Positions 1 through 64,000 of a DNA stretch of 64,000 nucleotides are shown here, piece after piece; position 1 is the stretch's first letter, and each line of letters starts with the position of its first letter. The translations under genes and the position numbers were made by a program. The DNA comes from Flavobacteriales bacterium (GTDB lineage: Bacteria; Bacteroidota; Bacteroidia; Flavobacteriales_F; PHOS-HE28). The DNA lies in the NCBI GenBank assembly GCA_016788295.1, contig JAEUSY010000009.1:1-64000 (forward strand). Direction: 5' to 3'. The notes under the pieces were generated by a model. That model made no database searches. It was not told the origin of the DNA and saw nothing but the letters and a program-made list of their open reading frames with translations.

Positions 1-1
1 C

Positions 2-439
2 AGCGTGCTCACCATCGGTGGGACAAGCGGCCAAACTCCCCGTGGCCTGTACCTCGATGGTGCCGATGTGATCCTGGCCTCGGGCTATTCCATCGACGTG
101 GTGGACCTTGATCCCGGAACGGAGGTGTTGAACGATACCGCCCAAAACGCAGCAACGTTCTATGTGCGGCTCCAAGAAGAGATCGTCAATGCAGTGAGTG
201 AGTTCGAGACCACTTCCACCTTCTATCCGAACCCGGTACACAGCGGCCAAGCCTTGTTCACCGGACTTGGTCGGGGTCATGTCCGTCTTCTCGATGCTTC
301 CGGCCGCGTTCGTACGGACCTCGGCATCCTCACCGGTGATCGACCGATCGCGGTGGATCTTCCAGATGGCGTCTACCTGCTGGAGTGGAATGATGGGCGT
401 ATGCAGGTCGTGCGGCGGTTCGTGGTGGAAGAACGATAG
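2..439 (+). CDS. T9SS type A sorting domain protein, C-terminal part (5' end outside window)
   Basis: This is the last ~145 residues of a secreted protein whose start lies left of the window, because the frame is open up to base 2. The C-terminal ~75 residues contain FYPNPVHSG, then a short beta-sandwich with LLDASGRV and a final DGVYLLEW...RFVVEE, which is the usual form of the T9SS type A sorting domain. In this family the domain targets the protein through the outer membrane and is removed. The part before it (GLYLDGADVILASGYSIDVVDL) looks like the end of a beta-propeller or repeat domain, but too little is present to name the function. The next 40 bases lead into a dispersed repeat. Confidence 0.8.
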   Translation, partial: SVLTIGGTSGQTPRGLYLDGADVILASGYSIDVVDLDPGTEVLNDTAQNAATFYVRLQEEIVNAVSEFETTSTFYPNPVHSGQALFTGLGRGHVRLLDASGRVRTDLGILTGDRPIAVDLPDGVYLLEWNDGRMQVVRRFVVEER

Positions 440-480
440 GGCGAACCAAGCGTGTGTCCAGCTCGAGCCCGGTCATGCCG

Positions 481-690
481 CTGCGCTGCGCGTAGCCGTG
501 CCTTCGGCAGGTAAACCTGCGGCTGCGCGCAACAAAGTAGGCTAATGATTGCCTGTGGCTGTGCACCATAAATGACTGCGCAAGGGTAGCCACAGGCCTG
601 CCTGCCGAAGGCATGGCTACCATGTTCCTGTTCTCGGTGAGCGTAGCCGCAGGCTACGCTCAGAGCACGGCTACGCTACGCGCAGTTGGG
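481..690. repeat. dispersed inverted-repeat element, copy R1
   Basis: This copy fills most of the 394-base gene-free gap 440-833. It is built of short inverted segments: gccttcggcaggtaaacctgc, gtagccacaggcctgcctgccgaaggcatggctac, and gcgtagccgcaggctacgc. It ends with cggctacgctacgcgcag. The block from gtagccacag (587) to cgcgcag (685) recurs with few changes at 2540-2640 and, shortened, at 6615-6695. I see no reading frame with gene-like content. The remaining 691-833 holds nothing I can name apart from the upstream region of the next gene. Confidence 0.75.
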
Positions 691-833
691 TAACTGCGCA
701 AGCAAGCGGACACACATCCCCTTCCAGTGCACATAACGACCACTGGCTAGGTCTCATCCACCGAACCCTCATCGACCAGTGCGATCGCCTTGATGTGCAC
801 CTAGCTTCGGTAGGAACTTAAACCACTGAGATC

Positions 834-2318
834 ATGAAACATGCACTACTCCTACTTGCCTTGTTGAGCAGCTTGCATCTATGGGCGCAATTCCTGCCGG
901 ATGTGAGCTTCGGCGATCAAGGACGCGTACCACTAGATGGGTCGTTCACGAGTGCTTACCATCGGGTTGCACGCAGCCACGACGGTAGCTTCTTCGTGAA
1001 AATGAACATCCATCTAACGGCATCCTACGTAGTCCACCTCCTTGCCGACGGAACACCCAACCCCGACTTCGGCATCGATGGCCGGGTACAGTTCAACGAT
1101 GTCTATTTGGAGGACATCGCGGTGCAGGCCGATGGAAAACTCTTGCTGTGTGGGTCTCGAGCCAATGCCATACCAAGAGGTTTCGTATTACGGCTGGATC
1201 ACGACGGCATCCCCGATGACTCCTTTGGCGAGAACGGGTTCTTTCAGGCAGAGGGCCTGGACAACGTGGGGCGGATGACTGTGACCGATGATGGAAAGAT
1301 CCTTGCATCAGGTAACGCACTTGCGGGCCTAACTCCAGAAGAGGGGGGCATACAAACCATCCGTCTATTACTCGATGGCTCTCTTGATCCAACATACACG
1401 AATAACTTGCTGACCACACCCTGTATACCAGGCCTATGGTGGCCCATGGTGGACGGCTCCATCCTGGCCACCACACAGGTCGTGAACGAACCCCAAGTTC
1501 GGCATCTGATCAGGATCGATGCGGATGGCTTGGTCGACGACACCTTCAACAACGGCCTGGGTTACTACCCTGCACCCTATCAATGGCCTTACGCCATCTT
1601 CGATGTCGCCCTGGATGCACAAGGCCGGATACTCGCACTCCTCTTCACTCCCGGTAAGCGCGTCATTATCCGCCTGCTGAGCTCGGGTGTCCCGGATATC
1701 ACATTCGGCCTCAACGGCATAGCCGAGACCATGATCACGCACCAACCGGCCTACGACCCGACCGGCAAATTGATCGACGTCGATCCGGAGGGCCGAATAG
1801 TGGTGGCCTATCGAATGACCGATGATCAAGATCAGTACCACGTGCTCTTAACACGGTACGGATCCAATGGAATGGTGGAACCGGCTTTCGGGGCAGCCGG
1901 AAGTCAACTCGTGACACCATCGCTCCTATCGTACGGTTCGGGGCTCACATGGATCATTGCCGACGGTGCTGATCGGATCAAGCTCCTTTATGCTCAGGAG
2001 GATGCACTGGACCCCGACTTGGACTGGATGTTCCTCGGACTCTCCGGCACAGGTATCGGCGTGAACGAGACCCTTGCGGGACCGCCCTTCCAGCTGTACC
2101 CCAACCCAACGGCCGATCGCATCACCATCGTTCCCGAGGATGGGTTTATCGAGCACATCGAGCTTCACGATGCCTACGGCCGGAACATCCGGCAAGAACG
2201 CGGGTTCGCACAAGGCCCCATCAGCCTTGATGTGGCCGACCTAGCACCCGGCTGTTATGCGGTAACCGTGGTGGACAAGGGTCAGCGTAGCACCACACGG
2301 ACGCTCCTGAAGGAATGA
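834..2318 (+). CDS. secreted delta-60 repeat (beta-propeller) protein with T9SS type A sorting domain
   Basis: The 494-residue protein starts with a signal peptide (MKHALLLLALLSSLHLWAQ, cleavage near residue 19). Residues ~20-400 carry repeated units of ~50 residues ending in the delta-60 pattern, such as LPDVSFGDQGRV, PNPDFGIDGRV, PDDSFGENG and PDITFGLNG, which in this family (DUF5122) form a beta-propeller. The last ~75 residues, beginning FQLYPNPTADRITI and ending GCYAVTVVDKGQRS...LLKE, are a T9SS type A sorting domain. It is therefore expected on the cell surface or in the medium; a substrate cannot be read. It is monocistronic, followed by a hairpin terminator at 2345. Confidence 0.85.
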   Translation: MKHALLLLALLSSLHLWAQFLPDVSFGDQGRVPLDGSFTSAYHRVARSHDGSFFVKMNIHLTASYVVHLLADGTPNPDFGIDGRVQFNDVYLEDIAVQADGKLLLCGSRANAIPRGFVLRLDHDGIPDDSFGENGFFQAEGLDNVGRMTVTDDGKILASGNALAGLTPEEGGIQTIRLLLDGSLDPTYTNNLLTTPCIPGLWWPMVDGSILATTQVVNEPQVRHLIRIDADGLVDDTFNNGLGYYPAPYQWPYAIFDVALDAQGRILALLFTPGKRVIIRLLSSGVPDITFGLNGIAETMITHQPAYDPTGKLIDVDPEGRIVVAYRMTDDQDQYHVLLTRYGSNGMVEPAFGAAGSQLVTPSLLSYGSGLTWIIADGADRIKLLYAQEDALDPDLDWMFLGLSGTGIGVNETLAGPPFQLYPNPTADRITIVPEDGFIEHIELHDAYGRNIRQERGFAQGPISLDVADLAPGCYAVTVVDKGQRSTTRTLLKE

Positions 2319-2344
2319 CCGAAGCGGTCCGTCTTCTTTGCTCA

Positions 2345-2378
2345 GCGCGCCGGAGGCACACCCGGCGCGCTTCTTTTT
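2345..2378 (+). terminator. rho-independent terminator
   Basis: A perfect 9-bp GC-rich stem (gcgcgccgg / ccggcgcgc) with an 8-base loop is followed by ttcttttt. It lies 26 bases after the stop of the delta-60 repeat gene and points in its direction. Confidence 0.8.
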
Positions 2379-2427
2379 CCAGACTTGACCAGCCACTGGC
2401 CTGTGCCACACGCCTGTGAGTGGCCGT

Positions 2428-2646
2428 GTAGCTACGCAAACAGCGTAGGCCCTGCTCTGTGCGTCCACCGTACGGCGGACGCGCAACAACGTAGGCCCTT
2501 CGTAGCCTTTGGCTACGCACCATGTTAGTGGGTGCAAGGGTAGCCACAGACCTGCTTGCCGAAGGCATCGCTACCATGTTCCTGTTCTCGTCGAGCGTAG
2601 CCGCAGGCTACGCTCAGATGCGCGGCCACGCTACGCGCAGTTGGGG
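2428..2646. repeat. dispersed inverted-repeat element, copy R2
   Basis: This is the longest copy and occupies most of the gap 2379-2687. Its left module (about 2448-2510, with gcgtccaccgtacggcgga and acaacgtaggccctt) is shared with R3 at 4328-4390. Its right module (2540-2640, from gtagccacag through agcgtagccgcaggctacgct to cgctacgcgcag) is shared with R1. The internal stretch agcgtagcc-gca-ggctacgct is a perfect 9-bp hairpin. Confidence 0.75.
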
Positions 2647-2676
2647 GGCCGTGCAATGAAGGCAAACTGGATCGTT

Positions 2677-2684
2677 TACATTCG
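2677..2684 (+). promoter_or_regulatory. Bacteroidota-type -7 box TACATTCG directly before the ATG at 2688
   Basis: The octamer fits TAnnTTTG with one change (T to C at position 7). Only three bases (aac) separate it from the start codon, so a transcript starting at the usual distance would begin at or within the start codon. No TTTG is seen at the -33 position. Confidence 0.4.
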
Positions 2685-2687
2685 AAC

Positions 2688-3323
2688 ATGTTTAAGCCTT
2701 GCTTCGTCTTATTCATCACAGGGCTCCTTCTTCAAGGTTGCTCGCATGAACGTGAAATGCTGTGGTGGGAAATGATGGAAGCACGTGGCGAATTCAAGCG
2801 TGTCAATGAGTTAACCCAGGTCACGGATTCAGCGAAGACGGCGGCCGACATTACTGTCGCTGCACTTTCTGATTCATCGATCACCCACATTGAACAACTA
2901 GAGTCGGTGTTGTTCGCTTCGGTCGGGTTAGTGGATAAGCGGAGCGACGCTCAGCTCGATCCAGGAACGGATGAATACTATGACCAGTCACTGTTGAGCG
3001 ACACGCTGATCGGAAAAGAGCCAGGCAGACCAACACAGCACAAGAATTCTGCCGAGGCGTTGCGCGTTTTTCTCGATGGACATAAGCGTGCAGTGGAACA
3101 AGTCGCTGGAATGACACCAGGTGAGTTGGACATGTTCCTCTTCACAGGAATTGATCTGATAGACTATTCCGGCACGGTCAACCATTGGGCCAACGTCCAT
3201 TTCTACCATGTTCCTCTCGCCACAGCTATCGAGCGGCTTACACGGATGAAGATCGCAGTGCGCTTGATGCAGCATCATGCGACAGAACACTATCAGATCA
3301 CAGAGCGCACTGACAGCTTATGA
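2688..3323 (+). CDS. small lipoprotein with possible GldM N-terminal-like region
   Basis: The 211-residue protein begins MFKPCFVLFITGLLLQGCSH, a lipoprotein signal with lipobox LLQGC (Cys18), so it is expected to be membrane-anchored in the periplasm or outer membrane. The mature part is mostly helical. A stretch near residues 160-205 (VHFYHVPLATAIERLTRMK) resembles the GldM/PorM N-terminal region, which has a similar FYNVP...LTKL pattern before a helix; this is my inference from the pattern only. Full GldM is over 500 residues, so this would be a partial paralogue. Base composition is less GC-rich than the neighbours, and it lies between repeat copies R2 and R3, consistent with an acquired gene. 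Confidence 0.7.
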   Translation: MFKPCFVLFITGLLLQGCSHEREMLWWEMMEARGEFKRVNELTQVTDSAKTAADITVAALSDSSITHIEQLESVLFASVGLVDKRSDAQLDPGTDEYYDQSLLSDTLIGKEPGRPTQHKNSAEALRVFLDGHKRAVEQVAGMTPGELDMFLFTGIDLIDYSGTVNHWANVHFYHVPLATAIERLTRMKIAVRLMQHHATEHYQITERTDSL

Positions 3324-3527
3324 GGCACTCCGTGGCGCTGGGTCCTCTTCGAGAGACCCGGCGCAGGTTTGGGGAAGACCCTGCCGTGGTCTAAAAGACC
3401 CTGCAATGTCCCTAAATTGTTTACTCTGCCCTTGGCCATATGGCCACACTTCCCGATAGGAATTCCACAAACCCATCCTCAAGGATGAAATGGGATTACA
3501 TTTATCGGTACAACCGCACTCATTCCC

Positions 3528-4190
3528 TTGCAGGCCGCTCGCATTGCCTTTGCCGTCATTGTCTCTTGCGCAAGTGTACTCCTGCACTCATGCAAGAAAG
3601 ACCCCCCGATCCCCACGGAGTATCACTTCCGTATTGTTGACCAATACACGAAACAACCTTTGGCCGGGGTGACTGTTACGAAGATCGTGGTCGGCAGAGG
3701 CGTGGAAAGGCAAATAGTCGACACAACGGGTCCTGACGGGGTATTCCAATTCATCCACACCGTGCCGCCCTACAAAGGTGCGGATACACGCTTCCTCTTC
3801 GAACACCCGGACTACTTCTACGAGGCCTATGCAAGGGTGCGTTCGGGTCTTGGAGAACAGCAGGTTGACATCCAGTTGTACGGGCGATCGACCTTGGCGC
3901 TAGTCATCCGCAGGCTGACCCCACTAGTCGGGTGCCCTCCGGAAAGCATGGATCTCTGGTATCAGATCAGTGGAGTAGATCCATGCATTAGTTGCTATAT
4001 GGACCTGGATGCCCCGGATGATAACGAGTTCCACTATCGCTATTTCGAAGTCCCAGCCGTATACCCTAAAACAATACGTTATGGAACACGGCAATCCTCC
4101 GCCTGTACTGACCTGTTGATCGGACCAACCGTCACACAGGTGGTCCTTACAGGACATTTCGATACAACGTACTTCGCGATCGATTACTGA
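3528..4190 (+). CDS. lipoprotein with carboxypeptidase-regulatory-like domain
   Basis: The 220-residue protein has a short hydrophobic leader ending LLHSCKK (lipobox, Cys22). Residues ~30-105 (EYHFRIVDQYTKQPLAGVTVTKI...DTTGPDGVFQF) match the carboxypeptidase-regulatory-like / Ig-like fold common in Bacteroidota surface proteins, typically a binding or structural module. The rest is not recognised. The start is uncertain: no ATG fits the frame before the signal peptide; the TTG at 3528 is the best candidate and the frame is open only to 3489. It stands alone between two unrelated lipoprotein-like genes. Confidence 0.7.
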   Translation: MQAARIAFAVIVSCASVLLHSCKKDPPIPTEYHFRIVDQYTKQPLAGVTVTKIVVGRGVERQIVDTTGPDGVFQFIHTVPPYKGADTRFLFEHPDYFYEAYARVRSGLGEQQVDIQLYGRSTLALVIRRLTPLVGCPPESMDLWYQISGVDPCISCYMDLDAPDDNEFHYRYFEVPAVYPKTIRYGTRQSSACTDLLIGPTVTQVVLTGHFDTTYFAIDY

Positions 4191-4276
4191 CCGACGAATG
4201 GCGCAACCCATGAGCTCTTCAGGCTCTAAATGCACCTACGATGCGCTGGAAGAATGACGCCCGATAGAGAAATCTG

Positions 4277-4436
4277 CTCTGCGCGCAGCCGCGCCTGAGG
4301 CAGGTAAACCTGCGGCTACGTTTCTCGATGTAGGCCCTGATCTGCGCGTCCACCGTACGGCGGAAGCGCAACAACGTAGGCCCTCCGTAGCCATGCCTTC
4401 GGCCGGCAGGCCTGTGGCTGCGCGCCATGTTAGTGT
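4277..4436. repeat. dispersed inverted-repeat element, copy R3
   Basis: This copy fills most of the gap 4191-4449. It shares the module with gcgtccaccgtacggcgga and acaacgtaggccct with R2, and the caggtaaacctgcggct segment with R1. It lacks the long right-hand module of R1 and R2. The end with cgcgccatgttagtg also occurs in R2 (acgcaccatgttagtg at 2515-2530), so the family seems to have separately shuffled modules. Confidence 0.7.
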
Positions 4437-4449
4437 GCGCACTGTAGAT

Positions 4450-5085
4450 TCATGCCCCTGCAGCCAGCGCTTGAAGGGTCAACTCCTGAAGTTCGCCGAT
4501 CAGCCATTTCCGCTCCTCTTCCCGCAACTCTGCACCAAAGGTGATGGTGGTGCCCTCCTTGAAAAAGAGGCCGACCCCATACACCGGCTGATAGTTGCGA
4601 TGATAGGCCGTGTTCTCAGCGATACGCATCAGCTGCCTTGTGCTGCCCTTTCTGGTGCGCACGAAACCAAAGGCCATCCAAGTCACCGAAATGGTCCCGC
4701 CCACCACGACGCTGATGTTGGTGAAGCTAGGCACCATCATGGCCGCTCCGATCGCGGGGAAAAGAAGGACGATGAACGTGGATATCGTGTCCCTGCCACC
4801 GACCAAGCCAGCGATGAAGGACCACAGACCGAAAGCCACGAAAATCAACGGGAATAACATACCCGCATTCATACCCCGCGCCGGTATCCACACGCTGCGC
4901 TGCTGCTGATCAATGACCACCTTGGTATCGAGCGGCTTTTTCGAGCGGCGTATCTCCTCATCTGTTCGAAGATGAGCAGCGAGGCGGAAGTACTCATCGC
5001 AGCTCGAACACCGCGCCAGCCCTTGCTGCAAAGCAACGTTCTCTTTGCTGATGCCGACACCGCACTTGGGACATTCTAGTCTCAC
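4450..5085 (-). CDS. zinc-ribbon membrane protein of unknown function
   Basis: The 211-residue protein has two CxxC pairs at the N terminus (CPKCG at residues 5-8 and CSSC near 31-34), a standard zinc ribbon. A polar linker follows, then two or three hydrophobic segments (residues ~74-100 and ~102-140) that probably cross the membrane. The C-terminal ~60 residues are soluble, with YGVGLFFKEGTTITFGAELREEERKWLIGEL, a PH-like pattern. The overall design, zinc ribbon plus helices plus PH-like tail, occurs in several uncharacterised bacterial families. I do not recognise a specific function. It converges on the repeat copy R3 and diverges from the PH-domain gene at 5271. Confidence 0.7.
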   Translation of the reverse strand: MRLECPKCGVGISKENVALQQGLARCSSCDEYFRLAAHLRTDEEIRRSKKPLDTKVVIDQQQRSVWIPARGMNAGMLFPLIFVAFGLWSFIAGLVGGRDTISTFIVLLFPAIGAAMMVPSFTNISVVVGGTISVTWMAFGFVRTRKGSTRQLMRIAENTAYHRNYQPVYGVGLFFKEGTTITFGAELREEERKWLIGELQELTLQALAAGA

Positions 5086-5270
5086 ACGGCTAAAATAGTC
5101 GGTCCGACCGATGCGGTGTTGGTTTGGAAAAAGCGATCCGTGACAGTACAGTACTGGCCCAAGAAATGATATGCATTTTCGAGGCGCCGGGTCTCCGCCA
5201 TTCGGTGGAAGACCATACGCAGGTTTGAATGGATTTCAGTTACCTTGGTGACACAATGAACACATGAACG

Positions 5271-5756
5271 ATGGGCTTATTCAATGCACTACTGGGAAAT
5301 GCAGGATCAGTGGAACCTGCCAGCCTTCAAAAAGAATTCGGACAACTTTTCCTTCAAGGAGAAGAGGTGGAGATAGGCTTCAAGCTTGTGCGCGATGTTT
5401 TCATCTTCACGAACGTTAGACTCATACTGGTGGACGTCCAAGGTTTAACCGGAAAGAAGGTCGAGTATCTCAGCCTTCCCTATAAGAGTATCTCCCGCTT
5501 CAGCATTGAAACCGCAGGCACCTTCGACCTCGATGCCGAGTTGAAGATCTGGGTATCCAGTGAGGCCGCCCCTAGCGTTCAGAAGAAATTCAATCGCTCA
5601 GTCAATATCTACGACCTCCAGCGGACACTTGCCTATCATGTCCTCAGCATCGGTGGTCCATCAAAGGGGTTCGTAGTTCCCTCTGCATCAAGCGCAGCAG
5701 CCCCTACTCCACCTCCGGCCCAGAGTGATCAAGTCAATGACATACCGATGCGCTGA
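5271..5756 (+). CDS. PH domain-containing protein (bPH_1 / YvbH type)
   Basis: The 161-residue protein carries one bacterial pleckstrin-homology domain over residues ~15-125. The pattern LFLQGEEVEIGFKLVRDVFIFTNVRLILVDVQG, then KVEYLSLPYKSISRFSIETAGTFDLDAELKIW, is typical of the bPH_1 family, which forms cytoplasmic oligomeric rings; function is not known for most members. The C-terminal ~35 residues are low-complexity (Ala, Pro, Ser) and probably disordered. The ATG at 5271 was chosen because the domain follows at once. It may belong with the zinc-ribbon gene diverging at 5085. Confidence 0.8.
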   Translation: MGLFNALLGNAGSVEPASLQKEFGQLFLQGEEVEIGFKLVRDVFIFTNVRLILVDVQGLTGKKVEYLSLPYKSISRFSIETAGTFDLDAELKIWVSSEAAPSVQKKFNRSVNIYDLQRTLAYHVLSIGGPSKGFVVPSASSAAAPTPPPAQSDQVNDIPMR

Positions 5757-5836
5757 CGTTGCTATGCAAGAGTTAGCTCCAGATAGGGTGGTCCAGCCCG
5801 GAATTCCTCATCTTTACCTGTACATACCACCATACC

Positions 5837-6619
5837 ATGGCTATCCCCAAAAAAGTCGCCGAGCGCCTTATCACCGGACTTAAACGCTATCAACCCATCC
5901 TCGCTTCCGCCAAGCTGCGTGATGTCGGCGAGACCGATACCGTCACCATCATCAAGGACATGCTGGCCGATGTGTTCGGGTACGATAAGTACTTCGAGGT
6001 GACCAGCGAGTATGCCATTCGCGGCACCTATTGCGATCTCGCCATCAAGCTCGATGGCAAGCTCACCACGCTGATCGAGGTGAAGGCGGTCGGTATCGAC
6101 CTCAAAGAACAGCACATCAAACAAGCGGTGGACTATGCTGCCAACCAAGGTGTGGATTGGGTGCTGCTCACTACCGGCTTGCGCTGGTGCGTGTACCATG
6201 TGCATTTCACCAAGCCCATCCAGCACGAGCTGGTGGTGGACCTCGACTTCACCAAGATCGATGTCCGTTCCGAAAGCGACCTCGACCACCTCTACCTCTG
6301 GTGCAAGGAAGGCTGGCAACGATCCGCCTTGGGCGACTACCACGCCCAGAAACAAGCGCTCAGCCGATTCTACCTCGGCGCGGTGGTGCTGAGCGATGCC
6401 TGCCTGGAGACCATCCGCCGCGAGTTGCGCCGTGTATCACCCGACATCAAGATCACGACCGAACAGATAAAGACCTCGTTGACCAACGAAGTGCTGAAAC
6501 GCGAAGTAGTGGAAGGGGAAAAGGCAGAAGAAGCGCGCAAGGTGATCGCCAAGGCTGCGAATAAGCCGTTGCGGTCAACAGCGAGTAAGGAAGTGGCGGA
6601 AGGAGAGCCGCAAGGGTAG
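5837..6619 (+). CDS. type I restriction enzyme R protein N-terminal domain (HSDR_N) protein
   Basis: The 260-residue protein has an HSDR_N-type PD-(D/E)xK nuclease fold in residues ~25-135: the segment RGTYCDLAIKLDGKLTTLIEVKAV supplies the Asp and the E-V-K of the metal-binding core, and GVDWVLLTTGLRWCVYHV is the conserved strand after it. Proteins with this domain alone are common and are not part of a restriction system; here no hsdM, hsdS or helicase is near. The last ~60 residues are charged and helical. The stop codon TAG (6617-6619) lies inside repeat copy R4, so the repeat has supplied the C terminus and the original end may be lost. Confidence 0.8.
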   Translation: MAIPKKVAERLITGLKRYQPILASAKLRDVGETDTVTIIKDMLADVFGYDKYFEVTSEYAIRGTYCDLAIKLDGKLTTLIEVKAVGIDLKEQHIKQAVDYAANQGVDWVLLTTGLRWCVYHVHFTKPIQHELVVDLDFTKIDVRSESDLDHLYLWCKEGWQRSALGDYHAQKQALSRFYLGAVVLSDACLETIRRELRRVSPDIKITTEQIKTSLTNEVLKREVVEGEKAEEARKVIAKAANKPLRSTASKEVAEGEPQG

Positions 6620-6700
6620 CCACAGGCTACCATGTATCAGTTCTTGGCGAACGTAGCTGCAGGCTACGCTCAGAGCACGGCTACGCTACGCGCAGATGGG
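6611..6700. repeat. dispersed inverted-repeat element, copy R4 (short)
   Basis: This copy has the same right-hand module as R1 and R2, with the central part shortened: agggtagccacag-gctaccatgt, then cgtagctgcaggctacgctcagagcacggctacgctacgcgcag. The last 40 bases are nearly identical to those of R1 (645-685). It overlaps the 3' end of the HSDR_N gene. Confidence 0.75.
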
Positions 6701-6701
6701 G

Positions 6702-6899
6702 CTACCTCACCTCCTGTCTTGCGTGCACAATGGCCTCCTTCGTGGTCATCACCTTAAAGTGAGCATGCCCGCCCTCCTCCACCTTGATTGACCCTTCAGG
6801 GACGATGAAGTAGTGGATTCCTCTTACACCTGCATTTATAGTGGGGTCGGGATCTTCCTTCTTCATCGCCTCATGAAACGGCGGTGTTACCAACACCAT
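6702..6899 (-). CDS. small hypothetical protein, possibly a fragment
   Basis: This frame encodes 65 residues (MVLVTPPFHEAMKKEDPDP...HARQEVR) with protein-like composition, but no family is recognised. Its stop codon lies right at the edge of repeat copy R4, so the original C terminus may have been cut by the repeat. The bases upstream (6900-7022) show no clear continuation. Confidence 0.35.
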   Translation of the reverse strand: MVLVTPPFHEAMKKEDPDPTINAGVRGIHYFIVPEGSIKVEEGGHAHFKVMTTKEAIVHARQEVR

Positions 6900-7045
6900 A
6901 TGGTCCTCAGAACTTTTTCAGTCATTCCACTTCTCGTAGACCATAGCTCGTGCACTATTGTATTCCATACCGATAAAGGTATCCCAATGTTATCTGGTCG
7001 CAAAATCTATTTTACGTAGGTTTTGAACAGAGCGAGCGTGTTGTG

Positions 7046-7053
7046 TAACTTCG
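7046..7053 (+). promoter_or_regulatory. promoter: TTTG (7022-7025), 20 bases, TAACTTCG
   Basis: The box TAACTTCG fits TAnnTTTG with one change, and TTTG at 7022-7025 sits 20 bases upstream, the arrangement described for Bacteroides -33/-7 promoters. The ATG at 7059 follows after only five bases. Confidence 0.5.
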
Positions 7054-7058
7054 ATTCC

Positions 7059-7325
7059 ATGAATCAAAATGATTTTGCAGAAATCCTCCTCACCACAACG
7101 ATAATTGCCATCCTGTTCGCTGCAGGAAGGATCATCTACATCAAGTTTTTCGCAAGTCCGGTGTCTGACTTTACAGCTCATGCAGATGACCTAGGGGAAG
7201 ACAGTCCAGTCATCGAGGCGCTGCTCAAGATGCGCGAACGCTATTTGCAAGAGGGCAACCATGCCAAGGCTCTAGAGTATTCGGCCAAAGCGCTGAAGCG
7301 ATGCCCAGAGAGCGACCGTATATGA
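7059..7325 (+). CDS. small membrane-anchored protein of unknown function
   Basis: The 88-residue protein has one N-terminal transmembrane helix (EILLTTTIIAILFAAGRIIYI, residues ~8-28). A short cytoplasmic or periplasmic part follows, ending with two helices resembling a single TPR unit (ALLKMRERYLQEGNHAKALEYSAKALKRCPES). The frame extends up to a TTG at 7023, but the promoter box at 7046 makes the ATG at 7059 the likely start. No family is recognised. The following 172 bases (7326-7497) hold nothing I can identify. Confidence 0.6.
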   Translation: MNQNDFAEILLTTTIIAILFAAGRIIYIKFFASPVSDFTAHADDLGEDSPVIEALLKMRERYLQEGNHAKALEYSAKALKRCPESDRI

Positions 7326-7497
7326 CACCTCCATAGGCTTGATCAAGAGAATTCCATTGAGGAATAGTTGGCGCCTTAGCATAAGCTTGTTTCAGTCCTC
7401 GTATTGCCTGCGGTTACCTTACAGCCTGTCAGCTGCATTTGTAGCCGCACTCCATACTCAGAGTTCAGTCTCCATGTGCACATTCGGCATGTGTATC

Positions 7498-8301
7498 TTA
7501 GAAGCCACTAATCTCTCGATAACGGCGGATATCTCGAATGGTTTTATTCAAGGCGATGGCAGCGAGAATGAAGCTAGTGCCAAACCTCTTCTTGTTTGAA
7601 GTGTAGTCTGTGAATGAGTGATTGCCTTCCTGCCAAATCTCGTTTAGCCGGAAGAGCGTTGAATTCACGAGTCCAGGATTCAATCGTAGCACTTTGTGTA
7701 ATTCGTTAAATAGCAAATCATGCTTCACAAATGGGTTCATGTAATCTTCTCTTCTCTGCCAGGTGCTGAGTATCCGGTCAACCTGTCGGAAATACTCTTC
7801 ATCAACCTGAGTCAATTCCGATCGAGCGAGCGACAGTGCAAGTTCATTATGGAAGGCTTGGAGCTTACCAATTGTTCCATTGAAGGCGGATAGCGAGGAA
7901 TTTTGTCGCTCGAAAAACTCAGCAACTTCATCTTCGCATTTATTCAAAATGACTGGAACCAATTTAATCTTCGCGATAAGGACTGAGAATTCCTTACGGG
8001 CCTTCCTCCTGTGCGCGAGATAGAGGTCCTTGAACCCAATTTCCTGAATCAACTCGAGAGCGACCCCTGAATTGATCTTCACTATGGTCAAATCCCGCGG
8101 AACCTTGCTTATGACAACACTACGAAATGCTCGCAGGTAGCGCACATGATTGATTGCTGTCTCTTCTGTTTGTGTAAGGCAGAACATGAAGTATCTAAGC
8201 AGTCGTTTGATTCGCCTTTGTTCTTGAACGTAGTCATAGATCCATTTACCGATCCATGTAAGCGCCAGTATGGTTAATGGCACCCATACATCTGGGTTCA
8301 T
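7498..8301 (-). CDS. hypothetical protein with N-terminal membrane anchor
   Basis: The protein has a hydrophobic segment right after MNPDVW (WVPLTILALTWIGKWIYDYV), so the ATG at 8301 is preferred; an ATG at 8340 would add 13 residues. After the anchor the protein is almost entirely alpha-helical and charged (for example RRIKRLLRYFMFCLTQTEETAINHVRYL). A weakly hydrophobic stretch lies near the C terminus (GTSFILAAIALNKTI). Its base composition is clearly AT-richer than the neighbouring nrdA, which suggests acquisition. No family or function is recognised. Confidence 0.65.
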   Translation of the reverse strand: MNPDVWVPLTILALTWIGKWIYDYVQEQRRIKRLLRYFMFCLTQTEETAINHVRYLRAFRSVVISKVPRDLTIVKINSGVALELIQEIGFKDLYLAHRRKARKEFSVLIAKIKLVPVILNKCEDEVAEFFERQNSSLSAFNGTIGKLQAFHNELALSLARSELTQVDEEYFRQVDRILSTWQRREDYMNPFVKHDLLFNELHKVLRLNPGLVNSTLFRLNEIWQEGNHSFTDYTSNKKRFGTSFILAAIALNKTIRDIRRYREISGF

Positions 8302-8375
8302 GTGTTCGAGGAATGACCAAGCACTATGGCGGGCACACATTCTTGAGAGGTTCTTAGCAGGAGATTAGGAATAAA

Positions 8376-8402
8376 GAAGAGCGGCCTTTCGAGCCGCTCT
8401 TC
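8376..8402. terminator. bidirectional terminator after nrdA
   Basis: A 10-bp stem (gaagagcggc / gccgctcttc) with a 7-base loop is followed by T-rich bases on both strands: ttgtttc on the plus strand and tttattcc on the minus strand. It lies 27 bases after the nrdA stop codon, on the minus strand. Confidence 0.75.
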
Positions 8403-8428
8403 CTTGTTTCATTCAGTCGGGTCGACTC

Positions 8429-10852
8429 CTACCCCGAACACATCTCACACCCCTCCGGATCGTCCAGCGAGCACGTGATCTGCGCTTGGGCCTCTTCGGC
8501 GGTCATGCTGGCGGTGGTCACGGGGCCGTTGAGCACGGCTTCCTTCACGCGCTCGCCCACTGCGGCTTTGGCCACGCTGGGTTCGGCCAGCTTAGCCTTG
8601 TCCACGGTGAACTTGATGGCGTCGGTGGCGGCCTTGGTGCGCAGGTAGTACATGCCGGTCTTCAGGCCCGCCTTCCAGCTGTAGAAGTGCATGCTGGTGA
8701 GCTTGCCGAAGTTGGCGTTCTCCATGAAGATGTTGAGGCTCTGGCTCTGGCAGATGTAGGCGCCACGGTCGGCGGCCATATCAATGATCACCTTCTGGCT
8801 GATCTCCCACGCGGTCTTGTACAGCTCCTTCAGGTTCTGCGGGATCTCGGGGATGTGCTGGATGCTGCCGTTGGCGGCAATGATCTTGTTCTTCAGCTCC
8901 TCGCCCCAGAGGCCCAGTTTCACCAGGTCGCGCAGCAGGTACTTGTTCACCACCACGAACTCGCCGCTCAGTACACGGCGGGTGTAGATGTTGCTGGTGT
9001 AGGGCTCAAAGCACTCGTTGTTGCCCAGGATCTGCGCGGTGCTGGCCGTGGGCATGGGCGCCATCAGCAGGCTGTTGCGCACGCCGTGCTGCTTCACTTC
9101 CTCACGCAGCACATCCCACTCCCAACGGTCGCTGGGCTTTACGCCCCACATGTCGAACTGGAACACGCCCTGGCTGATGGGGCTGCCGGCGTAGGTCTCG
9201 TAGGTGCCCTCTTCTTTCGCCAGGTCCTTGCTGGCGGTCATGGCGGCGTAGTAGATGGTCTCGAAGATCTCGCGGTTCAGCACCTTGGCCTCCACGCTAT
9301 CGAACGGATAACGCATCAGGATGAACGCGTCGGCCAGGCCCTGCACACCGATGCCGATGGGGCGATGGCGCATGTTGCTGCGGCGCGCCTCGGGGATCGG
9401 GTAGTAGTTCTGGTCGATGACCCGGTTGAGGTTGCGGGTAAGCTGGTAGCTCACCTCGAAGAGCTTGTTGTGATCGAACTTGCCCTTCTCCACGAACTTG
9501 GGCAGCGCAATGGAGCCGAGGTTGCACACGGCCACCTCATCGGGGCTGGTGTACTCAATGATCTCGGTGCAGAGGTTGCTGCTCTTGATGGTGCCCAGGT
9601 TCTGCTGGTTGCTCTTGCCGTTGGCGGCGTCCTTGAAGAGGATGTAAGGCGTGCCGGTCTCGATCTGGCTTTCCAGGATCTTGAACCACAGGTCCTGCGC
9701 CTTGATGCTCTCGCGGCCCTTGCCTTCGGCCTCGTACTTCTCGTACAGCTCCTCGAACTTGGCCCCCCAGGTGTCGGCCAGGCCGGGGCACTCGTTGGGG
9801 CACATCAGGGTCCAGTTGCCGTTCTGCTCCACGCGCTTCATGAACAGATCGGGGATCCACATGGCGTAGAAGAGGTCGCGGGCGCGCATTTCCTCCTTGC
9901 CGTGGTTCTTCTTCAGTTCCAGGAAGTCGAACACATCGGCGTGCCAGGGCTCCAGGTAAATGGCGAAGCTGCCTTTGCGCTTGCCGCCGCCCTGGTCCAC
10001 GTACCGGGCCGTATCGTTGAACACGCGCAGCATGGGCACAATGCCGTTGCTGGTGCCGTTGGTGCCCTTGATGTAGCTGCCCTTGGCGCGCAGGTTGTGC
10101 ACGCTGAGGCCAATGCCACCGGCGCTCTGGCTGATCTGGGCGCACTGTTTCAGGGTGTCGTAGATGCCGCTGATGCTGTCGTCCTTCAGTTGCAGCAGGA
10201 AACAGCTGCTCATTTGCGGCTTGGGGGTGCCAGCGTTGAAGAGGGTGGGCGTGGCGTGGGTGTACCAGCCTTCGCTGAGGTCGTTGTAGGTGCGGATGGC
10301 GTTCTCCAGGTCGTTCTTGTGGATGCCCACGGCCACACGCATCAGCATGTGCTGGGGGCGCTCCATCACCTTGCCATGCATGCGCAGCAGGTAGCTGCGC
10401 TCCAGGGTCTTGAAACCGAAGAAGTCGTAGCTGAAGTCGCGGTCGTAGATAATGGCGCTATCGAGCACGTCAGCGTTCTTGCTGATGATGTCCATGACAT
10501 CCTCGGCGATCAGGCTGGCGCGTTCGCCGGTCTTGGGGTCCACGTAGTTGTAGAGGTCCCTCATGGTCTCGCTGAAGGACTTCTTGGTGCTCTTGTGCAG
10601 GTTGCTCACCGCAATGCGGCTGGCGAGCTGGGCGTAGTCCGGGTGTTTCACCGTCATGGTGGCGGCCACCTCGGCGGTAAGGTTGTCCAGCTGGGTGGTG
10701 GTCACACCATCGAAGATGCCATCGATGACCTTGAGGGTCACCTGGGTGGCATCCACGGTGGGGTCCAGCCCATAGCAGAGCTTTTTTACCCGGGCGGTGA
10801 TCTTGTCAAATTTCACCGCCTCCCGGCGTCCGTCGCGCTTGATCACATACAT
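8429..10852 (-). CDS. nrdA: ribonucleoside-diphosphate reductase, class Ia, alpha subunit
   Basis: The 807-residue large subunit reduces ribonucleotides to deoxyribonucleotides in the cytoplasm, with NrdB supplying the tyrosyl radical. An ATP-cone fills residues ~1-95 ([18 protein letters not shown]), giving dATP feedback control. The catalytic barrel shows [16 protein letters not shown] (first redox Cys), [23 protein letters not shown] (thiyl and Asn/Glu region) and [20 protein letters not shown] (second redox Cys). The radical-transfer Tyr pair is in GMYYLR. The C-terminal tail ends [14 protein letters not shown], holding the shuttle cysteines CEMC. Length is normal. nrdB lies 180 bases upstream on the same strand, so the two are probably cotranscribed. 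Confidence 0.97.
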
Positions 10853-11032
10853 GTTCTATCGATGCTGTTTGGTTTGGTGGACCGGTCCGCTTGGGGCTCC
10901 CGCCTGGGGCGTTCCGGCTGGTTAAATTCCTGTCGTGGAACAGGACCTCCAAGATGGGGGCCTGTCCGGGGCGTTGCTCCGGCCCTTCACCTACCGATCG
11001 TCAACCGGTCGATGTTAGTTCCGGGGCCGCCC

Positions 11033-12070
11033 TTAGAAGTCGGCGTCCAGGGTGAACTTGGCCTCGTCCTTATTGTTGTTGAGCACGCCGGCCTTCTGGT
11101 ACTCGCCCACGCGCTTCTCGAAGAAGTTGGTCTTCCCTTGCAGGGAGATCATCTCCATGAAGTCGAAGGGGTTGGTGGCGTTGTAGATCTTCTCGTTGCC
11201 GAGCTCCATCAGCAGGCGGTCGGCCACGAACTCGATGTACTGCTGCATCAGCTTGGCGTTCATGCCGATGAGGTTCACGGGCAGGGCGTCGGTCACGAAC
11301 TCCTTCTCGATCTCCACGGCATCGCGGATGATGGTCTCCACCGTTTTCTTGGGGAGGCGGTTCATGAGGTGCTTGGTGTAGAGCAGGCAGGCGAAGTCGC
11401 AGTGCAGGCCCTCGTCGCGGCTGATGAGCTCGTTGCTGAAGCTGAGGCCGGGCATGAGGCCGCGCTTCTTCAGCCAGAAAATGCTGCAGAAACTGCCGCT
11501 GAAGAAGATGCCCTCCACGGCAGCAAAGGCCACCAGGCGCTCTGCGAAGCTGCCCTTGCTGATCCAGCGCAGGGCCCACTCGGCCTTCTTGCTCACGCAG
11601 GGCACGGTGTCAATGGCATGCAGCAGGCGGTCCTTCTCCAGGGGGTCCTTGATCAGGGTGTCGATCAGCAGGCTGTAGGTCTCGCTGTGGATGTTCTCCA
11701 TGGCGATCTGGAAGCCGTAGAAGAAGCGGGCCTCGGGGTACTGCACCTCGTGCAGGAAGTTCTCGGCCAGGTTCTCGTTCACAATGCCGTCGCTGGCCGC
11801 GAAGAAGGCCAGCACATGCTTGATGAAGTAGCGCTCCTCGTCGTTCAGCTTATCGGCCCAGTCCACCAGGTCGGCATGCAGGTCGATCTCCTCGGCGGTC
11901 CAGAAACTGGCCTCGTGCTTCTTGTAGAAGTTCCAGATGTCGTGGTGCTGAATGGGGAAGATGACGAAGCGGTCCTTGTTCTCCTTGAGCAGGGGCTCGT
12001 TGGCATCCGCGGGGTGTGCGGGCAGGATGTCGTCCATGCTCATTTGGGTGGGCTGGCTGGGGTTGCTCAT
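11033..12070 (-). CDS. nrdB: ribonucleoside-diphosphate reductase, class Ia, beta subunit
   Basis: The 345-residue small subunit holds the diiron-tyrosyl radical cofactor. The ligands are visible as E in [13 protein letters not shown], the ENIHSE segment (Glu and His), and the ExxH of [10 protein letters not shown]. The ATG at 12070 ([16 protein letters not shown]) is the likely start; an in-frame extension to 12202 has Arg/Pro-rich residues that do not look like part of the protein. Length fits the family. The gene precedes nrdA by 180 bases. Confidence 0.95.
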
Positions 12071-12615
12071 GGTATTTAGTGGCGATAGGAAGTTCGTTCG
12101 GGGAAGGCCCCGTTCTATAGTGAATGCGGACTTGTCTGGCTTCCCGCCGGCGTCGTACCCGGCCCTTTTCGGGGTGCTGGGTGGGCGGCGTCGTCGGGTC
12201 ACAAAATTGGATCGGGCGCACCCTGCTCACAAGGACCAAGGCCGGGTAAGTTTCCGGAGTTTTCAACACGGCCCGGTTCCCCAGTGCTGGCGCGGCAGGG
12301 ATCCATTGCGCAACCCTGCAAGACATTTCTTTTCACGATCCGTTAACAACGCGGAAAGCGCGCGGCAGTAGGGCGATAGCGCGGCACCACCGTCCGCTAA
12401 CGTGCGCCACCACTACGTTCTGCAACGGCGCCCGGCATGCGCCCAGCACGATCCATTGCGGTCCTTGGAACACGCCCTGCGCACAGGCCCATGGAACGGG
12501 AGTTCCGGCCTCCGCACCACCTTGCGACCACCATGGAACGGGCGAACGCACTTCCGCTCAGTGCATGTACTCGAACAAGTATGTTGGACACTACCGGCGA
12601 ACGCCAGGCACCGTG
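12071..12615. other. 545-base gene-free region upstream of nrdB
   Basis: This gap separates nrdB from the DUF3109 gene, which is transcribed toward it. I found no gene, no long repeat and no convincing hairpin. On the minus strand it must contain the nrdB promoter and the end of the DUF3109 transcript. No clear pair of NrdR boxes was seen. Confidence 0.4.
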
Positions 12616-13200
12616 CTACTGCGCCGGGCGTTGGGCCACCCAGGCGGCGTACACCACCTCCAGTTCATCGTACCACACCTGGCCATAGGCACGCACCAGG
12701 GCCTCCTTCAGGAACCGGAACACGGGCACATCCAGCTTGGCGCCGCAGGTGCAGGCCGGTTTGCAAATGGGCCAGCGGTGGTAGTTCAGCCCGTCGTGGA
12801 ACTTCAGCTTGGCCACGCGGATGGGGTACAGGTGGCAACTGATGGGTTTGCGGAAGGGGATCTTGCCGTCCTTCCACGCCTTTTCGATGCCGCACAGCGC
12901 AATGCCGTTCTCGAACACGGTGAAGGCGCACTCCTTGTCGCCATCCACCAGCGGGGTCACCAGGTCGCCATCCTCATCCACCACGCTGGTGCCGAACTCG
13001 GCCACGGCCTGCTGCCCTTTTCCGGGGATGTACGGCTTGATCTTGGGCCACAGCTTGTTGATCAGCTCGGCCTCATCGGCCTCCAGCGGCGCCCCGCTCG
13101 ACCCCTCCACACAACAGGCGCCCTTGCAGGCGTTGAGGTCGCAAACGAATCGTTTCTCGAAGAGGTCTTCGGAGATAAGGGTGCCGCGGTGTTCGATCAT
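12616..13200 (-). CDS. DUF3109 family cysteine-rich protein
   Basis: The 194-residue protein matches the DUF3109 family, a Bacteroidota-typical relative of YkgJ-type zinc/iron-cysteine-cluster proteins. Cysteines occur in FVCDLNACKGACCVEG (residues ~19-32), ECAFTV, LCGIEK, SCHLYP and ICKPACTCG, the pattern expected for metal binding. The function of the family is not established. Length is normal for the family. The gene is 20 bases downstream of the AbiEii-type gene on the same strand. Confidence 0.85.
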   Translation of the reverse strand: MIEHRGTLISEDLFEKRFVCDLNACKGACCVEGSSGAPLEADEAELINKLWPKIKPYIPGKGQQAVAEFGTSVVDEDGDLVTPLVDGDKECAFTVFENGIALCGIEKAWKDGKIPFRKPISCHLYPIRVAKLKFHDGLNYHRWPICKPACTCGAKLDVPVFRFLKEALVRAYGQVWYDELEVVYAAWVAQRPAQ

Positions 13201-13220
13201 TGGGGGTGCGAAGGAACGGA

Positions 13221-13850
13221 CTACAGAAGATAGCTGTTCACGATGCGCGAAATGGAGCGTTTGACCTCCGGCCAGGACAAGCCATTCAATGATCTCGGAT
13301 CCTCGCTCTCTTCTGCCTCGTCGAAGTAACCGAGCGCGCGAGGAATGCCGATAAGGATGGCATTCCTCGGGTACTTCCGCTGGTGGTTGTCCATCAGGTT
13401 TTTCAGTCCATGCACCCGCAGCAGTTGTTCGATGTCCCAGAAATCCTTCTTCTGTGCGCGATGGAGAATGGCTTCGATCTTCATTGGTCCGATGTCGGCA
13501 TCGGAATACATCCGTATACCATCCTCAATGACCAGGTCCGCAATGCGAGCATGGGGTAGCCTGACCAGATCCACCTTTACGCCTTGGATGAAGCAGAAAA
13601 CCGCCCACCTTGCCTGCTGATCCTGCTCGTAGACGAAGTCATCACCGAATTCATCCGTGAGCGCAGTTCGTAAGGCATCGGCATCCAGTTCGCCATCGGT
13701 GAAAAGATCAAGATCAACGGAGATACGGTGCCCATAGCGCAGCGAAAGCGCGGTCCCGCCCACAAGCGCGAATTCCTTCAGGGCATCCATGCCCATAAGC
13801 CGCTTCAGTAGGGCAAACGTCCCGGGTTCGACTGTCTCGTAGTGTAGCAT
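13221..13850 (-). CDS. AbiEii/AbiGii-type nucleotidyltransferase (toxin component)
   Basis: The 209-residue protein has the signature of the AbiEii/AbiGii toxin family: FALVGGTALSLRYGHRIS at residues ~27-44, followed by VDLDLFTDGEL with the DxD metal-binding pair. A second acidic residue lies in VKVDLVRL, and KDFWDIEQLL is the conserved helix of the fold. Characterised members transfer nucleotides to targets such as tRNA and act in abortive infection. It overlaps the upstream partner gene by 46 bases, so the two are translated from one transcript. Length is slightly short for the family (usually 220-300). Confidence 0.85.
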   Translation of the reverse strand: MLHYETVEPGTFALLKRLMGMDALKEFALVGGTALSLRYGHRISVDLDLFTDGELDADALRTALTDEFGDDFVYEQDQQARWAVFCFIQGVKVDLVRLPHARIADLVIEDGIRMYSDADIGPMKIEAILHRAQKKDFWDIEQLLRVHGLKNLMDNHQRKYPRNAILIGIPRALGYFDEAEESEDPRSLNGLSWPEVKRSISRIVNSYLL

Positions 13851-14104
13851 CGGAATGCCTCCAAAGGCTGGTCGAAGATCGCGCTGACGAAATGATGGGT
13901 ACCCTTCCGAAGGAACTTCGCATTCAGCAACGCTTCGACCACCTTTTCATCTCCATAATACCTCCTGCACTGCCTGATGTCCTCCACATCGCCCCGATCG
14001 AATACCCGCTCGATGATGAAGTTGGCCTTCCCATCGTAGTCGAGCTTGTCGAAGTCCACATCCCAAAAGATGCGGCGTTCGAACACGGGGCGGGGCTTGG
14101 ACAT
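13805..14104 (-). CDS. DUF6922 domain protein, likely antitoxin partner
   Basis: The 99-residue protein has the pattern FWDVDFDKLDY...FIIERVFDRGDVEDIRQCRRYYGDEKVVEALLNAKFL, which matches the DUF6922 family often encoded directly before AbiEii-type nucleotidyltransferases. In such pairs the first gene is inferred to be the antitoxin. It overlaps the toxin gene by 46 bases. The last ~20 residues (CYTTRQSNPGRLPY) lie in the overlap. The gene diverges from glyS (180 bases). Confidence 0.75.
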   Translation of the reverse strand: MSKPRPVFERRIFWDVDFDKLDYDGKANFIIERVFDRGDVEDIRQCRRYYGDEKVVEALLNAKFLRKGTHHFVSAIFDQPLEAFRCYTTRQSNPGRLPY

Positions 14105-14284
14105 GGTGTAAAGGTAGCGGAAGGCCCTTGGTCGGTCCGACGGACACCCCTATGGACGGTAACGCACACGGCCTCCATCCGTGTCCGTTACCGTCCATTT
14201 GAACCCTGCCGAACTGAACGCCGCGAACTGCGCATCTTTGCCGCCGCAACGCTGAAGGTTTCCAGAGCGGATGCACACCAAAGA

Positions 14285-15826
14285 ATGAGCAATCAAGAAG
14301 ACCGCCTCAAGACCCTGATCGGCCATGCCAAGGAGTATGGCTTCGTATTCCCCAGCAGCGAGATCTACGACGGCCTCAGCGCCACGTACGACTACGGGCC
14401 GTACGGCGCCGAGCTGAAGAACAACATCCGCCGCTACTGGTGGGAGTCCATGACGAAGCTCAACGAGAACATCGTGGGCATCGACGCGGCCATCTTCATG
14501 CACCCCACCGTGTGGAAGGCCAGCGGCCACGTGGACGCCTTCAACGACCCCTTGATCGACAACAAGGACAGCAAGAAGCGCTACCGTGCCGACGTGCTCC
14601 TCGAAGAGCACATGGCCAAGTACGAGCAGAAGATCAACAAGGAGATCGAGAAAGCGCGCGGCAAGTTCGGCGAGGCGTTCAACGAAGAGCAGTTCCGCGC
14701 CACCAACCCCAACGTGAAGCGCAGCCAGGAGCGTATTGATGCCGTGGAAGGCCGCATGAAGGCCGCGCTGGAAGCGAACGACCTCGAAGCGGTGCGCCAG
14801 CTGATCATCGACGAGGAGATCAAGTGCCCCATCAGCGGCACCGGCAACTGGACCGAGGTGCGCCAGTTCAACCTGATGTTCGCCACAGAGCTGGGCAGCG
14901 TGAGCGGCGAGAGCAGCACCATCTACCTGCGTCCCGAAACGGCACAGGGCATCTTCGTGAACTTCCTGAACGTGCAGAAGAGCGCACGCATGAAGATCCC
15001 CTTCGGCATCGCGCAGACCGGCAAGGCCTTCCGCAACGAGATCGTGGCGCGCCAGTTCGTGTTCCGCATGCGCGAGTTCGAACAGATGGAGATGCAGTTC
15101 TTCGTGAAGCCCGGCACCGAAATGGAGTGGTACAACGCCTGGAAGGAGAAGCGCATCGCCTGGCACCGCGCCTTGGGCCTGCCCACCGACCACTACCGCT
15201 TCCACGACCACATCAAACTGGCGCACTACGCCAACGCGGCCTGCGACATCGAGTTCCAGTTCCCCATGGGCTTCAAGGAACTGGAGGGCATCCACAGCCG
15301 CACCGATTTCGACCTGAGCAGCCACGAGAAGTTCAGCGGCCGCAAGCTCACCTACTTCGACCCCGAGGCCAACGAGAGCTATGTGCCCTATGTGGTGGAG
15401 ACCAGCATCGGCCTGGACCGCATGTTCCTCGCCATCCTCAGCGCCGCGTACGATGAAGAGAAGCTGGAAGGCGGCGAGGAGCGCGTAGTGCTGCGCATCC
15501 CCGCGCCATTGGCCCCCGTGAAGGTGGCCGTACTACCGCTGATCAAGAAGGACGGCCTGCCCGAGAAGGCCCGCGCCATCATTGATGGCCTGAAGCTCTC
15601 GCACAACTGCCAGTATGACGAGAAGGACAGCATCGGTAAACGCTACCGTCGCCAGGACGCCATCGGCACGCCCTACTGCATCACCGTGGACCACCAGTCG
15701 CTGGAAGATGACATGGTGACCATCCGCGAGCGCGACAGCATGAAGCAGGAGCGCGTACCCATCAGCGAGGTGGAGCGCATCGTGGGCGAGAAAGTGGATC
15801 TGCGGGGGCTATTGCGGAAGTTGTGA
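14285..15826 (+). CDS. glyS: glycine--tRNA ligase, dimeric class II
   Basis: The 513-residue enzyme charges tRNA-Gly. It is of the alpha2 type (eukaryote/Bacteroidota form, also called glyQS). Motifs in order: FVFPSSEIYDGLSATYDYGPYG (residues ~19-40), YLRPETAQGIFVNF (motif 2 region), FGIAQTGKAFRNEI, RMREFEQMEMQFFV, and the motif 3 region SIGLDRMFLAIL. The anticodon-binding domain fills residues ~410-513 (VKVAVLPLIKK...DDMVTIRERDSMKQERV). The frame is open upstream to 13892, but the ATG at 14285 gives the family's N terminus. A TATCTTTG-like box (catctttg, 14233-14240) lies ~45 bases before. Confidence 0.95.
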   Translation: MSNQEDRLKTLIGHAKEYGFVFPSSEIYDGLSATYDYGPYGAELKNNIRRYWWESMTKLNENIVGIDAAIFMHPTVWKASGHVDAFNDPLIDNKDSKKRYRADVLLEEHMAKYEQKINKEIEKARGKFGEAFNEEQFRATNPNVKRSQERIDAVEGRMKAALEANDLEAVRQLIIDEEIKCPISGTGNWTEVRQFNLMFATELGSVSGESSTIYLRPETAQGIFVNFLNVQKSARMKIPFGIAQTGKAFRNEIVARQFVFRMREFEQMEMQFFVKPGTEMEWYNAWKEKRIAWHRALGLPTDHYRFHDHIKLAHYANAACDIEFQFPMGFKELEGIHSRTDFDLSSHEKFSGRKLTYFDPEANESYVPYVVETSIGLDRMFLAILSAAYDEEKLEGGEERVVLRIPAPLAPVKVAVLPLIKKDGLPEKARAIIDGLKLSHNCQYDEKDSIGKRYRRQDAIGTPYCITVDHQSLEDDMVTIRERDSMKQERVPISEVERIVGEKVDLRGLLRKL

Positions 15827-16029
15827 GCAGGCCGGTCTGACCTGTATATCCTGCACGACCTGCGGCAGATGCATCCGTCCTTGGCGCATCACGCTGCCAG
15901 CTGTTCATTGTGCACTTTCTGACCGTATGCTCAACAAAAACGACCGTTCATTGGTTGGTGCCTTGGGCCATGGCCGCTTTGATCTAGGTTGACATCGTTC
16001 ATCGTTGTTCAACCCAAAAGCCGCACCCC

Positions 16030-17841
16030 ATGGATCGTAGATACACCGCTTGTCTAGCCGCCTTGTTGCTATGCGCCCAGCTCGCAAATGCACAGGCCTA
16101 CTCCGAACTTACCCTGAACGCGCTTCGGGTGCGCATGTACTCGAACGGGCTTATCGGCCCAGACCTGTCGGCGGGCACCAGTGCCTTCACCGTACCAAGC
16201 CAAAGTGGTGCAGCCTTACTGTACAGCAGCGGGTTGTGGCTGGGCGGTCTCAGTCCGGATGCGCAGTTGAAGATGGCCGCCCACCTCTACGGCGCCAATG
16301 GCCAACGCGACTACTTCCCCGGCCCCTTGACCAATGACGGGCTGGCCACGATCACCCCGCAGCAATCCGCGCTGTACGACCAAGTGTGGCTGATCAACCA
16401 AGCAGACGTGGACCTTCACCGGGCCTACTATGACTGCTTGGGCAATCCTGGATGCGATGTCAGTATCGCCTTCCCCAACGGCTACACCGTACCACAGGCG
16501 TTCATTAGCTGGCCTGCACTGGGTGATATAGCGGCCGGACAGGACCTGTACCTGGCCCCGTTCTTCGACTACAACGGCGATGGTAACTACAACCCGTTCG
16601 ATGGTGATCATCCATGCATACACGGCGACCAGGCCCTGTACTCCATTTTCAACGACAAGCTCAGCACGCATACCCAGAGCGGCGCATTGCCCATTGGCGT
16701 GGAAGTACACGCCATGCCGTTCGCCTACACCAACGACCCAGCACTGGCGAACACCGTATTCGTCATGTACAAGATCATCAACCGCAGCACGCAGACCTTG
16801 ACCGACTTCCATATCGGACACTTCGCCGATCTGGAACTCGGTTGCGGACAGGACGACCACATTGGCACCGATGCCCAACGGGGGCTGATCTACGTAGTGA
16901 ACGGAGATGAAGAGGATGCGGCCTGTTCGGGGGCCCCGGGCTTCGGCACACAACCACCAGCGTTCGGCATGGCCATTATCAAAGGGCACTTGCTGGAAGC
17001 GGACGGGCTGGACAACGCGGAAACCGCTACCGAGCTGTACCAATACGGAACAGGTTACGCGGACGGTGTGATCGACAATGAGCGATTCGGCCTGAGCGGA
17101 TCGATGTACTGGCTTGGGCAGGGTACGCCCGGCACAACGGATCCGTCGCTCGCGAACCAGTACTTCAACAACATACGCGGCTACTGGGCCAATGGCATGC
17201 CCCTTACCTATGGCGGAACAGGCTATTCCTTGGACCCGAACGCGGTACCCACCGATTATGCGTTCCCCGGGGCCAGCGACCCTGCCGGACTGGGAACCGC
17301 AGGGGTGCCACAAGCCCCATGGACCGAGGCCAGCGCCGGCAACATTCCCGGTGACCGCAGGGTATTGGCGCGAATGGGTCCGGGCACGTTGGAGCCAGGC
17401 GAACACATCAACCTGCTGCTGGCCTACGTGTACGCACCTGCACCGAGCGGCGGCGCCACGACCAGCCTGGATGCCCTGTTGCAGCGCGTGGACAGTGTGC
17501 GGGCGTTCGCCTTGGACATCCCAGGCATGTGGAACTCGATGGAAGAACACTGGTCTATTGCCTGCGGCGAACTGCCGACGGGACTACCCGAGCTTGGAGG
17601 TGCGGCTGGCCAACTGACCATCTTCCCCAATCCGGCAGCATTGGCTATTCAACTGAACGCACCGAACATGCCCCCTGGTGCCTTGATGGAAGTCTACGAC
17701 AGCCGAGGGACCCTGGTGCGCAACTTCACTACGACCGGACCGAACACAACGCTGGACGTATCCTCACTACGCGAAGGTCTCTACCTGGTCCGCATGGTTT
17801 CGGGCAATGGCCTTGTAGTGGGGCGTTTCATTAAAGAGTGA
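16030..17841 (+). CDS. secreted protein with T9SS type A sorting domain
   Basis: The 603-residue protein has a signal peptide (residues 1-22, ending QLANAQA) and a C-terminal T9SS type A sorting domain (TIFPNPAALAIQLNAPNMPP...GLYLVRMVSGNGLVVGRFIKE). The body contains a calcium-loop-like segment FFDYNGDGNYNPFDGD (residues ~180-195) and several short Gly/Asp loops. Residues 240-300 (NTVFVMYKIINRSTQTLTDFHIGHFADLELG) resemble a motif seen in many secreted Bacteroidota proteins of unknown function. The function is not recognised. It is monocistronic; a promoter box and tRNA remnant follow 53 bases after the stop. Confidence 0.8.
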   Translation: MDRRYTACLAALLLCAQLANAQAYSELTLNALRVRMYSNGLIGPDLSAGTSAFTVPSQSGAALLYSSGLWLGGLSPDAQLKMAAHLYGANGQRDYFPGPLTNDGLATITPQQSALYDQVWLINQADVDLHRAYYDCLGNPGCDVSIAFPNGYTVPQAFISWPALGDIAAGQDLYLAPFFDYNGDGNYNPFDGDHPCIHGDQALYSIFNDKLSTHTQSGALPIGVEVHAMPFAYTNDPALANTVFVMYKIINRSTQTLTDFHIGHFADLELGCGQDDHIGTDAQRGLIYVVNGDEEDAACSGAPGFGTQPPAFGMAIIKGHLLEADGLDNAETATELYQYGTGYADGVIDNERFGLSGSMYWLGQGTPGTTDPSLANQYFNNIRGYWANGMPLTYGGTGYSLDPNAVPTDYAFPGASDPAGLGTAGVPQAPWTEASAGNIPGDRRVLARMGPGTLEPGEHINLLLAYVYAPAPSGGATTSLDALLQRVDSVRAFALDIPGMWNSMEEHWSIACGELPTGLPELGGAAGQLTIFPNPAALAIQLNAPNMPPGALMEVYDSRGTLVRNFTTTGPNTTLDVSSLREGLYLVRMVSGNGLVVGRFIKE

Positions 17842-17893
17842 TGGGCGTTACCTGAACGGAGGACTACACCCGATCTGAACCGCGCTGGCTGCT

Positions 17894-17901
17894 TATCTTC
17901 G
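17894..17901 (+). promoter_or_regulatory. promoter box TATCTTCG before the tRNA-Leu remnant
   Basis: The box fits TAnnTTTG with one change and lies 14 bases before the first base of the tRNA-like sequence, a sensible distance for a tRNA promoter. Transcription from here would cross the remnant, the GIY-YIG gene and the intact tRNA-Leu. Confidence 0.45.
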
Positions 17902-17929
17902 CCGCCCCAACACCCACCCAGGTGGCGGA

Positions 17930-17949
17930 CCTGCCTGCCGGTAGGCAGG
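17930..17949. repeat. 20-base palindrome, first insertion
   Basis: The sequence is cctgcctgccggtaggcagg, palindromic except for one position. It sits between gcgga and atcggtaga of the tRNA D-arm. The half-site cctgcctgccg also occurs in repeat copy R1 (597-607). Confidence 0.8.
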
Positions 17950-17958
17950 ATCGGTAGA

Positions 17959-17978
17959 CCTGCCTGCCGGCAGGCAGG
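17959..17978. repeat. 20-base palindrome, second insertion
   Basis: The sequence is cctgcctgccggcaggcagg, a perfect palindrome, lying nine bases after the first one, between tcggtaga and cgc of the D-arm. Both insertions follow an A. Confidence 0.8.
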
Positions 17979-18007
17979 CGCGCTTGTCTCAAACACCAGT
18001 TTTGTAA

Positions 18008-18262
18008 ATGACCTGCGCGGTTTATGCCCTGGCAAGCGCCGAGAAGGAGTACATCTATGTTGGCTTGAGCATGGATGTAAAGCGTAGGATCGATGAGCAT
18101 CAGCGTGGAAAGGAGCGCACCACACGAGCTTATCGTCCATTTGAAGTATTGATCGTGGAGTTCCTTCCTGATCGAACAGAAGCCCGGAAGCGGGAAAAGT
18201 TCCTCAAGTCAGGTGCGGGGAAGGAGTTTCTTAAAGAACTTCGCAGCCGCAAAAAGAACTAA
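18008..18262 (+). CDS. GIY-YIG nuclease family protein (single domain)
   Basis: The 84-residue protein is one GIY-YIG domain (COG2827 type). The first strand motif is VYALASAEKEYIYVGLSMDVKRRI, with Y18 and Y..VG in the usual GIY/YIG places and Arg in DVKRRIDEH; the end shows EARKREKFLKSGAGKEFLKEL, the conserved Glu and helix. These small stand-alone proteins are frequent in Bacteroidota, but their role is not established. It lies between a broken tRNA-Leu copy (7 bases upstream) and the intact tRNA-Leu (5 bases downstream), on the same strand, which ties it to the tRNA locus. Confidence 0.85.
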   Translation: MTCAVYALASAEKEYIYVGLSMDVKRRIDEHQRGKERTTRAYRPFEVLIVEFLPDRTEARKREKFLKSGAGKEFLKELRSRKKN

Positions 18263-18267
18263 GCCCC

Positions 18268-18349
18268 ACCCAGGTGGCGGAATCGGTAGACGCGCTGGTC
18301 TCAAACACCAGTGAAGCAATTCGTGCGGGTTCGAGTCCCGCCCTGGGTA
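18268..18349 (+). tRNA. tRNA-Leu (anticodon CAA)
   Basis: The 82-base sequence folds as a complete class II tRNA. The acceptor stem is acccagg/cctgggt with discriminator A. The D-arm is gcg...cgc around gaatcggtaga. The anticodon stem is ctggt/accag with loop ctcaaac, giving anticodon CAA (codon UUG). A long variable arm typical of tRNA-Leu follows, then T-arm gcggg-ttcgagt-cccgc. The 3' CCA is not encoded. It lies 5 bases after the GIY-YIG stop codon. Confidence 0.95.
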
Positions 18350-18354
18350 CACTG

Positions 18355-18379
18355 GTACGGCCGCACTGTGCGGCCGTAC
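18355..18379 (+). terminator. hairpin after tRNA-Leu, possible terminator
   Basis: An 11-bp perfect stem (gtacggccgca / tgcggccgtac) with a 3-base loop starts 5 bases after the tRNA. Only tactttc follows, so the T-run is weak. It ends 15 bases before the start codon of the next gene, so it could also affect that gene. Confidence 0.5.
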
Positions 18380-18394
18380 TACTTTCACGGCCCC

Positions 18395-18850
18395 ATGTCC
18401 ACCGCACAAGACGCCCTTGTTCATGCCGATCCCGCCAAGCAGGACCGCTATGACAGCGCTTACATGCGGATGGCCTCGGAGTGGGCGAAACTGAGCCATT
18501 GCACCCGCAAAAAGGTCGGCGCCATCATTGTGAAGCATGGCATGATCATCAGCGATGGCTACAACGGAACACCCACCGGTTTCCCCAACGACTGTGAAGA
18601 TGCGGAAGGCCTCACCCACTGGTACGTGCTGCACGCCGAGGCCAATGCCATCCTGAAAGTGGCCCGCAGCACCAACAATGCGCGTGGTGCGACGTTATAC
18701 CTCACGCACTCCCCCTGCAAGGAATGCAGCAAGCTCATCCTGCAGGCGGGCATCAAACGCCTGGTCTACCTCGATGCCTACAAGGACACTTCGGGCCTTG
18801 CATTGCTGGAAAAGGGCGGATTGATGGTCCGTAAATTGGAGCTGCCCTAA
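18395..18850 (+). CDS. dCMP deaminase family protein
   Basis: The 151-residue protein is a zinc-dependent cytidine/deoxycytidylate deaminase. The HAE motif is in VLHAEANAI (residues ~76-84) and the PCxxC motif in SPCKECSKL (~104-112), giving the zinc His, two Cys and catalytic Glu. An extra Cys/His near residues 38-40 (LSHCTRKKVGA) fits dCMP deaminases, which carry a second metal site. It would supply dUMP for thymidylate synthesis. The ATG at 18395 was chosen because the longer frame runs back into the tRNA. It is 5 bases before the ctpA start codon, so the two are probably cotranscribed. Confidence 0.9.
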   Translation: MSTAQDALVHADPAKQDRYDSAYMRMASEWAKLSHCTRKKVGAIIVKHGMIISDGYNGTPTGFPNDCEDAEGLTHWYVLHAEANAILKVARSTNNARGATLYLTHSPCKECSKLILQAGIKRLVYLDAYKDTSGLALLEKGGLMVRKLELP

Positions 18851-18855
18851 GCACC

Positions 18856-20472
18856 ATGCGACCCGACCGCCGACCCGTTTCCCCTTATTACCCGCTACTG
18901 CTCTCCTTGACCTTGGTGGGCGGACTGTTCATTGGCCGGAACATGGGCGGCAACGAACCGGGCCCGCTCACCATCCTGGGTCTGCGTCAGGCATCCGCTG
19001 CGGACAAGATCGGCCAGGTGCTTGATCTGATCGACCGGCAGTACGTGGACAGTGTGGAGAAGAACGCGCTGGTGGACGAAGTGCTCCAGGACATCCTGCA
19101 GCGCTTGGACCCACACAGTTACTACATCACTGCGGCAGAGCTACAGGCTGCACAAGAGCCTCTTGAAGGCAGCTTTGATGGCATCGGGGTGGAGTTCGCG
19201 GTGCAGCGCGATACGGTCGTGGTGATCACCACGGTGGAAGGCGGTCCCAGCGAAGCCTTGGGCATAAGGGCCGGTGACCGCATCCTGAGCGCCGACGGCA
19301 AGGCCATGGCAGGCGTGAAGATCACCAACGATGAAGTGATGCGCACCTTGCGCGGTCCAAAGGGCAGCGAGGTGAACGTGCAGCTCCAACGCGGAGGAAA
19401 AACGCCCTTCGATGTGACCATCAAGCGAGGCAAAGTGCCGATCAATAGCGTGGCGGTCTCCTTGCTCTCCGAGGATGGTACAGGCTACATCAAGCTCGTC
19501 CGGTTCGCGAAGAACACGCATGAGGAGTTCCTGAAGGCCGCCGATGAGCTGCGGGCGCAAGGCATGAAGCGCATGGTGCTGGACCTGCGGGGTAACGGTG
19601 GTGGCTACCTCACTGCGGCCATCGATCTGGCCGATGAGTTCCTGAGCGATGGCAAGACCATTGTATACACCCAAGGTCGCAACACCCCTCGGCGCGATGT
19701 AACGGCAAGTCGCAGCGGACGCTACGAGGACATCCCGTTGGCGTTGCTGATCGATGAAGGTTCGGCCAGTGCCAGCGAGATCGTTGCCGGCGCCATACAG
19801 GACCACGACCGCGGTACGATCATCGGTCGCCGGTCATTTGGCAAGGGTTTGGTGCAAGAGCACGTGGACCTGCCCGACCACAGCGCTGTACGCCTGACCA
19901 CTGCACGCTACTACACCCCCAGTGGTCGTTCCATTCAACGGCCCTATGGCGCTGGCATCAGTTACGAGGAGGACATCGAGGACCGCTATCTGCATGGCGA
20001 ACTGCTTTCGGCGGACAGCATGCGGATCGATTCCAGCCAGGTGTTCACCACAGCAGCCGGTCGAAAGGTGTATGGTGGCGGCGGTATCATGCCGGACATC
20101 TTCGTCCCCACCGATACGGCCGAGGGATCGCACTACCTCACGGAACTGTTCTTCAGTGGTGTGCTCAACCAATTCGCCTTCGACGTGGCCGACCGGGAAC
20201 GCGAGCGATTGATGGCCTTTGGTTCACCGCGATCCTTTGCCCAACGCTACCAGATCACCGAGGGCCTGTTGCGGCAACTTGGCGAAATGGCACGTAAAGA
20301 GGGCATCGAGGAGCACCCCGGGGATGTGCAGCGTTCACGCCGGCAATTGACCACACGCATCAAGGCCGGCATTGCGCGTAACCTGTGGGGCAATACCGGG
20401 TTCTACGGTATTATGCTGGAGACCGACAGCGTCTACCTGAAAGCGCTCCAGCAGTTCGGTGGTGGGGCCTGA
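18856..20472 (+). CDS. S41 family C-terminal processing peptidase
   Basis: The 538-residue protease has an N-terminal membrane anchor or signal (PLLLSLTLVGGLFIG, residues ~13-28), a PDZ domain (~95-185, with SFDGIGVEFAV and GIRAGDRILSADGKAM) and the S41 catalytic domain. The catalytic Ser is in DEGSASASEIVAGA and the Lys in RRSFGKGLVQEH, about 25 residues later. LDLRGNGGGYL is the oxyanion region. A ~150-residue C-terminal extension is usual for Bacteroidota members. It is expected to cut periplasmic proteins near the C terminus. Upstream dCMP deaminase is 5 bases away; a terminator follows at 20501. Confidence 0.92.
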   Translation: MRPDRRPVSPYYPLLLSLTLVGGLFIGRNMGGNEPGPLTILGLRQASAADKIGQVLDLIDRQYVDSVEKNALVDEVLQDILQRLDPHSYYITAAELQAAQEPLEGSFDGIGVEFAVQRDTVVVITTVEGGPSEALGIRAGDRILSADGKAMAGVKITNDEVMRTLRGPKGSEVNVQLQRGGKTPFDVTIKRGKVPINSVAVSLLSEDGTGYIKLVRFAKNTHEEFLKAADELRAQGMKRMVLDLRGNGGGYLTAAIDLADEFLSDGKTIVYTQGRNTPRRDVTASRSGRYEDIPLALLIDEGSASASEIVAGAIQDHDRGTIIGRRSFGKGLVQEHVDLPDHSAVRLTTARYYTPSGRSIQRPYGAGISYEEDIEDRYLHGELLSADSMRIDSSQVFTTAAGRKVYGGGGIMPDIFVPTDTAEGSHYLTELFFSGVLNQFAFDVADRERERLMAFGSPRSFAQRYQITEGLLRQLGEMARKEGIEEHPGDVQRSRRQLTTRIKAGIARNLWGNTGFYGIMLETDSVYLKALQQFGGGA

Positions 20473-20500
20473 GCTCCTGTTCAAAATGCAGCAAAAAGAA

Positions 20501-20522
20501 AAGGGGGCCTTGCGGCCCCCTT
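20501..20522. terminator. bidirectional terminator
   Basis: A 9-bp stem (aagggggcc / ggccccctt) with loop ttgc. On the plus strand it ends in tttgat; on the minus strand the stem is followed by ttctttttgc. It serves both ctpA and the convergent lipoprotein gene ending at 20544. Confidence 0.85.
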
Positions 20523-20543
20523 TGATCTTCAACAGGTGGTTGC

Positions 20544-20756
20544 TTAGTGAGCAGCCTCCGTAGCAGCCTCAACGGCCTTCACGGTGGTGTCCACAGCGGC
20601 TTCAACAGCCTCGGTGGTGGTCTCAACGGCCTCGGTCGTCGCTTCAACAGCGTCGGTCGTGGTCTGAGCGGCGTTGTCCATGGTCTCTTCGGTGCTGCTG
20701 CTGCAGGCAACGAACAGGGCTGCCATGGTGGCGAGCAGGGCGAACTTCTTGGTCAT
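20544..20756 (-). CDS. small Thr/Ala/Glu-rich lipoprotein
   Basis: The 70-residue protein begins MTKKFALLATMAALFVACSSS, a clear lipoprotein signal (lipobox FVAC, Cys18). The mature part is repetitive, with heptad-like units such as DAVEATTEAVETTTEAVEAA, predicted to form a long amphipathic helix. The function is not known. The start ATG at 20756 was chosen over an upstream ATG at 20786 because it gives a normal signal peptide. The next gene on the same strand is a paralogue with a near-identical signal peptide. Confidence 0.75.
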   Translation of the reverse strand: MTKKFALLATMAALFVACSSSTEETMDNAAQTTTDAVEATTEAVETTTEAVEAAVDTTVKAVEAATEAAH

Positions 20757-20782
20757 TGTGGTTGTGTGTTGCGAGATTGTGA

Positions 20783-21034
20783 TCACTTCTTGCCGGTGGT
20801 GGCAGCGGCAGCAGCGGCGCTGTCGGCAGCAGCCTGTGCGGCGGCAGCGGCAGCAGCCTCAGCTTCAGCAGCAGCGGCGGCGGCTTCTTCAGCCAAGCGG
20901 ATGCTATCAGCAGTGGCGATAGCGGCGAGGCTGTCGGCAGTGGCCTTGGCCTTTGCCTCGATCTCAGCTTGTGACGGACCGCAGGCGACCACGAAGGCGG
21001 CCATGGCGGCTACAAGGGCGAACTTTTTGTACAC
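20783..21034 (-). CDS. small Ala-rich lipoprotein, paralogue of the neighbour
   Basis: The 83-residue protein starts at a GTG (21034), reading VYKKFALVAAMAAFVVACGPSQ. Its signal peptide is nearly the same as that of the 70-residue neighbour (KKFAL..AMAA..VAC), so the two arose by tandem duplication. The mature part is rich in Ala and Glu (AEEAAAAAAEAEAAAAAAAQ) and probably forms one helix. No ATG is available at this place; the longer frame starts at ATG 21169 or 21076 but would give a poor signal peptide. The two genes are 26 bases apart. Confidence 0.7.
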   Translation of the reverse strand: MYKKFALVAAMAAFVVACGPSQAEIEAKAKATADSLAAIATADSIRLAEEAAAAAAEAEAAAAAAAQAAADSAAAAAATTGKK

Positions 21035-21117
21035 GTTGGGGTTTGTTTTGGTGAAAGTGGGCGCAAAAGTAATCATTCCCTGATAACTACCAAATACCCA
21101 GCGGGTTGGGTCCAAAT

Positions 21118-21125
21118 TATCTTTG
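21118..21125 (+). promoter_or_regulatory. -7 box TATCTTTG for superoxide dismutase
   Basis: The octamer matches TAnnTTTG exactly and lies 42 bases before the ATG at 21168. No good TTTG is seen 19-20 bases upstream. Confidence 0.55.
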
Positions 21126-21167
21126 TGCCCGGATGAACGACATCCACTAAACGACCAAAAAGGAACC

Positions 21168-21776
21168 ATGGCCTTCCAACTACCCGAACTCCCCTACGCG
21201 CACAACGCGCTGGAGCCCCACATCGACACGCGCACCATGGAGATACACCATGGCAAGCACCATCAGGCATACGTCACCAACCTGAACAAGGCCATTGAAG
21301 GCAGCCCGCTGGACGGCAAGTCCATCGAGGAGATCCTTGCCGGGCTCGACATGACCAATATGGCCGTGCGCAACAACGGCGGTGGCCACTACAACCACAC
21401 CCTGTTCTGGAACATCATGTCGCCGAACGGCGGCGGCGCCCCCAGCGGTGCTTTGGCCGATGCCATCACGCGCGACTTCGGTTCCTTCGATGCGTTCAAG
21501 GAAAAGTTCAGCGCAGCTGGTGCCACGCGTTTCGGTAGCGGTTGGGCATGGCTTTGCGTGCATAAGGGCGGCAAGCTCGATGTGTGCAGCACACCCAACC
21601 AGGACAACCCGCTGATGCCGAACACCGGTTGCGGCGGCACCCCAGTGCTTGGCATGGACGTGTGGGAACATGCCTACTATCTGCACTACCAGAACCGTCG
21701 TCCCGATTACATCGCTGCGTTCTGGAACGTGGTGAACTGGGCTGAAGTGGCACGTCGCTACGAAGCGGCCAAGTAA
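21168..21776 (+). CDS. superoxide dismutase, Fe/Mn type
   Basis: The 202-residue enzyme converts superoxide to hydrogen peroxide and oxygen. Metal ligands are His27 ([13 protein letters not shown]), a second His in [10 protein letters not shown], and Asp and His in [13 protein letters not shown]. The length and order match the family. The region [16 protein letters not shown] is typical, but I cannot decide between Fe and Mn from the sequence alone. There is no signal peptide, so it is cytoplasmic. The gene is monocistronic with its own promoter box. Confidence 0.95.
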
Positions 21777-21845
21777 GACCTCCTTTCACTTTTGGAACGG
21801 GCATCGTGGTCAGTTGACCCGGCGCCCGTTCTACCTTTCCGGCCT

Positions 21846-22244
21846 ATGCTCGCCATTGGAAAAGCCTTGCTGTATGTGCTAATGGCCGTTCTTCTGCCAG
21901 CGGCTTCCAGTATGGCCGCAGGGCCGTTCGGATCGCGACCACATTCGCTGGTCGAGGTCAACACGGACCAGACTCCCGATAGTAGTTATGGAACCCGAAA
22001 GGAGAACACTCGTCTGGTGAGCAGTTCCCTTGCGCTTTTGCTCGGCCCGTTCGGGGCGCACCGGATCTACCTCGGCACCACGCCCAAGGTGGCCATCATC
22101 TACGGGGTCACCTTCGGTGGATTCGGACTATTGGCCATCACCGACCTCGGCCACCTGCTGTTCACCAAGGACCTGGAGCCTTACCGGAACAACGACAGGG
22201 TGTTCATGTGGACAGAGCCCCGACACGCCCCTACTCCACCGTAA
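21846..22244 (+). CDS. TM2 domain-containing membrane protein
   Basis: The 132-residue protein has an N-terminal hydrophobic signal or anchor (AIGKALLYVLMAVLLPAA). Residues ~65-130 form a TM2 domain: two helices with SSLALLLGPFGAHRIYLGTTPK, then VTFGGFGLLAITDLGHLL. The GxxGxHRxYLG pattern between helices is the family signature. Function of TM2 proteins is not established in bacteria. The ATG at 21846 follows a TACCTTTC box by six bases. Its last 14 bases overlap the 3' end of convergent glmS. Confidence 0.75.
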   Translation: MLAIGKALLYVLMAVLLPAASSMAAGPFGSRPHSLVEVNTDQTPDSSYGTRKENTRLVSSSLALLLGPFGAHRIYLGTTPKVAIIYGVTFGGFGLLAITDLGHLLFTKDLEPYRNNDRVFMWTEPRHAPTPP

Positions 22245-24075
22245 CGCTCTTGGCCAGGTTGCGGGGCTGATCCACATTTCGGCCCAGCATCACAGCGATG
22301 TGATAGCTGATCAATTGGAACGGGATCACGCTGAGCAAAGGGACCAATTGATCGGGGGTCTCCGGGATCTCGATCACGTGATCCGCGAGTTCCTTCACAA
22401 CGGTATCGCCTTCGGTAACAATGGCAATGATCTTGCCCTTGCGCGCCTTCACCTCCTGGATGTTCGAGACGACCTTCTCGTAACTGGCGCCCTTGGTGGC
22501 CACCACGAAGACCGGCATGGCCTCATCGATCAGCGCGATCGGACCATGCTTCATCTCGGCGGCAGGATACCCTTCCGCGTGGATGTAGCTGATCTCCTTC
22601 AGTTTCAAAGCGCCCTCCAGCGCTACCGGGAAGCTGTAGCCGCGACCGAGGTACAAGGCATTGGGTGCATCCTTGTAGATATCGGCGATGTATTTGATCT
22701 GCGCCTCGGACTGAAGCACCTTCTGCACTTTGTCCGGAATGGCATCCAACTCGTTGATGAGACGATGGAAGTTGCTCGCAGAGATGGTGCCTTTCCGACG
22801 GCCGATCATCAGGGCCATCAGGGTAAGCACCGTGACCTGGGCCGTAAAGGCCTTGGTACTGGCCACACCGATCTCGGGGCCCGCATGTGTGTACGAACCA
22901 GCATGGGTCACCCGCGCAATGCTGCTACCCACCACATTGCAAATGCCGATGATCGTGGCACCACGGCTCTTGGCCAGTTCGATCGCGGCCAAGGTATCGG
23001 CGGTCTCACCGCTCTGGCTGATCGCGATCACGATATCCTCCTCGCCCACGATGGGGTTGCGGTAGCGGAACTCACTGGCATATTCAACCTCAACAGGTAT
23101 CCGCGCCAGGTCCTCGAACAGGTATTCACCCACCAGACCGGCATGCCAGCTGGTACCGCAACCCAGGATCAGGATCCGCTTTGCGTTCTGGAACTTCTGT
23201 TCGTGGTCGCGGATACCTCCCAGAACGACCTCACTATTGATCAGGTCCATCCGGCCACGCAGACTGTCGCGGATGCTTCGCGGCTGCTCGTGGATCTCCT
23301 TGAGCATGAAGTGCTCGTAGCCACCCTTTTCCAATGCTTCGAGATGCATCTCGAGCTCCTGGATGAAGGGCGTCTTGTCCTGGTTCTTGATGTTCCGGAT
23401 CTTCAGGCCTTTTTGCCTGTCGATCACGGCGATCTCCCCATCCTCCAGGTACACCACGTTCTTGGTGTGCTCCACGATCGGCGTGGCATCGCTTGCCAGG
23501 AAATGCTCGCCCTGCTCGCCAATACCGATCACCAGCGGCGAGCTTTTGCGGGCAGCCACCATCACATCGGGTTCCTTCCGATCGATCACCACGATGGCAT
23601 AGGCGCCCACCACACTGTCCAATGCAAGGCGCACCGCTTCGGCGAGGTCCACCTTCTCCGTGAACTGGATATCCTCGATGAGGTGAACGAGCACTTCGGT
23701 GTCCGTGTCGCTCTTGAAAGAATGTCCCCGGTGGATCAGCTCCTCTTTCAATGGCGCATAGTTCTCGATGATCCCATTGTGGATCAAGGCGAGATCGCCC
23801 GAATTGCCTTGGTGCGGGTGGGCATTCACATCGTTGGGGGGGCCATGCGTAGCCCAGCGGGTATGGCCGATACCGACCGTGCCCTTCACGTTGCCATCCT
23901 GAACATGGGCCTCCAGATCGCTGACCTTGCCCTTGCACTTGAAGATCCGCAGGTCATGGCCGTTGATCAGGGCCACCCCGGCACTGTCGTAACCGCGATA
24001 TTCCAGCCTGCGCAGGCCATTAATGAGGATGGGGTAGGCCTCACGATGGCCCAAGTAGGCAACAATACCGCACAT
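22231..24075 (-). CDS. glmS: glutamine--fructose-6-phosphate aminotransferase
   Basis: The 614-residue enzyme makes glucosamine-6-phosphate for peptidoglycan and lipid A. The N terminus MCGIVAYLGH exposes Cys1 as the glutaminase nucleophile after Met removal; LRRLEYRGYDSAGVAL and HTRWATHGPPNDVNAHPH are the glutaminase motifs. Two SIS domains follow (about residues 290-425 and 460-600), with ILGCGTSWHAGLVGEYLFED and ISQSGETADTLAAIE in the first. The end is ..LAKSVTVE as usual. It follows the DUF4270 gene by 7 bases on the same strand. Confidence 0.97.
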   Translation of the reverse strand: MCGIVAYLGHREAYPILINGLRRLEYRGYDSAGVALINGHDLRIFKCKGKVSDLEAHVQDGNVKGTVGIGHTRWATHGPPNDVNAHPHQGNSGDLALIHNGIIENYAPLKEELIHRGHSFKSDTDTEVLVHLIEDIQFTEKVDLAEAVRLALDSVVGAYAIVVIDRKEPDVMVAARKSSPLVIGIGEQGEHFLASDATPIVEHTKNVVYLEDGEIAVIDRQKGLKIRNIKNQDKTPFIQELEMHLEALEKGGYEHFMLKEIHEQPRSIRDSLRGRMDLINSEVVLGGIRDHEQKFQNAKRILILGCGTSWHAGLVGEYLFEDLARIPVEVEYASEFRYRNPIVGEEDIVIAISQSGETADTLAAIELAKSRGATIIGICNVVGSSIARVTHAGSYTHAGPEIGVASTKAFTAQVTVLTLMALMIGRRKGTISASNFHRLINELDAIPDKVQKVLQSEAQIKYIADIYKDAPNALYLGRGYSFPVALEGALKLKEISYIHAEGYPAAEMKHGPIALIDEAMPVFVVATKGASYEKVVSNIQEVKARKGKIIAIVTEGDTVVKELADHVIEIPETPDQLVPLLSVIPFQLISYHIAVMLGRNVDQPRNLAKSVTVE

Positions 24076-24082
24076 CGGATGA

Positions 24083-25432
24083 TCAGTATGTCGTAAAAGT
24101 AAGGCGCAGCTTCATGGGCGCAGCGCCATCTTCCGGGCCCGCCAATACCACACGGTTGGCGCTTACGCCATTGCTACTGGAGACCAATGCGAGCCTGCTG
24201 TTCGGGAGCGTGCCATTGAGCACCTGTTGTACATAGCGTGTAATGTTGAACCGGTAGGCACGCTCATCGCTCCGAAAGGCCCCATCAATGGCCCCGATAC
24301 CATTCAATTGATCCGGCAGGAACACGTCCTTATCATCCTCATCCTTCCGGAAAATGAACAACTGGGAAGGCGGCAAGTGGGACGGATAGTAGCTGCCTTT
24401 TACCGGTACCACAAGCTCTGCCTTGGAAAGCACACGTCCTTCCCCGGCCAGGTCCATCAGATCAGGCACGCGGATGATGGTGCGCAGCCCACCCAGTGCC
24501 TGCACATACGTTCCCGATGCATTCGTGGCAGTATCGGCCAAAGCGTTCAGCAGGTCTGGCGAATAGGCCGATTCCCGCTCGTGCACCATGGTGGTGTAGC
24601 GCACACAGTTCTGGTTGATCAAAAAGTCCAAGGTGCGCTGTTCGGTGGGCGCGGTGACCACATTGCGGTAATACAAGGTGACCTTGGATGCCGTGCTGAG
24701 CAGGTTGAAGTACAGGACACCTGCTTCGAATGGCAACTGGGTGCCGTTGTTCACCGTGATGTACAATCCCTTGAAGAATTGCAAGAACGCCGAATTGTCA
24801 GCCATGTTCGTGCTTCCGAACGCATCGATGAACCGTTGGGCAAGCTCCTGGGACAAAGGGATGCGCAACTGGGGCACCAGGCTATCGCCACCAATAAAAG
24901 GCTTGGTCAATGGTTGCGGCGTGATGCGACCACCGCGGCGCAGGTTCAGGTCCTCGGTAAGGGTCTGCGGCAACCGGTCGCTCTTGTACGCGGAATCAAC
25001 GGAGAGGTCCTCCGCCAGCTCGTAGACCTCGAACACCTGGGGGTTCAGGTTGCCGTACACATAATTCACTCCGTCAAAGGCCAACGACAACACCAGACTG
25101 TCCGGCACCAGTTCGGAGCTGTTCTGATTAGAACCGATGTTGTTCGCGCTGAGGCGGATCTGGGTGACCACACCGGCCTTCACCAACCCGAATTCCGCAT
25201 CGAGGTAAGATCCGAGCAGATTGCGCGAGAGCGCACTGGTGCGCACAGCACTATCAACCACTGTGTAAGCATGAAGCTCCAGCGTATCCACCATGAGGCC
25301 CAGAGGATCTCCTGGCAACAGGTCCAAGCCAAGGTCCTCGTCCGGCTTCTTGCAACCGGAAACCACCATGAAAGGCACCGCCGCCAGCAGAACCACACGG
25401 GCGAGGGTCGAGAAAGAGGAGCGCGTCGCCAA
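24083..25432 (-). CDS. DUF4270 family lipoprotein
   Basis: The 449-residue protein matches DUF4270, found almost only in Bacteroidota. It has a signal peptide ending MVVSGCKKPDED (lipobox VSGC, Cys27). The conserved start of the family, DLGLDLLPGDPLGLMVDTLELHAYTV, is present, as is the end RFNITRYVQQVLNGTLPNSRLALVSS. No biochemical role is established. It sits between a glycogen-synthase-like gene (3 bases upstream) and glmS (7 bases downstream), the order I know from many flavobacteria. Confidence 0.9.
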   Translation of the reverse strand: MATRSSFSTLARVVLLAAVPFMVVSGCKKPDEDLGLDLLPGDPLGLMVDTLELHAYTVVDSAVRTSALSRNLLGSYLDAEFGLVKAGVVTQIRLSANNIGSNQNSSELVPDSLVLSLAFDGVNYVYGNLNPQVFEVYELAEDLSVDSAYKSDRLPQTLTEDLNLRRGGRITPQPLTKPFIGGDSLVPQLRIPLSQELAQRFIDAFGSTNMADNSAFLQFFKGLYITVNNGTQLPFEAGVLYFNLLSTASKVTLYYRNVVTAPTEQRTLDFLINQNCVRYTTMVHERESAYSPDLLNALADTATNASGTYVQALGGLRTIIRVPDLMDLAGEGRVLSKAELVVPVKGSYYPSHLPPSQLFIFRKDEDDKDVFLPDQLNGIGAIDGAFRSDERAYRFNITRYVQQVLNGTLPNSRLALVSSSNGVSANRVVLAGPEDGAAPMKLRLTFTTY

Positions 25433-25435
25433 GGC

Positions 25436-26260
25436 TCAGACGAGTGCTTCCTCCAACACACCGTGGAAGAAGTCGGCATGGGCTTTCACGCGATCAGCGT
25501 CGCTGGAGTGAGCCAGCACAGGCTTCTCGCTGGCCTTGATGGCGGTTTCCAATCCCTTGCTCAGCTTGGGGCTGCCCTTCACAATGCCATCGCACATGCC
25601 CATGGCGAACTTGTACAACTCGTCGGTGGATGGCTTGGCAAGGCCCTTCAGCAGGTCCTTGGAATAACCTTCTGCGAGCAACTTCTTGCTCAGGTCCTTG
25701 TCCAGCGGTTCGTTCTTGTCGTCGTAGACGGAGAGCACCAGTTTGGTGTTCTCGAAATGCGGGTCGTCGTTGAACTGGTGGCGGACCAGCAAGGGCACGA
25801 AGGCCGACATCCAACCATGCAGGTGAATGATGTCCGGCGCCCATCCGAGCTTGCGCACGGTCTCCAGCACGCCGCGTGCGAAGAACAAGGCCCGCTCATC
25901 GTTATCCGCATGGAACACGCCTTCAGCATCATGCGTGGAGGACTTCCGCTTGAAGTACTCCTCGTTGTCGATGAAGTAGACCTGCATGCGCGCATTCGGC
26001 ACGCTGGCCACCTTGATCAGCAGGGCATGGTCCGTATCGTTGATGATGAGGTTCATGCCGCTGAGGCGAATGACCTCGTGCAGCTGGTGGCGCCGCTCGT
26101 TGATACAACCGAACTTGGGCATGAACACCCGTACCTCGTTTCCGCACTCCATGATACCCTGCGGCATCTGGCGCGCGACCTTCGCCATCTCCTCGGGGCC
26201 GTCCATGAAGGGTTGAATGGACTGGGAAATGGTGAGGACCTTCGCGTTCTTCAAGCTCAT
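25436..26260 (-). CDS. glycogen/starch synthase catalytic-domain-like protein (GT5 N-terminal half)
   Basis: The 274-residue protein covers only the N-terminal Rossmann half of GT5 glycogen synthases: KVLTISQSIQPFMDGPEEMAKVARQMPQGIMECGNEVRVFMPKF and PDIIHLHGWMSAFVPLLVRHQF are the recognisable parts. The ADP-glucose-binding C-terminal half is absent, as in all members of this Bacteroidota group, so catalytic activity is doubtful. The start ATG at 26260 (MSLKNAKVL) was chosen; longer frames run into the divergent promoter region. DUF4270 follows 3 bases after it. panC diverges from it (106 bases). Confidence 0.85.
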   Translation of the reverse strand: MSLKNAKVLTISQSIQPFMDGPEEMAKVARQMPQGIMECGNEVRVFMPKFGCINERRHQLHEVIRLSGMNLIINDTDHALLIKVASVPNARMQVYFIDNEEYFKRKSSTHDAEGVFHADNDERALFFARGVLETVRKLGWAPDIIHLHGWMSAFVPLLVRHQFNDDPHFENTKLVLSVYDDKNEPLDKDLSKKLLAEGYSKDLLKGLAKPSTDELYKFAMGMCDGIVKGSPKLSKGLETAIKASEKPVLAHSSDADRVKAHADFFHGVLEEALV

Positions 26261-26283
26261 CGTGTGGTTGGGGAATTCGAGCA

Positions 26284-26291
26284 CAAAAATA
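26284..26291 (-). promoter_or_regulatory. -7 box TATTTTTG for the glycogen-synthase-like operon
   Basis: On the minus strand the octamer matches TAnnTTTG exactly, 23 bases before the ATG at 26260. It would drive the three-gene unit ending with glmS. Confidence 0.55.
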
Positions 26292-26324
26292 TAGACTTTT
26301 TCCCGGAACATCAACCGATGGGGG

Positions 26325-26332
26325 TAGTTTCG
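26325..26332 (+). promoter_or_regulatory. -7 box TAGTTTCG for the panC operon
   Basis: It fits TAnnTTTG with one change and lies 34 bases before the GTG start of panC. It is divergent from the box at 26284. Confidence 0.45.
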
Positions 26333-26366
26333 CCCCCCGCACCGCCCACCAAAACCCGCGCCGATC

Positions 26367-27230
26367 GTGGAGTTCATTGAGGACCCGACCCGGATGAGCG
26401 AGAGCTCTGCCGCCGCCCGAAAGACCGGTCGTACCGTGGGTTTCGTGCCCACCATGGGTGCTCTTCACGAGGGCCACTTGGACCTGGTAAGGCGTGCGCG
26501 GGCCGAGCACGGACAGGTGGTGTGCAGCATTTTCGTGAACCCGCTGCAATTCAACAACGCATCGGACCTGGCCAATTATCCCCGCCAACTGGACCGGGAC
26601 ATCCCCCTGCTGGAGGGGGCCGGATGCGATGTCCTGTTCGCCCCCCGGAAGGACGCGTTGTTCAAGGATTTCGTGCCTACACAGTACGACCTCGGCGGAC
26701 TGGATGCGCATTGGGAGGGCCCTTCACGGCCCGGCCATTTCCAAGGCGTGGTGAACGTGGTGGAGCGGCTTTTCTTCCATGTGCGGCCCGATGCGGCCTA
26801 TTTCGGCGAAAAGGACAGGCAGCAGGTGACCATTATCCGCCATATGGCGCGCACACTGCACTGGCCCGAACGCATCATCCCCTGCCCCACTGTGCGTGCT
26901 TCGGACGGCTTGGCGCTCAGTTCGCGCAACCAGCGCCTTAACGAGCGGGAACGTGCCATGGCGACCGTTCTGTACAAGGCATTGGGTCGCGCGGCCGAGC
27001 TGGCCTTCCTCCAGCCCTTACCTGCGGTGCTGGCTGCCGCCAAGGATATTCTTGCCACCGAGCCGGAAGTCGTTCTGGACCATATCGGCATAGCCCACCC
27101 GGACGACCTGCGTCCCTTGGTCGATTGGCCGGAGACCGATACTGCTGTGGCCTTGATCGCCGCCCAGGTCGGGCCGGTGCGCTTGATCGACAACATCACG
27201 CTGCACCGTCCGGCCAAGGCCGATCGCTGA
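26367..27230 (+). CDS. panC: pantoate--beta-alanine ligase
   Basis: The 287-residue enzyme joins pantoate and beta-alanine with ATP in coenzyme A synthesis. The HIGH-like motif is [10 protein letters not shown] (residues 28-37), [12 protein letters not shown] is the pantoate/ATP region, and [13 protein letters not shown] the KMSKS-like loop. It starts with GTG at 26367; the first nine residues (MEFIEDPTR) are slightly unusual but place the motif correctly. It is followed by panD (55 bases), which makes beta-alanine, so the pathway steps are side by side. Confidence 0.95.
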
Positions 27231-27238
27231 AAGGCCCC

Positions 27239-27246
27239 TACCTTTG
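27239..27246 (+). promoter_or_regulatory. -7 box TACCTTTG before panD
   Basis: An exact TAnnTTTG match 8 bases after the panC stop and 39 bases before the panD ATG. It suggests that panD and the following genes have their own promoter. Confidence 0.5.
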
Positions 27247-27285
27247 CGCCCCCGTAACGGCACCCAGCCGCGCGGTCGCATAAGG

Positions 27286-27639
27286 ATGACCATCGAAGTG
27301 CTCCGTGCCAAGCTTCACCGGGTAAGCATCACCGAGGCCGACCTCAACTACATCGGCAGCATCACCATCGACGAGGACCTGATCGATGCGGTCGGCTTCG
27401 TGGAGGGGGAAAAGGTGCAAGTGCTGAACGTCAATAACGGCGAGCGCCTGGAGACCTACGTGATCAAAGGTGAGCGCGGCACTGGCAAGATCTGCCTCAA
27501 TGGTCCTGCGGCGCACAAGGCCACGGTCGGCGATATCGTGATCGTTGTGGCCTACGCGCGCATGACCCTTGAAGAGGCCCGTGTCTTCAGGCCCACGATC
27601 ATCTTCCCCGACGAGCGGACCAACCAGCTCAAAGCCTGA
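27286..27639 (+). CDS. panD: aspartate 1-decarboxylase proenzyme
   Basis: The 117-residue proenzyme makes beta-alanine from aspartate. The self-cleavage site is Gly24-Ser25 in [10 protein letters not shown], which yields the pyruvoyl group; Lys9 (RAKLHR) and Tyr/Asn of NGPAAHKA are the other active-site parts. The ATG at 27286 with aagg before it is preferred over a TTG at 27244. Length is normal. The flippase-like gene begins 4 bases after its stop. Confidence 0.95.
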
Positions 27640-27643
27640 CCCG

Positions 27644-28675
27644 ATGAAGAAGGTGGTGATCGGCGCGCTTAAAGTGCTGGTGCCACTGGGCCTGGGCGTC
27701 TGGCTCATTTTCTACTTCTACGACCAGCTCGACGAAAGCCAGCGAACGGAGCTGTTCGCGGCGTTCAGGCAGGCGAACTGGGGATGGCTGCTGCTGACCA
27801 TGCTCCTTGGATGGGGTAGCCACTTGAGCAGGGCCTGGCGCTGGCGCTATCTACTTGGACATCTTGGCTATCGCACCGGGTTCTGGAACGCCTACAACGC
27901 GACCATGACCGGCTACTTCATGAACATGTTGCTGCCCCGCGCCGGCGAAGCAAGTCGTGCGGTGATGCTCTACCGTGCCGAAGGTGTGCCCTTCGAAAAA
28001 GGTTTTGGGACCATTCTGGCCGAGCGCGCGGTGGACATGATCATGCTGCTCTCCATTGCCGGTATTACTGTGCTCCTGCAATTGGATAAGCTCGATCTCT
28101 TTCAGGAACGCATCGCACAGTTCAGGGCGGAGCAAGCCACGTCGACCGACACTGCCGAAACTGGCCTGCCATGGTCATGGATCATCCTTGCAGTAGTGGT
28201 GGTCGGTGCGATGGCGGGCGCTTACCTCTACATGACCAAGCCCGCACTTCAGGCGCGGATCAAGGACGGCGTGCGCGGTTTCTACGATGGACTGCGGTCC
28301 GTGCTGATGACCAAGGACCGGGCGGCGTTCCTACTGCACACCTTCGTGATCTGGGGGCTCTACGTGGCCATGTTCTGGGTAGGCTGCTTCTCGCTACCTA
28401 CCACTGCCGACGTACCCGTGGCCGGTATCATGGCGGGCTTCATCGCAGGTTCCATCGGCATAGTGCTGGTGCAAGGCGGTATTGGTGTGTATCCGGCCTT
28501 CGTCGCCTTGATCGTTGGCATCTACATGGGCGTTCCCGAAGGCGGAGGCCTCATCCGGCCCGATGCCTTGGCCATGGGATGGCTGCTCTGGGTGGCCCAA
28601 TCCATACTCCTCATTGGCCTTGGTGGCCTATCCCTATTTTTGATCACCCGCAAGGGAAAACCGCAAGCGCAATGA
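27644..28675 (+). CDS. lysylphosphatidylglycerol synthase transmembrane (flippase-like) family protein
   Basis: The 343-residue integral membrane protein has about eight hydrophobic helices and matches the LPG_synthase_TM / UPF0104 (YbhN) family. The conserved region is [18 protein letters not shown] followed by [30 protein letters not shown]. Only the membrane part of MprF is present, not the aminoacyl-transferase domain. A role in lipid transport across the membrane is inferred. The ATG at 27644 is 4 bases after panD; its last base overlaps the next gene's ATG (ATGA). Confidence 0.88.
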
Positions 28676-29175
28676 CCGTCGAAGCCGCCACCGTCACCAC
28701 CGACAAACGCATCATGGACCTCGTGAGCGTACAGCGCCTGTGCAACATCTGGCGCATGAAGGGCGACCGGATCGTGTTCACCAACGGGTGCTTCGACATC
28801 CTGCACCGGGGTCATGTGGAATACCTGCAGGAAGCAGCCGCCATGGGCGACCGCCTGGTGATCGGACTGAACAGCGACTCCAGTGTGAAGCGGCAGAACA
28901 AAGGCCCCGAACGTCCATTGAACGACGAACTGAGCCGCGCCAAAGTGCTGGCCGCACTGCGCTTGGTGGATGCCGTGGTGATCTTCGACCAGGACACACC
29001 ATTGGAACTGATCCAGGCCGTGGGGCCCGATGTGTTGGTGAAGGGCGGCGACTGGACCGAGGAGCGCATAGTGGGTGCCGATCTGGTGAAGGCCCGCGGT
29101 GGCGAAGTGCGCAGTTTGAAGCTCGTGGAGGGCTTCTCCACCACGGCGCTCGTCGAGAAGATCCGCCGTGGCTAA
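28672..29175 (+). CDS. rfaE2: D-glycero-beta-D-manno-heptose 1-phosphate adenylyltransferase
   Basis: The 167-residue enzyme matches the C-terminal half of HldE, found as a separate protein in many Bacteroidota. The nucleotidyltransferase signature is [17 protein letters not shown] (residues ~36-52, HxGH); [17 protein letters not shown] and [25 protein letters not shown] are family-typical. It would make ADP-heptose for lipopolysaccharide. No other heptose gene is near, so the pathway is not demonstrated here. The ATG overlaps the previous stop codon and radA overlaps its end by 8 bases. Confidence 0.92.
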
Positions 29176-30541
29176 GGTCCGCTCCCAGTTCGTTTGCCAG
29201 AGCTGCGGTGCTGCGTACCCGCAATGGCTGGGGCAGTGTACCCAGTGCAAGCAATGGAACACCTTGGTGGAGGAAGTGCGCGATCGTGTGGAGGAAAAGC
29301 GCGGCACACCCGCCAGCGTGAAAGGCAGGAACCCGCGGCCCATCGCCATTGACGAGATCCCGGCGCAGGACGGCCCCCGTCTTCCCTTATCGGACAGCGA
29401 ACTATCACGGGTACTTGGCGGTGGCTTGGTGCCGGGCAGCATCATCCTCATAGGAGGTGAACCGGGCATCGGTAAAAGCACCCTGTTGCTGCAAACGGCC
29501 TTGCGCAATCCCGACCTGCGCACGCTCTATGTTTCGGGTGAAGAGAGCGAGCACCAGGTGAAGATGCGCGCCGAGCGTTTGGAAGGGACCTCCCGCCACA
29601 GCAAGGAGGGTTGTTACGTGCTCACCGAAACGAACACCCAGAACATCTTCAAGCACATCGAGTCGCTGAAGCCAGGCCTGGTCGTGATCGATAGCGTGCA
29701 GACACTCCACACCGCCACACTGGATGCAAGTCCGGGCAGTGTGGGCCAAGTGCGCGAATGCACGGCGGAGCTCATGCGCTTCGCCAAGGCCACCGATGTG
29801 CCGATGGTGCTGATCGGCCATATCACCAAGGACGGTTTCATTGCAGGACCCAAGGTGCTGGAGCATATGGTTGACGTGGTGCTGCAATTCGAAGGGGACC
29901 GCGACCATGCCTACCGTTTGCTGCGCCCCCTGAAGAACCGCTTTGGCAGCACGAACGAGCTGGGCATTTACGAAATGCAGGGCACCGGACTGGCCGCTGT
30001 GGAAGACCCCAGCCAGGTGCTGTTGGGCGACCGGCGCGAACGCCCGAGCGGAGTGGCCGTAAGTGCCACGCTCGAAGGGCAACGGCCTCTCCTGATCGAG
30101 GTACAAGCGCTAGTAAGCAGTGCGGTGTACGGTACGCCACAGCGCAGCGCCACGGGTTTTGACCTGCGCCGGATGAACATGCTACTGGCCGTTCTGGAGA
30201 AGAGATGCGGATTCCGCTTGGGCCAGAAGGACGTATTCCTGAACCTGGCGGGTGGCTTCCGCGTGGAGGAACCGGCGATCGACCTGGCCGTGGTGTGTGC
30301 CGTACTGAGCAGCAACGCGGATATTGCCATCCCCATGGATACCGCGTTCTGTGGTGAAGTGGGACTTACCGGCGAGATACGCCCCGTAACACGCACCGAC
30401 CAACGCATTGCGGAAGCGCAGAAGTTGGGTTTCGCGCGGATCTTCGTTCCGAAAGGCACTAAAGGCATCGGCCCCGCGAAGGGCATCGAACTGGTGCAGG
30501 TAGGGCAGGTGAACGAGGTGCTATCGCATCTGTTCGGCTGA
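29168..30541 (+). CDS. radA: DNA repair protein RadA
   Basis: The 457-residue ATPase helps in recombination and branch migration. A four-Cys zinc finger is at Cys10, Cys13, Cys24 and Cys27 ([20 protein letters not shown]). The RecA-like core has Walker [13 protein letters not shown] near residue 100, then the RadA-specific [16 protein letters not shown]. The C-terminal Lon-like domain begins [21 protein letters not shown]. The start is GTG (29168), overlapping rfaE2. It ends the five-gene run from panC; a long hairpin follows at 30635. Confidence 0.96.
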
Positions 30542-30634
30542 TCCTTTTGGAACTACACGCCAGAGTGGGATCGGCGCATCGGCATGTCCCGGACAAGCAA
30601 GTGAGCGAACACTTGGGTCCATCAGTTCCATTGC

Positions 30635-30681
30635 AGGATACGAATAGGGGCGATCAGGTCGATCGCCCCTATTCATATCCT
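30635..30681. terminator. 47-base hairpin between convergent radA and the giant T9SS gene
   Basis: A 21-bp stem with a single mismatch (arms aggatacgaataggggcgat... and its complement) surrounds a 5-base loop aggtc. It lies in the 154-base gap between two convergent genes. No T-run follows on either strand, so termination would depend on the stem alone or on processing. Confidence 0.55.
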
Positions 30682-30695
30682 GAGGTAACCAGTTC

Positions 30696-33600
30696 CTATT
30701 GGATCAATAGTCTGCCTGTCAGCACCTGTTCCCCGTTGGTCACTCGATACAGGTACATGCCTTGTGCCTGGCCGGATGCATCCCAACGGAACCGGTGCTC
30801 CTCGGCAGCATCAAGCGTTCCATTGAACAGTACGGCGATCCGCTGCCCGGTGGCAGAGTATATTTCGATGGTGGTCGGTCCATCGACCACATCACCGGTG
30901 AGCACCAGTTCGGTGGTGGTCGTGAACGGGTTCGGCATGGCCATTACCTCCATCACTGACGCCAAGAGCACTTTGGTATCAGCCTCATCGATCGTATCAT
31001 CCTCGAGCACCATACCGCTACCTGGGCAATTGAGGAAGCCCGAATTCGCCACACCGCCATCATAACCATTGTTCACGTTGGCAAGTGCCGTGCTCAGTTG
31101 GCTGAGGCTGTATGCCGAACTACAGCCACCAATGGCTTGGTCAGCAGCAGTGATGAGCTGCTGTACGGACCAGCCCACGAACGGACCAGAGGCGATCACC
31201 ATGTTGCGAAGCAGCAGTGCACTGGGCATGAAGGCCGCGTCGGTCTCATCAAAACGGACATTGAGCTTCAATGCCACCAATTGGCCCACCATGGTATTGT
31301 TCACCGTATTGCCCGGGTTTACGACCGTGCTATTGGACAACAATGCGGGAGAGCCGTAGGTGGGCAAGGACGCGATCACGGCAGCTGGTGTAGTAAAACG
31401 CATCAGGCGTGTTCCACAGCCGATGGTCAAGTAATTCGGTGCAGGAAATGCCGAAGCGAACCGGGTGGTCATGTATGCAGCCGGGTTATTGCTCGTGGCA
31501 GCGGCTCCCCACGTACCCTGCGCTTCAGTACGTAAGCCGGAGCAGCCACCAAGGCTTGCTAGTGTAACACTACCAGAGCAAGTGGCTGAACAACCATTCG
31601 CCCCGGTTACCGTAACGGTGTATGAACCACTTGCGGAAGCCGTGAATGAACTGCCCGATCCGCCTCCGCTCCAACTATAGGTATATGGCGATGTGCCACC
31701 GGTCACACTGGTCGTTATCGTGGATCCGGATACCGAACAGGTCACGGTAGGCGGTGTGCTCACCGTTACCGTAGTACCTGCCGAGGTGGTCGCACAACCA
31801 CCAGAGGTGACCACGACCGTGTACGTACCGGCCAACGTGGCCAGGTAGCTCGATGACGTGGCACCGGAAATGGCCGTGCCGTTACGTCGCCATTGATAGG
31901 TATTGCCAGCGCTGGCGGTGGCTGATAGCGTGACCGACCCACCTGAGCAGAACGTGGTGTTGCCAGTTGCGGTAATGGCGGCCGTGGGCGGGCTGCCCAC
32001 AGTAACTGTCACGGCTGAAGAAGTGGTGGAACAACCACCCGCAGTGATCACCACGGTGTAGCTGCCTGCGGTGCTTGCACTATACGTGCTGGCGGTAGCA
32101 CCGGAGATGGTGGTGCCATTACGGCGCCAGACATAAGTGTATCCGGTGCCGGTGGAAGCGCTCAAGGACACACTGCCACCGGTGCAGAAGCTGAGCGCAC
32201 CACCAGCAGTGATGGTCGCCGTGGGAGCTGAGTTCACAGTGACCGTGGTACCTGCGGAGGTGGTCGAACACCCGCCACTGGCCACAACAACGGTGTACGT
32301 TCCGGCCAGGGTCGCCGAATAACTATTGGCAGTGGCACCACTGATGGCAGTGCCGTTGCGGCGCCATTGATAAGTGAGGCCTGTTCCTGTATTGGCGGAG
32401 AGCGTCACTGAAGCCCCGGAGCAGAAGGTGGTGCCACCTCCAGTGGTGATGGTAGCGGATGGAGCGGTGCCTACCGTTACTGAAACCGCCGATGAAGTGG
32501 TCGTGCACCCGTTCGAAGTGATCGTGACCGTATAAGAGCCGGCCGTGGTAGCCGCGTAACTGGATGAGCTGGCACCCGATATCGTTGTGCCGTTACGCCG
32601 CCATACATAGGTATAACCAGTGCCTGTGTTCGCGTTCAAACTGACCGATGAACCACTGCAAATGGACGTTCCAGAGGCCGGAGTGATGGTCGCGGAAGGT
32701 GCGCCAATAAGACTGACCGGGATACCGTTCGATATTGTGGAACAACCATTGGCAGTGACCACGACCGTGTAGGTCCCAGCGGCATTGGCAACGTAACTGG
32801 CGGAATTGGCCCCGCCTATCGCCGTTCCATCGCGACGCCATTGATACGTGTATCCGGTACCCGAGCCGGCAGTAAGCGTTACCGCACCACCCGCACAGAA
32901 CGAAGTGGCACTACCCGCAGTGATGTTCGCCGTTGGTAGTGCATTCACCGTGACGGTGATCGCCGTTGATGTGGTGCTGCATCCTGCCGAGGACGTCACC
33001 TGCACGGTATACGAGCCGGCCTGCGCGGCGGTGTAGCTGCTCGAGGTAGACCCGCTTATCACCGTACCGTTCCTGCGCCATACATAGGTAAGGCCCGTAC
33101 CGGTGTTGGCATTGAGCACCACGCTGCCTCCTGTGCAGAACGATGCGCTTCCAGCGGCCGTAATGGTGGCAGCTGGAGCCGAGCTCACCCCAACGCACTG
33201 GCAACTCGAATTCCATGTATCGTTCACCGTACAGGCGTTGCCATCGTTACATGCCGAACCAGGCACGGCCGTACCGCCCACCACGCCAATGCAATCGGCG
33301 GTAGCAGTGCCCTGAGCGGTGGAGATCGACCCCAATGAAAGGTTGTAGTAGCTGCCGCTGAACCCATTCTCCAACTTCACAGCGCGGACCATGTATTCAC
33401 GGCCAGCCACAAAAGGAACCGTAGCGCTGGACCATGATGTTCCGGTGATCGGTGTGCTGTTCAGCCGAGTAATAGCCCCGCTGGTCGCATTGAACTCGTA
33501 CAAGTAATAACCCAGCACGCTGCCGGTCGAAGCCGTCCATGAAAACGATGCGGCACCTCCAGCGTTGGAAACGATGAGACCGGTCGGTGGTGCCACCATG

Positions 33601-35132
33601 GTAAGACGCAAGGTGGGATCACCCATGAGCGCCAAATGAGTCCGCCCGATACTTCCCTGCCAACCTTCGGTAAGCGGAGTGTACAGGCTACTGTTGTTCA
33701 TGGTGGCCAGTACGCTTGCACCAATGTTCTCCCCAATGCCCATGTGATGGAAATACCAAGCTGGAATGCCGGACCAGCAGCTGGTCAGAGATTGTCCACT
33801 GGCGAGCGGGGCACGCAGGAAATTATTCCTGTTGTCCCAGTCGCCGAAATAGCTGCCCATGGCCAGATTGAAAACACCTCCATGTGATGACGAGGCATAG
33901 TTCTGGGTGGTACCCACATTGGCGGCACCATTGTAGGTGAGGACGCCGCCATCCACGGCCTGTAATCCACCTCCGGAGGAATAGGTCCACAAGTGGCTCT
34001 GGCCATTCACCAGGGAATGGAAAGCAGTACTGTTCTGGTTGGCCGCCGTAATGTTCGCCGGACCGACTAGCGGACCCATATTGCGCCACCCGCTTCCTGC
34101 AAGGGGATTACCCACCCATTGCAGGTTGTCGAACACAAGGCCACGGACAGTAGGTGCCCATGACCTCATCTTGAACGCATGCAACTTGTTCAGATAGGCA
34201 CGCATGAGCTCGGTCTCGCTCGTTCCGAATGCTGGCATATCAGAAAGGTCCACTCGTCCCACCTGGAGTTCCAACTCGGAAGGGAAATTGCTCTGATCGA
34301 ACTTGCCATCTCCGGGCACGTTCCTGTTCTCGGTGCGCTGTGCCGAGGAGATATTCACAGAGGCATCCGTCCAAGCACCGTTCAATTCGCCATAATAACC
34401 GTCGCATGGCCATGCACCTTGATGCTCCGAATGACCATCAGGCGCGACGTTGCCGGAATAGGGTACCGCCAAGTGACCAAGAATGAACACCGCCTTCACA
34501 TTCGATGGATCACTGTTGTAATGTGAGAGGATCGCGCTCTTCACCGTAGCGACCGTCGCCGTGCGGGCCAGATCACTACGCACTACCGCCCACCCATCAC
34601 CGCGCAAGTCCCTGACCAATTGCTGCAATTCAGCGCTCAATGTTGAACTGAACGTATTGTCGACAAGCAAAACCAGCTTGCCACGGTAATCGGGTGCGGG
34701 TACATTGATGCCCGTACACACGTACCCCGTCCCTGTTACACCGCCAGCTACACGGATGACCTTATACTCATACACCTGTCCGACGGTGACCGTATTATCG
34801 GTGTAGCTCGTTGCCGATGCAGCTGGCGTAGCCAAAGAGGACCAAGAAGATGCTGTGCGCAGCTTACGTTGAATGGTAATGGAAGTAGTGCTGGCCATTG
34901 AGGTCCAGCTCAGGGTAATGCCCACTGGGGAGGTAAGGGCTGTTGCCGACAATTGCACGGCAGATCGTTGCGAGATGGTCTGCGCCTTAGCGCTGAAAGC
35001 GAAGAGCATGACCAGCATCACGAAGCCGACACGTGTCATCAAGCGCCAAGCACTTGACCTTCCAATGACACCCTGCGCGGGCGCATTACCGGCACCATCG
35101 ACCGTCACAGTGTTCAAAAGCATCGTCCTCAT
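30696..35132 (-). CDS. giant secreted C25 (gingipain)-like protein with Ig-like repeats and T9SS sorting domain
   Basis: The ~1478-residue protein has a signal peptide in GFVMLVMLFAFSAKAQ, preceded by a long N-region if the ATG at 35132 is used (ATG 35039 gives a normal signal). A fibronectin-like domain (~70-150) follows. Residues ~160-560 resemble the C25 peptidase fold: AVFILGHLAVPYSG, DGHSEHQGAWPCDGYYG, QVGRVDL, and GSYFGDWDNRNNFLRAPLAS, then ALMGDPTLR. The catalytic Cys region has Ser (MGSYFGDWD), so activity is doubtful. Six Ig-like repeats of ~78 residues (WRRNGT core) and one SprB-like repeat come next (31745-33180 for the six). A T9SS type A domain (MPNPFTTTTELVL...GRLLIQ) ends it. 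Confidence 0.85.
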   Translation of the reverse strand: MRTMLLNTVTVDGAGNAPAQGVIGRSSAWRLMTRVGFVMLVMLFAFSAKAQTISQRSAVQLSATALTSPVGITLSWTSMASTTSITIQRKLRTASSWSSLATPAASATSYTDNTVTVGQVYEYKVIRVAGGVTGTGYVCTGINVPAPDYRGKLVLLVDNTFSSTLSAELQQLVRDLRGDGWAVVRSDLARTATVATVKSAILSHYNSDPSNVKAVFILGHLAVPYSGNVAPDGHSEHQGAWPCDGYYGELNGAWTDASVNISSAQRTENRNVPGDGKFDQSNFPSELELQVGRVDLSDMPAFGTSETELMRAYLNKLHAFKMRSWAPTVRGLVFDNLQWVGNPLAGSGWRNMGPLVGPANITAANQNSTAFHSLVNGQSHLWTYSSGGGLQAVDGGVLTYNGAANVGTTQNYASSSHGGVFNLAMGSYFGDWDNRNNFLRAPLASGQSLTSCWSGIPAWYFHHMGIGENIGASVLATMNNSSLYTPLTEGWQGSIGRTHLALMGDPTLRLTMVAPPTGLIVSNAGGAASFSWTASTGSVLGYYLYEFNATSGAITRLNSTPITGTSWSSATVPFVAGREYMVRAVKLENGFSGSYYNLSLGSISTAQGTATADCIGVVGGTAVPGSACNDGNACTVNDTWNSSCQCVGVSSAPAATITAAGSASFCTGGSVVLNANTGTGLTYVWRRNGTVISGSTSSSYTAAQAGSYTVQVTSSAGCSTTSTAITVTVNALPTANITAGSATSFCAGGAVTLTAGSGTGYTYQWRRDGTAIGGANSASYVANAAGTYTVVVTANGCSTISNGIPVSLIGAPSATITPASGTSICSGSSVSLNANTGTGYTYVWRRNGTTISGASSSSYAATTAGSYTVTITSNGCTTTSSAVSVTVGTAPSATITTGGGTTFCSGASVTLSANTGTGLTYQWRRNGTAISGATANSYSATLAGTYTVVVASGGCSTTSAGTTVTVNSAPTATITAGGALSFCTGGSVSLSASTGTGYTYVWRRNGTTISGATASTYSASTAGSYTVVITAGGCSTTSSAVTVTVGSPPTAAITATGNTTFCSGGSVTLSATASAGNTYQWRRNGTAISGATSSSYLATLAGTYTVVVTSGGCATTSAGTTVTVSTPPTVTCSVSGSTITTSVTGGTSPYTYSWSGGGSGSSFTASASGSYTVTVTGANGCSATCSGSVTLASLGGCSGLRTEAQGTWGAAATSNNPAAYMTTRFASAFPAPNYLTIGCGTRLMRFTTPAAVIASLPTYGSPALLSNSTVVNPGNTVNNTMVGQLVALKLNVRFDETDAAFMPSALLLRNMVIASGPFVGWSVQQLITAADQAIGGCSSAYSLSQLSTALANVNNGYDGGVANSGFLNCPGSGMVLEDDTIDEADTKVLLASVMEVMAMPNPFTTTTELVLTGDVVDGPTTIEIYSATGQRIAVLFNGTLDAAEEHRFRWDASGQAQGMYLYRVTNGEQVLTGRLLIQ
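31745..33180 (-). repeat. six tandem Ig-like coding repeats, ~235-240 bases each
   Basis: The repeats encode F-C-x-G-G-S-V-x-L, T-Y-(V/Q)-W-R-R-N-G-T, S-G-x-T and A-G-(S/T)-Y-T-V in the same order. The residue before WRR alternates V, Q, V, Q, V, Q. Units 3 and 5 are closest to each other and units 4 and 6 likewise, so the array grew by copying a two-repeat unit. Confidence 0.8.
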
Positions 35133-35136
35133 GTTG

Positions 35137-35144
35137 CAAGAATA
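35137..35144 (-). promoter_or_regulatory. -7 box TATTCTTG near the giant gene start
   Basis: On the minus strand the box fits TAnnTTTG with one change and lies four bases before the ATG at 35132. This is the reason for preferring that start. Confidence 0.35.
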
Positions 35145-35313
35145 CAGCAATTGAAGTTGCCAATTGTTCACCGAAACCCTTGTTACACAAGGGTTTCGGT
35201 GTGTTTCGGCGGGAGCTTGAACGGCTTCGTCGGGCTTTCATACCGGCTCGACCGGCGATCATCCCGTTACGTCGGCAAAACCCACTTTCCGACAAACCGG
35301 CGTCGGTCACCGC

Positions 35314-36543
35314 TCAATCGCGATCGCGGCCTGTTAATTTATTCAACATGGCCATTGCGACCCGACTACCCATGCTGAAAGCGGCCTGAAGAAGGTAGCC
35401 TCCGGTGGGAGCATCCGTATCCAACATCTCCCCTGCAACAAAGAACCTCGGGTGCTTCAATAGCGCCAGGTCGGGCCCCACTTCATCCAGTGAAATACCG
35501 CCCACGGTACTGATCGCCTCCGCAACAGGACGCAGAGCCCGTACTGGTATCCGCAGGTTCTTGATGTCATATGCAAGCCAGCGTCCATCCAACGAGCGCT
35601 CCAGCGGAGTGAACGCCTTGTATAAGGCCACCGCCTGACGATCGAGCTTTAGGGCCGCCAGGCGCTCCTTCCAAGCAGCATCGCGCAGTCGAAACTCCAT
35701 TTGCTCAAAGGAAAGGTCGGGCTTCAGGTCGATGGTGAGATAGGCCGGGCCTCCGCTGACCAATGCTTCCCGAATGGCGGGCACCACCGGATAAATGGCG
35801 TTGCCTTCGAGCCCATGACCAGTGATGGTGGCCTCGCCGCGCACTGACCGATCACCCGAACTGACCATGATGTTCTTCAGCGCTTTGCCCTCATGGGGTC
35901 GCACGTTCACAGGGAGATCGACCTCCAACCCACAGTTGCTCGCAGTGAAAGGCACCGTGCGCACACCGATGGCCTCGAAATGCTCACGCCATGCTCCCGT
36001 GGAACCGGTCTTGGGCCAAGAGGCACCGCCCAACGCGAAAAGCACGGCTTCCGCCTTGACGGTGGTACGACCATTCGCGTGCTCCACGATCGGTAATGCC
36101 TGTTCATCGAAGCCAACGAACGTGTGACCGTGATGGATGTTCACGCCCCGCTCGTCAAGCCGGTGGCGGATGGCAGCCAGAACCTCGGCCGGTTTAATTC
36201 CTCGTACGGGAAACACTCTGCCACTGCTCCCTACAAAAGTCTCCACGCCCATACCGCCCAGCCAGGCACGCAGTTCCGCAGGACCGAACGCCTCTAGCAA
36301 TGGTTGCATGAAGTTGCGCGGTGTGAACTGAGCGAAGAGGTCCTCACCCGAGGCTCGGTTGGTGATGTTCAGTCCGCCATCACCGGCCACCAGGAACTTG
36401 CGGCCCACCATGCGCCCCTGCTCATAGAGATGTACCTCGCACTTCCCGGAGAGCAGATCGGCAGCGATCAAGCCTGCAGGTCCACCGCCGACAATGGCCA
36501 CCTGCGGACGTGGTCCGACGCTATGATCAGAACCCTGGTTCAT
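35314..36543 (-). CDS. NAD(P)/FAD-dependent oxidoreductase, HI0933/TIGR03862 family
   Basis: The 409-residue flavoprotein has an N-terminal FAD-binding Rossmann motif VAIVGGGPAGLIAADLL (residues ~15-31), then EQGRMVGRKFLVAGDGGLNITN, which is the HI0933 family signature. ALGGASWPKTGSTGAW and the C-terminal FVAGEMLDTDAPTGGYLLQAAFSMG (second FAD contact) agree. The substrate is not known; relatives include BaiN-type enzymes. Length is normal. The ATG at 36543 overlaps the end of the truncated hydrolase gene by 4 bases. Confidence 0.9.
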   Translation of the reverse strand: MNQGSDHSVGPRPQVAIVGGGPAGLIAADLLSGKCEVHLYEQGRMVGRKFLVAGDGGLNITNRASGEDLFAQFTPRNFMQPLLEAFGPAELRAWLGGMGVETFVGSSGRVFPVRGIKPAEVLAAIRHRLDERGVNIHHGHTFVGFDEQALPIVEHANGRTTVKAEAVLFALGGASWPKTGSTGAWREHFEAIGVRTVPFTASNCGLEVDLPVNVRPHEGKALKNIMVSSGDRSVRGEATITGHGLEGNAIYPVVPAIREALVSGGPAYLTIDLKPDLSFEQMEFRLRDAAWKERLAALKLDRQAVALYKAFTPLERSLDGRWLAYDIKNLRIPVRALRPVAEAISTVGGISLDEVGPDLALLKHPRFFVAGEMLDTDAPTGGYLLQAAFSMGSRVAMAMLNKLTGRDRD

Positions 36544-37016
36544 TCATAACCGGGGGTCTGGACCCTGAACACACCGTCCCTATCGAGACCAGTATTGGAG
36601 CTGCCGAGGCACACCATCACGAGATCGAGCTTGGGGACAACATCAGTGAATTGGCCCAGAAAACCCAAGGCCATGAGATCACCTTCACCTGAAGGAAGCC
36701 ACCATTTGTAGCTGTAGCACTTGGCACCGCCGCGCTCCGGAATGGCCACATTGCTGTTCCAGGACCAACTATCGACCTTGCCAAGCACCGCTCCATCCTT
36801 CCCTTCAGTCTCCATCGGCACATGGGCTGCAACAGCCTCCTCGTGCCTGAACGGATCCCATGATATTACACGCGAGCGCGACCTGAACTTCCGGTGATCG
36901 CGTATGTCGACGAAATTCCAGACGAAGAAGCGCCCCACCGGGCAGCTGCCGAGCAGCGAACATGCCTGTTGCAGGGCGCTCACATTTCGATAGCGCGCAC
37001 GGCTCATGACGTGCAA
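36540..37016 (-). pseudogene. truncated serine hydrolase (beta-lactamase class C-like), C-terminal remnant
   Basis: The frame encodes 158 residues. The last ~65, YSYKWWLPSGEGDLMALGFLGQFTDVVPKLDLVMVCLGSS, match the C-terminal part of class C beta-lactamase-like hydrolases, where Y-x-W-W and G-x-x-G-Q-x-x-x-V-x-P-x-x-D-L-V are conserved. The catalytic SxxK and YxN motifs, which should lie ~250 residues upstream, are missing, and the N-terminal ~60 residues look unrelated. It is most likely a decayed gene. A functional short protein is possible but less likely. Confidence 0.55.
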
Positions 37017-37193
37017 GTTACCTCCTGCGGTTCCGTGGCCGCGAGCAATGGGCGGTGGAAGCTCTCAACTGAAGGCCTTACAGACCTTTTTGCCTTGATC
37101 ACGCCTTGGGACGTGTCTTCAACCTTTTGATCAACAAGCACTTGTGAGGGCCGGATCTACGCTATCCTGACAATGGTATGCATGCATACTATT

Positions 37194-37201
37194 TAGCTTT
37201 G
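37194..37201 (+). promoter_or_regulatory. -7 box TAGCTTTG directly before the ATG at 37206
   Basis: An exact TAnnTTTG match, with only four bases (cggc) to the start codon. A transcript from here would be leaderless or nearly so. Confidence 0.5.
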
Positions 37202-37205
37202 CGGC

Positions 37206-37619
37206 ATGAAAACGACGCCGTTGCGCAAGATCGAGACCGGCCTTGCCGTGTTGGAACGTGTATCCCATGAACTTGTGGAGGTCCGCTTTAAACCCGATGT
37301 CCGTTTGGACCAGCAAGGATTGGGCGAAGTGGTTCGCGCCAAACACACGCTGTGCGAAGAAGCTCCGGCGGACATTCTTCTCGTCATGCCCGCGGAGGTG
37401 GACCTTGACCTGAAGGTACTGTCCATGGACCATCGGGAGGAGAACGGCGGTTGCGGTGGATCGCAGCGATTGGCTTTCGCCGCAGGCAGTTCGTTCAACG
37501 AGCAGTTGGCGCGGATCTACTTCCGCTACCACCCCCGCACCAACGAGACGGCGATCTTCCAGAATGAAGCGGATGCACGCGGTTGGCTGGCCAAGGTTCC
37601 GGCGCCTTCACTCTCCTGA
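37206..37619 (+). CDS. STAS-like protein (DUF7793-type)
   Basis: The 137-residue protein has alternating strands and helices ending in HPRTNETAIFQNEADARGWLAK, a pattern of the small STAS/SpoIIAA-like proteins common in Bacteroidota (LVEVRFKPDVRLDQQGLGEVVRAK at residues ~23-46 is the first half). Such proteins are predicted to bind partners in signalling, but no function is established. It has a strong promoter box just before the ATG. It converges on the OmpA-family gene (8 bases between stops). Confidence 0.65.
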   Translation: MKTTPLRKIETGLAVLERVSHELVEVRFKPDVRLDQQGLGEVVRAKHTLCEEAPADILLVMPAEVDLDLKVLSMDHREENGGCGGSQRLAFAAGSSFNEQLARIYFRYHPRTNETAIFQNEADARGWLAKVPAPSLS

Positions 37620-37627
37620 TCCGCAGC

Positions 37628-38602
37628 TTAGTCGCGCACCAACTTGTAGAGCTCCTGCAGGTCGGGTGAAAGGATGATCTCGATCCGGCGGTTCTTGGCC
37701 TTGTCGGCCTGGTCCACGGGAACGAACTCACCACGTCCGGCCGCCGTTACGCGCAGTGGGTCCATACTGCTGCTCTCCTGCATGATGCGCACCACGCTGG
37801 TCGCACGCATCACGCTCAGGTCCCAGTTGTCCTTCACGGTGCCTCCGGGCTGCACCTTGTCCGTATCCGTGTGGCCCTCCACCAACACGTTCAGGTCCTT
37901 CTCGTTCTCAATGGCCTTTGCCAGTTTCACGATGAGGTCGCGGCCCTTGGCGTCTATGGCGTAGCTGCCGCTCTGGAAGAGCAGCTTGTTCTCCATGCTC
38001 ACGTAGATGCGCCCATTGCGCTGCTCCACTGTGAGGCCTTTGCCTTCGAACCCGGTGAGCGCTGCACTTACGCGGTCCTTGAGTTCGCGCATGGCCTTGT
38101 CCTTGGAAGCCAGTTCGGCCTGAAGCTCGGCCAGTTGCGCTTCCCTATCAGCCAAGGCGGCTTGTTTGTCGGCAACGCTCTTGCCCAATGCGTTCAACGA
38201 ATCCTCGCGGCTCATCAGGTCGAGGCGGAGGGCCTCCAGATCGCTCAGCAGCTTGCGGTTCTCGCTTCCATGACCTGCCAACAGCTTGTTGTACTTATCA
38301 AGCAGCTCGTTGTTCAGTCCATTGATCTTGTCATACTGCTTGGTCATCTGCCGCAGAGAGTTACCGAGCACGGTGGTATCCCGTTGCAGCTCGGCCATAC
38401 GTTTGAAGGCATCCGCCTCGCGCGCTTTGCTGTCCTCCAGTTCGGCCTGTGCATCGCGGGCCTTGGTATTGGCCGCATCCACTTCGGCCTGCATGGCCTT
38501 CAACTTTGAGTTGGCCTCTTCATACTTCCGGGCGGGTACACATGCTGTGATGGAGGTGGCAGTAATACAGACGACCAGGGTGTTGCGCAGATAGGTTCTC
38601 AT
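37628..38602 (-). CDS. OmpA family lipoprotein with coiled coil
   Basis: The 324-residue protein begins MRTYLRNTLVVCITATSITACVPARKYEE (lipobox ITAC), so it is anchored to the outer membrane. Residues ~25-195 form a long coiled coil (ELEDSKAREADAFKRMAELQ and similar heptads). Residues ~205-320 are an OmpA-type peptidoglycan-binding domain: FQSGSYAIDAKGRDLIVKLA, VEGHTDTDKVQPGG, and VTAAGRGEFVPVDQADKAKNRRIEI, with the Asp and Arg that contact diaminopimelate. It likely tethers the envelope to the wall. An ATG 9 bases upstream (38611) is also possible. Confidence 0.9.
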   Translation of the reverse strand: MRTYLRNTLVVCITATSITACVPARKYEEANSKLKAMQAEVDAANTKARDAQAELEDSKAREADAFKRMAELQRDTTVLGNSLRQMTKQYDKINGLNNELLDKYNKLLAGHGSENRKLLSDLEALRLDLMSREDSLNALGKSVADKQAALADREAQLAELQAELASKDKAMRELKDRVSAALTGFEGKGLTVEQRNGRIYVSMENKLLFQSGSYAIDAKGRDLIVKLAKAIENEKDLNVLVEGHTDTDKVQPGGTVKDNWDLSVMRATSVVRIMQESSSMDPLRVTAAGRGEFVPVDQADKAKNRRIEIILSPDLQELYKLVRD

Positions 38603-38706
38603 GATCCACATGTTCGGCCGTCAAAGGTGTGTCCATGGCAAAGGGGTACCGGTACATGGCAACATTATTTTTGAACAAGGCGTTCCAATGAAAGCAAGTT
38701 GAGAAC

Positions 38707-39438
38707 ATGAGCACGACCGGACTTACCCGAGACTGGCTGATGGCACCGGCCTTTGACCTTGAGCTAAAACACTACGTGCTGCTCGCATACCTCCAGCGCG
38801 TGCAACAGCGGTTCAAGGAGCATAAGCTCTACCCCCATCTGGATGAGCTTCGAGACCAGATCAGTGAACTGTGCAACTTCAGGCTGCATCGCAAGGAACT
38901 GGCCATGCGTCTAGGTGGTTCCATCATCGGTTTCGATCCCTTTACCGGTGCAGCCCTGCGCGAACCCCCACCAGAGCCAGAGGCCTTGGGGACGGTAGAT
39001 GCTGTGATCGACCTCGCCCTACCCCGGCTTTCTCGCGCTTTGGACCGCGGGGTTGATCTTCGGGAGGAGCTGGCCGCCAGGATCCAGTTCGGCCCGATCG
39101 GCCTCCTGCCCCTCTACCGACAGGAAGGTTGGTTGCTACTCCGAACGGGCCGACTCGTGCGGGTCTATTCCTATGCTCTGTCCGGCGTACATGCACCTAC
39201 TGAACGGCAGGCGTATTCCATGTTACAGACACACTATGTAAGCAGCCACACTTTGAGCATTGCCTGCACCTACGAGGCCATTCGCAGCACCTTGATCCAG
39301 CACCACAGGGAGCGCCCCGTACCTGCCACCTACGCCTTCGAGGCCGACGTTCCGATACCGCACATCGAGACCTTCATGCCCTTGGCCAAGCAGCTCATTT
39401 ACAAGGCCATCGCTTCGGATGCTGGATCAGTGCGCTGA
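38707..39438 (+). CDS. conserved hypothetical protein
   Basis: The 243-residue cytoplasmic protein has no signal or membrane segment. A conserved start (FDLELKHYVLLAYLQRVQQRFKEHKLYPHLDELRDQI) and the end (PIPHIETFMPLAKQLIYKAI) are familiar to me from uncharacterised flavobacterial proteins, but I do not know the function. It is mixed alpha/beta. It overlaps the 3' end of the convergent peptide-binding gene by 12 bases. Confidence 0.65.
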   Translation: MSTTGLTRDWLMAPAFDLELKHYVLLAYLQRVQQRFKEHKLYPHLDELRDQISELCNFRLHRKELAMRLGGSIIGFDPFTGAALREPPPEPEALGTVDAVIDLALPRLSRALDRGVDLREELAARIQFGPIGLLPLYRQEGWLLLRTGRLVRVYSYALSGVHAPTERQAYSMLQTHYVSSHTLSIACTYEAIRSTLIQHHRERPVPATYAFEADVPIPHIETFMPLAKQLIYKAIASDAGSVR

Positions 39439-41145
39439 CCGCAGCTGGGGATCGAACCACGTGGTACGAAGGTCGCGGTACTCCATGCCATTGATCGGCA
39501 TGTTCATGACCCACGGTTGCAGCAACCTGATGGCCCGTTCGTGATAGAGCGGCAGCACGTATGCATCGGTTACCAAACGCGCTTCCGCCTCGGCAAGCAG
39601 CCGCATGTGCTCGACGCGGTCCACACTGCGCTGAGCCAGGAGGAACAACGAATCGAAGACCGGGTCCCGGTAACGCGTGCTGTTCAGATAAGAAGGTGTT
39701 GCGGTGTCCGCAGGCACCTGCGAACCTTGGAAAAGGGCGAGGACGTTCTCCGGATCAGGATGGTCCAAGATCCAACCTTCGCGCCAGAACTGCGCCCGGC
39801 CACGTTCGATCTGTTCGAAATGCTGCTCGCCGGGCAATACACTGATCACCACGCTCACGCCCAATTGTTTCTCCAACATGGACTGCACAGCCTCGGCCAC
39901 GCGCACATAACCGAAGCCATCACTGTTCACCTGAAGCACGATAGTTGGAAGGCCCTGACCACCGGGAAAACCAGCCTCCTTCAGCAGCGTTCGCGCCGCA
40001 TCCGGATCATAGCTGCGCTCGGGAACAAGGTCGTACGGATAGTCGGCGAACCCGGGCGGCACCAGACCCCGGTAGGTGGCGATACCCAGGCCCTTTAGGA
40101 CAGTATCCACCAAGAACTGCTTATCAATGGCCATGGCCAATGCCATGCGAACCCGTGGATCCGTGAACGGGGCCCTTCGCACATTGATGCCGTAGAATTG
40201 AACACTCAGGCCTGGTGCGCTCTGCACCGTGAAGCCTCCCCTACTTGCCGCGCTATCAACCAGACCGGTCCGCGTGATGGGCAGCTCGTACACCACCGAA
40301 AGGCGTCCGTTCAGAAATGCCTCCAGTTCGGCGTCCTTGTTGGGCTCAAAGGTGTACTTCACACCGTCCAGGAACGGTAGCGGATTGCCATGCTCATCAA
40401 CCGCCCAATAGTCCACATTGCGCTCGAGCACCATCAACTTGCCGCGGGTGAACGTACGCACCTTGAACGGCCCTGTACCGACCGGATGCCAGGCCGCATC
40501 ACGCCCATAGTGCTGCACCAGTTCCGGGGGATAGATCCAGCAACCCTGATGAGCGAGCACCTGCAGGAAGCCCGCCCACGGCGAGGCCAGCGTAATGCGA
40601 ACGGTATGGTCATCGAGCATGACAATGCCTTCGACCCCATTGGAGGCACGACCTGCCTTGATGGCCGCGTAATGCGCATTGGCACCGACCACATGATCGC
40701 GGAACAACCAATCCAGCTGGTTCATGTCGCCCGGGGTCGCTACCGCGTTCAGGCAATGCACCACGTCAGCAGCGGTGAGCTCTCGCCCACGACCGTCCGG
40801 AAAACAGGCATCATCGTGGAAACGCACGCCCTTGCGGATGGTGAAGGTGTACTGTGTGCCCGTAGCGTCCAAGCTCCATGCTTCGGCCAAGCGGGGCTGC
40901 ACGGAAAGATCACCTTGATCAAAGCCGACAAGGCCCTCGTAGACCTGCGAGGCCACACGGTGCGAAGCAGCCTGAGTGAGCGTTAATGGGAAAAGGCTCC
41001 GCAAAGGCTCTGCTTCGTTCGCGTTGAAAACGCCACCATAATATCTGCCACCCTTGGCCTCTCTCGCCAACGGCTTTTCCGATGGGCCACAGCCCACCAC
41101 AAGCAACGATGCGAGAAGTACAAGTGCCGACCAAGAGAACTTCAT
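39427..41145 (-). CDS. ABC transporter substrate-binding protein, family 5 (peptide/nickel type)
   Basis: The 572-residue lipoprotein begins MKFSWSALVLLASLLVVGCGP (lipobox VVGC, Cys19). The family 5 signatures are YTFTIRKGVRFHDDACF (residues ~105), VGTGPFKVRTF, and PFTDPRVRMALAMAIDKQFLVDTVLKG; GREGW...HPDPENVL is the ligand-pocket end. Family members bind oligopeptides or similar solutes in the periplasm. No permease or ATPase gene is adjacent. The ATG at 41145 was chosen; a longer frame to 41313 adds unlikely residues. Confidence 0.92.
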   Translation of the reverse strand: MKFSWSALVLLASLLVVGCGPSEKPLAREAKGGRYYGGVFNANEAEPLRSLFPLTLTQAASHRVASQVYEGLVGFDQGDLSVQPRLAEAWSLDATGTQYTFTIRKGVRFHDDACFPDGRGRELTAADVVHCLNAVATPGDMNQLDWLFRDHVVGANAHYAAIKAGRASNGVEGIVMLDDHTVRITLASPWAGFLQVLAHQGCWIYPPELVQHYGRDAAWHPVGTGPFKVRTFTRGKLMVLERNVDYWAVDEHGNPLPFLDGVKYTFEPNKDAELEAFLNGRLSVVYELPITRTGLVDSAASRGGFTVQSAPGLSVQFYGINVRRAPFTDPRVRMALAMAIDKQFLVDTVLKGLGIATYRGLVPPGFADYPYDLVPERSYDPDAARTLLKEAGFPGGQGLPTIVLQVNSDGFGYVRVAEAVQSMLEKQLGVSVVISVLPGEQHFEQIERGRAQFWREGWILDHPDPENVLALFQGSQVPADTATPSYLNSTRYRDPVFDSLFLLAQRSVDRVEHMRLLAEAEARLVTDAYVLPLYHERAIRLLQPWVMNMPINGMEYRDLRTTWFDPQLRSAH

Positions 41146-41328
41146 GCGTGAAGGAGCAATGCGACCAAAACTACCGGAAGGCTCCTGATACGCACCGCTT
41201 TGAAGCCCACAGGTGATCAACAGTCCATTGGTGATGGATCGGGACCAGCAGGGTCCGCAAGGCCGAAGCGGGTAATTTTCGGGCTTCCTCTGCGTATGGA
41301 CCATGTGCCGCACCTCCTTCCGCCTACC

Positions 41329-44300
41329 ATGACCGCTCCGCCCAGCGGACGGAAAGCTGGTATTGTACGGTGGGCGGGGATGCTGGTCGTGCTGCTTCTG
41401 TCCGGGTCGTCGGTGTTCGCACAGGACCTTAGCAACCTGCGCCAGCGTTGGTTGAGACCGAGCGGTGATACGTTGCGTTTGGATACGCTGAGCATCATTC
41501 CCGGGAGCCTGGTGATCCTGGCGGATGACCGGCCATTGGGTCCTGACGCCTACTCCCTGGACCCGTACAAAGCCACATTGGTGCTACGCACCGAGGCGGA
41601 TTCCGTGCTCATCCGGTACCGAGTAATGCCCTTATTGCTTGCAGGGGTAACGCAGCACAAGGACACCCTGCGACTGAGGGCCGGCAACGATGCGCGCCAG
41701 GACCCCTTCCGCTATGAGCCCGCCCGTTCAGCGAACGACCTTATGGGACTTCAAGGTCTGAACCGGTCGGGCAGCATTTCGCGCGGCGTGCTTTTCGGCA
41801 ACAATCAAGACCTTTCGGTGAACTCCACCTTGAACCTTGAGCTGAGTGGCCGACTGAGCGACCGCATTCAAGTTCTGGCGTCCATTACGGACAACAACAT
41901 TCCGATTCAGGCCGGCGGGAACACATTGGAACTGCAGGACTTCGACCAAGTGTTCATCAAGCTCTTCGAAGAGGATCCCCAACGGGCCGGGAACCAATGG
42001 GAGCTCATCGCGGGCGACTTCGTGCTACAGCGCCCAAAGAGCCACTTCCTCACCTACCTGAAAAAGACCAAGGGCCTCAGTTTCGACACGCGCCTGTTCA
42101 GCTCAGAACAAGTGAAGAGCACGCTGGGAACAAGCGTGGCCATCAGCAAGGGCAAGTTCGCGCGCTTTCAGGTGCAGGGGGTCGAAGGAGTGCAAGGCCC
42201 TTATCGCCTTCGCGGCAATGATGGGGAAGCGTTCATCATCGTGTTGTCAGGCACCGAGCGTGTCTTCATCGATGGGCAACTCCTTACACGTGGACAGGAG
42301 AACGACTATGTGATCGACTACAACACGGCGGAGGTCACCTTCACTGCGCGGCGGCTTATCACCAAGGACCGACGGATCACCGTGGAATTCCAGTATTCGG
42401 ACAAGAACTATGCGCGGTCACTGGTAAGGCTCGACAACACCACCGAGCTAGGCCGGAGCACGATACGCTTCAACCTGTACAGCGAACAGGACCATAAGAA
42501 CCAGCCGCTCCAACAACAGCTCTCCGATGAAGAACGCGAAGTGCTACGCGAGGCTGGGGACGACCCATTGGCCGCAGCGGTGAGCGGTGTGGACAGCACC
42601 GGCTTCGCAACGGACCAAGTGCTCTATCGCGTCACGGATTCACTCGGGTATACGCCGGTCTACGTGTACAGCACGATCGCCGAATTGGCCGTTTACCGAT
42701 TGACCTTCACCCAGGTGGGCAGTGGTAATGGCGACTACGTGCAACAGGAGTTCACTCCCAATGGCAGGGTGTTCCGCTGGGTGCCGCCTGATACGGTGGA
42801 CAACGTGATCATCAAACGCGGGGACCACGCACCGGTGCGCGTGCTCATTGCACCCAAAAGCCAGCAACTGATCACCCTTGGCGTGGACCATCGGTTGGGT
42901 AAGCGCACCACGGCAACGGTGGAAGGCGCCTTCAGCAACAACGACCGGAACACCTTCAGCGAACTGAACGACTCGGATGACAAAGGGCTTGGACTATTGG
43001 CCCGCATCAACCATGAGATACCGTTGCCGGGGAAGGACACCACGCTGCGCCTTGTCCTCGGTGGCGAAACGGAGACCACCTCCCGGAACTTCCGTTTCAT
43101 TGAACGCTACCGTGCCGTTGAATTCGAACGGAACTGGAACGCCCGAGGCATTTCACTGGATGGCGACCAGTTGATCGCAGGGGCCACGGTCGGTATAAAA
43201 GGCAGGCGGATCGGACAGGCGAGCTATGGACTGAACACATTCCAAGTGACCGACCATTACTCCGGTTGGAAACAGGACCTGACCAGCGACCTGCATCCCG
43301 GCCGGACCGACATTGTGGGCGTGGCCAGTTGGCTGAGCTCCACCCAGCCGAGCACCAGCGATTTCCTTCGCCACAAAGGCACCGTGCGCCAGCGGTTGAA
43401 GCCGCTCACTGTAGGGTTCAACAGCGAACACGAACGCAACCTGTTCCGAAGTGATACCGTGTCCGGATTGCTGGCAGGCAGCTACCAGTTCCATGAATGG
43501 GAGGGCTTTGTGCAGAGCTCCGATTCGACCCGCAACAAATGGCGTCTGGGTGGCGGCCAGCGCATGGACCAGGTGGTGAAGAACGGTGAACTGGCCACCA
43601 GTACATTGGCCACTTCGGGTTCGTTCGGACTTGACCTGACCAAGGACCCGCGGAACAAGCTGGCCACATCGTTCACGTACCGAAGCCTTGAGATCCGCGA
43701 TGCCACGTTGACCAGCAACCGTCCGGAGGACACCTACCTGGCGCGTATTGACTACGACCTGATGCTCTGGAAGGGGGCCGCACTGGTGGATCTGTTCTAT
43801 GAGTTCAGTTCCGGACTTGAGCAGGAACGTTCCTATATCTACATACAGGTACCGGCCGGCCAGGGACTTTACATCTGGAACGACTACAACGGGGACGGGA
43901 TCAAGGACCTGAACGAGTTCGAACTGGCCAACTTCAGTTACGAGGCCGATCACCTGCGCGTGTTCGTGCCCAGCGATACCTATGTGCGCACCTACCGCAA
44001 CCAGTTCAGTGCTTCGGTGGACCTGCGTCCCGCCGTTAAGTGGTCCAATGTCAAAGGTGTGCGCCAATTCCTGGCTAAGTTCTCCGACAACGCCTCCTTC
44101 CGTGTGGACCGCAAGACCGGCGCGGACGACGTGCTGAACGCCATGGACCCCTTTGTTCCCGAGATCACCGACCCCGGGCTGATCTCCTACAATGGTTCAT
44201 CACGGAACACGCTCTACTATGATCGCACCAGCCGCACCTGGAGCATGGACCACACGTGGCAGAGCGATCGTGGCCGCTCATTGCTGCTGAACGGGTTCGA

Positions 44301-44835
44301 GTCCCGCTCCCGCGAGTTCAACACCCTGCGTTTGCGCTGGAACATGACCCGCCAATGGAGCCTTGACGTGGAGACCGAGCGCGGCCGCGTGGGCAACGCT
44401 TCGGACCTGCTCACTGGGCGTACGTACACCATAGACCAACAAGGGTTGCGCCCACGGATCACGTGGCAACCCAACACCTCAGTGCGGGCGCAGGCCTATT
44501 TCAAGGTGACGGACAAACAGAACGCTGCGGAATTCGGCGGACAACAAGCGCAACTGAACGACCTGGGTCTTGAACTCCGCTACAACACGGCCGGCAAGGG
44601 AAGCCTATTGATGAACGCCAACCTGGTGGACATCCGTTACAACGGCGAAGTGAACTCGTCGCTCGGCAACGAAATGCTGGGCGGTCTTAAGCCCGGCACC
44701 AACGCCACATGGAGCATCAGTGTGCAGCGCAACCTCAGCAACAATCTGCAGGTGGACATCACCTACAATGGGCGCCGATCTGAAGGCGTACCCGTTGTAC
44801 ACGTTGGTGGGGCCCAGGTACGGGCCTATTTCTGA
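41329..44835 (+). CDS. large outer-membrane beta-barrel protein, SprA-like features, function unknown
   Basis: The ~1168-residue protein has a signal peptide ending SGSSVFAQ (residues ~20-34). Residues ~170-330 show SGRLSDRIQVLASITDNNIPIQAG followed by LELQDFDQVFIKLFEED and IAGDFVLQRPKSHFL, a pattern I associate with the long beta-barrels of Bacteroidota, including SprA-type translocons. The rest is rich in aromatic, alternating strands, and it ends with ...VHVGGAQVRAYF, a terminal aromatic as in outer-membrane barrels. It is much shorter than SprA (~2300). The start could also be ATG 41296. Its stop is two bases from that of the convergent gene. Confidence 0.7.
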   Translation: MTAPPSGRKAGIVRWAGMLVVLLLSGSSVFAQDLSNLRQRWLRPSGDTLRLDTLSIIPGSLVILADDRPLGPDAYSLDPYKATLVLRTEADSVLIRYRVMPLLLAGVTQHKDTLRLRAGNDARQDPFRYEPARSANDLMGLQGLNRSGSISRGVLFGNNQDLSVNSTLNLELSGRLSDRIQVLASITDNNIPIQAGGNTLELQDFDQVFIKLFEEDPQRAGNQWELIAGDFVLQRPKSHFLTYLKKTKGLSFDTRLFSSEQVKSTLGTSVAISKGKFARFQVQGVEGVQGPYRLRGNDGEAFIIVLSGTERVFIDGQLLTRGQENDYVIDYNTAEVTFTARRLITKDRRITVEFQYSDKNYARSLVRLDNTTELGRSTIRFNLYSEQDHKNQPLQQQLSDEEREVLREAGDDPLAAAVSGVDSTGFATDQVLYRVTDSLGYTPVYVYSTIAELAVYRLTFTQVGSGNGDYVQQEFTPNGRVFRWVPPDTVDNVIIKRGDHAPVRVLIAPKSQQLITLGVDHRLGKRTTATVEGAFSNNDRNTFSELNDSDDKGLGLLARINHEIPLPGKDTTLRLVLGGETETTSRNFRFIERYRAVEFERNWNARGISLDGDQLIAGATVGIKGRRIGQASYGLNTFQVTDHYSGWKQDLTSDLHPGRTDIVGVASWLSSTQPSTSDFLRHKGTVRQRLKPLTVGFNSEHERNLFRSDTVSGLLAGSYQFHEWEGFVQSSDSTRNKWRLGGGQRMDQVVKNGELATSTLATSGSFGLDLTKDPRNKLATSFTYRSLEIRDATLTSNRPEDTYLARIDYDLMLWKGAALVDLFYEFSSGLEQERSYIYIQVPAGQGLYIWNDYNGDGIKDLNEFELANFSYEADHLRVFVPSDTYVRTYRNQFSASVDLRPAVKWSNVKGVRQFLAKFSDNASFRVDRKTGADDVLNAMDPFVPEITDPGLISYNGSSRNTLYYDRTSRTWSMDHTWQSDRGRSLLLNGFESRSREFNTLRLRWNMTRQWSLDVETERGRVGNASDLLTGRTYTIDQQGLRPRITWQPNTSVRAQAYFKVTDKQNAAEFGGQQAQLNDLGLELRYNTAGKGSLLMNANLVDIRYNGEVNSSLGNEMLGGLKPGTNATWSISVQRNLSNNLQVDITYNGRRSEGVPVVHVGGAQVRAYF

Positions 44836-44837
44836 GC

Positions 44838-45746
44838 CTACTTCAGGTCGAAGGAGGACTTGGACACCAGCGCGCCGGCCTCGTAGATCTCCACGATGTA
44901 CTGTCCCGTGCGCAGCTCGTCCGTACCCGTCCAGAAGATGCAGGCATCCACAGCCTGGTTCTGGTAATTGATGTCACGCCGGGCGCTGAACTCACCTTCC
45001 ACGCCATTGAACTTGAAGCGGTTGTCGCTCTCGGTGGCGCGCAGCACTTTACCGTCGGGACTGATCACCCGCATGTACAGCGTTTTATCGCCTGCGGTGG
45101 TCACCTTGTTCTCGCCCAGCGTGAAGCAGCACTTGATCATCTCGGCCTTCTTGGCCCGGTCGGTCTCCACCTGCTTGCCGTTGTTGCGCATGAACAGCGC
45201 ATTGGCAAGGATGGAGGTGGTATGCAGCACACTTCCTTTGGCGATCTTGCCTTCCAGCTCTTGGGCCTTGGTGTTCAAGGCATCCTTCTGACCTTTCACT
45301 TCACCAAGCTCCTGGGTCAGGTTGATCTTATCGGCAGTAAGCTGCTGGTTGGCGGTGTTCAATGAATCGATGGTGGCCACATAGCCCTTCATGATGCGGC
45401 GCAGGGTCTCGGCCTCCTTCTTGGCCTTGGCCAGATCGTAGTTACCACGCTTCACCTGATCGAGCAGGCTCTCGATCTTCTCACGCTGTGCTTCCATCTC
45501 CACGGTAAGCTGCTCATTCTCCGTCTTCAGCGTGTCGTAGCTGGCCAACATGTTCTCCAGCAGATGGGTCACATCGTCCTTTTGGCTGCTGATCTGTTCC
45601 ACCTGGGCCTGGGTGTCATCGCCACGCTTCTGGCTCTGCATGTACATCCACAGCAGTACCACGTTGCTGATCAGCAGCAACACCACCAGCAACAACAGGC
45701 CGGTATTCGATCGGTTCTTCTTCTCGCTGGCGTTCGATTGTTCCAT
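44838..45746 (-). CDS. membrane-anchored coiled-coil protein, conserved, function unknown
   Basis: The 302-residue protein has one N-terminal membrane helix (GLLLLVVLLLISNVVLLWMY, residues ~16-35). Residues ~40-170 form a coiled coil (QVEQISSQKDDVTHLLENML and others). The C-terminal ~110 residues are a globular domain with ILANALFMRNNGKQVETDRAKKAEMIKCCFTLGENKV and a final YIVEIYEAGALVSKSSFDLK, resembling an immunoglobulin-like fold. Homologues are conserved in Bacteroidota, but the function is not known. It is sometimes annotated as a chromosome partition protein on coiled-coil similarity alone, which I do not accept. Confidence 0.7.
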   Translation of the reverse strand: MEQSNASEKKNRSNTGLLLLVVLLLISNVVLLWMYMQSQKRGDDTQAQVEQISSQKDDVTHLLENMLASYDTLKTENEQLTVEMEAQREKIESLLDQVKRGNYDLAKAKKEAETLRRIMKGYVATIDSLNTANQQLTADKINLTQELGEVKGQKDALNTKAQELEGKIAKGSVLHTTSILANALFMRNNGKQVETDRAKKAEMIKCCFTLGENKVTTAGDKTLYMRVISPDGKVLRATESDNRFKFNGVEGEFSARRDINYQNQAVDACIFWTGTDELRTGQYIVEIYEAGALVSKSSFDLK

Positions 45747-45864
45747 GTTGGGCAGGTCTAACAGCGGGCTAAATTAGGGCCACCCGGAAGGCCTCATTCC
45801 TCAGAACGCGGCCCTTATCAACAAAGTATTGAACCCATACGGCGACATACCCAAGAGCCGGTTC

Positions 45865-46536
45865 ATGGACCTGGTGGGGTTGTTCTTCCCCCGCCGGTGC
45901 TCTGGCTGCGACGAACCTTTGTTGAAGTTCGAGACCGGGATCTGCCTGGGTTGCCTGATGGACCTGCCGCTCACCCGGTTCCACAACGACCCCAAGAACC
46001 AAGTGGCGCGCCTGTTCTGGGGAAAAGTGGAACTAGAAGCGGCCAGCGCCCTTATGTACTTCAATCGTCATGGTAAGGTGCAACGCATGCTGCACCGGTT
46101 GAAATACAAGCACGACATGGAGGTGGCCGATCTGCTGGGCCGACTGATGGCCAGGGAACTGATGGCCTGCCCCAGGTTCCAGGAAGTGGACGCCCTGCTG
46201 GCCATACCGTTGCATCCGGGCAAGGAGCGCAAACGGGGATACAACCAAAGCCAGTTGCTGGTCGACGGCATCCGTAAAGAATGGCCCAAAGAGTCGGTAC
46301 AGGGGAGCCTTCGCCGCGTGCAGTACACCTCTTCGCAAACGCGCAAAGGGCGGATGGACCGATGGTCCAACGTGAAGGAGGCCTTCCACCTGCCTGACCC
46401 TATGGCACTCAAGGACCGTCATGTGCTCCTGGTGGACGATGTGGCGACCACCGGGGCCACCATTGAAGGCTGTGTGAAAGCCCTATCGCTGGTGCCGGGG
46501 ATCCGCGTGAGCCTGTTCACGGTAGCGTGCGCATAG
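45865..46536 (+). CDS. ComF family protein (phosphoribosyltransferase-like)
   Basis: The 223-residue protein has an N-terminal zinc motif CSGCDEPL...CLGC (residues ~12-40) and a C-terminal phosphoribosyltransferase fold with VLLVDDVATTGATIEGC, the PRPP-binding loop. PLHPGKERKRGYNQSQLLVDGI is the ComF-specific motif. In related bacteria it helps take up or process DNA during natural competence, but no other competence gene is near. The ATG at 45865 (MDLVGLFFPRRCSGC) fits the family; a TTG at 45829 would add 12 residues. Confidence 0.9.
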   Translation: MDLVGLFFPRRCSGCDEPLLKFETGICLGCLMDLPLTRFHNDPKNQVARLFWGKVELEAASALMYFNRHGKVQRMLHRLKYKHDMEVADLLGRLMARELMACPRFQEVDALLAIPLHPGKERKRGYNQSQLLVDGIRKEWPKESVQGSLRRVQYTSSQTRKGRMDRWSNVKEAFHLPDPMALKDRHVLLVDDVATTGATIEGCVKALSLVPGIRVSLFTVACA

Positions 46537-46540
46537 CGGG

Positions 46541-46548
46541 TACCTTTG
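46541..46548 (+). promoter_or_regulatory. -7 box TACCTTTG before the fRMsr gene
   Basis: An exact TAnnTTTG match 4 bases after the comF stop and 21 bases before the ATG at 46570. Confidence 0.5.
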
Positions 46549-46569
46549 GCGCCCTTGCCAGCACACGAA

Positions 46570-47055
46570 ATGGAGAACCTTACGCTGCCCAACACCCAGG
46601 ACCGGGTGACCCTATATGCGGCATTGACCCCACAACTCCGCGAACTGCTCGGCGAAGAGCGTGACCCGATCGCCGCCATGGCCAACATGGCCGCCGCCTT
46701 GCGTGCAACCTTCGGTTGGCATTGGATCGGTTTTTATCGCGTGATGGGCGCCGAACTGGTGCTCGGTCCATTTCAAGGCCCCGTGGCATGCGCACGCATT
46801 GCACATGGTCGCGGGGTATGCGGCACTGCTTGGGCCGAAGAACGCACGGTGATCGTGCCGGACGTGGATAAATTCCCCGGACACATTGCTTGTAGTGCGC
46901 TGTCGCGGTCGGAGATCGTGGTGCCCTGCCTGGACAGCGATGGACGCGTGGCCGCAGTACTGGATATTGATAGCGAACGAGCGGATGACTTCAGCGTGAT
47001 CGACGCGCACGCGCTGGAACACATCTGCGAGATCCTTCAACCCCTGCTTGGATGA
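46570..47055 (+). CDS. free methionine-(R)-sulfoxide reductase (GAF domain)
   Basis: The 161-residue protein is one GAF domain of the fRMsr family, which reduces free methionine R-sulfoxide. The conserved cysteines are in GPVACARI, RGVCGTAW and HIACSALSRSEIVVPC, the last being close to the catalytic one. The active-site segment WHWIGFYRV, GRGVCGTAW and LDIDSERADDFS are present. Length is normal. The ATG at 46570 fits. Its last four bases overlap the next gene's start (ATGA), so the two are coupled. Confidence 0.9.
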   Translation: MENLTLPNTQDRVTLYAALTPQLRELLGEERDPIAAMANMAAALRATFGWHWIGFYRVMGAELVLGPFQGPVACARIAHGRGVCGTAWAEERTVIVPDVDKFPGHIACSALSRSEIVVPCLDSDGRVAAVLDIDSERADDFSVIDAHALEHICEILQPLLG

Positions 47056-48647
47056 AGCCTTGGTACGCCCCATTGATCGCTTGGATCCTCCTGGCCGGTT
47101 GCGCCCAGGTGCGCGAGGTCAGTGGTGGCGAAAAGGACAGCACACCACCCCAACTCATCTCAGCCAGCCCCGGCAACCTCTCAACGGACTTCAAAGGCGA
47201 CCGGATCGTACTTCGTTTCGACGAACGCATCCAACTGGAGCGGGCCTCGGAGCGCATCCTGTTCTCCCCACCGCTCACCGGCACGCCCAAGTTCAAGCTT
47301 TCGGGCCCCAAGGAGGTGACCATTGAGCTGCTATCGCCACTGCTCGAGAACACCACCTATGTGGTCACCCTTAGTGAAGCGATCAAGGACCTTACCGAGG
47401 GGAACCCCGCTGCCGGGCTGGACCATGTTTTCTCAACCGGCCCCGTGCTTGATGTACGCTCCATAACGGGCGCAGTAATGAACGCCAGCTCCGGTGCTCC
47501 GGAAAAGGACGTCTTGGTGCTGCTATACGACCCGGCGGATACCGTCGCGTTCAGGACCGCACGCCCTGCATACGCGGTGAAGAGCAACACGCAGGGGCTG
47601 TTCCGGTTCGCGCACTTGCCGGAAGGCGACTTCGTACTGCGTGCACTGCGGGACAAGAACGCGAACTACAAATACGACCTGCCCAACGAAGAGATCGCTT
47701 TCCAGAACACGGCCGTGGAATCCGCATTACCTGATAGTGCCGGAACACCCGTGGCCCTTCGTCTATTCCAGGAAATGCCTGCCCGGCAGCTCATTCGCGA
47801 TAGCAAGACCCTTCCGGACCGGTCGTTGAGGATCGTTCTTGCACGCCCCGCGCAGGACATCCGCATACTGGATGTGGCCCGCTCCGGAGGCAGGCTACAA
47901 TGGCTTCCCGAATGGAATGAGACGCGCGATACGGTCGTGCTATGGCCATCGGACACCACGTTGCTGAGCGAAGGACGCTACGAGGTCTCAACAGAGATCG
48001 GCGTGGTGGATACCGTGCGTTACAGGGTGCCCGAGAAGCCTGAGTTCTACCTCGGACTGCGCGCCCGACTGATCGAGAACAGTGAGCGGACCGTGGTCGC
48101 GATCACTGCTTCCCGCCCCGTGGATGCGTTCGACGATACCCGTGTGCAAATGGTCGTGGACAGTGTGCCTGCGACATTCACCATGGAACGTGCCGGACCC
48201 CGGACCTTCACGTTGCAGAGCCCGGTGCCGACCAAGAACAACGTGCAACTAACTGCACTACCGAAAGCGTTCCGTGACCTGCAAGGGGGAACCAACGATA
48301 CCCTTCGGACCGAGCTCAGCCCAGTGGATGATCGGAACACAGGTGTTGTGCGCGTTCAACTGAAGTTCAACGAAGAACCCATGGTTCCACTCGTCCTGTT
48401 GCTGCTCGATGGCCAGGGCCGCGTGGTTCGCAGTACCCCCTTGCCCTTGGGACAATACAATGTGACCTGGACCCGATCGCAACCCGGTGCGCATGAGCTC
48501 CGCTTGATCGCCGACCGTAACGGCAATGGCCGATGGGATACGGGAGACCTCCGTCAGGACCTACAGCCGGAACGCGTATGGCCGTACCCGGAAAAGATCA
48601 ATGTCCGCGCAGCCTGGGACATTGGCCTGGAGTGGACCGTGGAGTGA
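47052..48647 (+). CDS. lipoprotein with bacterial Ig-like domain
   Basis: The 531-residue protein begins MKPWYAPLIAWILLAGCAQVREV (lipobox LAGC, Cys17). Residues ~30-135 are a SbsA-type Ig domain: DSTPPQLISASPGNLSTDFKGDRIVLRFDERIQLE, then ENTTYVVTLSEAIKDLTEGN. A carboxypeptidase-regulatory-like domain (~140-215, with SSGAPEKDVLVLLYD and DKNANYKYDLPNEE) follows, and the same D-x-N-x-N-x-x-x-D motif recurs near the end (DRNGNGRWDTGDL). The family is common in Bacteroidota, role unknown. It overlaps the preceding gene by 4 bases. Confidence 0.85.
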   Translation: MKPWYAPLIAWILLAGCAQVREVSGGEKDSTPPQLISASPGNLSTDFKGDRIVLRFDERIQLERASERILFSPPLTGTPKFKLSGPKEVTIELLSPLLENTTYVVTLSEAIKDLTEGNPAAGLDHVFSTGPVLDVRSITGAVMNASSGAPEKDVLVLLYDPADTVAFRTARPAYAVKSNTQGLFRFAHLPEGDFVLRALRDKNANYKYDLPNEEIAFQNTAVESALPDSAGTPVALRLFQEMPARQLIRDSKTLPDRSLRIVLARPAQDIRILDVARSGGRLQWLPEWNETRDTVVLWPSDTTLLSEGRYEVSTEIGVVDTVRYRVPEKPEFYLGLRARLIENSERTVVAITASRPVDAFDDTRVQMVVDSVPATFTMERAGPRTFTLQSPVPTKNNVQLTALPKAFRDLQGGTNDTLRTELSPVDDRNTGVVRVQLKFNEEPMVPLVLLLLDGQGRVVRSTPLPLGQYNVTWTRSQPGAHELRLIADRNGNGRWDTGDLRQDLQPERVWPYPEKINVRAAWDIGLEWTVE

Positions 48648-48745
48648 ACCGAAACCTCGCTCCGGCCACTTTGCAGACTCCCGGAACCCCAGCACCTTTT
48701 TCGGCGTAGAACGGCCGCGCCCCAGGAAGGGGCTGGTCCGATCAA

Positions 48746-51700
48746 ATGCCTTTCCGCTTCAAGACGACACGTGGTCCATTGCCTTTATTGCTGCTCCTGG
48801 CCCTCATGCTGGGCACGGCGCACCAGTGCGTGGCACAAGGCTCCGAACAACTGCCTACGCGGGGCAAACGCTTCTGGACCGGGTTCATGCAGAACGGCTT
48901 CGGCGCCCAAAGCCTCAAGGTCCACATCATGCCACGCGTTGCCACCAGCGGCACCGTGAGCATCCCCTTGACAGGATGGAGCTATCCGTTCTCCATTGCT
49001 GCGAATGCAGTAGCCGTGATCGATGTGCCACTGAGCGCTGAGAACATTGGGAGCGAAGCCGTACTGAACAAAGCAGTGCTGGTGGAGACGAGCGATAGTG
49101 TCAACGTGTTCGTGACCAGTTTCCAGAACTACACGCATGACCTCACCCAGGTGCTTCCCGAGCAGTCCATCGGTACCAGCTACCGGGTGGATGCCTACAA
49201 AGGCCTGCCCAACTTTAACAACCTGCACCGCAGCGAATTGTTGATCATTGCCACAGAGGACGGCACCCAGGTACGGATCACCCCAACGGCAAATACAACA
49301 GGTGGCAGACCCGCAGGAGTGCCGTTCACCGTGGACCTGAACGCAGGACAGACCTACCAAGTGCAGGCCTTGTCCGATGCCGCCGACCTTACCGGAACAC
49401 TTATAGAGGGTACCGACCAGAGCGGTCCCTGTCGACCCTTTGCTGTGATCGGTGGTTCGATGTGCGCCAGCGTTCCCAGCGGCTGTTCAGCCTGCGACGC
49501 CATATTCGAGCAACTGACCCCACGCAACACGTGGGGCACGCGATTCTTCACGGTGGTTGCGAACGGGACCAATTCGGTCACCTACCGCATCATGGCCGAC
49601 CAGAACGGCACCGTGGTGACCATTGGCAATGGTGCGCCGATATCACTGAACGCCGGACAGCAACACGAAGTGAACGGCACCAACATACCGGTATGCATAC
49701 AGGCCAATAGGCCGATCAGCGTGGCGCAATTCATGGAAGGATATGCGTGCGCCGGGAATGGCGACCCGTCCATGATCATATTGTCACCGGACACGCGCAC
49801 CACGCGTTCAGCATCGTTCCACACACCCTCGTCCGCACAGATCAATCAGCACAGCATTACGGTGGTGATGCCCTCGGGCAATCCTGCACCACTGCTGTTG
49901 AACGGCAACGCAGTAAGCCCAGCCTTGTTCCAGAGCTACCCCGGTTGCACGGACCGTGTGTGGGCCAAGGTGAACGTTGGCCAAGGCATCAATCGATTGC
50001 AGAGCACAGCGGGCTTCCAGGCTTACATGTTCGGCCTCGGATTCGGTGAGAGCTATGCAGCCTCTGTCAACGACATCGGCAGTACGACGGTAACTCAAGA
50101 TTCGCTCATCTGCGGCGGCGGACCGATCACACTGAACGCCCCAGGAGGCATGGCATCACTGCAATGGACCGCCGCCAGTGCACCCAACGTGGTGCTCGGA
50201 AGCTCCGCAACGCTGCAAGTGCAGCCTACCGGCAATGAGAGCTACACGGTCACAGGCACACAGGCCGTCAGTGGCTGCCCACGTTCATTCACTTATCACG
50301 TGGGTGCGCCGCTCACGATACCCACATCGCTCACAGCCAACGGCGCCACTACCATCAACGTTTGCCAATTCCAGCCTGTGCAACTGGCACTTGTGCCACC
50401 TCCAAGCACCGCCTGGTTCAACATTGAATGGAGCCCATCGGCAACCCTGGATGTGAGCAACCCGACCGCACCTGTGGCCACACCAACGGCCACCACTTGG
50501 TACCGCGCATCGGTCTCGAGCCCGGTCGGTTGCGGCGGACTGGTGGACAGCATTCTTGTAACAGTGCAGCCCGGTGCGATCCTTGATCTTGAGACCATGG
50601 CAACGCCGGCAACGGTTTGCGCAGGCAACACCACGCAATTGGGCAGTCGCGTACTGCGAACATTGGCGCACGACGCGTTGAATACTGTGCCCAGCATCAT
50701 GTGGGGTGCCATCCAAGGTGGCACTATCAGCACTGCATGCAGCAATGGAAATGACCCGGCGCTCTACTTCGACGGCAACGGCCAGCGCTCGGCACAGACG
50801 GTTGCATACAACACAATAGGTGGCGGAAGTGTACGGTTCAAGTTGAAGATCGCCAACGGTACCACCCCTTGCGATGACGCTGACCCGGGAGAGGACGTGC
50901 TCCTTGAGTTCACTACGAATAATGGACTTTCCTGGAACACCATTGCCACCTACAACGAATCGGCATACCCTTCGTTGACCGCAATTGACGCGGCCATACC
51001 CGCTGCCGCGCAAGGACCCAACGTGATGTTCCGCTGGCGGCAAATGGCCAACTCCGGCGCCGGCCAGGACAACTGGATGATCGACGATGTCTTCATCGCT
51101 CGCTTCGATGCGACGTATGCCAGCTATTCCTGGAGCCAGGCCGGCACATTGAACAACGCCACAAGCGCTGGTCCCGTGGCAACCCCGACCAGTTCCGGAT
51201 GGTACGTGCTCACAGCAACGGACCCAGTGGCCGGTTGCCAGTACCGCGATTCCGTTTGGGTGCAAGTGGCACCCGTCTTCACCCTGACCACCACGCCGAG
51301 CGCCACTTTATGCTCTGCCAGCGGTATCCAGTTGAACGTAACGCCCAGTTCGGGCACGGGCATCACCTATGCATGGGGACCCAGCAATGGCAACCTGAAC
51401 AACTCCACCATTCCCAACCCCTACGCCACGCCAACGCAGACCACCACGTACACGGTGACGGCCACCAACGCCAACGGCTGCACGGCCACAAGTAGCACCA
51501 CCATCACCGTGGGTCAGTTGAGCGCGCTGAACGTATCCGCAGCGAGCACCACCATCTGCCAAGGACAAAGCGTGGCGCTATCAGCCACCGTGACCGGCGC
51601 ACCGGGCATGGCGATCACATGGACAGGCGCTGGACTAAGCAGCACGACCGTTGCCAACCCCACAGCTACCCCTGCTCAGACCACGACCTACACCTGTACC

Positions 51701-53749
51701 GCCACCGACAATACGAGTGGTTGCAGCCTCACGCAGAGCATCACCATTACTGTGAACGGCGGATACACCGCCAACGCCGGAGCCGACCTCACGCTGTGCA
51801 CTACGCTCGGCCACCAGTTAACGGTGCAGCACAATGTGCCCAATGCCTCGTTCAGTTGGAGCCCTGCCGGAAACCTCAGCGCAGCCGCAGTGCAATCGCC
51901 GTTCATTACCACCAATGCGACCGCCACCTATACCGTCACGGTGAGCGATCCCAACGGATGCTCGGTGAGCGACGAGGTGGTGATCACGCGTGCATTTGCA
52001 GGCACACCCACAACGGCTACTGCCAGCGCTTGTGCGGCAACACCTCCCACGCTGAACGCCCCTGTGGCAGCCTCTTCCTATCAGTGGAGCAACGGGGCCA
52101 CCACCCAGTCCATCACGCCAAGCAATAGCGGCAACTACACGGTCACCATGACCGATGCACAAGGCTGCCAGGCTTCGACAACATTCGCGGTCACCATATT
52201 CGCCATGCCCGTGGTGAACCTGGGACCCGATCAATCGATTTGTGGTTCAAGCGGCGTGTCACTGAACGCCGGCAACCCGGGAAGCGGCTACCTGTGGAGC
52301 ACCGGCGCCACAACGCAGAGCATTTCCGCAACCGCATCGGGCACATACAGTGTCAGCGTTACCAACGTGAACGGATGCAGCAGCTCGGATGCCATCGAGC
52401 TCCAGTTCAACCCTATGCCATCGGACCAGCTCCAGGATGTGAGCAGTTGCATCACCACACCAGTGATTTTGAACGCGGGTAACGCTGGCAGCAGCTTCAG
52501 CTGGTCCACTGGAGCCACCACACAAACGATCACGCCCACGGCTAGTGGCACCTACACGGTGACCATCACATCACCAGCGAACTGCTCCGCCACCTTCGAC
52601 GCTACAGTGACGCTCCTGCCAGCATTGTCCGTGGACTTGGGCCCCGACACGGTACTCTGCGCAGGAAGCACCATCACGCTCGACGCCACCAGCACGAACG
52701 CTACATACCTCTGGTCCAACGGTGCCACCACCCCAACGATCACAGTTGGTCCAGGCAGCTATTCCGTAACGGTAACGAACGGCGCGTGCACCAGCAGTGA
52801 TGCGATCACCATTGTGCAAGCCTCAACGCCGCTGGATCAATTGCAGGACGTATCTCGTTGTGCCGACCAGCCCATCACCCTTGATGCCGGCAATGCAGGC
52901 AGCACCTATCTCTGGAACACAGGCGCCACAAGTGCGAGCGTAACCGCTACCAACAGCGGCACCTACACCGTGCTTGTAACGAACAGCAGTGGTTGTTCAG
53001 CAACCTTCGACGCGGTGGTGAACGTGATTCAACCGCCCACGGTGTACCTCGGAGCCGATACCGCGCTCTGCGAAGGACAAGTGCTGGTGTTGGATGCAGG
53101 TAATCCAGGTTCAACCTATGCCTGGAGCAACGGTTCAACGGGGCGATACCTGAACGTTAGCACTGCCGGAACTTACTCGGTGAGCGTGAACAACGGATGC
53201 GTGCGCAACGATGCCATCGCAGTTTTCTTCAATCCTTCGCCTGTGCGCATGGCAGTGAATGAGTTCCACACGTGCCTCGATGACGCGCCGCGTTATGTGG
53301 TGATCGATGCCGGGAACAGCGGCGCGCGTCATAGCTGGTCAACGGGTGCCAACACGCAGGTGATACTTGCAAGCGCCTATGGCTGGTACTATGTGAACGT
53401 AACGAACGCTTACGACTGCAGTGCCCGCGACAGTGCCCAAGTGATCGAATACTGCCCTGCCACCATCTTCATCCCGAACACCTTCACGCCCAATGGCGAT
53501 GGTCTGAACGATGTGTTCATCCCTGTTGGCAAGAGCATCGCTTCCATACGCCTGATGATCTTCGACCGTTGGGGCGAGGCGCTGTACGAGACCACCGACA
53601 TGGAAATGGGTTGGGACGGCACCTATCGCGGCGAGGTGGTGAAGAACGACATGTACGTGTGGCGCCTGACCTACAAGTTCTACACGGACGAGCACGGCAC
53701 CATCGGCATGGAACAACAGCAGATGGGACAGGTGCAGGTGCTGCGGTGA
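48746..53749 (+). CDS. giant cell-surface protein, IgGFc-binding-like N-terminus, T9SS type B sorting domain
   Basis: The 1667-residue protein has a signal peptide (LPLLLLLALMLGTAHQCVAQ). Residues ~35-460 resemble the IgGFc_binding domain (KRFWTGFMQNGFGAQSLKVHIM, then SVNVFVTSFQNYTHD and SELLIIATEDGTQVRITPT). Then come many PKD/Ig-like repeats with SYTWSNGATTQ-type cores, such as YLWSTGATTQSI, FSWSTGATTQTI and YLWSNGATTPTI, each ~80-90 residues, from residue ~1080 to 1560. The last ~95 residues, CPATIFIPNTFTPNGDGLNDVF...YVWRLTYKF, are the gliding-motility-associated T9SS type B domain. It is probably an adhesin. Its stop codon abuts the stop of the next convergent gene. Confidence 0.9.
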   Translation: MPFRFKTTRGPLPLLLLLALMLGTAHQCVAQGSEQLPTRGKRFWTGFMQNGFGAQSLKVHIMPRVATSGTVSIPLTGWSYPFSIAANAVAVIDVPLSAENIGSEAVLNKAVLVETSDSVNVFVTSFQNYTHDLTQVLPEQSIGTSYRVDAYKGLPNFNNLHRSELLIIATEDGTQVRITPTANTTGGRPAGVPFTVDLNAGQTYQVQALSDAADLTGTLIEGTDQSGPCRPFAVIGGSMCASVPSGCSACDAIFEQLTPRNTWGTRFFTVVANGTNSVTYRIMADQNGTVVTIGNGAPISLNAGQQHEVNGTNIPVCIQANRPISVAQFMEGYACAGNGDPSMIILSPDTRTTRSASFHTPSSAQINQHSITVVMPSGNPAPLLLNGNAVSPALFQSYPGCTDRVWAKVNVGQGINRLQSTAGFQAYMFGLGFGESYAASVNDIGSTTVTQDSLICGGGPITLNAPGGMASLQWTAASAPNVVLGSSATLQVQPTGNESYTVTGTQAVSGCPRSFTYHVGAPLTIPTSLTANGATTINVCQFQPVQLALVPPPSTAWFNIEWSPSATLDVSNPTAPVATPTATTWYRASVSSPVGCGGLVDSILVTVQPGAILDLETMATPATVCAGNTTQLGSRVLRTLAHDALNTVPSIMWGAIQGGTISTACSNGNDPALYFDGNGQRSAQTVAYNTIGGGSVRFKLKIANGTTPCDDADPGEDVLLEFTTNNGLSWNTIATYNESAYPSLTAIDAAIPAAAQGPNVMFRWRQMANSGAGQDNWMIDDVFIARFDATYASYSWSQAGTLNNATSAGPVATPTSSGWYVLTATDPVAGCQYRDSVWVQVAPVFTLTTTPSATLCSASGIQLNVTPSSGTGITYAWGPSNGNLNNSTIPNPYATPTQTTTYTVTATNANGCTATSSTTITVGQLSALNVSAASTTICQGQSVALSATVTGAPGMAITWTGAGLSSTTVANPTATPAQTTTYTCTATDNTSGCSLTQSITITVNGGYTANAGADLTLCTTLGHQLTVQHNVPNASFSWSPAGNLSAAAVQSPFITTNATATYTVTVSDPNGCSVSDEVVITRAFAGTPTTATASACAATPPTLNAPVAASSYQWSNGATTQSITPSNSGNYTVTMTDAQGCQASTTFAVTIFAMPVVNLGPDQSICGSSGVSLNAGNPGSGYLWSTGATTQSISATASGTYSVSVTNVNGCSSSDAIELQFNPMPSDQLQDVSSCITTPVILNAGNAGSSFSWSTGATTQTITPTASGTYTVTITSPANCSATFDATVTLLPALSVDLGPDTVLCAGSTITLDATSTNATYLWSNGATTPTITVGPGSYSVTVTNGACTSSDAITIVQASTPLDQLQDVSRCADQPITLDAGNAGSTYLWNTGATSASVTATNSGTYTVLVTNSSGCSATFDAVVNVIQPPTVYLGADTALCEGQVLVLDAGNPGSTYAWSNGSTGRYLNVSTAGTYSVSVNNGCVRNDAIAVFFNPSPVRMAVNEFHTCLDDAPRYVVIDAGNSGARHSWSTGANTQVILASAYGWYYVNVTNAYDCSARDSAQVIEYCPATIFIPNTFTPNGDGLNDVFIPVGKSIASIRLMIFDRWGEALYETTDMEMGWDGTYRGEVVKNDMYVWRLTYKFYTDEHGTIGMEQQQMGQVQVLR

Positions 53750-54526
53750 TCAGGGCCGCAGGTCGAAATGATCAGCCTCCAAGCCTACCGGGAACACGGA
53801 GCGGAAATCCTCCAATGCCTTGCGGTCAAGAGTGAAGGTGAGCATTTCGTCAACACTTGGCGCCATGGCCGTGACCGCGCCGCGTGGATCGATAACTGCG
53901 GAATCGCCAGAGTAGAGATGACCATTACCGTCCTGTCCCACACGGTTCACACCCACCACATAGCACTGGTTCTCAATGGCACGTGCAACGAGCAACTGGC
54001 TCCAGGGGTAGCGGCGCACTTCGGGCCAGTTGGCCACATAGAGCGCAGCGTCGTAATCACCGCGGTTGCGCGCGAACACAGGGAAGCGTAGATCGAAGCA
54101 GATCTGAAGCAGTATGCGCCAGCCGCGCCACTCCACCACCACCCGTTTCGCCCCCGGCGTGAAATGGTCGGTCTCCTTGGCGAATCGGAACAGATGACGC
54201 TTGTCGTAGGTGGTCACCGAGCCGTCCGGCGTAACGAACAGGCCGCGGTTGTATCGCTGTCCTTCCTCCTCGATGATCACACTGCCATAGAGCGCAGCAT
54301 CCAGCAATTGCGCCTGTTCCCGCATCCACTGCACCGTGCGACCGTCCATGTCCTCGGCCAGCTCGGCACTGTGCATGGTGAAGCCGGTGGTGAACATCTC
54401 GGGTAGCACCACCAGGTCGGTCGCACCCCGCAGTTCCTTGAACTTGGTGGCAAAGAGCGCACGGTTCTCCGCCGCATCCTCCCAGTGGAGGTGACTCTGC
54501 ACCAGCGTTACCCTTAGATCCTGCAT
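53750..54526 (-). CDS. omega-amidase / nitrilase family amidohydrolase (YafV type)
   Basis: The 258-residue enzyme has the nitrilase triad: Glu43 (VVLPEMFTTGF), Lys in VTTYDKRHLF and Cys in LQICFDLRFPVFAR. ENQCYVVGVNRVGQDGNGHLYSGDS is also typical. YafV-type members hydrolyse alpha-ketoglutaramate, produced when glutamine donates its amino group to keto acids. The upstream gene encodes a methionine/glutamine transaminase, so the pair fits the salvage of methionine from its keto acid. The ATG overlaps the end of that gene by 13 bases. Confidence 0.92.
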   Translation of the reverse strand: MQDLRVTLVQSHLHWEDAAENRALFATKFKELRGATDLVVLPEMFTTGFTMHSAELAEDMDGRTVQWMREQAQLLDAALYGSVIIEEEGQRYNRGLFVTPDGSVTTYDKRHLFRFAKETDHFTPGAKRVVVEWRGWRILLQICFDLRFPVFARNRGDYDAALYVANWPEVRRYPWSQLLVARAIENQCYVVGVNRVGQDGNGHLYSGDSAVIDPRGAVTAMAPSVDEMLTFTLDRKALEDFRSVFPVGLEADHFDLRP

Positions 54527-55656
54527 AGCTTCTCAATAGCGGCATCCAAGGTAGCGTCCTGCTTGGCGAAGCAGAAGCGCAACAAGCGTTGTTCCGGTGG
54601 TGGCTCCTTGTAGAAGGGCGAAAGCGGAATGGTGGCAACACCGAACTCCCGTGCAACACGTTCGGCAAAGGCACGATCACCCTCGTTACTGATGGCGCTG
54701 TAATCGGCCGTCTGGAAATACGAGCCTTCGCACGGCAGCAGCTTGAAGCGCGAGTTGCGCATGCCTGCTGCGAAGCGATCGCGCTTGGCCTGATAGAAGG
54801 CCCCCACCTGCTCGTAGTGCGCAGGCTCCTTCATATACGTTGCCAAGGCATGCTGCATCGGCGTGTTCGCACTGAACACATTGAACTGATGCACCTTGCG
54901 GAACTCGGCCGTCAGCGGCTTGGGGGCCATGGCATAGCCCATTTTCCAACCGGTGGCGTGGAACACCTTGCCGAAGCTGAAGATCACGAAGGCGCGGTCG
55001 CGCAGCTCGGGGTAGTTGATCGCAGAGACGTGGGGTTCCCCGTCGAAGACCAGGTGCTCATAGACCTCGTCGCTGAGCAGGATGATGTCGGTGTCGCGCA
55101 GCATGTCGGCGATACGCTGCATATCCGCATCGCGCAAGATGGTGCCCGCCGGGTTGTGCGGCGTGTTGATCATCAGCATACGCGTGCGGGGCGTGATGGC
55201 CGTCTTCACCACGTCCGCATCAAACTTCATGTCGTTGCCCAGCCTCACGTGTACCGGCCTACCACCGAAAAGCTCCACCGTGGGCGCGTAGCAGTCGTAA
55301 GCAGGGTCGATGATAATGACCTCATCGCCGGGATGAACGACCGCACCGATGGCCGTGAAGATGGCTTGTGTGCCTCCCGACGTTACCGTCACCTCGGTCT
55401 CCGGGTCGTACCGGAAGCCATACAGCAGTTGCGCCTTGGCCGCGATGGCCTCCCGCAATGCCGGCAGACCGGGCATTGGCGCATATTGATTGTTGCCTGC
55501 CCGCATGGCCTTATCGACCAGGTCGATGAGCTTCCCGTCGATCGGGAAATCCGGAAAGCCCTGGCTGAGGTTGATGGCGCCGCACTCCTGAGCGAGCTTG
55601 CTCATCACCGTGAAGATGGTGGTGCCGACGTGGGGGAGCTTGGAGGACAGTTGCAT
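54514..55656 (-). CDS. methionine aminotransferase (YbdL type)
   Basis: The 380-residue PLP enzyme matches class I/II aminotransferases of the YbdL/kynurenine aminotransferase group: INLSQGFPDFPIDGKL (residues ~28-43), NQYAPMPGLPALREAIA, VTVTSGGTQAIFTAIG and the Lys site FSFGKVFHATGWKMGY. The C-terminal Arg region is LLRFCFAKQDATL. With glutamine as amino donor it converts 4-methylthio-2-oxobutanoate to methionine. It overlaps the yafV-like gene by 13 bases. The ATG at 55656 was chosen because the frame upstream (to 56034) crosses the sdhB terminator. Confidence 0.93.
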   Translation of the reverse strand: MQLSSKLPHVGTTIFTVMSKLAQECGAINLSQGFPDFPIDGKLIDLVDKAMRAGNNQYAPMPGLPALREAIAAKAQLLYGFRYDPETEVTVTSGGTQAIFTAIGAVVHPGDEVIIIDPAYDCYAPTVELFGGRPVHVRLGNDMKFDADVVKTAITPRTRMLMINTPHNPAGTILRDADMQRIADMLRDTDIILLSDEVYEHLVFDGEPHVSAINYPELRDRAFVIFSFGKVFHATGWKMGYAMAPKPLTAEFRKVHQFNVFSANTPMQHALATYMKEPAHYEQVGAFYQAKRDRFAAGMRNSRFKLLPCEGSYFQTADYSAISNEGDRAFAERVAREFGVATIPLSPFYKEPPPEQRLLRFCFAKQDATLDAAIEKLCRI

Positions 55657-55715
55657 GCTCCGCGAAACTAACCGTACACTGGTCCCTATGTACCATGTCG
55701 ACCGGCCAGGAACAA

Positions 55716-55740
55716 GAAAGGCCGTCGCTGACGGCCTTTC
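55716..55740 (-). terminator. terminator of the sdh operon
   Basis: An 11-bp stem (gaaaggccgtc / gacggcctttc) with a 3-base loop. On the minus strand it is followed by ttgttcc. It lies 21 bases after the sdhB stop codon. Confidence 0.7.
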
Positions 55741-55760
55741 CATGTCCAGTAACGAGAGGG

Positions 55761-56519
55761 TCACTCCTTCGTGACGCTCGCTGCAAGGTATTCCCTGTTC
55801 ATGCGGGCGATATGCTCCAAGCTGATGCCCTTGGGGCATTCCACCTCGCAGGCGCCGGTGTTGCTGCAGTTGCCAAAGCCTTCCTTGTCCATCTGCTCCA
55901 CCATGGCCAGCACGCGGCGCTTGGCCTCGGGCTTGCCTTGGGGCAGGAGGGCGAACTGGCTCACCTTGGCGGCCACGAAGAGCATGGCGCTGCTGTTGAC
56001 GCAAGTGGCCACGCAGGCACCGCATCCGATGCAAGTGGCGGCGTCGAAGGCCTTGTCAGCGTCATCCTTCGGGATGGGCACGGCGTTGCCATCGACCAGA
56101 TTGCCACTGGTGTTCACGGTGACGAAGCCACCGGCAGCCTGAATGCGGTCGAAGGCGCTACGGTTCACTGCCAGGTCCTTGATCACGGGAAAGGCCTCAG
56201 CACGCCAAGGCTCCACGTGGATGGTGTCCCCGTCCTTGAACTTGCGCATGTGCAGCTGGCAGGTGGTGATCAACCGGCCTGGGCCGTGCGCCTCACCATT
56301 GATGAACAAACTGCACGATCCACAAATGCCTTCGCGGCAATCGTGATCGAATGCGATCGGGTCCTCACCCTTGCGCACCAGGTCGTCGTTCAGCACGTCC
56401 AGCATCTCCAGGAACGACATGTCCTCGGAGACGTTGTTGACCGGGTACGACACCATCTTCCCCTGGTCGTTGGGACCATTTTGGCGCCAGATCTTCAGTG
56501 TCAATTTCATGTTGCCCAT
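55761..56519 (-). CDS. sdhB: succinate dehydrogenase/fumarate reductase iron-sulfur subunit
   Basis: The 252-residue subunit carries the three iron-sulfur clusters. The plant-type ferredoxin cysteines are in [16 protein letters not shown] and TTCQLH. The 4Fe-4S/3Fe-4S part has [17 protein letters not shown] and [15 protein letters not shown]. Length is normal. sdhA lies 50 bases upstream on the same strand. Confidence 0.96.
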
Positions 56520-56569
56520 CTGCCTTGCTATTTCGGCGCAGGTCGACCCAATGGGCCGACGCTACAGGA

Positions 56570-58585
56570 TCATTTGTATGAACGTTGCGTCAGTTTCACT
56601 TCCTCGAAGGTCAGCGGCTCCTTGTGCAACTGCGCTTTGCCGGCCTCGCCCAGCCACTCCCAGGCGGCCACGTAGGCGTAGTTCTCGTCATCGCGTTTTG
56701 CTTCGCCTTGTTGCGGGCCTTCGGTCTCGGAATACTCCTCGCGGAAGTGTCCGCCGCAGCTCTCGTTGCGGTCCAGTGCGTCCAAGCACATCAGCTCGCC
56801 CAGCTCCAGGAAATCGGCCACACGACCGGCCTTCTCCAGCTCTTGGTTGAAGCCATCGGCTTTGCCGGGAACACGTACGTTCTGCCAGAAATCGGCGCGG
56901 ATGGCGCGGATCTCTTGGATGGCCTGCTTAAGCCCTTCAGCGTTTCGGGCCATGCCGCACTTGTCCCACATCACCTTGCCCAACGCGCGGTGGAAATCGT
57001 CCACCGGTTTGGTCCCCTTGTTGCTCAGGAAGTGGTCGATGCGGTCCTTCACCTCCTTCTCGGCGGCGTCGAACTCGGCGCGCTTGGTGTCGATGGGGCC
57101 GGTGCGGATGTCATCGGCCAGGTAGTCGCCCACGGTGTAGGGGATCACGAAGTAGCCATCGGCCAAGCCTTGCATCAAGGCTGAGGCACCAAGGCGGTTG
57201 GCACCGTGATCGCTGAAGTTGGCCTCGCCTAAAGCAAAGAGACCCGGAACGGTGGTCTGCAGGTTGTAATCCACCCACAACCCGCCCATTGTGTAGTGCA
57301 CGGCGGGGTAGATCTTCATGGCGTGGTCGTAGGGGTTCTCGCCGACGATGTTCTCGTACATGTCGAAGAGGTTGCCGTACTTCTCGCTCACCACGGCACG
57401 GCCCAGCTCGGTGATCTTCTCCTTGCTGGGGTTCTCGATCTTCAGCACGTTGGCCTGCAGCTTTCCGTAACGCTCAATGGCGGCACTGAAGTCCAGGTAC
57501 ACGGCTTCTCCGGTCTTGTTCACGCCATAACCCGCATCGCAACGCTCCTTGGCGGCACGACTGGCCACGTCGCGCGGCACCAAGTTGCCGAAGGCCGGGT
57601 AGCGGCGCTCCAGGTAGTAGTCGCGATCCGCTTCGGGGATGTCGCTGCCCTTCTTCTTCCCTTCACGGATCGCCTTGGCATCCTCGAGTTTCGCGGGCAC
57701 CCAGATGCGGCCGTCGTTCCGCAACGATTCGGACATCAGCGTGAGCTTGCTCTGGTGCGTGCCGCTCACCGGGATGCACGTGGGATGGATCTGCGTATAG
57801 CACGGGTTGCCGAAGAAGGCTCCGCGCTTGTGGGCTTTCCACGCGGCGGTGACGTTGCTGCCCATGGCGTTCGTGCTCAGGAAGAACACGTTGCCGTAGC
57901 CGCCGGTGCAGAGCAGCACCGCGTGGGCGCCATGCCGTTCGATCTCGCCGGTGATCAGGTTGCGGGCGATGATGCCGCGCGCCTTGCCGTCCACGATCAC
58001 CACATCCAGCATCTCGTGGCGGTCGTACATCCTCACGGTGCCTTTGCCAACCTGGCGCATCAGCGCACTGTAGGCACCGAGCAACAACTGCTGGCCGGTC
58101 TGCCCGCGGGCATAGAAGGTGCGGCTCACCTGTACGCCGCCGAAGGAGCGGTTGTCCAGCAGTCCGCCGTAGTCGCGGGCGAAGGGCACGCCCTGGGCCA
58201 CGCACTGGTCGATGATGTTGGCGCTCACCTCGGCCAGGCGGTACACGTTCGCCTCCCGGGCGCGGTAGTCGCCGCCCTTCACGGTGTCATAGAACAGGCG
58301 GTAGGTGCTGTCACCGTCGTTCTGGTAGTTCTTGGCGGCGTTGATGCCCCCCTGCGCAGCGATACTGTGGGCGCGACGGGCACTATCCTGGAAACAGAAG
58401 GCCTTCACGTTGTAGCCCATCTCCGCGAGAGAAGCAGCGGCACTGGCACCGGCGAGGCCTGTGCCCACCACGATCACGTCGATGCGACGCTTGTTGGCAG
58501 GCGCCACGATGCGCATGTGGCCCTTGTGGTAGGTCCACTTCTTGTCAATGGGTCCAGGAGGGATCTTACTGTCGAGCTTGCTCAT
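56570..58585 (-). CDS. sdhA: succinate dehydrogenase/fumarate reductase flavoprotein subunit
   Basis: The 671-residue subunit oxidises succinate. FAD binding is shown by [24 protein letters not shown] (residues ~38-62) and [20 protein letters not shown], with the His that links FAD. The active-site region is in [12 protein letters not shown] and [14 protein letters not shown]. The ATG at 58585 is used (an ATG two codons upstream, 58591, is possible). sdhC ends 9 bases upstream. Confidence 0.96.
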
Positions 58586-58594
58586 GGCCAAGGG

Positions 58595-59281
58595 TCAGGC
58601 GTTGATGAACATCCACACGGGGATGAGGGCGAAGAAGATGGGAACGACAACGGCGAAGAACACGCCCACGTTCTTGATGATCGGCGTGTAGCGCGGGTGG
58701 TTCAGGCCCAGGCTTTGGAAGGCGCTCTGGAAGCCGTGCAGCAGGTGGAAGGCGAGCACGCCCATCATCACCACGTAGAGGGCCACGTACCACAGTTGGG
58801 TGAAGGCGGCGGCCACTACACTGTACAGGTCCTTCATGGGCTTACCGCTCGTGTCGGTCACCGTGGGGATGTCGCCCCAGTGCATCTCATACCAGAAATG
58901 CTTCATGTGGATGACCAGGAACACCAGGATCAGCGTGCCCAGGAGCGCCATTTGGCGGGCATACCACGCACTGTTGGCGCCGGGCTTCTCGTAGGCGTAC
59001 TTCACCGGACGCGCCTTGCGGTTCTGGATGGTGAGCAGGAACCCATCGAATGCGTGGAACAGGATGCTGAAGTAGAGCAGGTAGCTCACCACCTTCACCA
59101 GCGGAAAGGTGGTCATGAAGCGAGCGTACTCGTTGAACTTCTGCTGGCCCTCGGGGCTCATGTCCAGCAATTGCAGGTTCCCGGCCAGGTGGGTGATCAG
59201 GAAGATGGAAAGGAAAAGGCCCGTCAGGGCCATCCAGTACTTCTTCGCAAGTGAGGAACCGAGTAGAGCTGATCGTGCCAT
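58595..59281 (-). CDS. sdhC: succinate dehydrogenase cytochrome b subunit (b558 family)
   Basis: The 228-residue membrane subunit has five hydrophobic helices, for example YWMALTGLFLSIFLITHLAGN, LLGTLILVFLVIHMKHFWYEM and NVGVFFAVVVPIFFALIPVW. His residues in ITHLAG, FHAFDG, IHMKHF and HLLHGF fit the two heme ligand pairs of the b558-type single-polypeptide anchor (TIGR02046), which replaces SdhC plus SdhD in Bacteroidota. It is the first gene of sdhCAB. The ATG at 59281 starts with MARSALLGSSLAKKYW, typical of the family. Confidence 0.94.
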   Translation of the reverse strand: MARSALLGSSLAKKYWMALTGLFLSIFLITHLAGNLQLLDMSPEGQQKFNEYARFMTTFPLVKVVSYLLYFSILFHAFDGFLLTIQNRKARPVKYAYEKPGANSAWYARQMALLGTLILVFLVIHMKHFWYEMHWGDIPTVTDTSGKPMKDLYSVVAAAFTQLWYVALYVVMMGVLAFHLLHGFQSAFQSLGLNHPRYTPIIKNVGVFFAVVVPIFFALIPVWMFINA

Positions 59282-59460
59282 GTCTCTGTAACAGCGAACG
59301 GATGATGTTCGTTCGGGCCGCAAACTTACGGGGTGGCCCGCAGGCACGGAAGGTGACCGGCGACCACCTCTTGTTTAAACTCGTTCTGATCTGAGATACA
59401 CTGAGCATCAGGAACTTGGCTGCGCCCCCCCGTCGCGCGGGGAAAAGGCCGGCATCGCGT

Positions 59461-59883
59461 CTACTTCTGCGGCCAGGCCTTCCGGGTAGCCGCGATCGAC
59501 CGCTTCACCATGGCCTTCAGCACCTTCAGGTCGATGTCGGCCAGGCGCTTCACATAAAGGCAGCCTTTGGTGGCCTTGTGCTTACCCAAATTGGCCAGCG
59601 TATCCGTGTCCTGCACCTCCTGGCCCAGGTACAACACCAGCTCGGTCTTCCGCGGACTGAAGGCCGCCAGGGGCGCACTGCCCGAATGGCCGCTGGCATA
59701 GGTGTAGTGGTAGGTGCCGAAACCCACGATGCTCGGCCCATACATGTGCGGCTCCTCGCCGGTGAGCTCCTGCATCATGGCCATCAGTACACGGCTGTCA
59801 TCGCGCATCTGCTCCTTGGGGTGCTTGTCGATGAAGGCGGCAACGCTGGCGGTGGTGCGGTGGGTCTTGTTGGGGGTGGGCAT
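59461..59883 (-). CDS. DUF1801 domain protein
   Basis: The 140-residue protein matches the DUF1801 (YdhG-like) family: VAAFIDKHPKEQMRDDSRVLMAMM, then PSIVGFGTYHYTYASG, and the end YVKRLADIDLKVLKAMVKRSI. No function is established. It is transcribed away from the MntA/HepT pair at 59955. Two fragments of its N-terminal part exist at 60600-60677 and 61014-61051. Confidence 0.88.
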   Translation of the reverse strand: MPTPNKTHRTTASVAAFIDKHPKEQMRDDSRVLMAMMQELTGEEPHMYGPSIVGFGTYHYTYASGHSGSAPLAAFSPRKTELVLYLGQEVQDTDTLANLGKHKATKGCLYVKRLADIDLKVLKAMVKRSIAATRKAWPQK

Positions 59884-59954
59884 GGGGTGAAGGGGCTGGC
59901 CCGATCCGGGACGTTCAACAAAGTTGAGTCGGAGAGTTGGATATTTGTAGGACC

Positions 59955-60245
59955 ATGGGCACCCTGACCGACATCCTCACCGTGCTGCGCCGCGAACGTG
60001 CCCACCTTTTTGCCAAGTACGGGCTGAAGAGCATGGCCGTGTTCGGCTCGGCCGCGCGCGATGACTTCCGGCCGGACAGCGACGTGGACATCATGGTGGA
60101 GTTCGAGCAGCCGATCGGGATCGAGTTCGTTAGCCTGGCGGATGAACTGGAGACGATCGTGCAGCGAAAGGTGGACCTCGTGACACGAGGGTCCATCAAG
60201 GAGCGGTACCTGCCCTACATACTGCCGGACCTGAAGTATGTCTGA
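59955..60245 (+). CDS. mntA: MntA-like nucleotidyltransferase (antitoxin)
   Basis: The 96-residue protein is a minimal nucleotidyltransferase. Gly31-Ser32, then exactly ten residues, then Asp43-Val-Asp45 give the GSx10DxD signature (VFGSAARDDFRPDSDVDIMV). In characterised pairs, MntA adds AMP groups to HepT and so silences it. It overlaps hepT by 8 bases. A gATATTTG box ends 7 bases before the ATG at 59955. No membrane part. Confidence 0.85.
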   Translation: MGTLTDILTVLRRERAHLFAKYGLKSMAVFGSAARDDFRPDSDVDIMVEFEQPIGIEFVSLADELETIVQRKVDLVTRGSIKERYLPYILPDLKYV

Positions 60246-60585
60246 ACGCAGCGACAAGCAATTGCTGCTGGACATGCTCGAGGCCATCGAGCGTGCCACC
60301 CGCTATACCAGGGACATGTCCTTGGATGCCTTCGTAAAGGACGACATGGTTTGTGATGCTGTGATGCGCAACATCCAGATCATAGGCGAAGCAGCCAATC
60401 GAACGAGCAAGCAATTGCGTGCATCCACCCCACACCTTGAATGGCCGAAGATCATCGGCATGCGCCATCGCCTGGTGCACGACTACTTCGAGATCGAAGA
60501 GAGCATCGTATGGCGTGTGGTCACGGAGTATCTCCCGCCCTTGGCGGAGGAGCTGAAGGGGGTCCTGGCGAGCGGGGTGGAATGA
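60238..60585 (+). CDS. hepT: HepT-like HEPN ribonuclease (toxin, DUF86)
   Basis: The 115-residue protein is a HEPN-domain RNase. The R-x4-H motif, with the conserved following Tyr, is in GMRHRLVHDYFEI (residues ~78-90). The helical start LLLDMLEAIERATRYTRDM and DAVMRNIQIIGEAANRTSKQ are family-typical. Active HepT cuts tRNA or mRNA when not AMP-modified. The pair with the preceding gene (8-base overlap) makes a type VII toxin-antitoxin module. Confidence 0.88.
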   Translation: MSERSDKQLLLDMLEAIERATRYTRDMSLDAFVKDDMVCDAVMRNIQIIGEAANRTSKQLRASTPHLEWPKIIGMRHRLVHDYFEIEESIVWRVVTEYLPPLAEELKGVLASGVE

Positions 60586-60599
60586 AGGCCGTCGCCGTG

Positions 60600-60677
60600 C
60601 TACTCCTCCTTGGGGCGGGTGTCGATGAAGGCGGAGAAGCTGGCGGCGGGGCGGTGGGTCTTGTTGGCCTTCGCCAT
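60600..60677 (-). pseudogene. 5' fragment of a DUF1801 gene
   Basis: On the minus strand the 25 codons MAKANKTHRPAASFSAFIDT...KEE end in a TAG. They match the first 25 residues of the DUF1801 gene at 59461-59883 (NKTHRTTASVAAFIDKHPKEQ). Nothing of the remaining ~115 residues is present. It lies directly after hepT. Confidence 0.75.
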
Positions 60678-60680
60678 CAC

Positions 60681-60953
60681 CTAGAACTGCTTGTCCAGCT
60701 CGAAATGGTCCACCTTGGCCATGTGCGGGAAATACGGCAGGATGCCGATCAGCTCCTTCACCCGGCTTCCGTCCACCCCGTTGAAGAGCAGGAAAGCCCC
60801 CGTCCGGTCGGTGCTGATGAAGAAGCTCTCCAGGATGCCCTCCGCCTTCCACTGCTCGATGAAGGCCATCTCCGCCTTCTGCAGTTCGGGCGTGGCCCGG
60901 ATCGTGGACATGCCTTCGGGGGAGAGGGTGATGGAGACGAGGATGCGCTTCAT
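60681..60953 (-). CDS. small muconolactone-isomerase-like / dimeric alpha-beta barrel protein
   Basis: The 90-residue protein has a ferredoxin-like alpha-beta plait: MKRILVSITLSPEGM, ELQKAEMAFIEQWKAEGILESFFI, ... GAFLLFNGVDGSRVKELIGIL, and PYFPHMAKVDHFELDKQF. This resembles muconolactone isomerase or YciI-like dimeric barrels. The substrate is unknown. The ATG at 60953 was chosen; the frame runs on to 61097 through an unlikely Pro/His-rich segment. It is surrounded by two DUF1801 fragments. Confidence 0.65.
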   Translation of the reverse strand: MKRILVSITLSPEGMSTIRATPELQKAEMAFIEQWKAEGILESFFISTDRTGAFLLFNGVDGSRVKELIGILPYFPHMAKVDHFELDKQF

Positions 60954-61013
60954 GGGTGCGGTTGGTGGTGCAATGATACCGAAGTGCGGATCGGGGCGGA
61001 AAGGACACATCCC

Positions 61014-61051
61014 TTGCTGGTGATGGTGTGGTGGGTCTTGTCGGGGGGCAT
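61014..61051 (-). pseudogene. second 5' fragment of a DUF1801 gene
   Basis: The minus strand reads MPPDKTHHTITS, matching MPTPNKTHRTTAS of the intact gene, and the preceding ttcacccc is the same as before the intact ATG (59883). The similarity ends after ~12 codons. Confidence 0.6.
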
Positions 61052-61122
61052 GGGGTGAAGATCTCCAGCACCATGGATAGCAGCATGTACTCACCATTAC
61101 CTATCAGCCGTACCTTCCCATT

Positions 61123-61482
61123 ATGAATGACAAACCCATACGGGACCTCACCGAACTGTTGCTCTACAGAGTTCGTCAAAGACCTGCGATGTACTTGGGC
61201 AATCAGGTTAATGAGAGCGGCATTTGGACCTTACAGACATACATTTTTGGCTTTGAGATGTGTCACCAAATGGAGAAGAGCGTCAAAGTGGAACGATATC
61301 TCGACCAGTTCACAGGTTGGCTCTATGCGCGGAAAGGCGCTCAGCAAGGCCCATTACGCCTCGGGCCGATCATTGATGAATGCAACGGAGACGCGACCAA
61401 GGCCTTTCAGCGCTTCTTCGAGTACCTGGAGATCTTCGACCGTGAAGTTCCGTTCGTCGGTGAAGAGCGCGTGACGGATTGA
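61123..61482 (+). CDS. hypothetical protein with RPAMYLG motif
   Basis: The 119-residue protein begins MNDKPIRDLTELLLYRVRQRPAMYLGNQ. The motif RP-x-MYLG recurs in several small unclassified bacterial proteins that may be immunity-like, but I cannot assign a function. The rest is helical (FQRFFEYLEIFDREVPFVG). It is transcribed away from the other minus-strand genes; the intergenic stretch after it (61483-61638, 156 bases) holds two copies of gcggaaagcc and one GC-rich hairpin. Confidence 0.55.
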   Translation: MNDKPIRDLTELLLYRVRQRPAMYLGNQVNESGIWTLQTYIFGFEMCHQMEKSVKVERYLDQFTGWLYARKGAQQGPLRLGPIIDECNGDATKAFQRFFEYLEIFDREVPFVGEERVTD

Positions 61483-61638
61483 AGCGGAAAGCCCGCAAGC
61501 GAGGAGGGACGACGAGTGCGGACTTGCAGCGGAAAGCCGGACCCCGGCTGCTTTTGAGCCGGGGGCACGCCCAAACCATTACTCTCAGACTCTCGCACCC
61601 TCTCCCTCTTCTACCTTAGCGCCTCACACTTCCCCGCG

Positions 61639-62943
61639 ATGCGCTACCAGCCCCTCTCCGCCGCCACTTACCGCGAGCACCGCGCCCGTTTCCGCCAGCA
61701 CCTGGAGAAAGGCGGCCTCGCCATCTTCCACAGCAACGACATCATGCCCACCAGCGCTGATGGGCATATGCCGTTCAAGCAGGCCAGCGACATCCTCTAT
61801 CTCACCGGCATCGATCAGGAGGAGACGATCCTGCTGCTCTTCCCCGACGCGGTGGACCCGAAGGACCGCGAGATCCTCTTCGTGCGCGAGACCAGCGAGC
61901 TGATCGCCATCTGGGAGGGGGCCAAGTTCAGCCAGAAGGAAGCGAGCGAGCTGAGCGGCATTGCCACGGTGCTCTGGACGACGAGCTACGAGGCCACGAT
62001 CAAGCGCCTGGTGCCACAGTGCGAGCACCTGTACCTGAACAGCAACGAGCACCTGCGCCAGCACAACGAGGTGGAGACGCGCGAGGACCGCAAGAACAAG
62101 GAGCTGCGCGCACAATACCCGCTGCACAGCGTGAAGCGCAGCGCACCGATCATGCACCGCATCCGCTCGCGCAAAACGGCCGAGGAGGTGGCCCAGATGA
62201 AGCGCGCGATCGCCATCACGGGCAAGGCCTTCGAGCGCGTATGCGGCTTCGTGAAGCCCGGCGTGAAGGAGTACGAGATCGAGGCGGAGATCACGCATGA
62301 GTTCGTGCGCAACGGCTCGCGCGGGCATGCCTACACGCCCATCATCGCCAGCGGCTACAACGCCTGCGTGCTGCACTACATCACCAACGATATGGTGTGC
62401 AACGACGGCGATGTGATCCTGATGGACTTCGGCTGCGAGTACGGCGGCTACGCCAGCGATCTGACGCGGTGCATCCCTGTGAACGGCCGTTTCACCGATC
62501 GCCAGCGCGCGGTGTACAACGCGGTGCTGCGCGTGAAGAACGAGGCCACGCAACTGCTGCGCCCCGGCACATTGCTCGCCGACTACCACAAGGAAGTGGG
62601 CAAGATCATGGAGAACGAGCTGATCGGCCTGGGCCTGTTGGACAAGACCGATGTGAAGAACCAGGATCCCGAACGTCCGCTGTACAAGAAGTACTTCATG
62701 CACGGCACCAGCCACTTCCTGGGCCTCGACGTGCACGACGTGGGCCTGTGGAACGAGATGATCCAGCCGGACATGGTCTTTACCGTGGAGCCAGGCATCT
62801 ACATCCGCGAGGAGAAGCTGGGCATCCGCCTGGAGAACAACATCCTCGTGACCCGCGACAACCCGATCGATCTGTTCGCGGACATCCCGGTGGAGGCCGA
62901 AGCCGTGGAGGAGCTGATGAGCCGTAAGAAGGTGGTGGCATAG
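61639..62943 (+). CDS. Xaa-Pro aminopeptidase (M24B)
   Basis: The 434-residue enzyme removes N-terminal residues before proline. Metal ligands of the pita-bread fold are Asp in DVILMDFGCEYG and YASDLTRC, His in HGTSHFLGLDVHDVG, and Glu in FTVEPGIYIRE and RLENNILV, all present. The N-terminal creatinase-like domain (1-170) contains PTSADGHMPFKQASDILYLTG. Length fits the family. The last ~130 bases have a degraded copy at 63570-63716. Confidence 0.95.
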   Translation: MRYQPLSAATYREHRARFRQHLEKGGLAIFHSNDIMPTSADGHMPFKQASDILYLTGIDQEETILLLFPDAVDPKDREILFVRETSELIAIWEGAKFSQKEASELSGIATVLWTTSYEATIKRLVPQCEHLYLNSNEHLRQHNEVETREDRKNKELRAQYPLHSVKRSAPIMHRIRSRKTAEEVAQMKRAIAITGKAFERVCGFVKPGVKEYEIEAEITHEFVRNGSRGHAYTPIIASGYNACVLHYITNDMVCNDGDVILMDFGCEYGGYASDLTRCIPVNGRFTDRQRAVYNAVLRVKNEATQLLRPGTLLADYHKEVGKIMENELIGLGLLDKTDVKNQDPERPLYKKYFMHGTSHFLGLDVHDVGLWNEMIQPDMVFTVEPGIYIREEKLGIRLENNILVTRDNPIDLFADIPVEAEAVEELMSRKKVVA

Positions 62944-63054
62944 GGCCCTGTCCACATGGAAATGGTCGAATACCTCACGTAGAAGGGGAAGCGGTAGCCG
63001 TAGCGCGAGCAACGGTTGCTGCTGGAAGGACTTCGACGCTACCTTTCAACTCTG

Positions 63055-63501
63055 ATGCACCATGCCTACATCACTGTATCGGGTCACATCGTTCGATGGC
63101 TTCCGTTGATCGTGTTGTTCCAATTTACGTCATTCGCTCATTGCCAGGAAGATGCGCTGACGGATCCCGCTGTACGCGAAGCCCTTCGCTTTACGGACTC
63201 CCTTGAGACCTCATTGACAACATCCGTGCTGAAGCTGAGGAATGGATCGCGAACAATGAAGATAATAGGAAGAGCGGGTGCGTTTACCGTGATACGCAAG
63301 ACCAGGATATACCGAGGCGGGCTCTCCAAGGAGGTCGTTCGGATCCGTTCATCCTATCAGAGACCGATCAAGGAGCGTTTGAAATTGGTCAGTTGGAACG
63401 GGCGGGTTGTCTATTTGCGCCAAACGAAAACCTTGAACGGCGCGGTCCAAAGGGTCCAGCATTCGTTCGATGTGAACGGAAGAAGGACCTATGCTCATTA
63501 G
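63055..63501 (+). CDS. small secreted protein of unknown function
   Basis: The 148-residue protein has a signal peptide (MHHAYITVSGHIVRWLPLIVLFQFTSFAHCQ, cleavage near Gln31). The mature part begins EDALTDPAVREALRFTDSLET, with a basic end. No family is recognised. The ATG at 63055 was chosen for the signal peptide; a TTG/ATG at 63016 would add 13 residues. A TACCTTTC box lies 7 bases upstream. The gene is embedded between the aminopeptidase gene and its fragment. Confidence 0.6.
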   Translation: MHHAYITVSGHIVRWLPLIVLFQFTSFAHCQEDALTDPAVREALRFTDSLETSLTTSVLKLRNGSRTMKIIGRAGAFTVIRKTRIYRGGLSKEVVRIRSSYQRPIKERLKLVSWNGRVVYLRQTKTLNGAVQRVQHSFDVNGRRTYAH

Positions 63502-63569
63502 TGGGGACCCTGCGAGGGTGGGTCGCCGCTGCGCTTCACTTCGCTGCACTGCTCCAACCAGGAGCAGGC

Positions 63570-63716
63570 CTGATCTACCACTGCGTAGAAGCTGGGGATC
63601 CGCTTGGAGAACAACATCCTGGTGACCCGCGACAACCCGATCGACCTGTTCGCCGAGATCCCATGGAGGCCGAGGCGGTGGAGGAGATGATGAATGCGAA
63701 GAAGGTGGTGGCGTAG
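63570..63716 (+). pseudogene. 3' fragment of the Xaa-Pro aminopeptidase gene
   Basis: The block gatccgcttggagaacaacatcctggtgacccgcgacaacccgatcgacctgttcg is nearly identical to 62823-62880 of the intact gene, and it ends in aagaaggtggtggcgtag like the intact gene (aagaaggtggtggcatag). One base is missing near 63661 (atcccatgg versus atcccggtgg), breaking the frame, and the upstream ~30 bases are rearranged. It cannot encode an enzyme. Confidence 0.8.
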
Positions 63717-63827
63717 ACCATTTGACTTCCATTGGGAAGTGTCGTTGGCTTGGGATGAGCCTAGAGGCCTTTGGAGCCAGCGTTACGAATGCAGCCCACT
63801 TGCATTCAATCTCCAAACACCCTCACC

Positions 63828-64000
63828 ATGCGCACCATCCGATCCATCGCCATCGCCGGTTTCATCCTCGGCATCCTCTTCAAGACCCTTCACTGGCCAG
63901 GTGCGAGCATCATCCTGCTCACCAGTGGGGTGCTTACCATCGTGATGCTCGGACTGCTGCTGTTCCGCAAGCCCGGACCGATGGTCGTGCAGCTACAGTA
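63828..64000 (+). CDS. GldL-like small membrane protein, partial (3' end outside window)
   Basis: Only the first 57 residues are visible. They contain two hydrophobic helices: IRSIAIAGFILGILFKTLHW and IILLTSGVLTIVMLGLLLF. The motif FKTLHWPGA resembles the GldL N terminus (FKIMHWPGA), common to several Bacteroidota membrane proteins. The full length is needed to decide between a GldL paralogue and an unrelated two-helix protein. Confidence 0.6.
   Translation, partial: MRTIRSIAIAGFILGILFKTLHWPGASIILLTSGVLTIVMLGLLLFRKPGPMVVQLQ

What the first reader, a model, noticed from the sequence alone, without database searches (positions are those of the whole stretch)
17894..18349. Duplicated tRNA-Leu locus carrying a GIY-YIG gene between a broken and an intact tRNA
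A promoter box (17894) precedes the first ~45 bases of tRNA-Leu(CAA), then the GIY-YIG gene begins 7 bases later and ends 5 bases before a complete tRNA-Leu. This is the arrangement expected if an element with a small GIY-YIG nuclease inserted into, or tandem-duplicated, a tRNA gene while restoring a functional copy downstream. The intact tRNA has lost a promoter of its own, so its expression may depend on reading through the nuclease gene. A tRNA-dwelling GIY-YIG cassette would be a minimal mobile unit.
Basis: partly seen in the sequence, partly recalled or inferred. Interest (0 to 1): 0.8.

Follow-up and report, generated by a model that had tools for sequence, protein, structure and literature searches.

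The report
tRNA-dwelling GIY-YIG nuclease cassette
A tiny selfish-looking DNA cassette, one 84-residue DNA-cutting enzyme gene plus a broken half-tRNA studded with 20-letter hairpins, sits against an intact leucine tRNA gene, and many relatives sit against many kinds of tRNA gene in Bacteroidota and Patescibacteria.

Summary
Same-genus genomes give 25 loci without the gene and four with it, all four with the same layout. The GIY-YIG subfamily dwells at tRNA genes: 77 of 90 Bacteroidota and 23 of 30 Patescibacteria loci have a same-strand tRNA within 300 bp, usually plus a broken tRNA half. Its protein tree follows tRNA isotype (21 changes, shuffled 57) better than host family (51, shuffled 71). 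Cross-family DNA similarity stops at the cassette edges. Hairpins sit in D/T loops of the broken halves; their class follows nuclease clade, and the commonest palindrome co-occurs with the nuclease in both phyla (p=4e-7, 8e-12). Best explanation: a free-standing GIY-YIG homing cassette that enters tRNA genes, restores one full tRNA and leaves a half-tRNA relic. It resembles phage SegB but is chromosomal, single-domain and carries a linked hairpin component. Cleavage, homing and the hairpins' role are inferred, not shown. No earlier description was found in the open-access library searched.

The parts
17894..17902 (+). native tRNA promoter-like box TATCTTCGC, now upstream of the relic and nuclease gene
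   Evidence: identical or near-identical box upstream of the intact tRNA at all 24 scored loci lacking the gene (PWM 9.7-16.6 bits); 16.6 bits here
17916..17929 (+). tRNA-Leu relic, nt 1-14
   Evidence: alignment to intact copy
17930..17949 (+). 20-nt palindrome inserted in the relic D-loop (one-mismatch variant)
17950..17958 (+). tRNA-Leu relic, nt 15-23
17959..17978 (+). 20-nt perfect palindrome CCTGCCTGCCGGCAGGCAGG at the D-loop/D-stem boundary
17979..18000 (+). tRNA-Leu relic, nt 24-45, anticodon arm; rest of tRNA absent
18008..18262 (+). 84-aa single-domain GIY-YIG nuclease gene
   Evidence: PF01541 1.3e-15; dN/dS 0.03-0.14 between relatives, dS near saturation; AF2 pLDDT 96
18236..18244 (+). 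weaker promoter-like box GAACTTCGC inside the ORF 3' end, 23 nt before the intact tRNA
   Evidence: 7.9 bits; background 95% 5.4, 99% 16.6; the same box survives in L021 where the gene is lost
18268..18350 (+). intact tRNA-Leu(CAA), only CAA tRNA found in the genome
   Evidence: ARAGORN, Rfam 59.3 bits, genome tRNA list
18355..18379 (+). terminator-like palindrome after the tRNA (host sequence, a similar one also at the gene-less locus L006)
   Evidence: read directly

Best explanation
This is a minimal tRNA-homing cassette of about 350 bp. A free-standing GIY-YIG nuclease cuts a tRNA gene of one isotype (inferred). Repair then copies the cassette in (inferred), with the tRNA halves serving as short homology arms, so that the host is left with one complete tRNA plus a broken half. 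In the window the broken half is the 5' half, still behind the native promoter, so that promoter probably now drives relic plus nuclease, while the tRNA is read through or driven by a weaker box at the ORF end. Other family members keep the tRNA upstream and leave a broken 3' half downstream. The unit spreads horizontally, stacks in tandem and decays, leaving scars. The hairpins in the relic's D or T loops belong to the cassette biology; most likely they destroy the nuclease target or the tRNA fold in the relic. SHOWN here: duplication, loci with and without the gene, stacking, scars, isotype-tracking phylogeny, cassette-bounded similarity across families, statistical linkage of hairpins to the nuclease. 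INFERRED: DNA cleavage, the repair route, transcription, the role of the hairpins.
For: Same locus in 29 same-genus genomes: 25 without the gene, 4 occupied with identical layout; second-round insertions in L013 and L017, 3' scars in L007, L008, L013, L017. tRNA within 300 bp on the same strand in 77/90 Bacteroidota and 23/30 Patescibacteria loci; broken second copy in 89/110 GIY loci against 1/25 gene-less loci (itself a scar) and 1/30 other tRNA loci. 5' relics start at tRNA nt 1, 3' relics nearly all end at the tRNA 3' end. Tandem arrays of up to 8 units. Isotype label 21 changes on the protein tree against 57 shuffled; host family 51 against 71. Cross-family DNA similarity bounded by the cassette. 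Purifying selection. Precedent: phage SegB cuts inside tRNA genes and amplifies tRNA-segB units (PMC13096335).
Against: No cleavage assay. The protein is the catalytic domain only, so the source of its site specificity is unexplained. The intact tRNA in the occupied window is identical to the tRNA at the gene-less locus L006, so self-protection cannot come from that copy's sequence. Alignment A1 was seeded mainly with tRNA-linked members, which favours tRNA-linked hits. The tree rests on 74 columns with many open forks. In the genus, presence is patchy but window-to-G003 nuclease identity (86%) is close to their deaminase identity (88%), so part of the pattern may be inheritance plus loss.
Confidence: 0.72

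Rival explanations
1. A two-component mobile system: the GIY-YIG nuclease recognises and mobilises the small palindromes, as RAYT transposases do for REP sequences; the half-tRNA is the landing pad.
For: The nuclease is present in 25 of 28 Bacteroidota genomes with the exact palindrome against 148 of 364 without it (p 4e-7), and in 60 of 65 against 105 of 222 Patescibacteria genomes (p 8e-12). Hairpin class follows nuclease clade: 20/39 against 3/56, host-stratified p 1.5e-4. Clean insertions without duplication, an A next to the palindrome in 49/57 sites.
Against: Palindromes lie mostly away from the nuclease in many genomes; a few genomes have them without the gene; hairpins may simply travel with the cassette; no GIY-YIG enzyme is known to me to insert DNA.
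Confidence: 0.3
2. The hairpins are unrelated background repeats that accumulate in the relic because it is free of constraint.
For: The same palindrome occurs at 16 places (2 mismatches allowed) in this genome, many inside open frames.
Against: 29/34 clean relic insertions lie in or at the edge of the D or T loop (expected 25%); several genomes have only 1-3 exact copies and one is in the relic; class follows nuclease clade.
Confidence: 0.2
3. Ordinary host UPF0213-type nuclease gene that lies beside a tRNA after a chance tandem duplication; not mobile.
For: Closest solved relatives are UPF0213 proteins and SLX1.
Against: Association repeats over many isotypes and two phyla, with loci lacking the gene in the same genus and cassette-bounded similarity.
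Confidence: 0.05
4. Remnant of a group I intron whose endonuclease gene survived.
For: A relative (L096) sits beside a tRNA-Asn that carries a group I intron.
Against: No group I intron in the window or in the other 14 loci searched; insertions duplicate tRNA halves, which introns do not.
Confidence: 0.03
5. A host-serving tRNA-amplification device against tRNA-cutting defence or toxins, as proposed for phage SegB.
For: Tandem arrays; SegB precedent.
Against: Arrays amplify the broken half and the nuclease, not intact tRNA; the family is almost absent from phages.
Confidence: 0.07

Closest known systems
SegB, free-standing GIY-YIG homing endonuclease of T-even phages (PMC13096335)
   Same: GIY-YIG nuclease next to tRNA genes of many isotypes; tandem tRNA-nuclease units; cuts within tRNA genes at a motif (RAWTSGAAC) whose complement resembles the T-loop
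   Different: phage-borne; here chromosomal, catalytic domain only, with half-tRNA relics and linked hairpins, and a protein tree sorted by isotype
UPF0213 / YhbQ-type GIY-YIG proteins and SLX1
   Same: closest solved relatives by sequence and fold (1zg2, 1ywl, SLX1)
   Different: not known to me from tRNA cassettes
Genomic islands and phages integrating in tRNA genes by tyrosine recombinase
   Same: insert in a tRNA gene and restore a full copy
   Different: no integrase in the cassette, and either the 5' or the 3' half can be the restored part
Group I introns with GIY-YIG endonucleases in tRNA genes
   Same: homing nuclease, tRNA target
   Different: no intron in the window; duplicates half the tRNA instead of splicing
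REP sequences with RAYT transposases
   Same: short dispersed palindromes tied to one enzyme family
   Different: enzyme here is GIY-YIG, not a Y1 transposase; mobilisation not shown

Membership tests
Free-standing GIY-YIG homing endonuclease | GIY-YIG domain with conserved catalytic-type residues | tested here: met
   PF01541; Y17, R27, H31, E63 invariant and Y6 near-invariant in A1; that these are the catalytic positions is from general knowledge
Free-standing GIY-YIG homing endonuclease | alleles with and without the gene at one site | tested here: met
   25 loci without, 4 with
Free-standing GIY-YIG homing endonuclease | cuts the allele lacking the gene and is copied into it | not testable with these tools
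   needs biochemistry
SegB-type | association with tRNA genes | tested here: met
SegB-type | sequence relationship to SegB itself | not tested
   only weak PHROG homing-endonuclease matches; SegB not compared directly
UPF0213-type GIY-YIG | single-domain GIY-YIG protein related to UPF0213 | tested here: met
   1zg2 E 4e-10, Foldseek 3.4e-4; AF2 model is one domain
tRNA-targeting integrative element | encodes a tyrosine or serine recombinase | tested here: not met
   the cassette between relic and tRNA holds only the GIY-YIG ORF
Group I intron | catalytic intron core | tested here: not met
   Rfam scan of the window finds only the tRNA
REP/RAYT | Y1 (HUH) transposase linked to the palindromes | not tested
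   the linked enzyme found is GIY-YIG; RAYT genes were not searched
MITE | target-site duplication at the palindromes | tested here: not met
   relic insertions are clean 20-nt additions

The most novel reading that the evidence does not exclude
A cross-phylum two-component selfish system in which a single-domain GIY-YIG nuclease lives in tRNA genes and recognises or mobilises its own class of 15-20 nt hairpins, each nuclease clade with its own hairpin.
Probability: 0.3. Interest if true: 0.92.

Novelty: new variant of a known kind. Interest (0 to 1): 0.82.

Why it matters
It suggests that tRNA genes of a large part of bacterial diversity (173 of 392 Bacteroidota and 165 of 287 Patescibacteria genomes carry the subfamily at E 1e-12) host a very small selfish element that needs neither integrase nor intron. 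It offers an explanation for scattered half-tRNAs, for GIY-YIG proteins with tRNA-encoded tails, and for a 20-nt palindrome shared exactly between phyla. It also makes the link between a nuclease and short palindromic repeats directly testable.

Tried and rejected
Group I intron in the window: none. Phage origin: only 2 IMG/VR contigs and ten Rhizobium phage records at 36% identity. Palindrome-bearing tRNA-Asp as an essential tRNA: rejected, another tRNA-Asp exists. Literature: ten full-text searches gave no description of this cassette; the palindrome string is in no paper held. The library lacks most subscription papers and all bioRxiv preprints. Simple stem extension of palindromes by their flanks: not seen, 42 of 57 have none. 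A site-specific single-stranded-DNA GIY-YIG family (Ssn), recalled from memory, was looked for but no paper on it was found, so it is not used as evidence.

Full report
OBSERVATION. The sequence at 17894-18350 holds, in order, a box TATCTTCGC (17894-17902), tRNA-Leu nt 1-45 (17916-18000), an ORF 18008-18262 and an intact tRNA-Leu(CAA) 18268-18350. The partial copy aligns to the intact one with score 54 against a shuffle maximum of 28. It is interrupted by two clean 20-nt insertions, CCTGCCTGCCGGTAGGCAGG and CCTGCCTGCCGGCAGGCAGG, towards the start and at the end of the D-loop. The ORF is a GIY-YIG domain. No other tRNA-Leu(CAA) was found in the genome.

LOCI WITHOUT THE GENE. The downstream deaminase (18395-18850) finds the same locus in the same genus. 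Of 29 loci that hold the tRNA, 25 lack the gene and four carry it: the window, G003 (L008), G025 (L013) and G032 (L017), all as half tRNA - GIY-YIG - intact tRNA. In L013 and L017 the sequence just upstream of the half tRNA is itself the 3' end of an older GIY-YIG copy, so the intact tRNA was hit again. L007, L008, L013 and L017 carry a broken 3' tRNA end with a hairpin downstream of the intact tRNA. L021 has lost the gene but keeps a recognisable piece of its 3' end. The gene is under strong purifying selection (dN/dS 0.03 to 0.14, with dS near or beyond saturation).

THE FAMILY. Relatives in named genomes come from Bacteroidota, Patescibacteria and Ignavibacteriales, and nearly all lie against a tRNA. 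A profile of 25 such proteins (A1) matches 173 of 392 Bacteroidota genomes and 165 of 287 Patescibacteria genomes. Of 90 fetched Bacteroidota loci, 77 have a same-strand tRNA within 300 bp and 2 an opposite-strand one; of 30 Patescibacteria loci, 23. A random gene would do so in under 1% of cases (estimate from 49 tRNAs in 3.8 Mb). Because A1 was seeded mainly with tRNA-linked proteins, the fraction holds for this subfamily, not for all GIY-YIG proteins.

GEOMETRY. A second, broken copy of the same tRNA is found in 89 of 110 GIY loci with a tRNA but in 1 of 25 gene-less loci (L007, a true scar) and 1 of 30 other tRNA loci of this genome. Two polarities occur: 5' relic upstream with the intact tRNA downstream (33 cases), and intact tRNA upstream with 3' relic downstream (51 cases). 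The 5' relics start at nt 1 and the 3' relics nearly all end at the tRNA 3' end, while the inner break varies, mostly around the anticodon arm for 5' relics. Tandem arrays occur, for example eight units of about 365 bp in L189, each with a tRNA 3' end and a nuclease gene, the broken ends with hairpins.

MOBILITY. On a tree of 95 proteins the tRNA isotype needs 21 changes (57 when shuffled; retention 0.75) and host family 51 (71 when shuffled; retention 0.39). DNA similarity between different families ends at the cassette: L103/L107 are 76% identical over the cassette and about 62-66% outside, near the 60% of random stretches under the same aligner. The simplest reading is horizontal movement of a target-specific unit whose tRNA halves are the homology arms. 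That repair route is inference.

HAIRPINS. Relics carry a stem of 6 or more in 68 of 83 cases, against 67 of 313 control stretches and 38 of 125 intact tRNAs. Of 34 clean insertions, 29 lie in or at the edge of the D or T loop (expected 25%) and 32 in any loop or loop edge (expected 51%); the cases are not all independent. The exact palindrome is found in 28 Bacteroidota genomes, 25 of which carry the nuclease (148 of the other 364 do; p 4e-7), and in 65 Patescibacteria genomes, 60 of which carry it (105 of the other 222; p 8e-12). These tests do not correct for relatedness of the genomes. The CCTGCC class goes with one nuclease clade (20 of 39 against 3 of 56), also within host families (p 1.5e-4). 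So the hairpins are tied to the nuclease, but whether they protect the relic from cutting, unfold it, hinder recombination or are moved by the enzyme is open. In favour of protection: T-loop sites fall in the sequence that resembles the complement of the SegB motif.

EXPRESSION. The native box upstream of the tRNA is present at all 24 scored gene-less loci and stands before the relic in the window and L008. Before the intact tRNA the best box is GAACTTCGC in the ORF end (7.9 bits, above the 95% and below the 99% background level), kept in L021 without the gene. Read-through and a weak own promoter are both possible. In L017 the ORF runs 47 nt into the tRNA, so the protein gets a tRNA-encoded tail.

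STRUCTURE AND COMPARISON. AlphaFold2 gives one compact GIY-YIG domain (pLDDT 96). The closest solved structures are UPF0213 proteins, SLX1 and, weakly, I-TevI. The nearest functional precedent is phage SegB (PMC13096335). The family is nearly absent from viruses. No paper in the library describes the chromosomal cassette, but the library is partial, so novelty is provisional.

VERDICT. Real, general and surprising. Filed as a new variant of free-standing GIY-YIG homing elements, with cutting and homing untested.

Noticed in passing
L075 1450-1541 (own genome C53:136134-136224): A tRNA-Asp(GTC) in an array of odd, low-scoring tRNAs carries the palindrome CCTGCCTGCCGGAAGGCAGG at the start of its T-loop; another tRNA-Asp exists elsewhere (L169), so this one may be a spare.
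   Followed up: partly
L096 1501-2040: GIY-YIG cassette next to a tRNA-Asn that also carries a group I intron; a hairpin-bearing tRNA-Asn 5' half lies upstream.
   Followed up: partly
own genome and other Bacteroidota loci L065-L079, L130-L157: The palindrome also sits outside tRNAs, many copies within open frames, with an A next to it in 49 of 57 sites; how it moves is unknown.
   Followed up: partly
L189 1403-4285: Eight tandem tRNA-3'-end / nuclease units with no intact tRNA found in the 5.5 kb fetched.
   Followed up: partly
G000:C53:133000-136800 (L256): Cluster of nine tRNA genes, several of low score, that looks like a secondary tRNA array.
   Followed up: no
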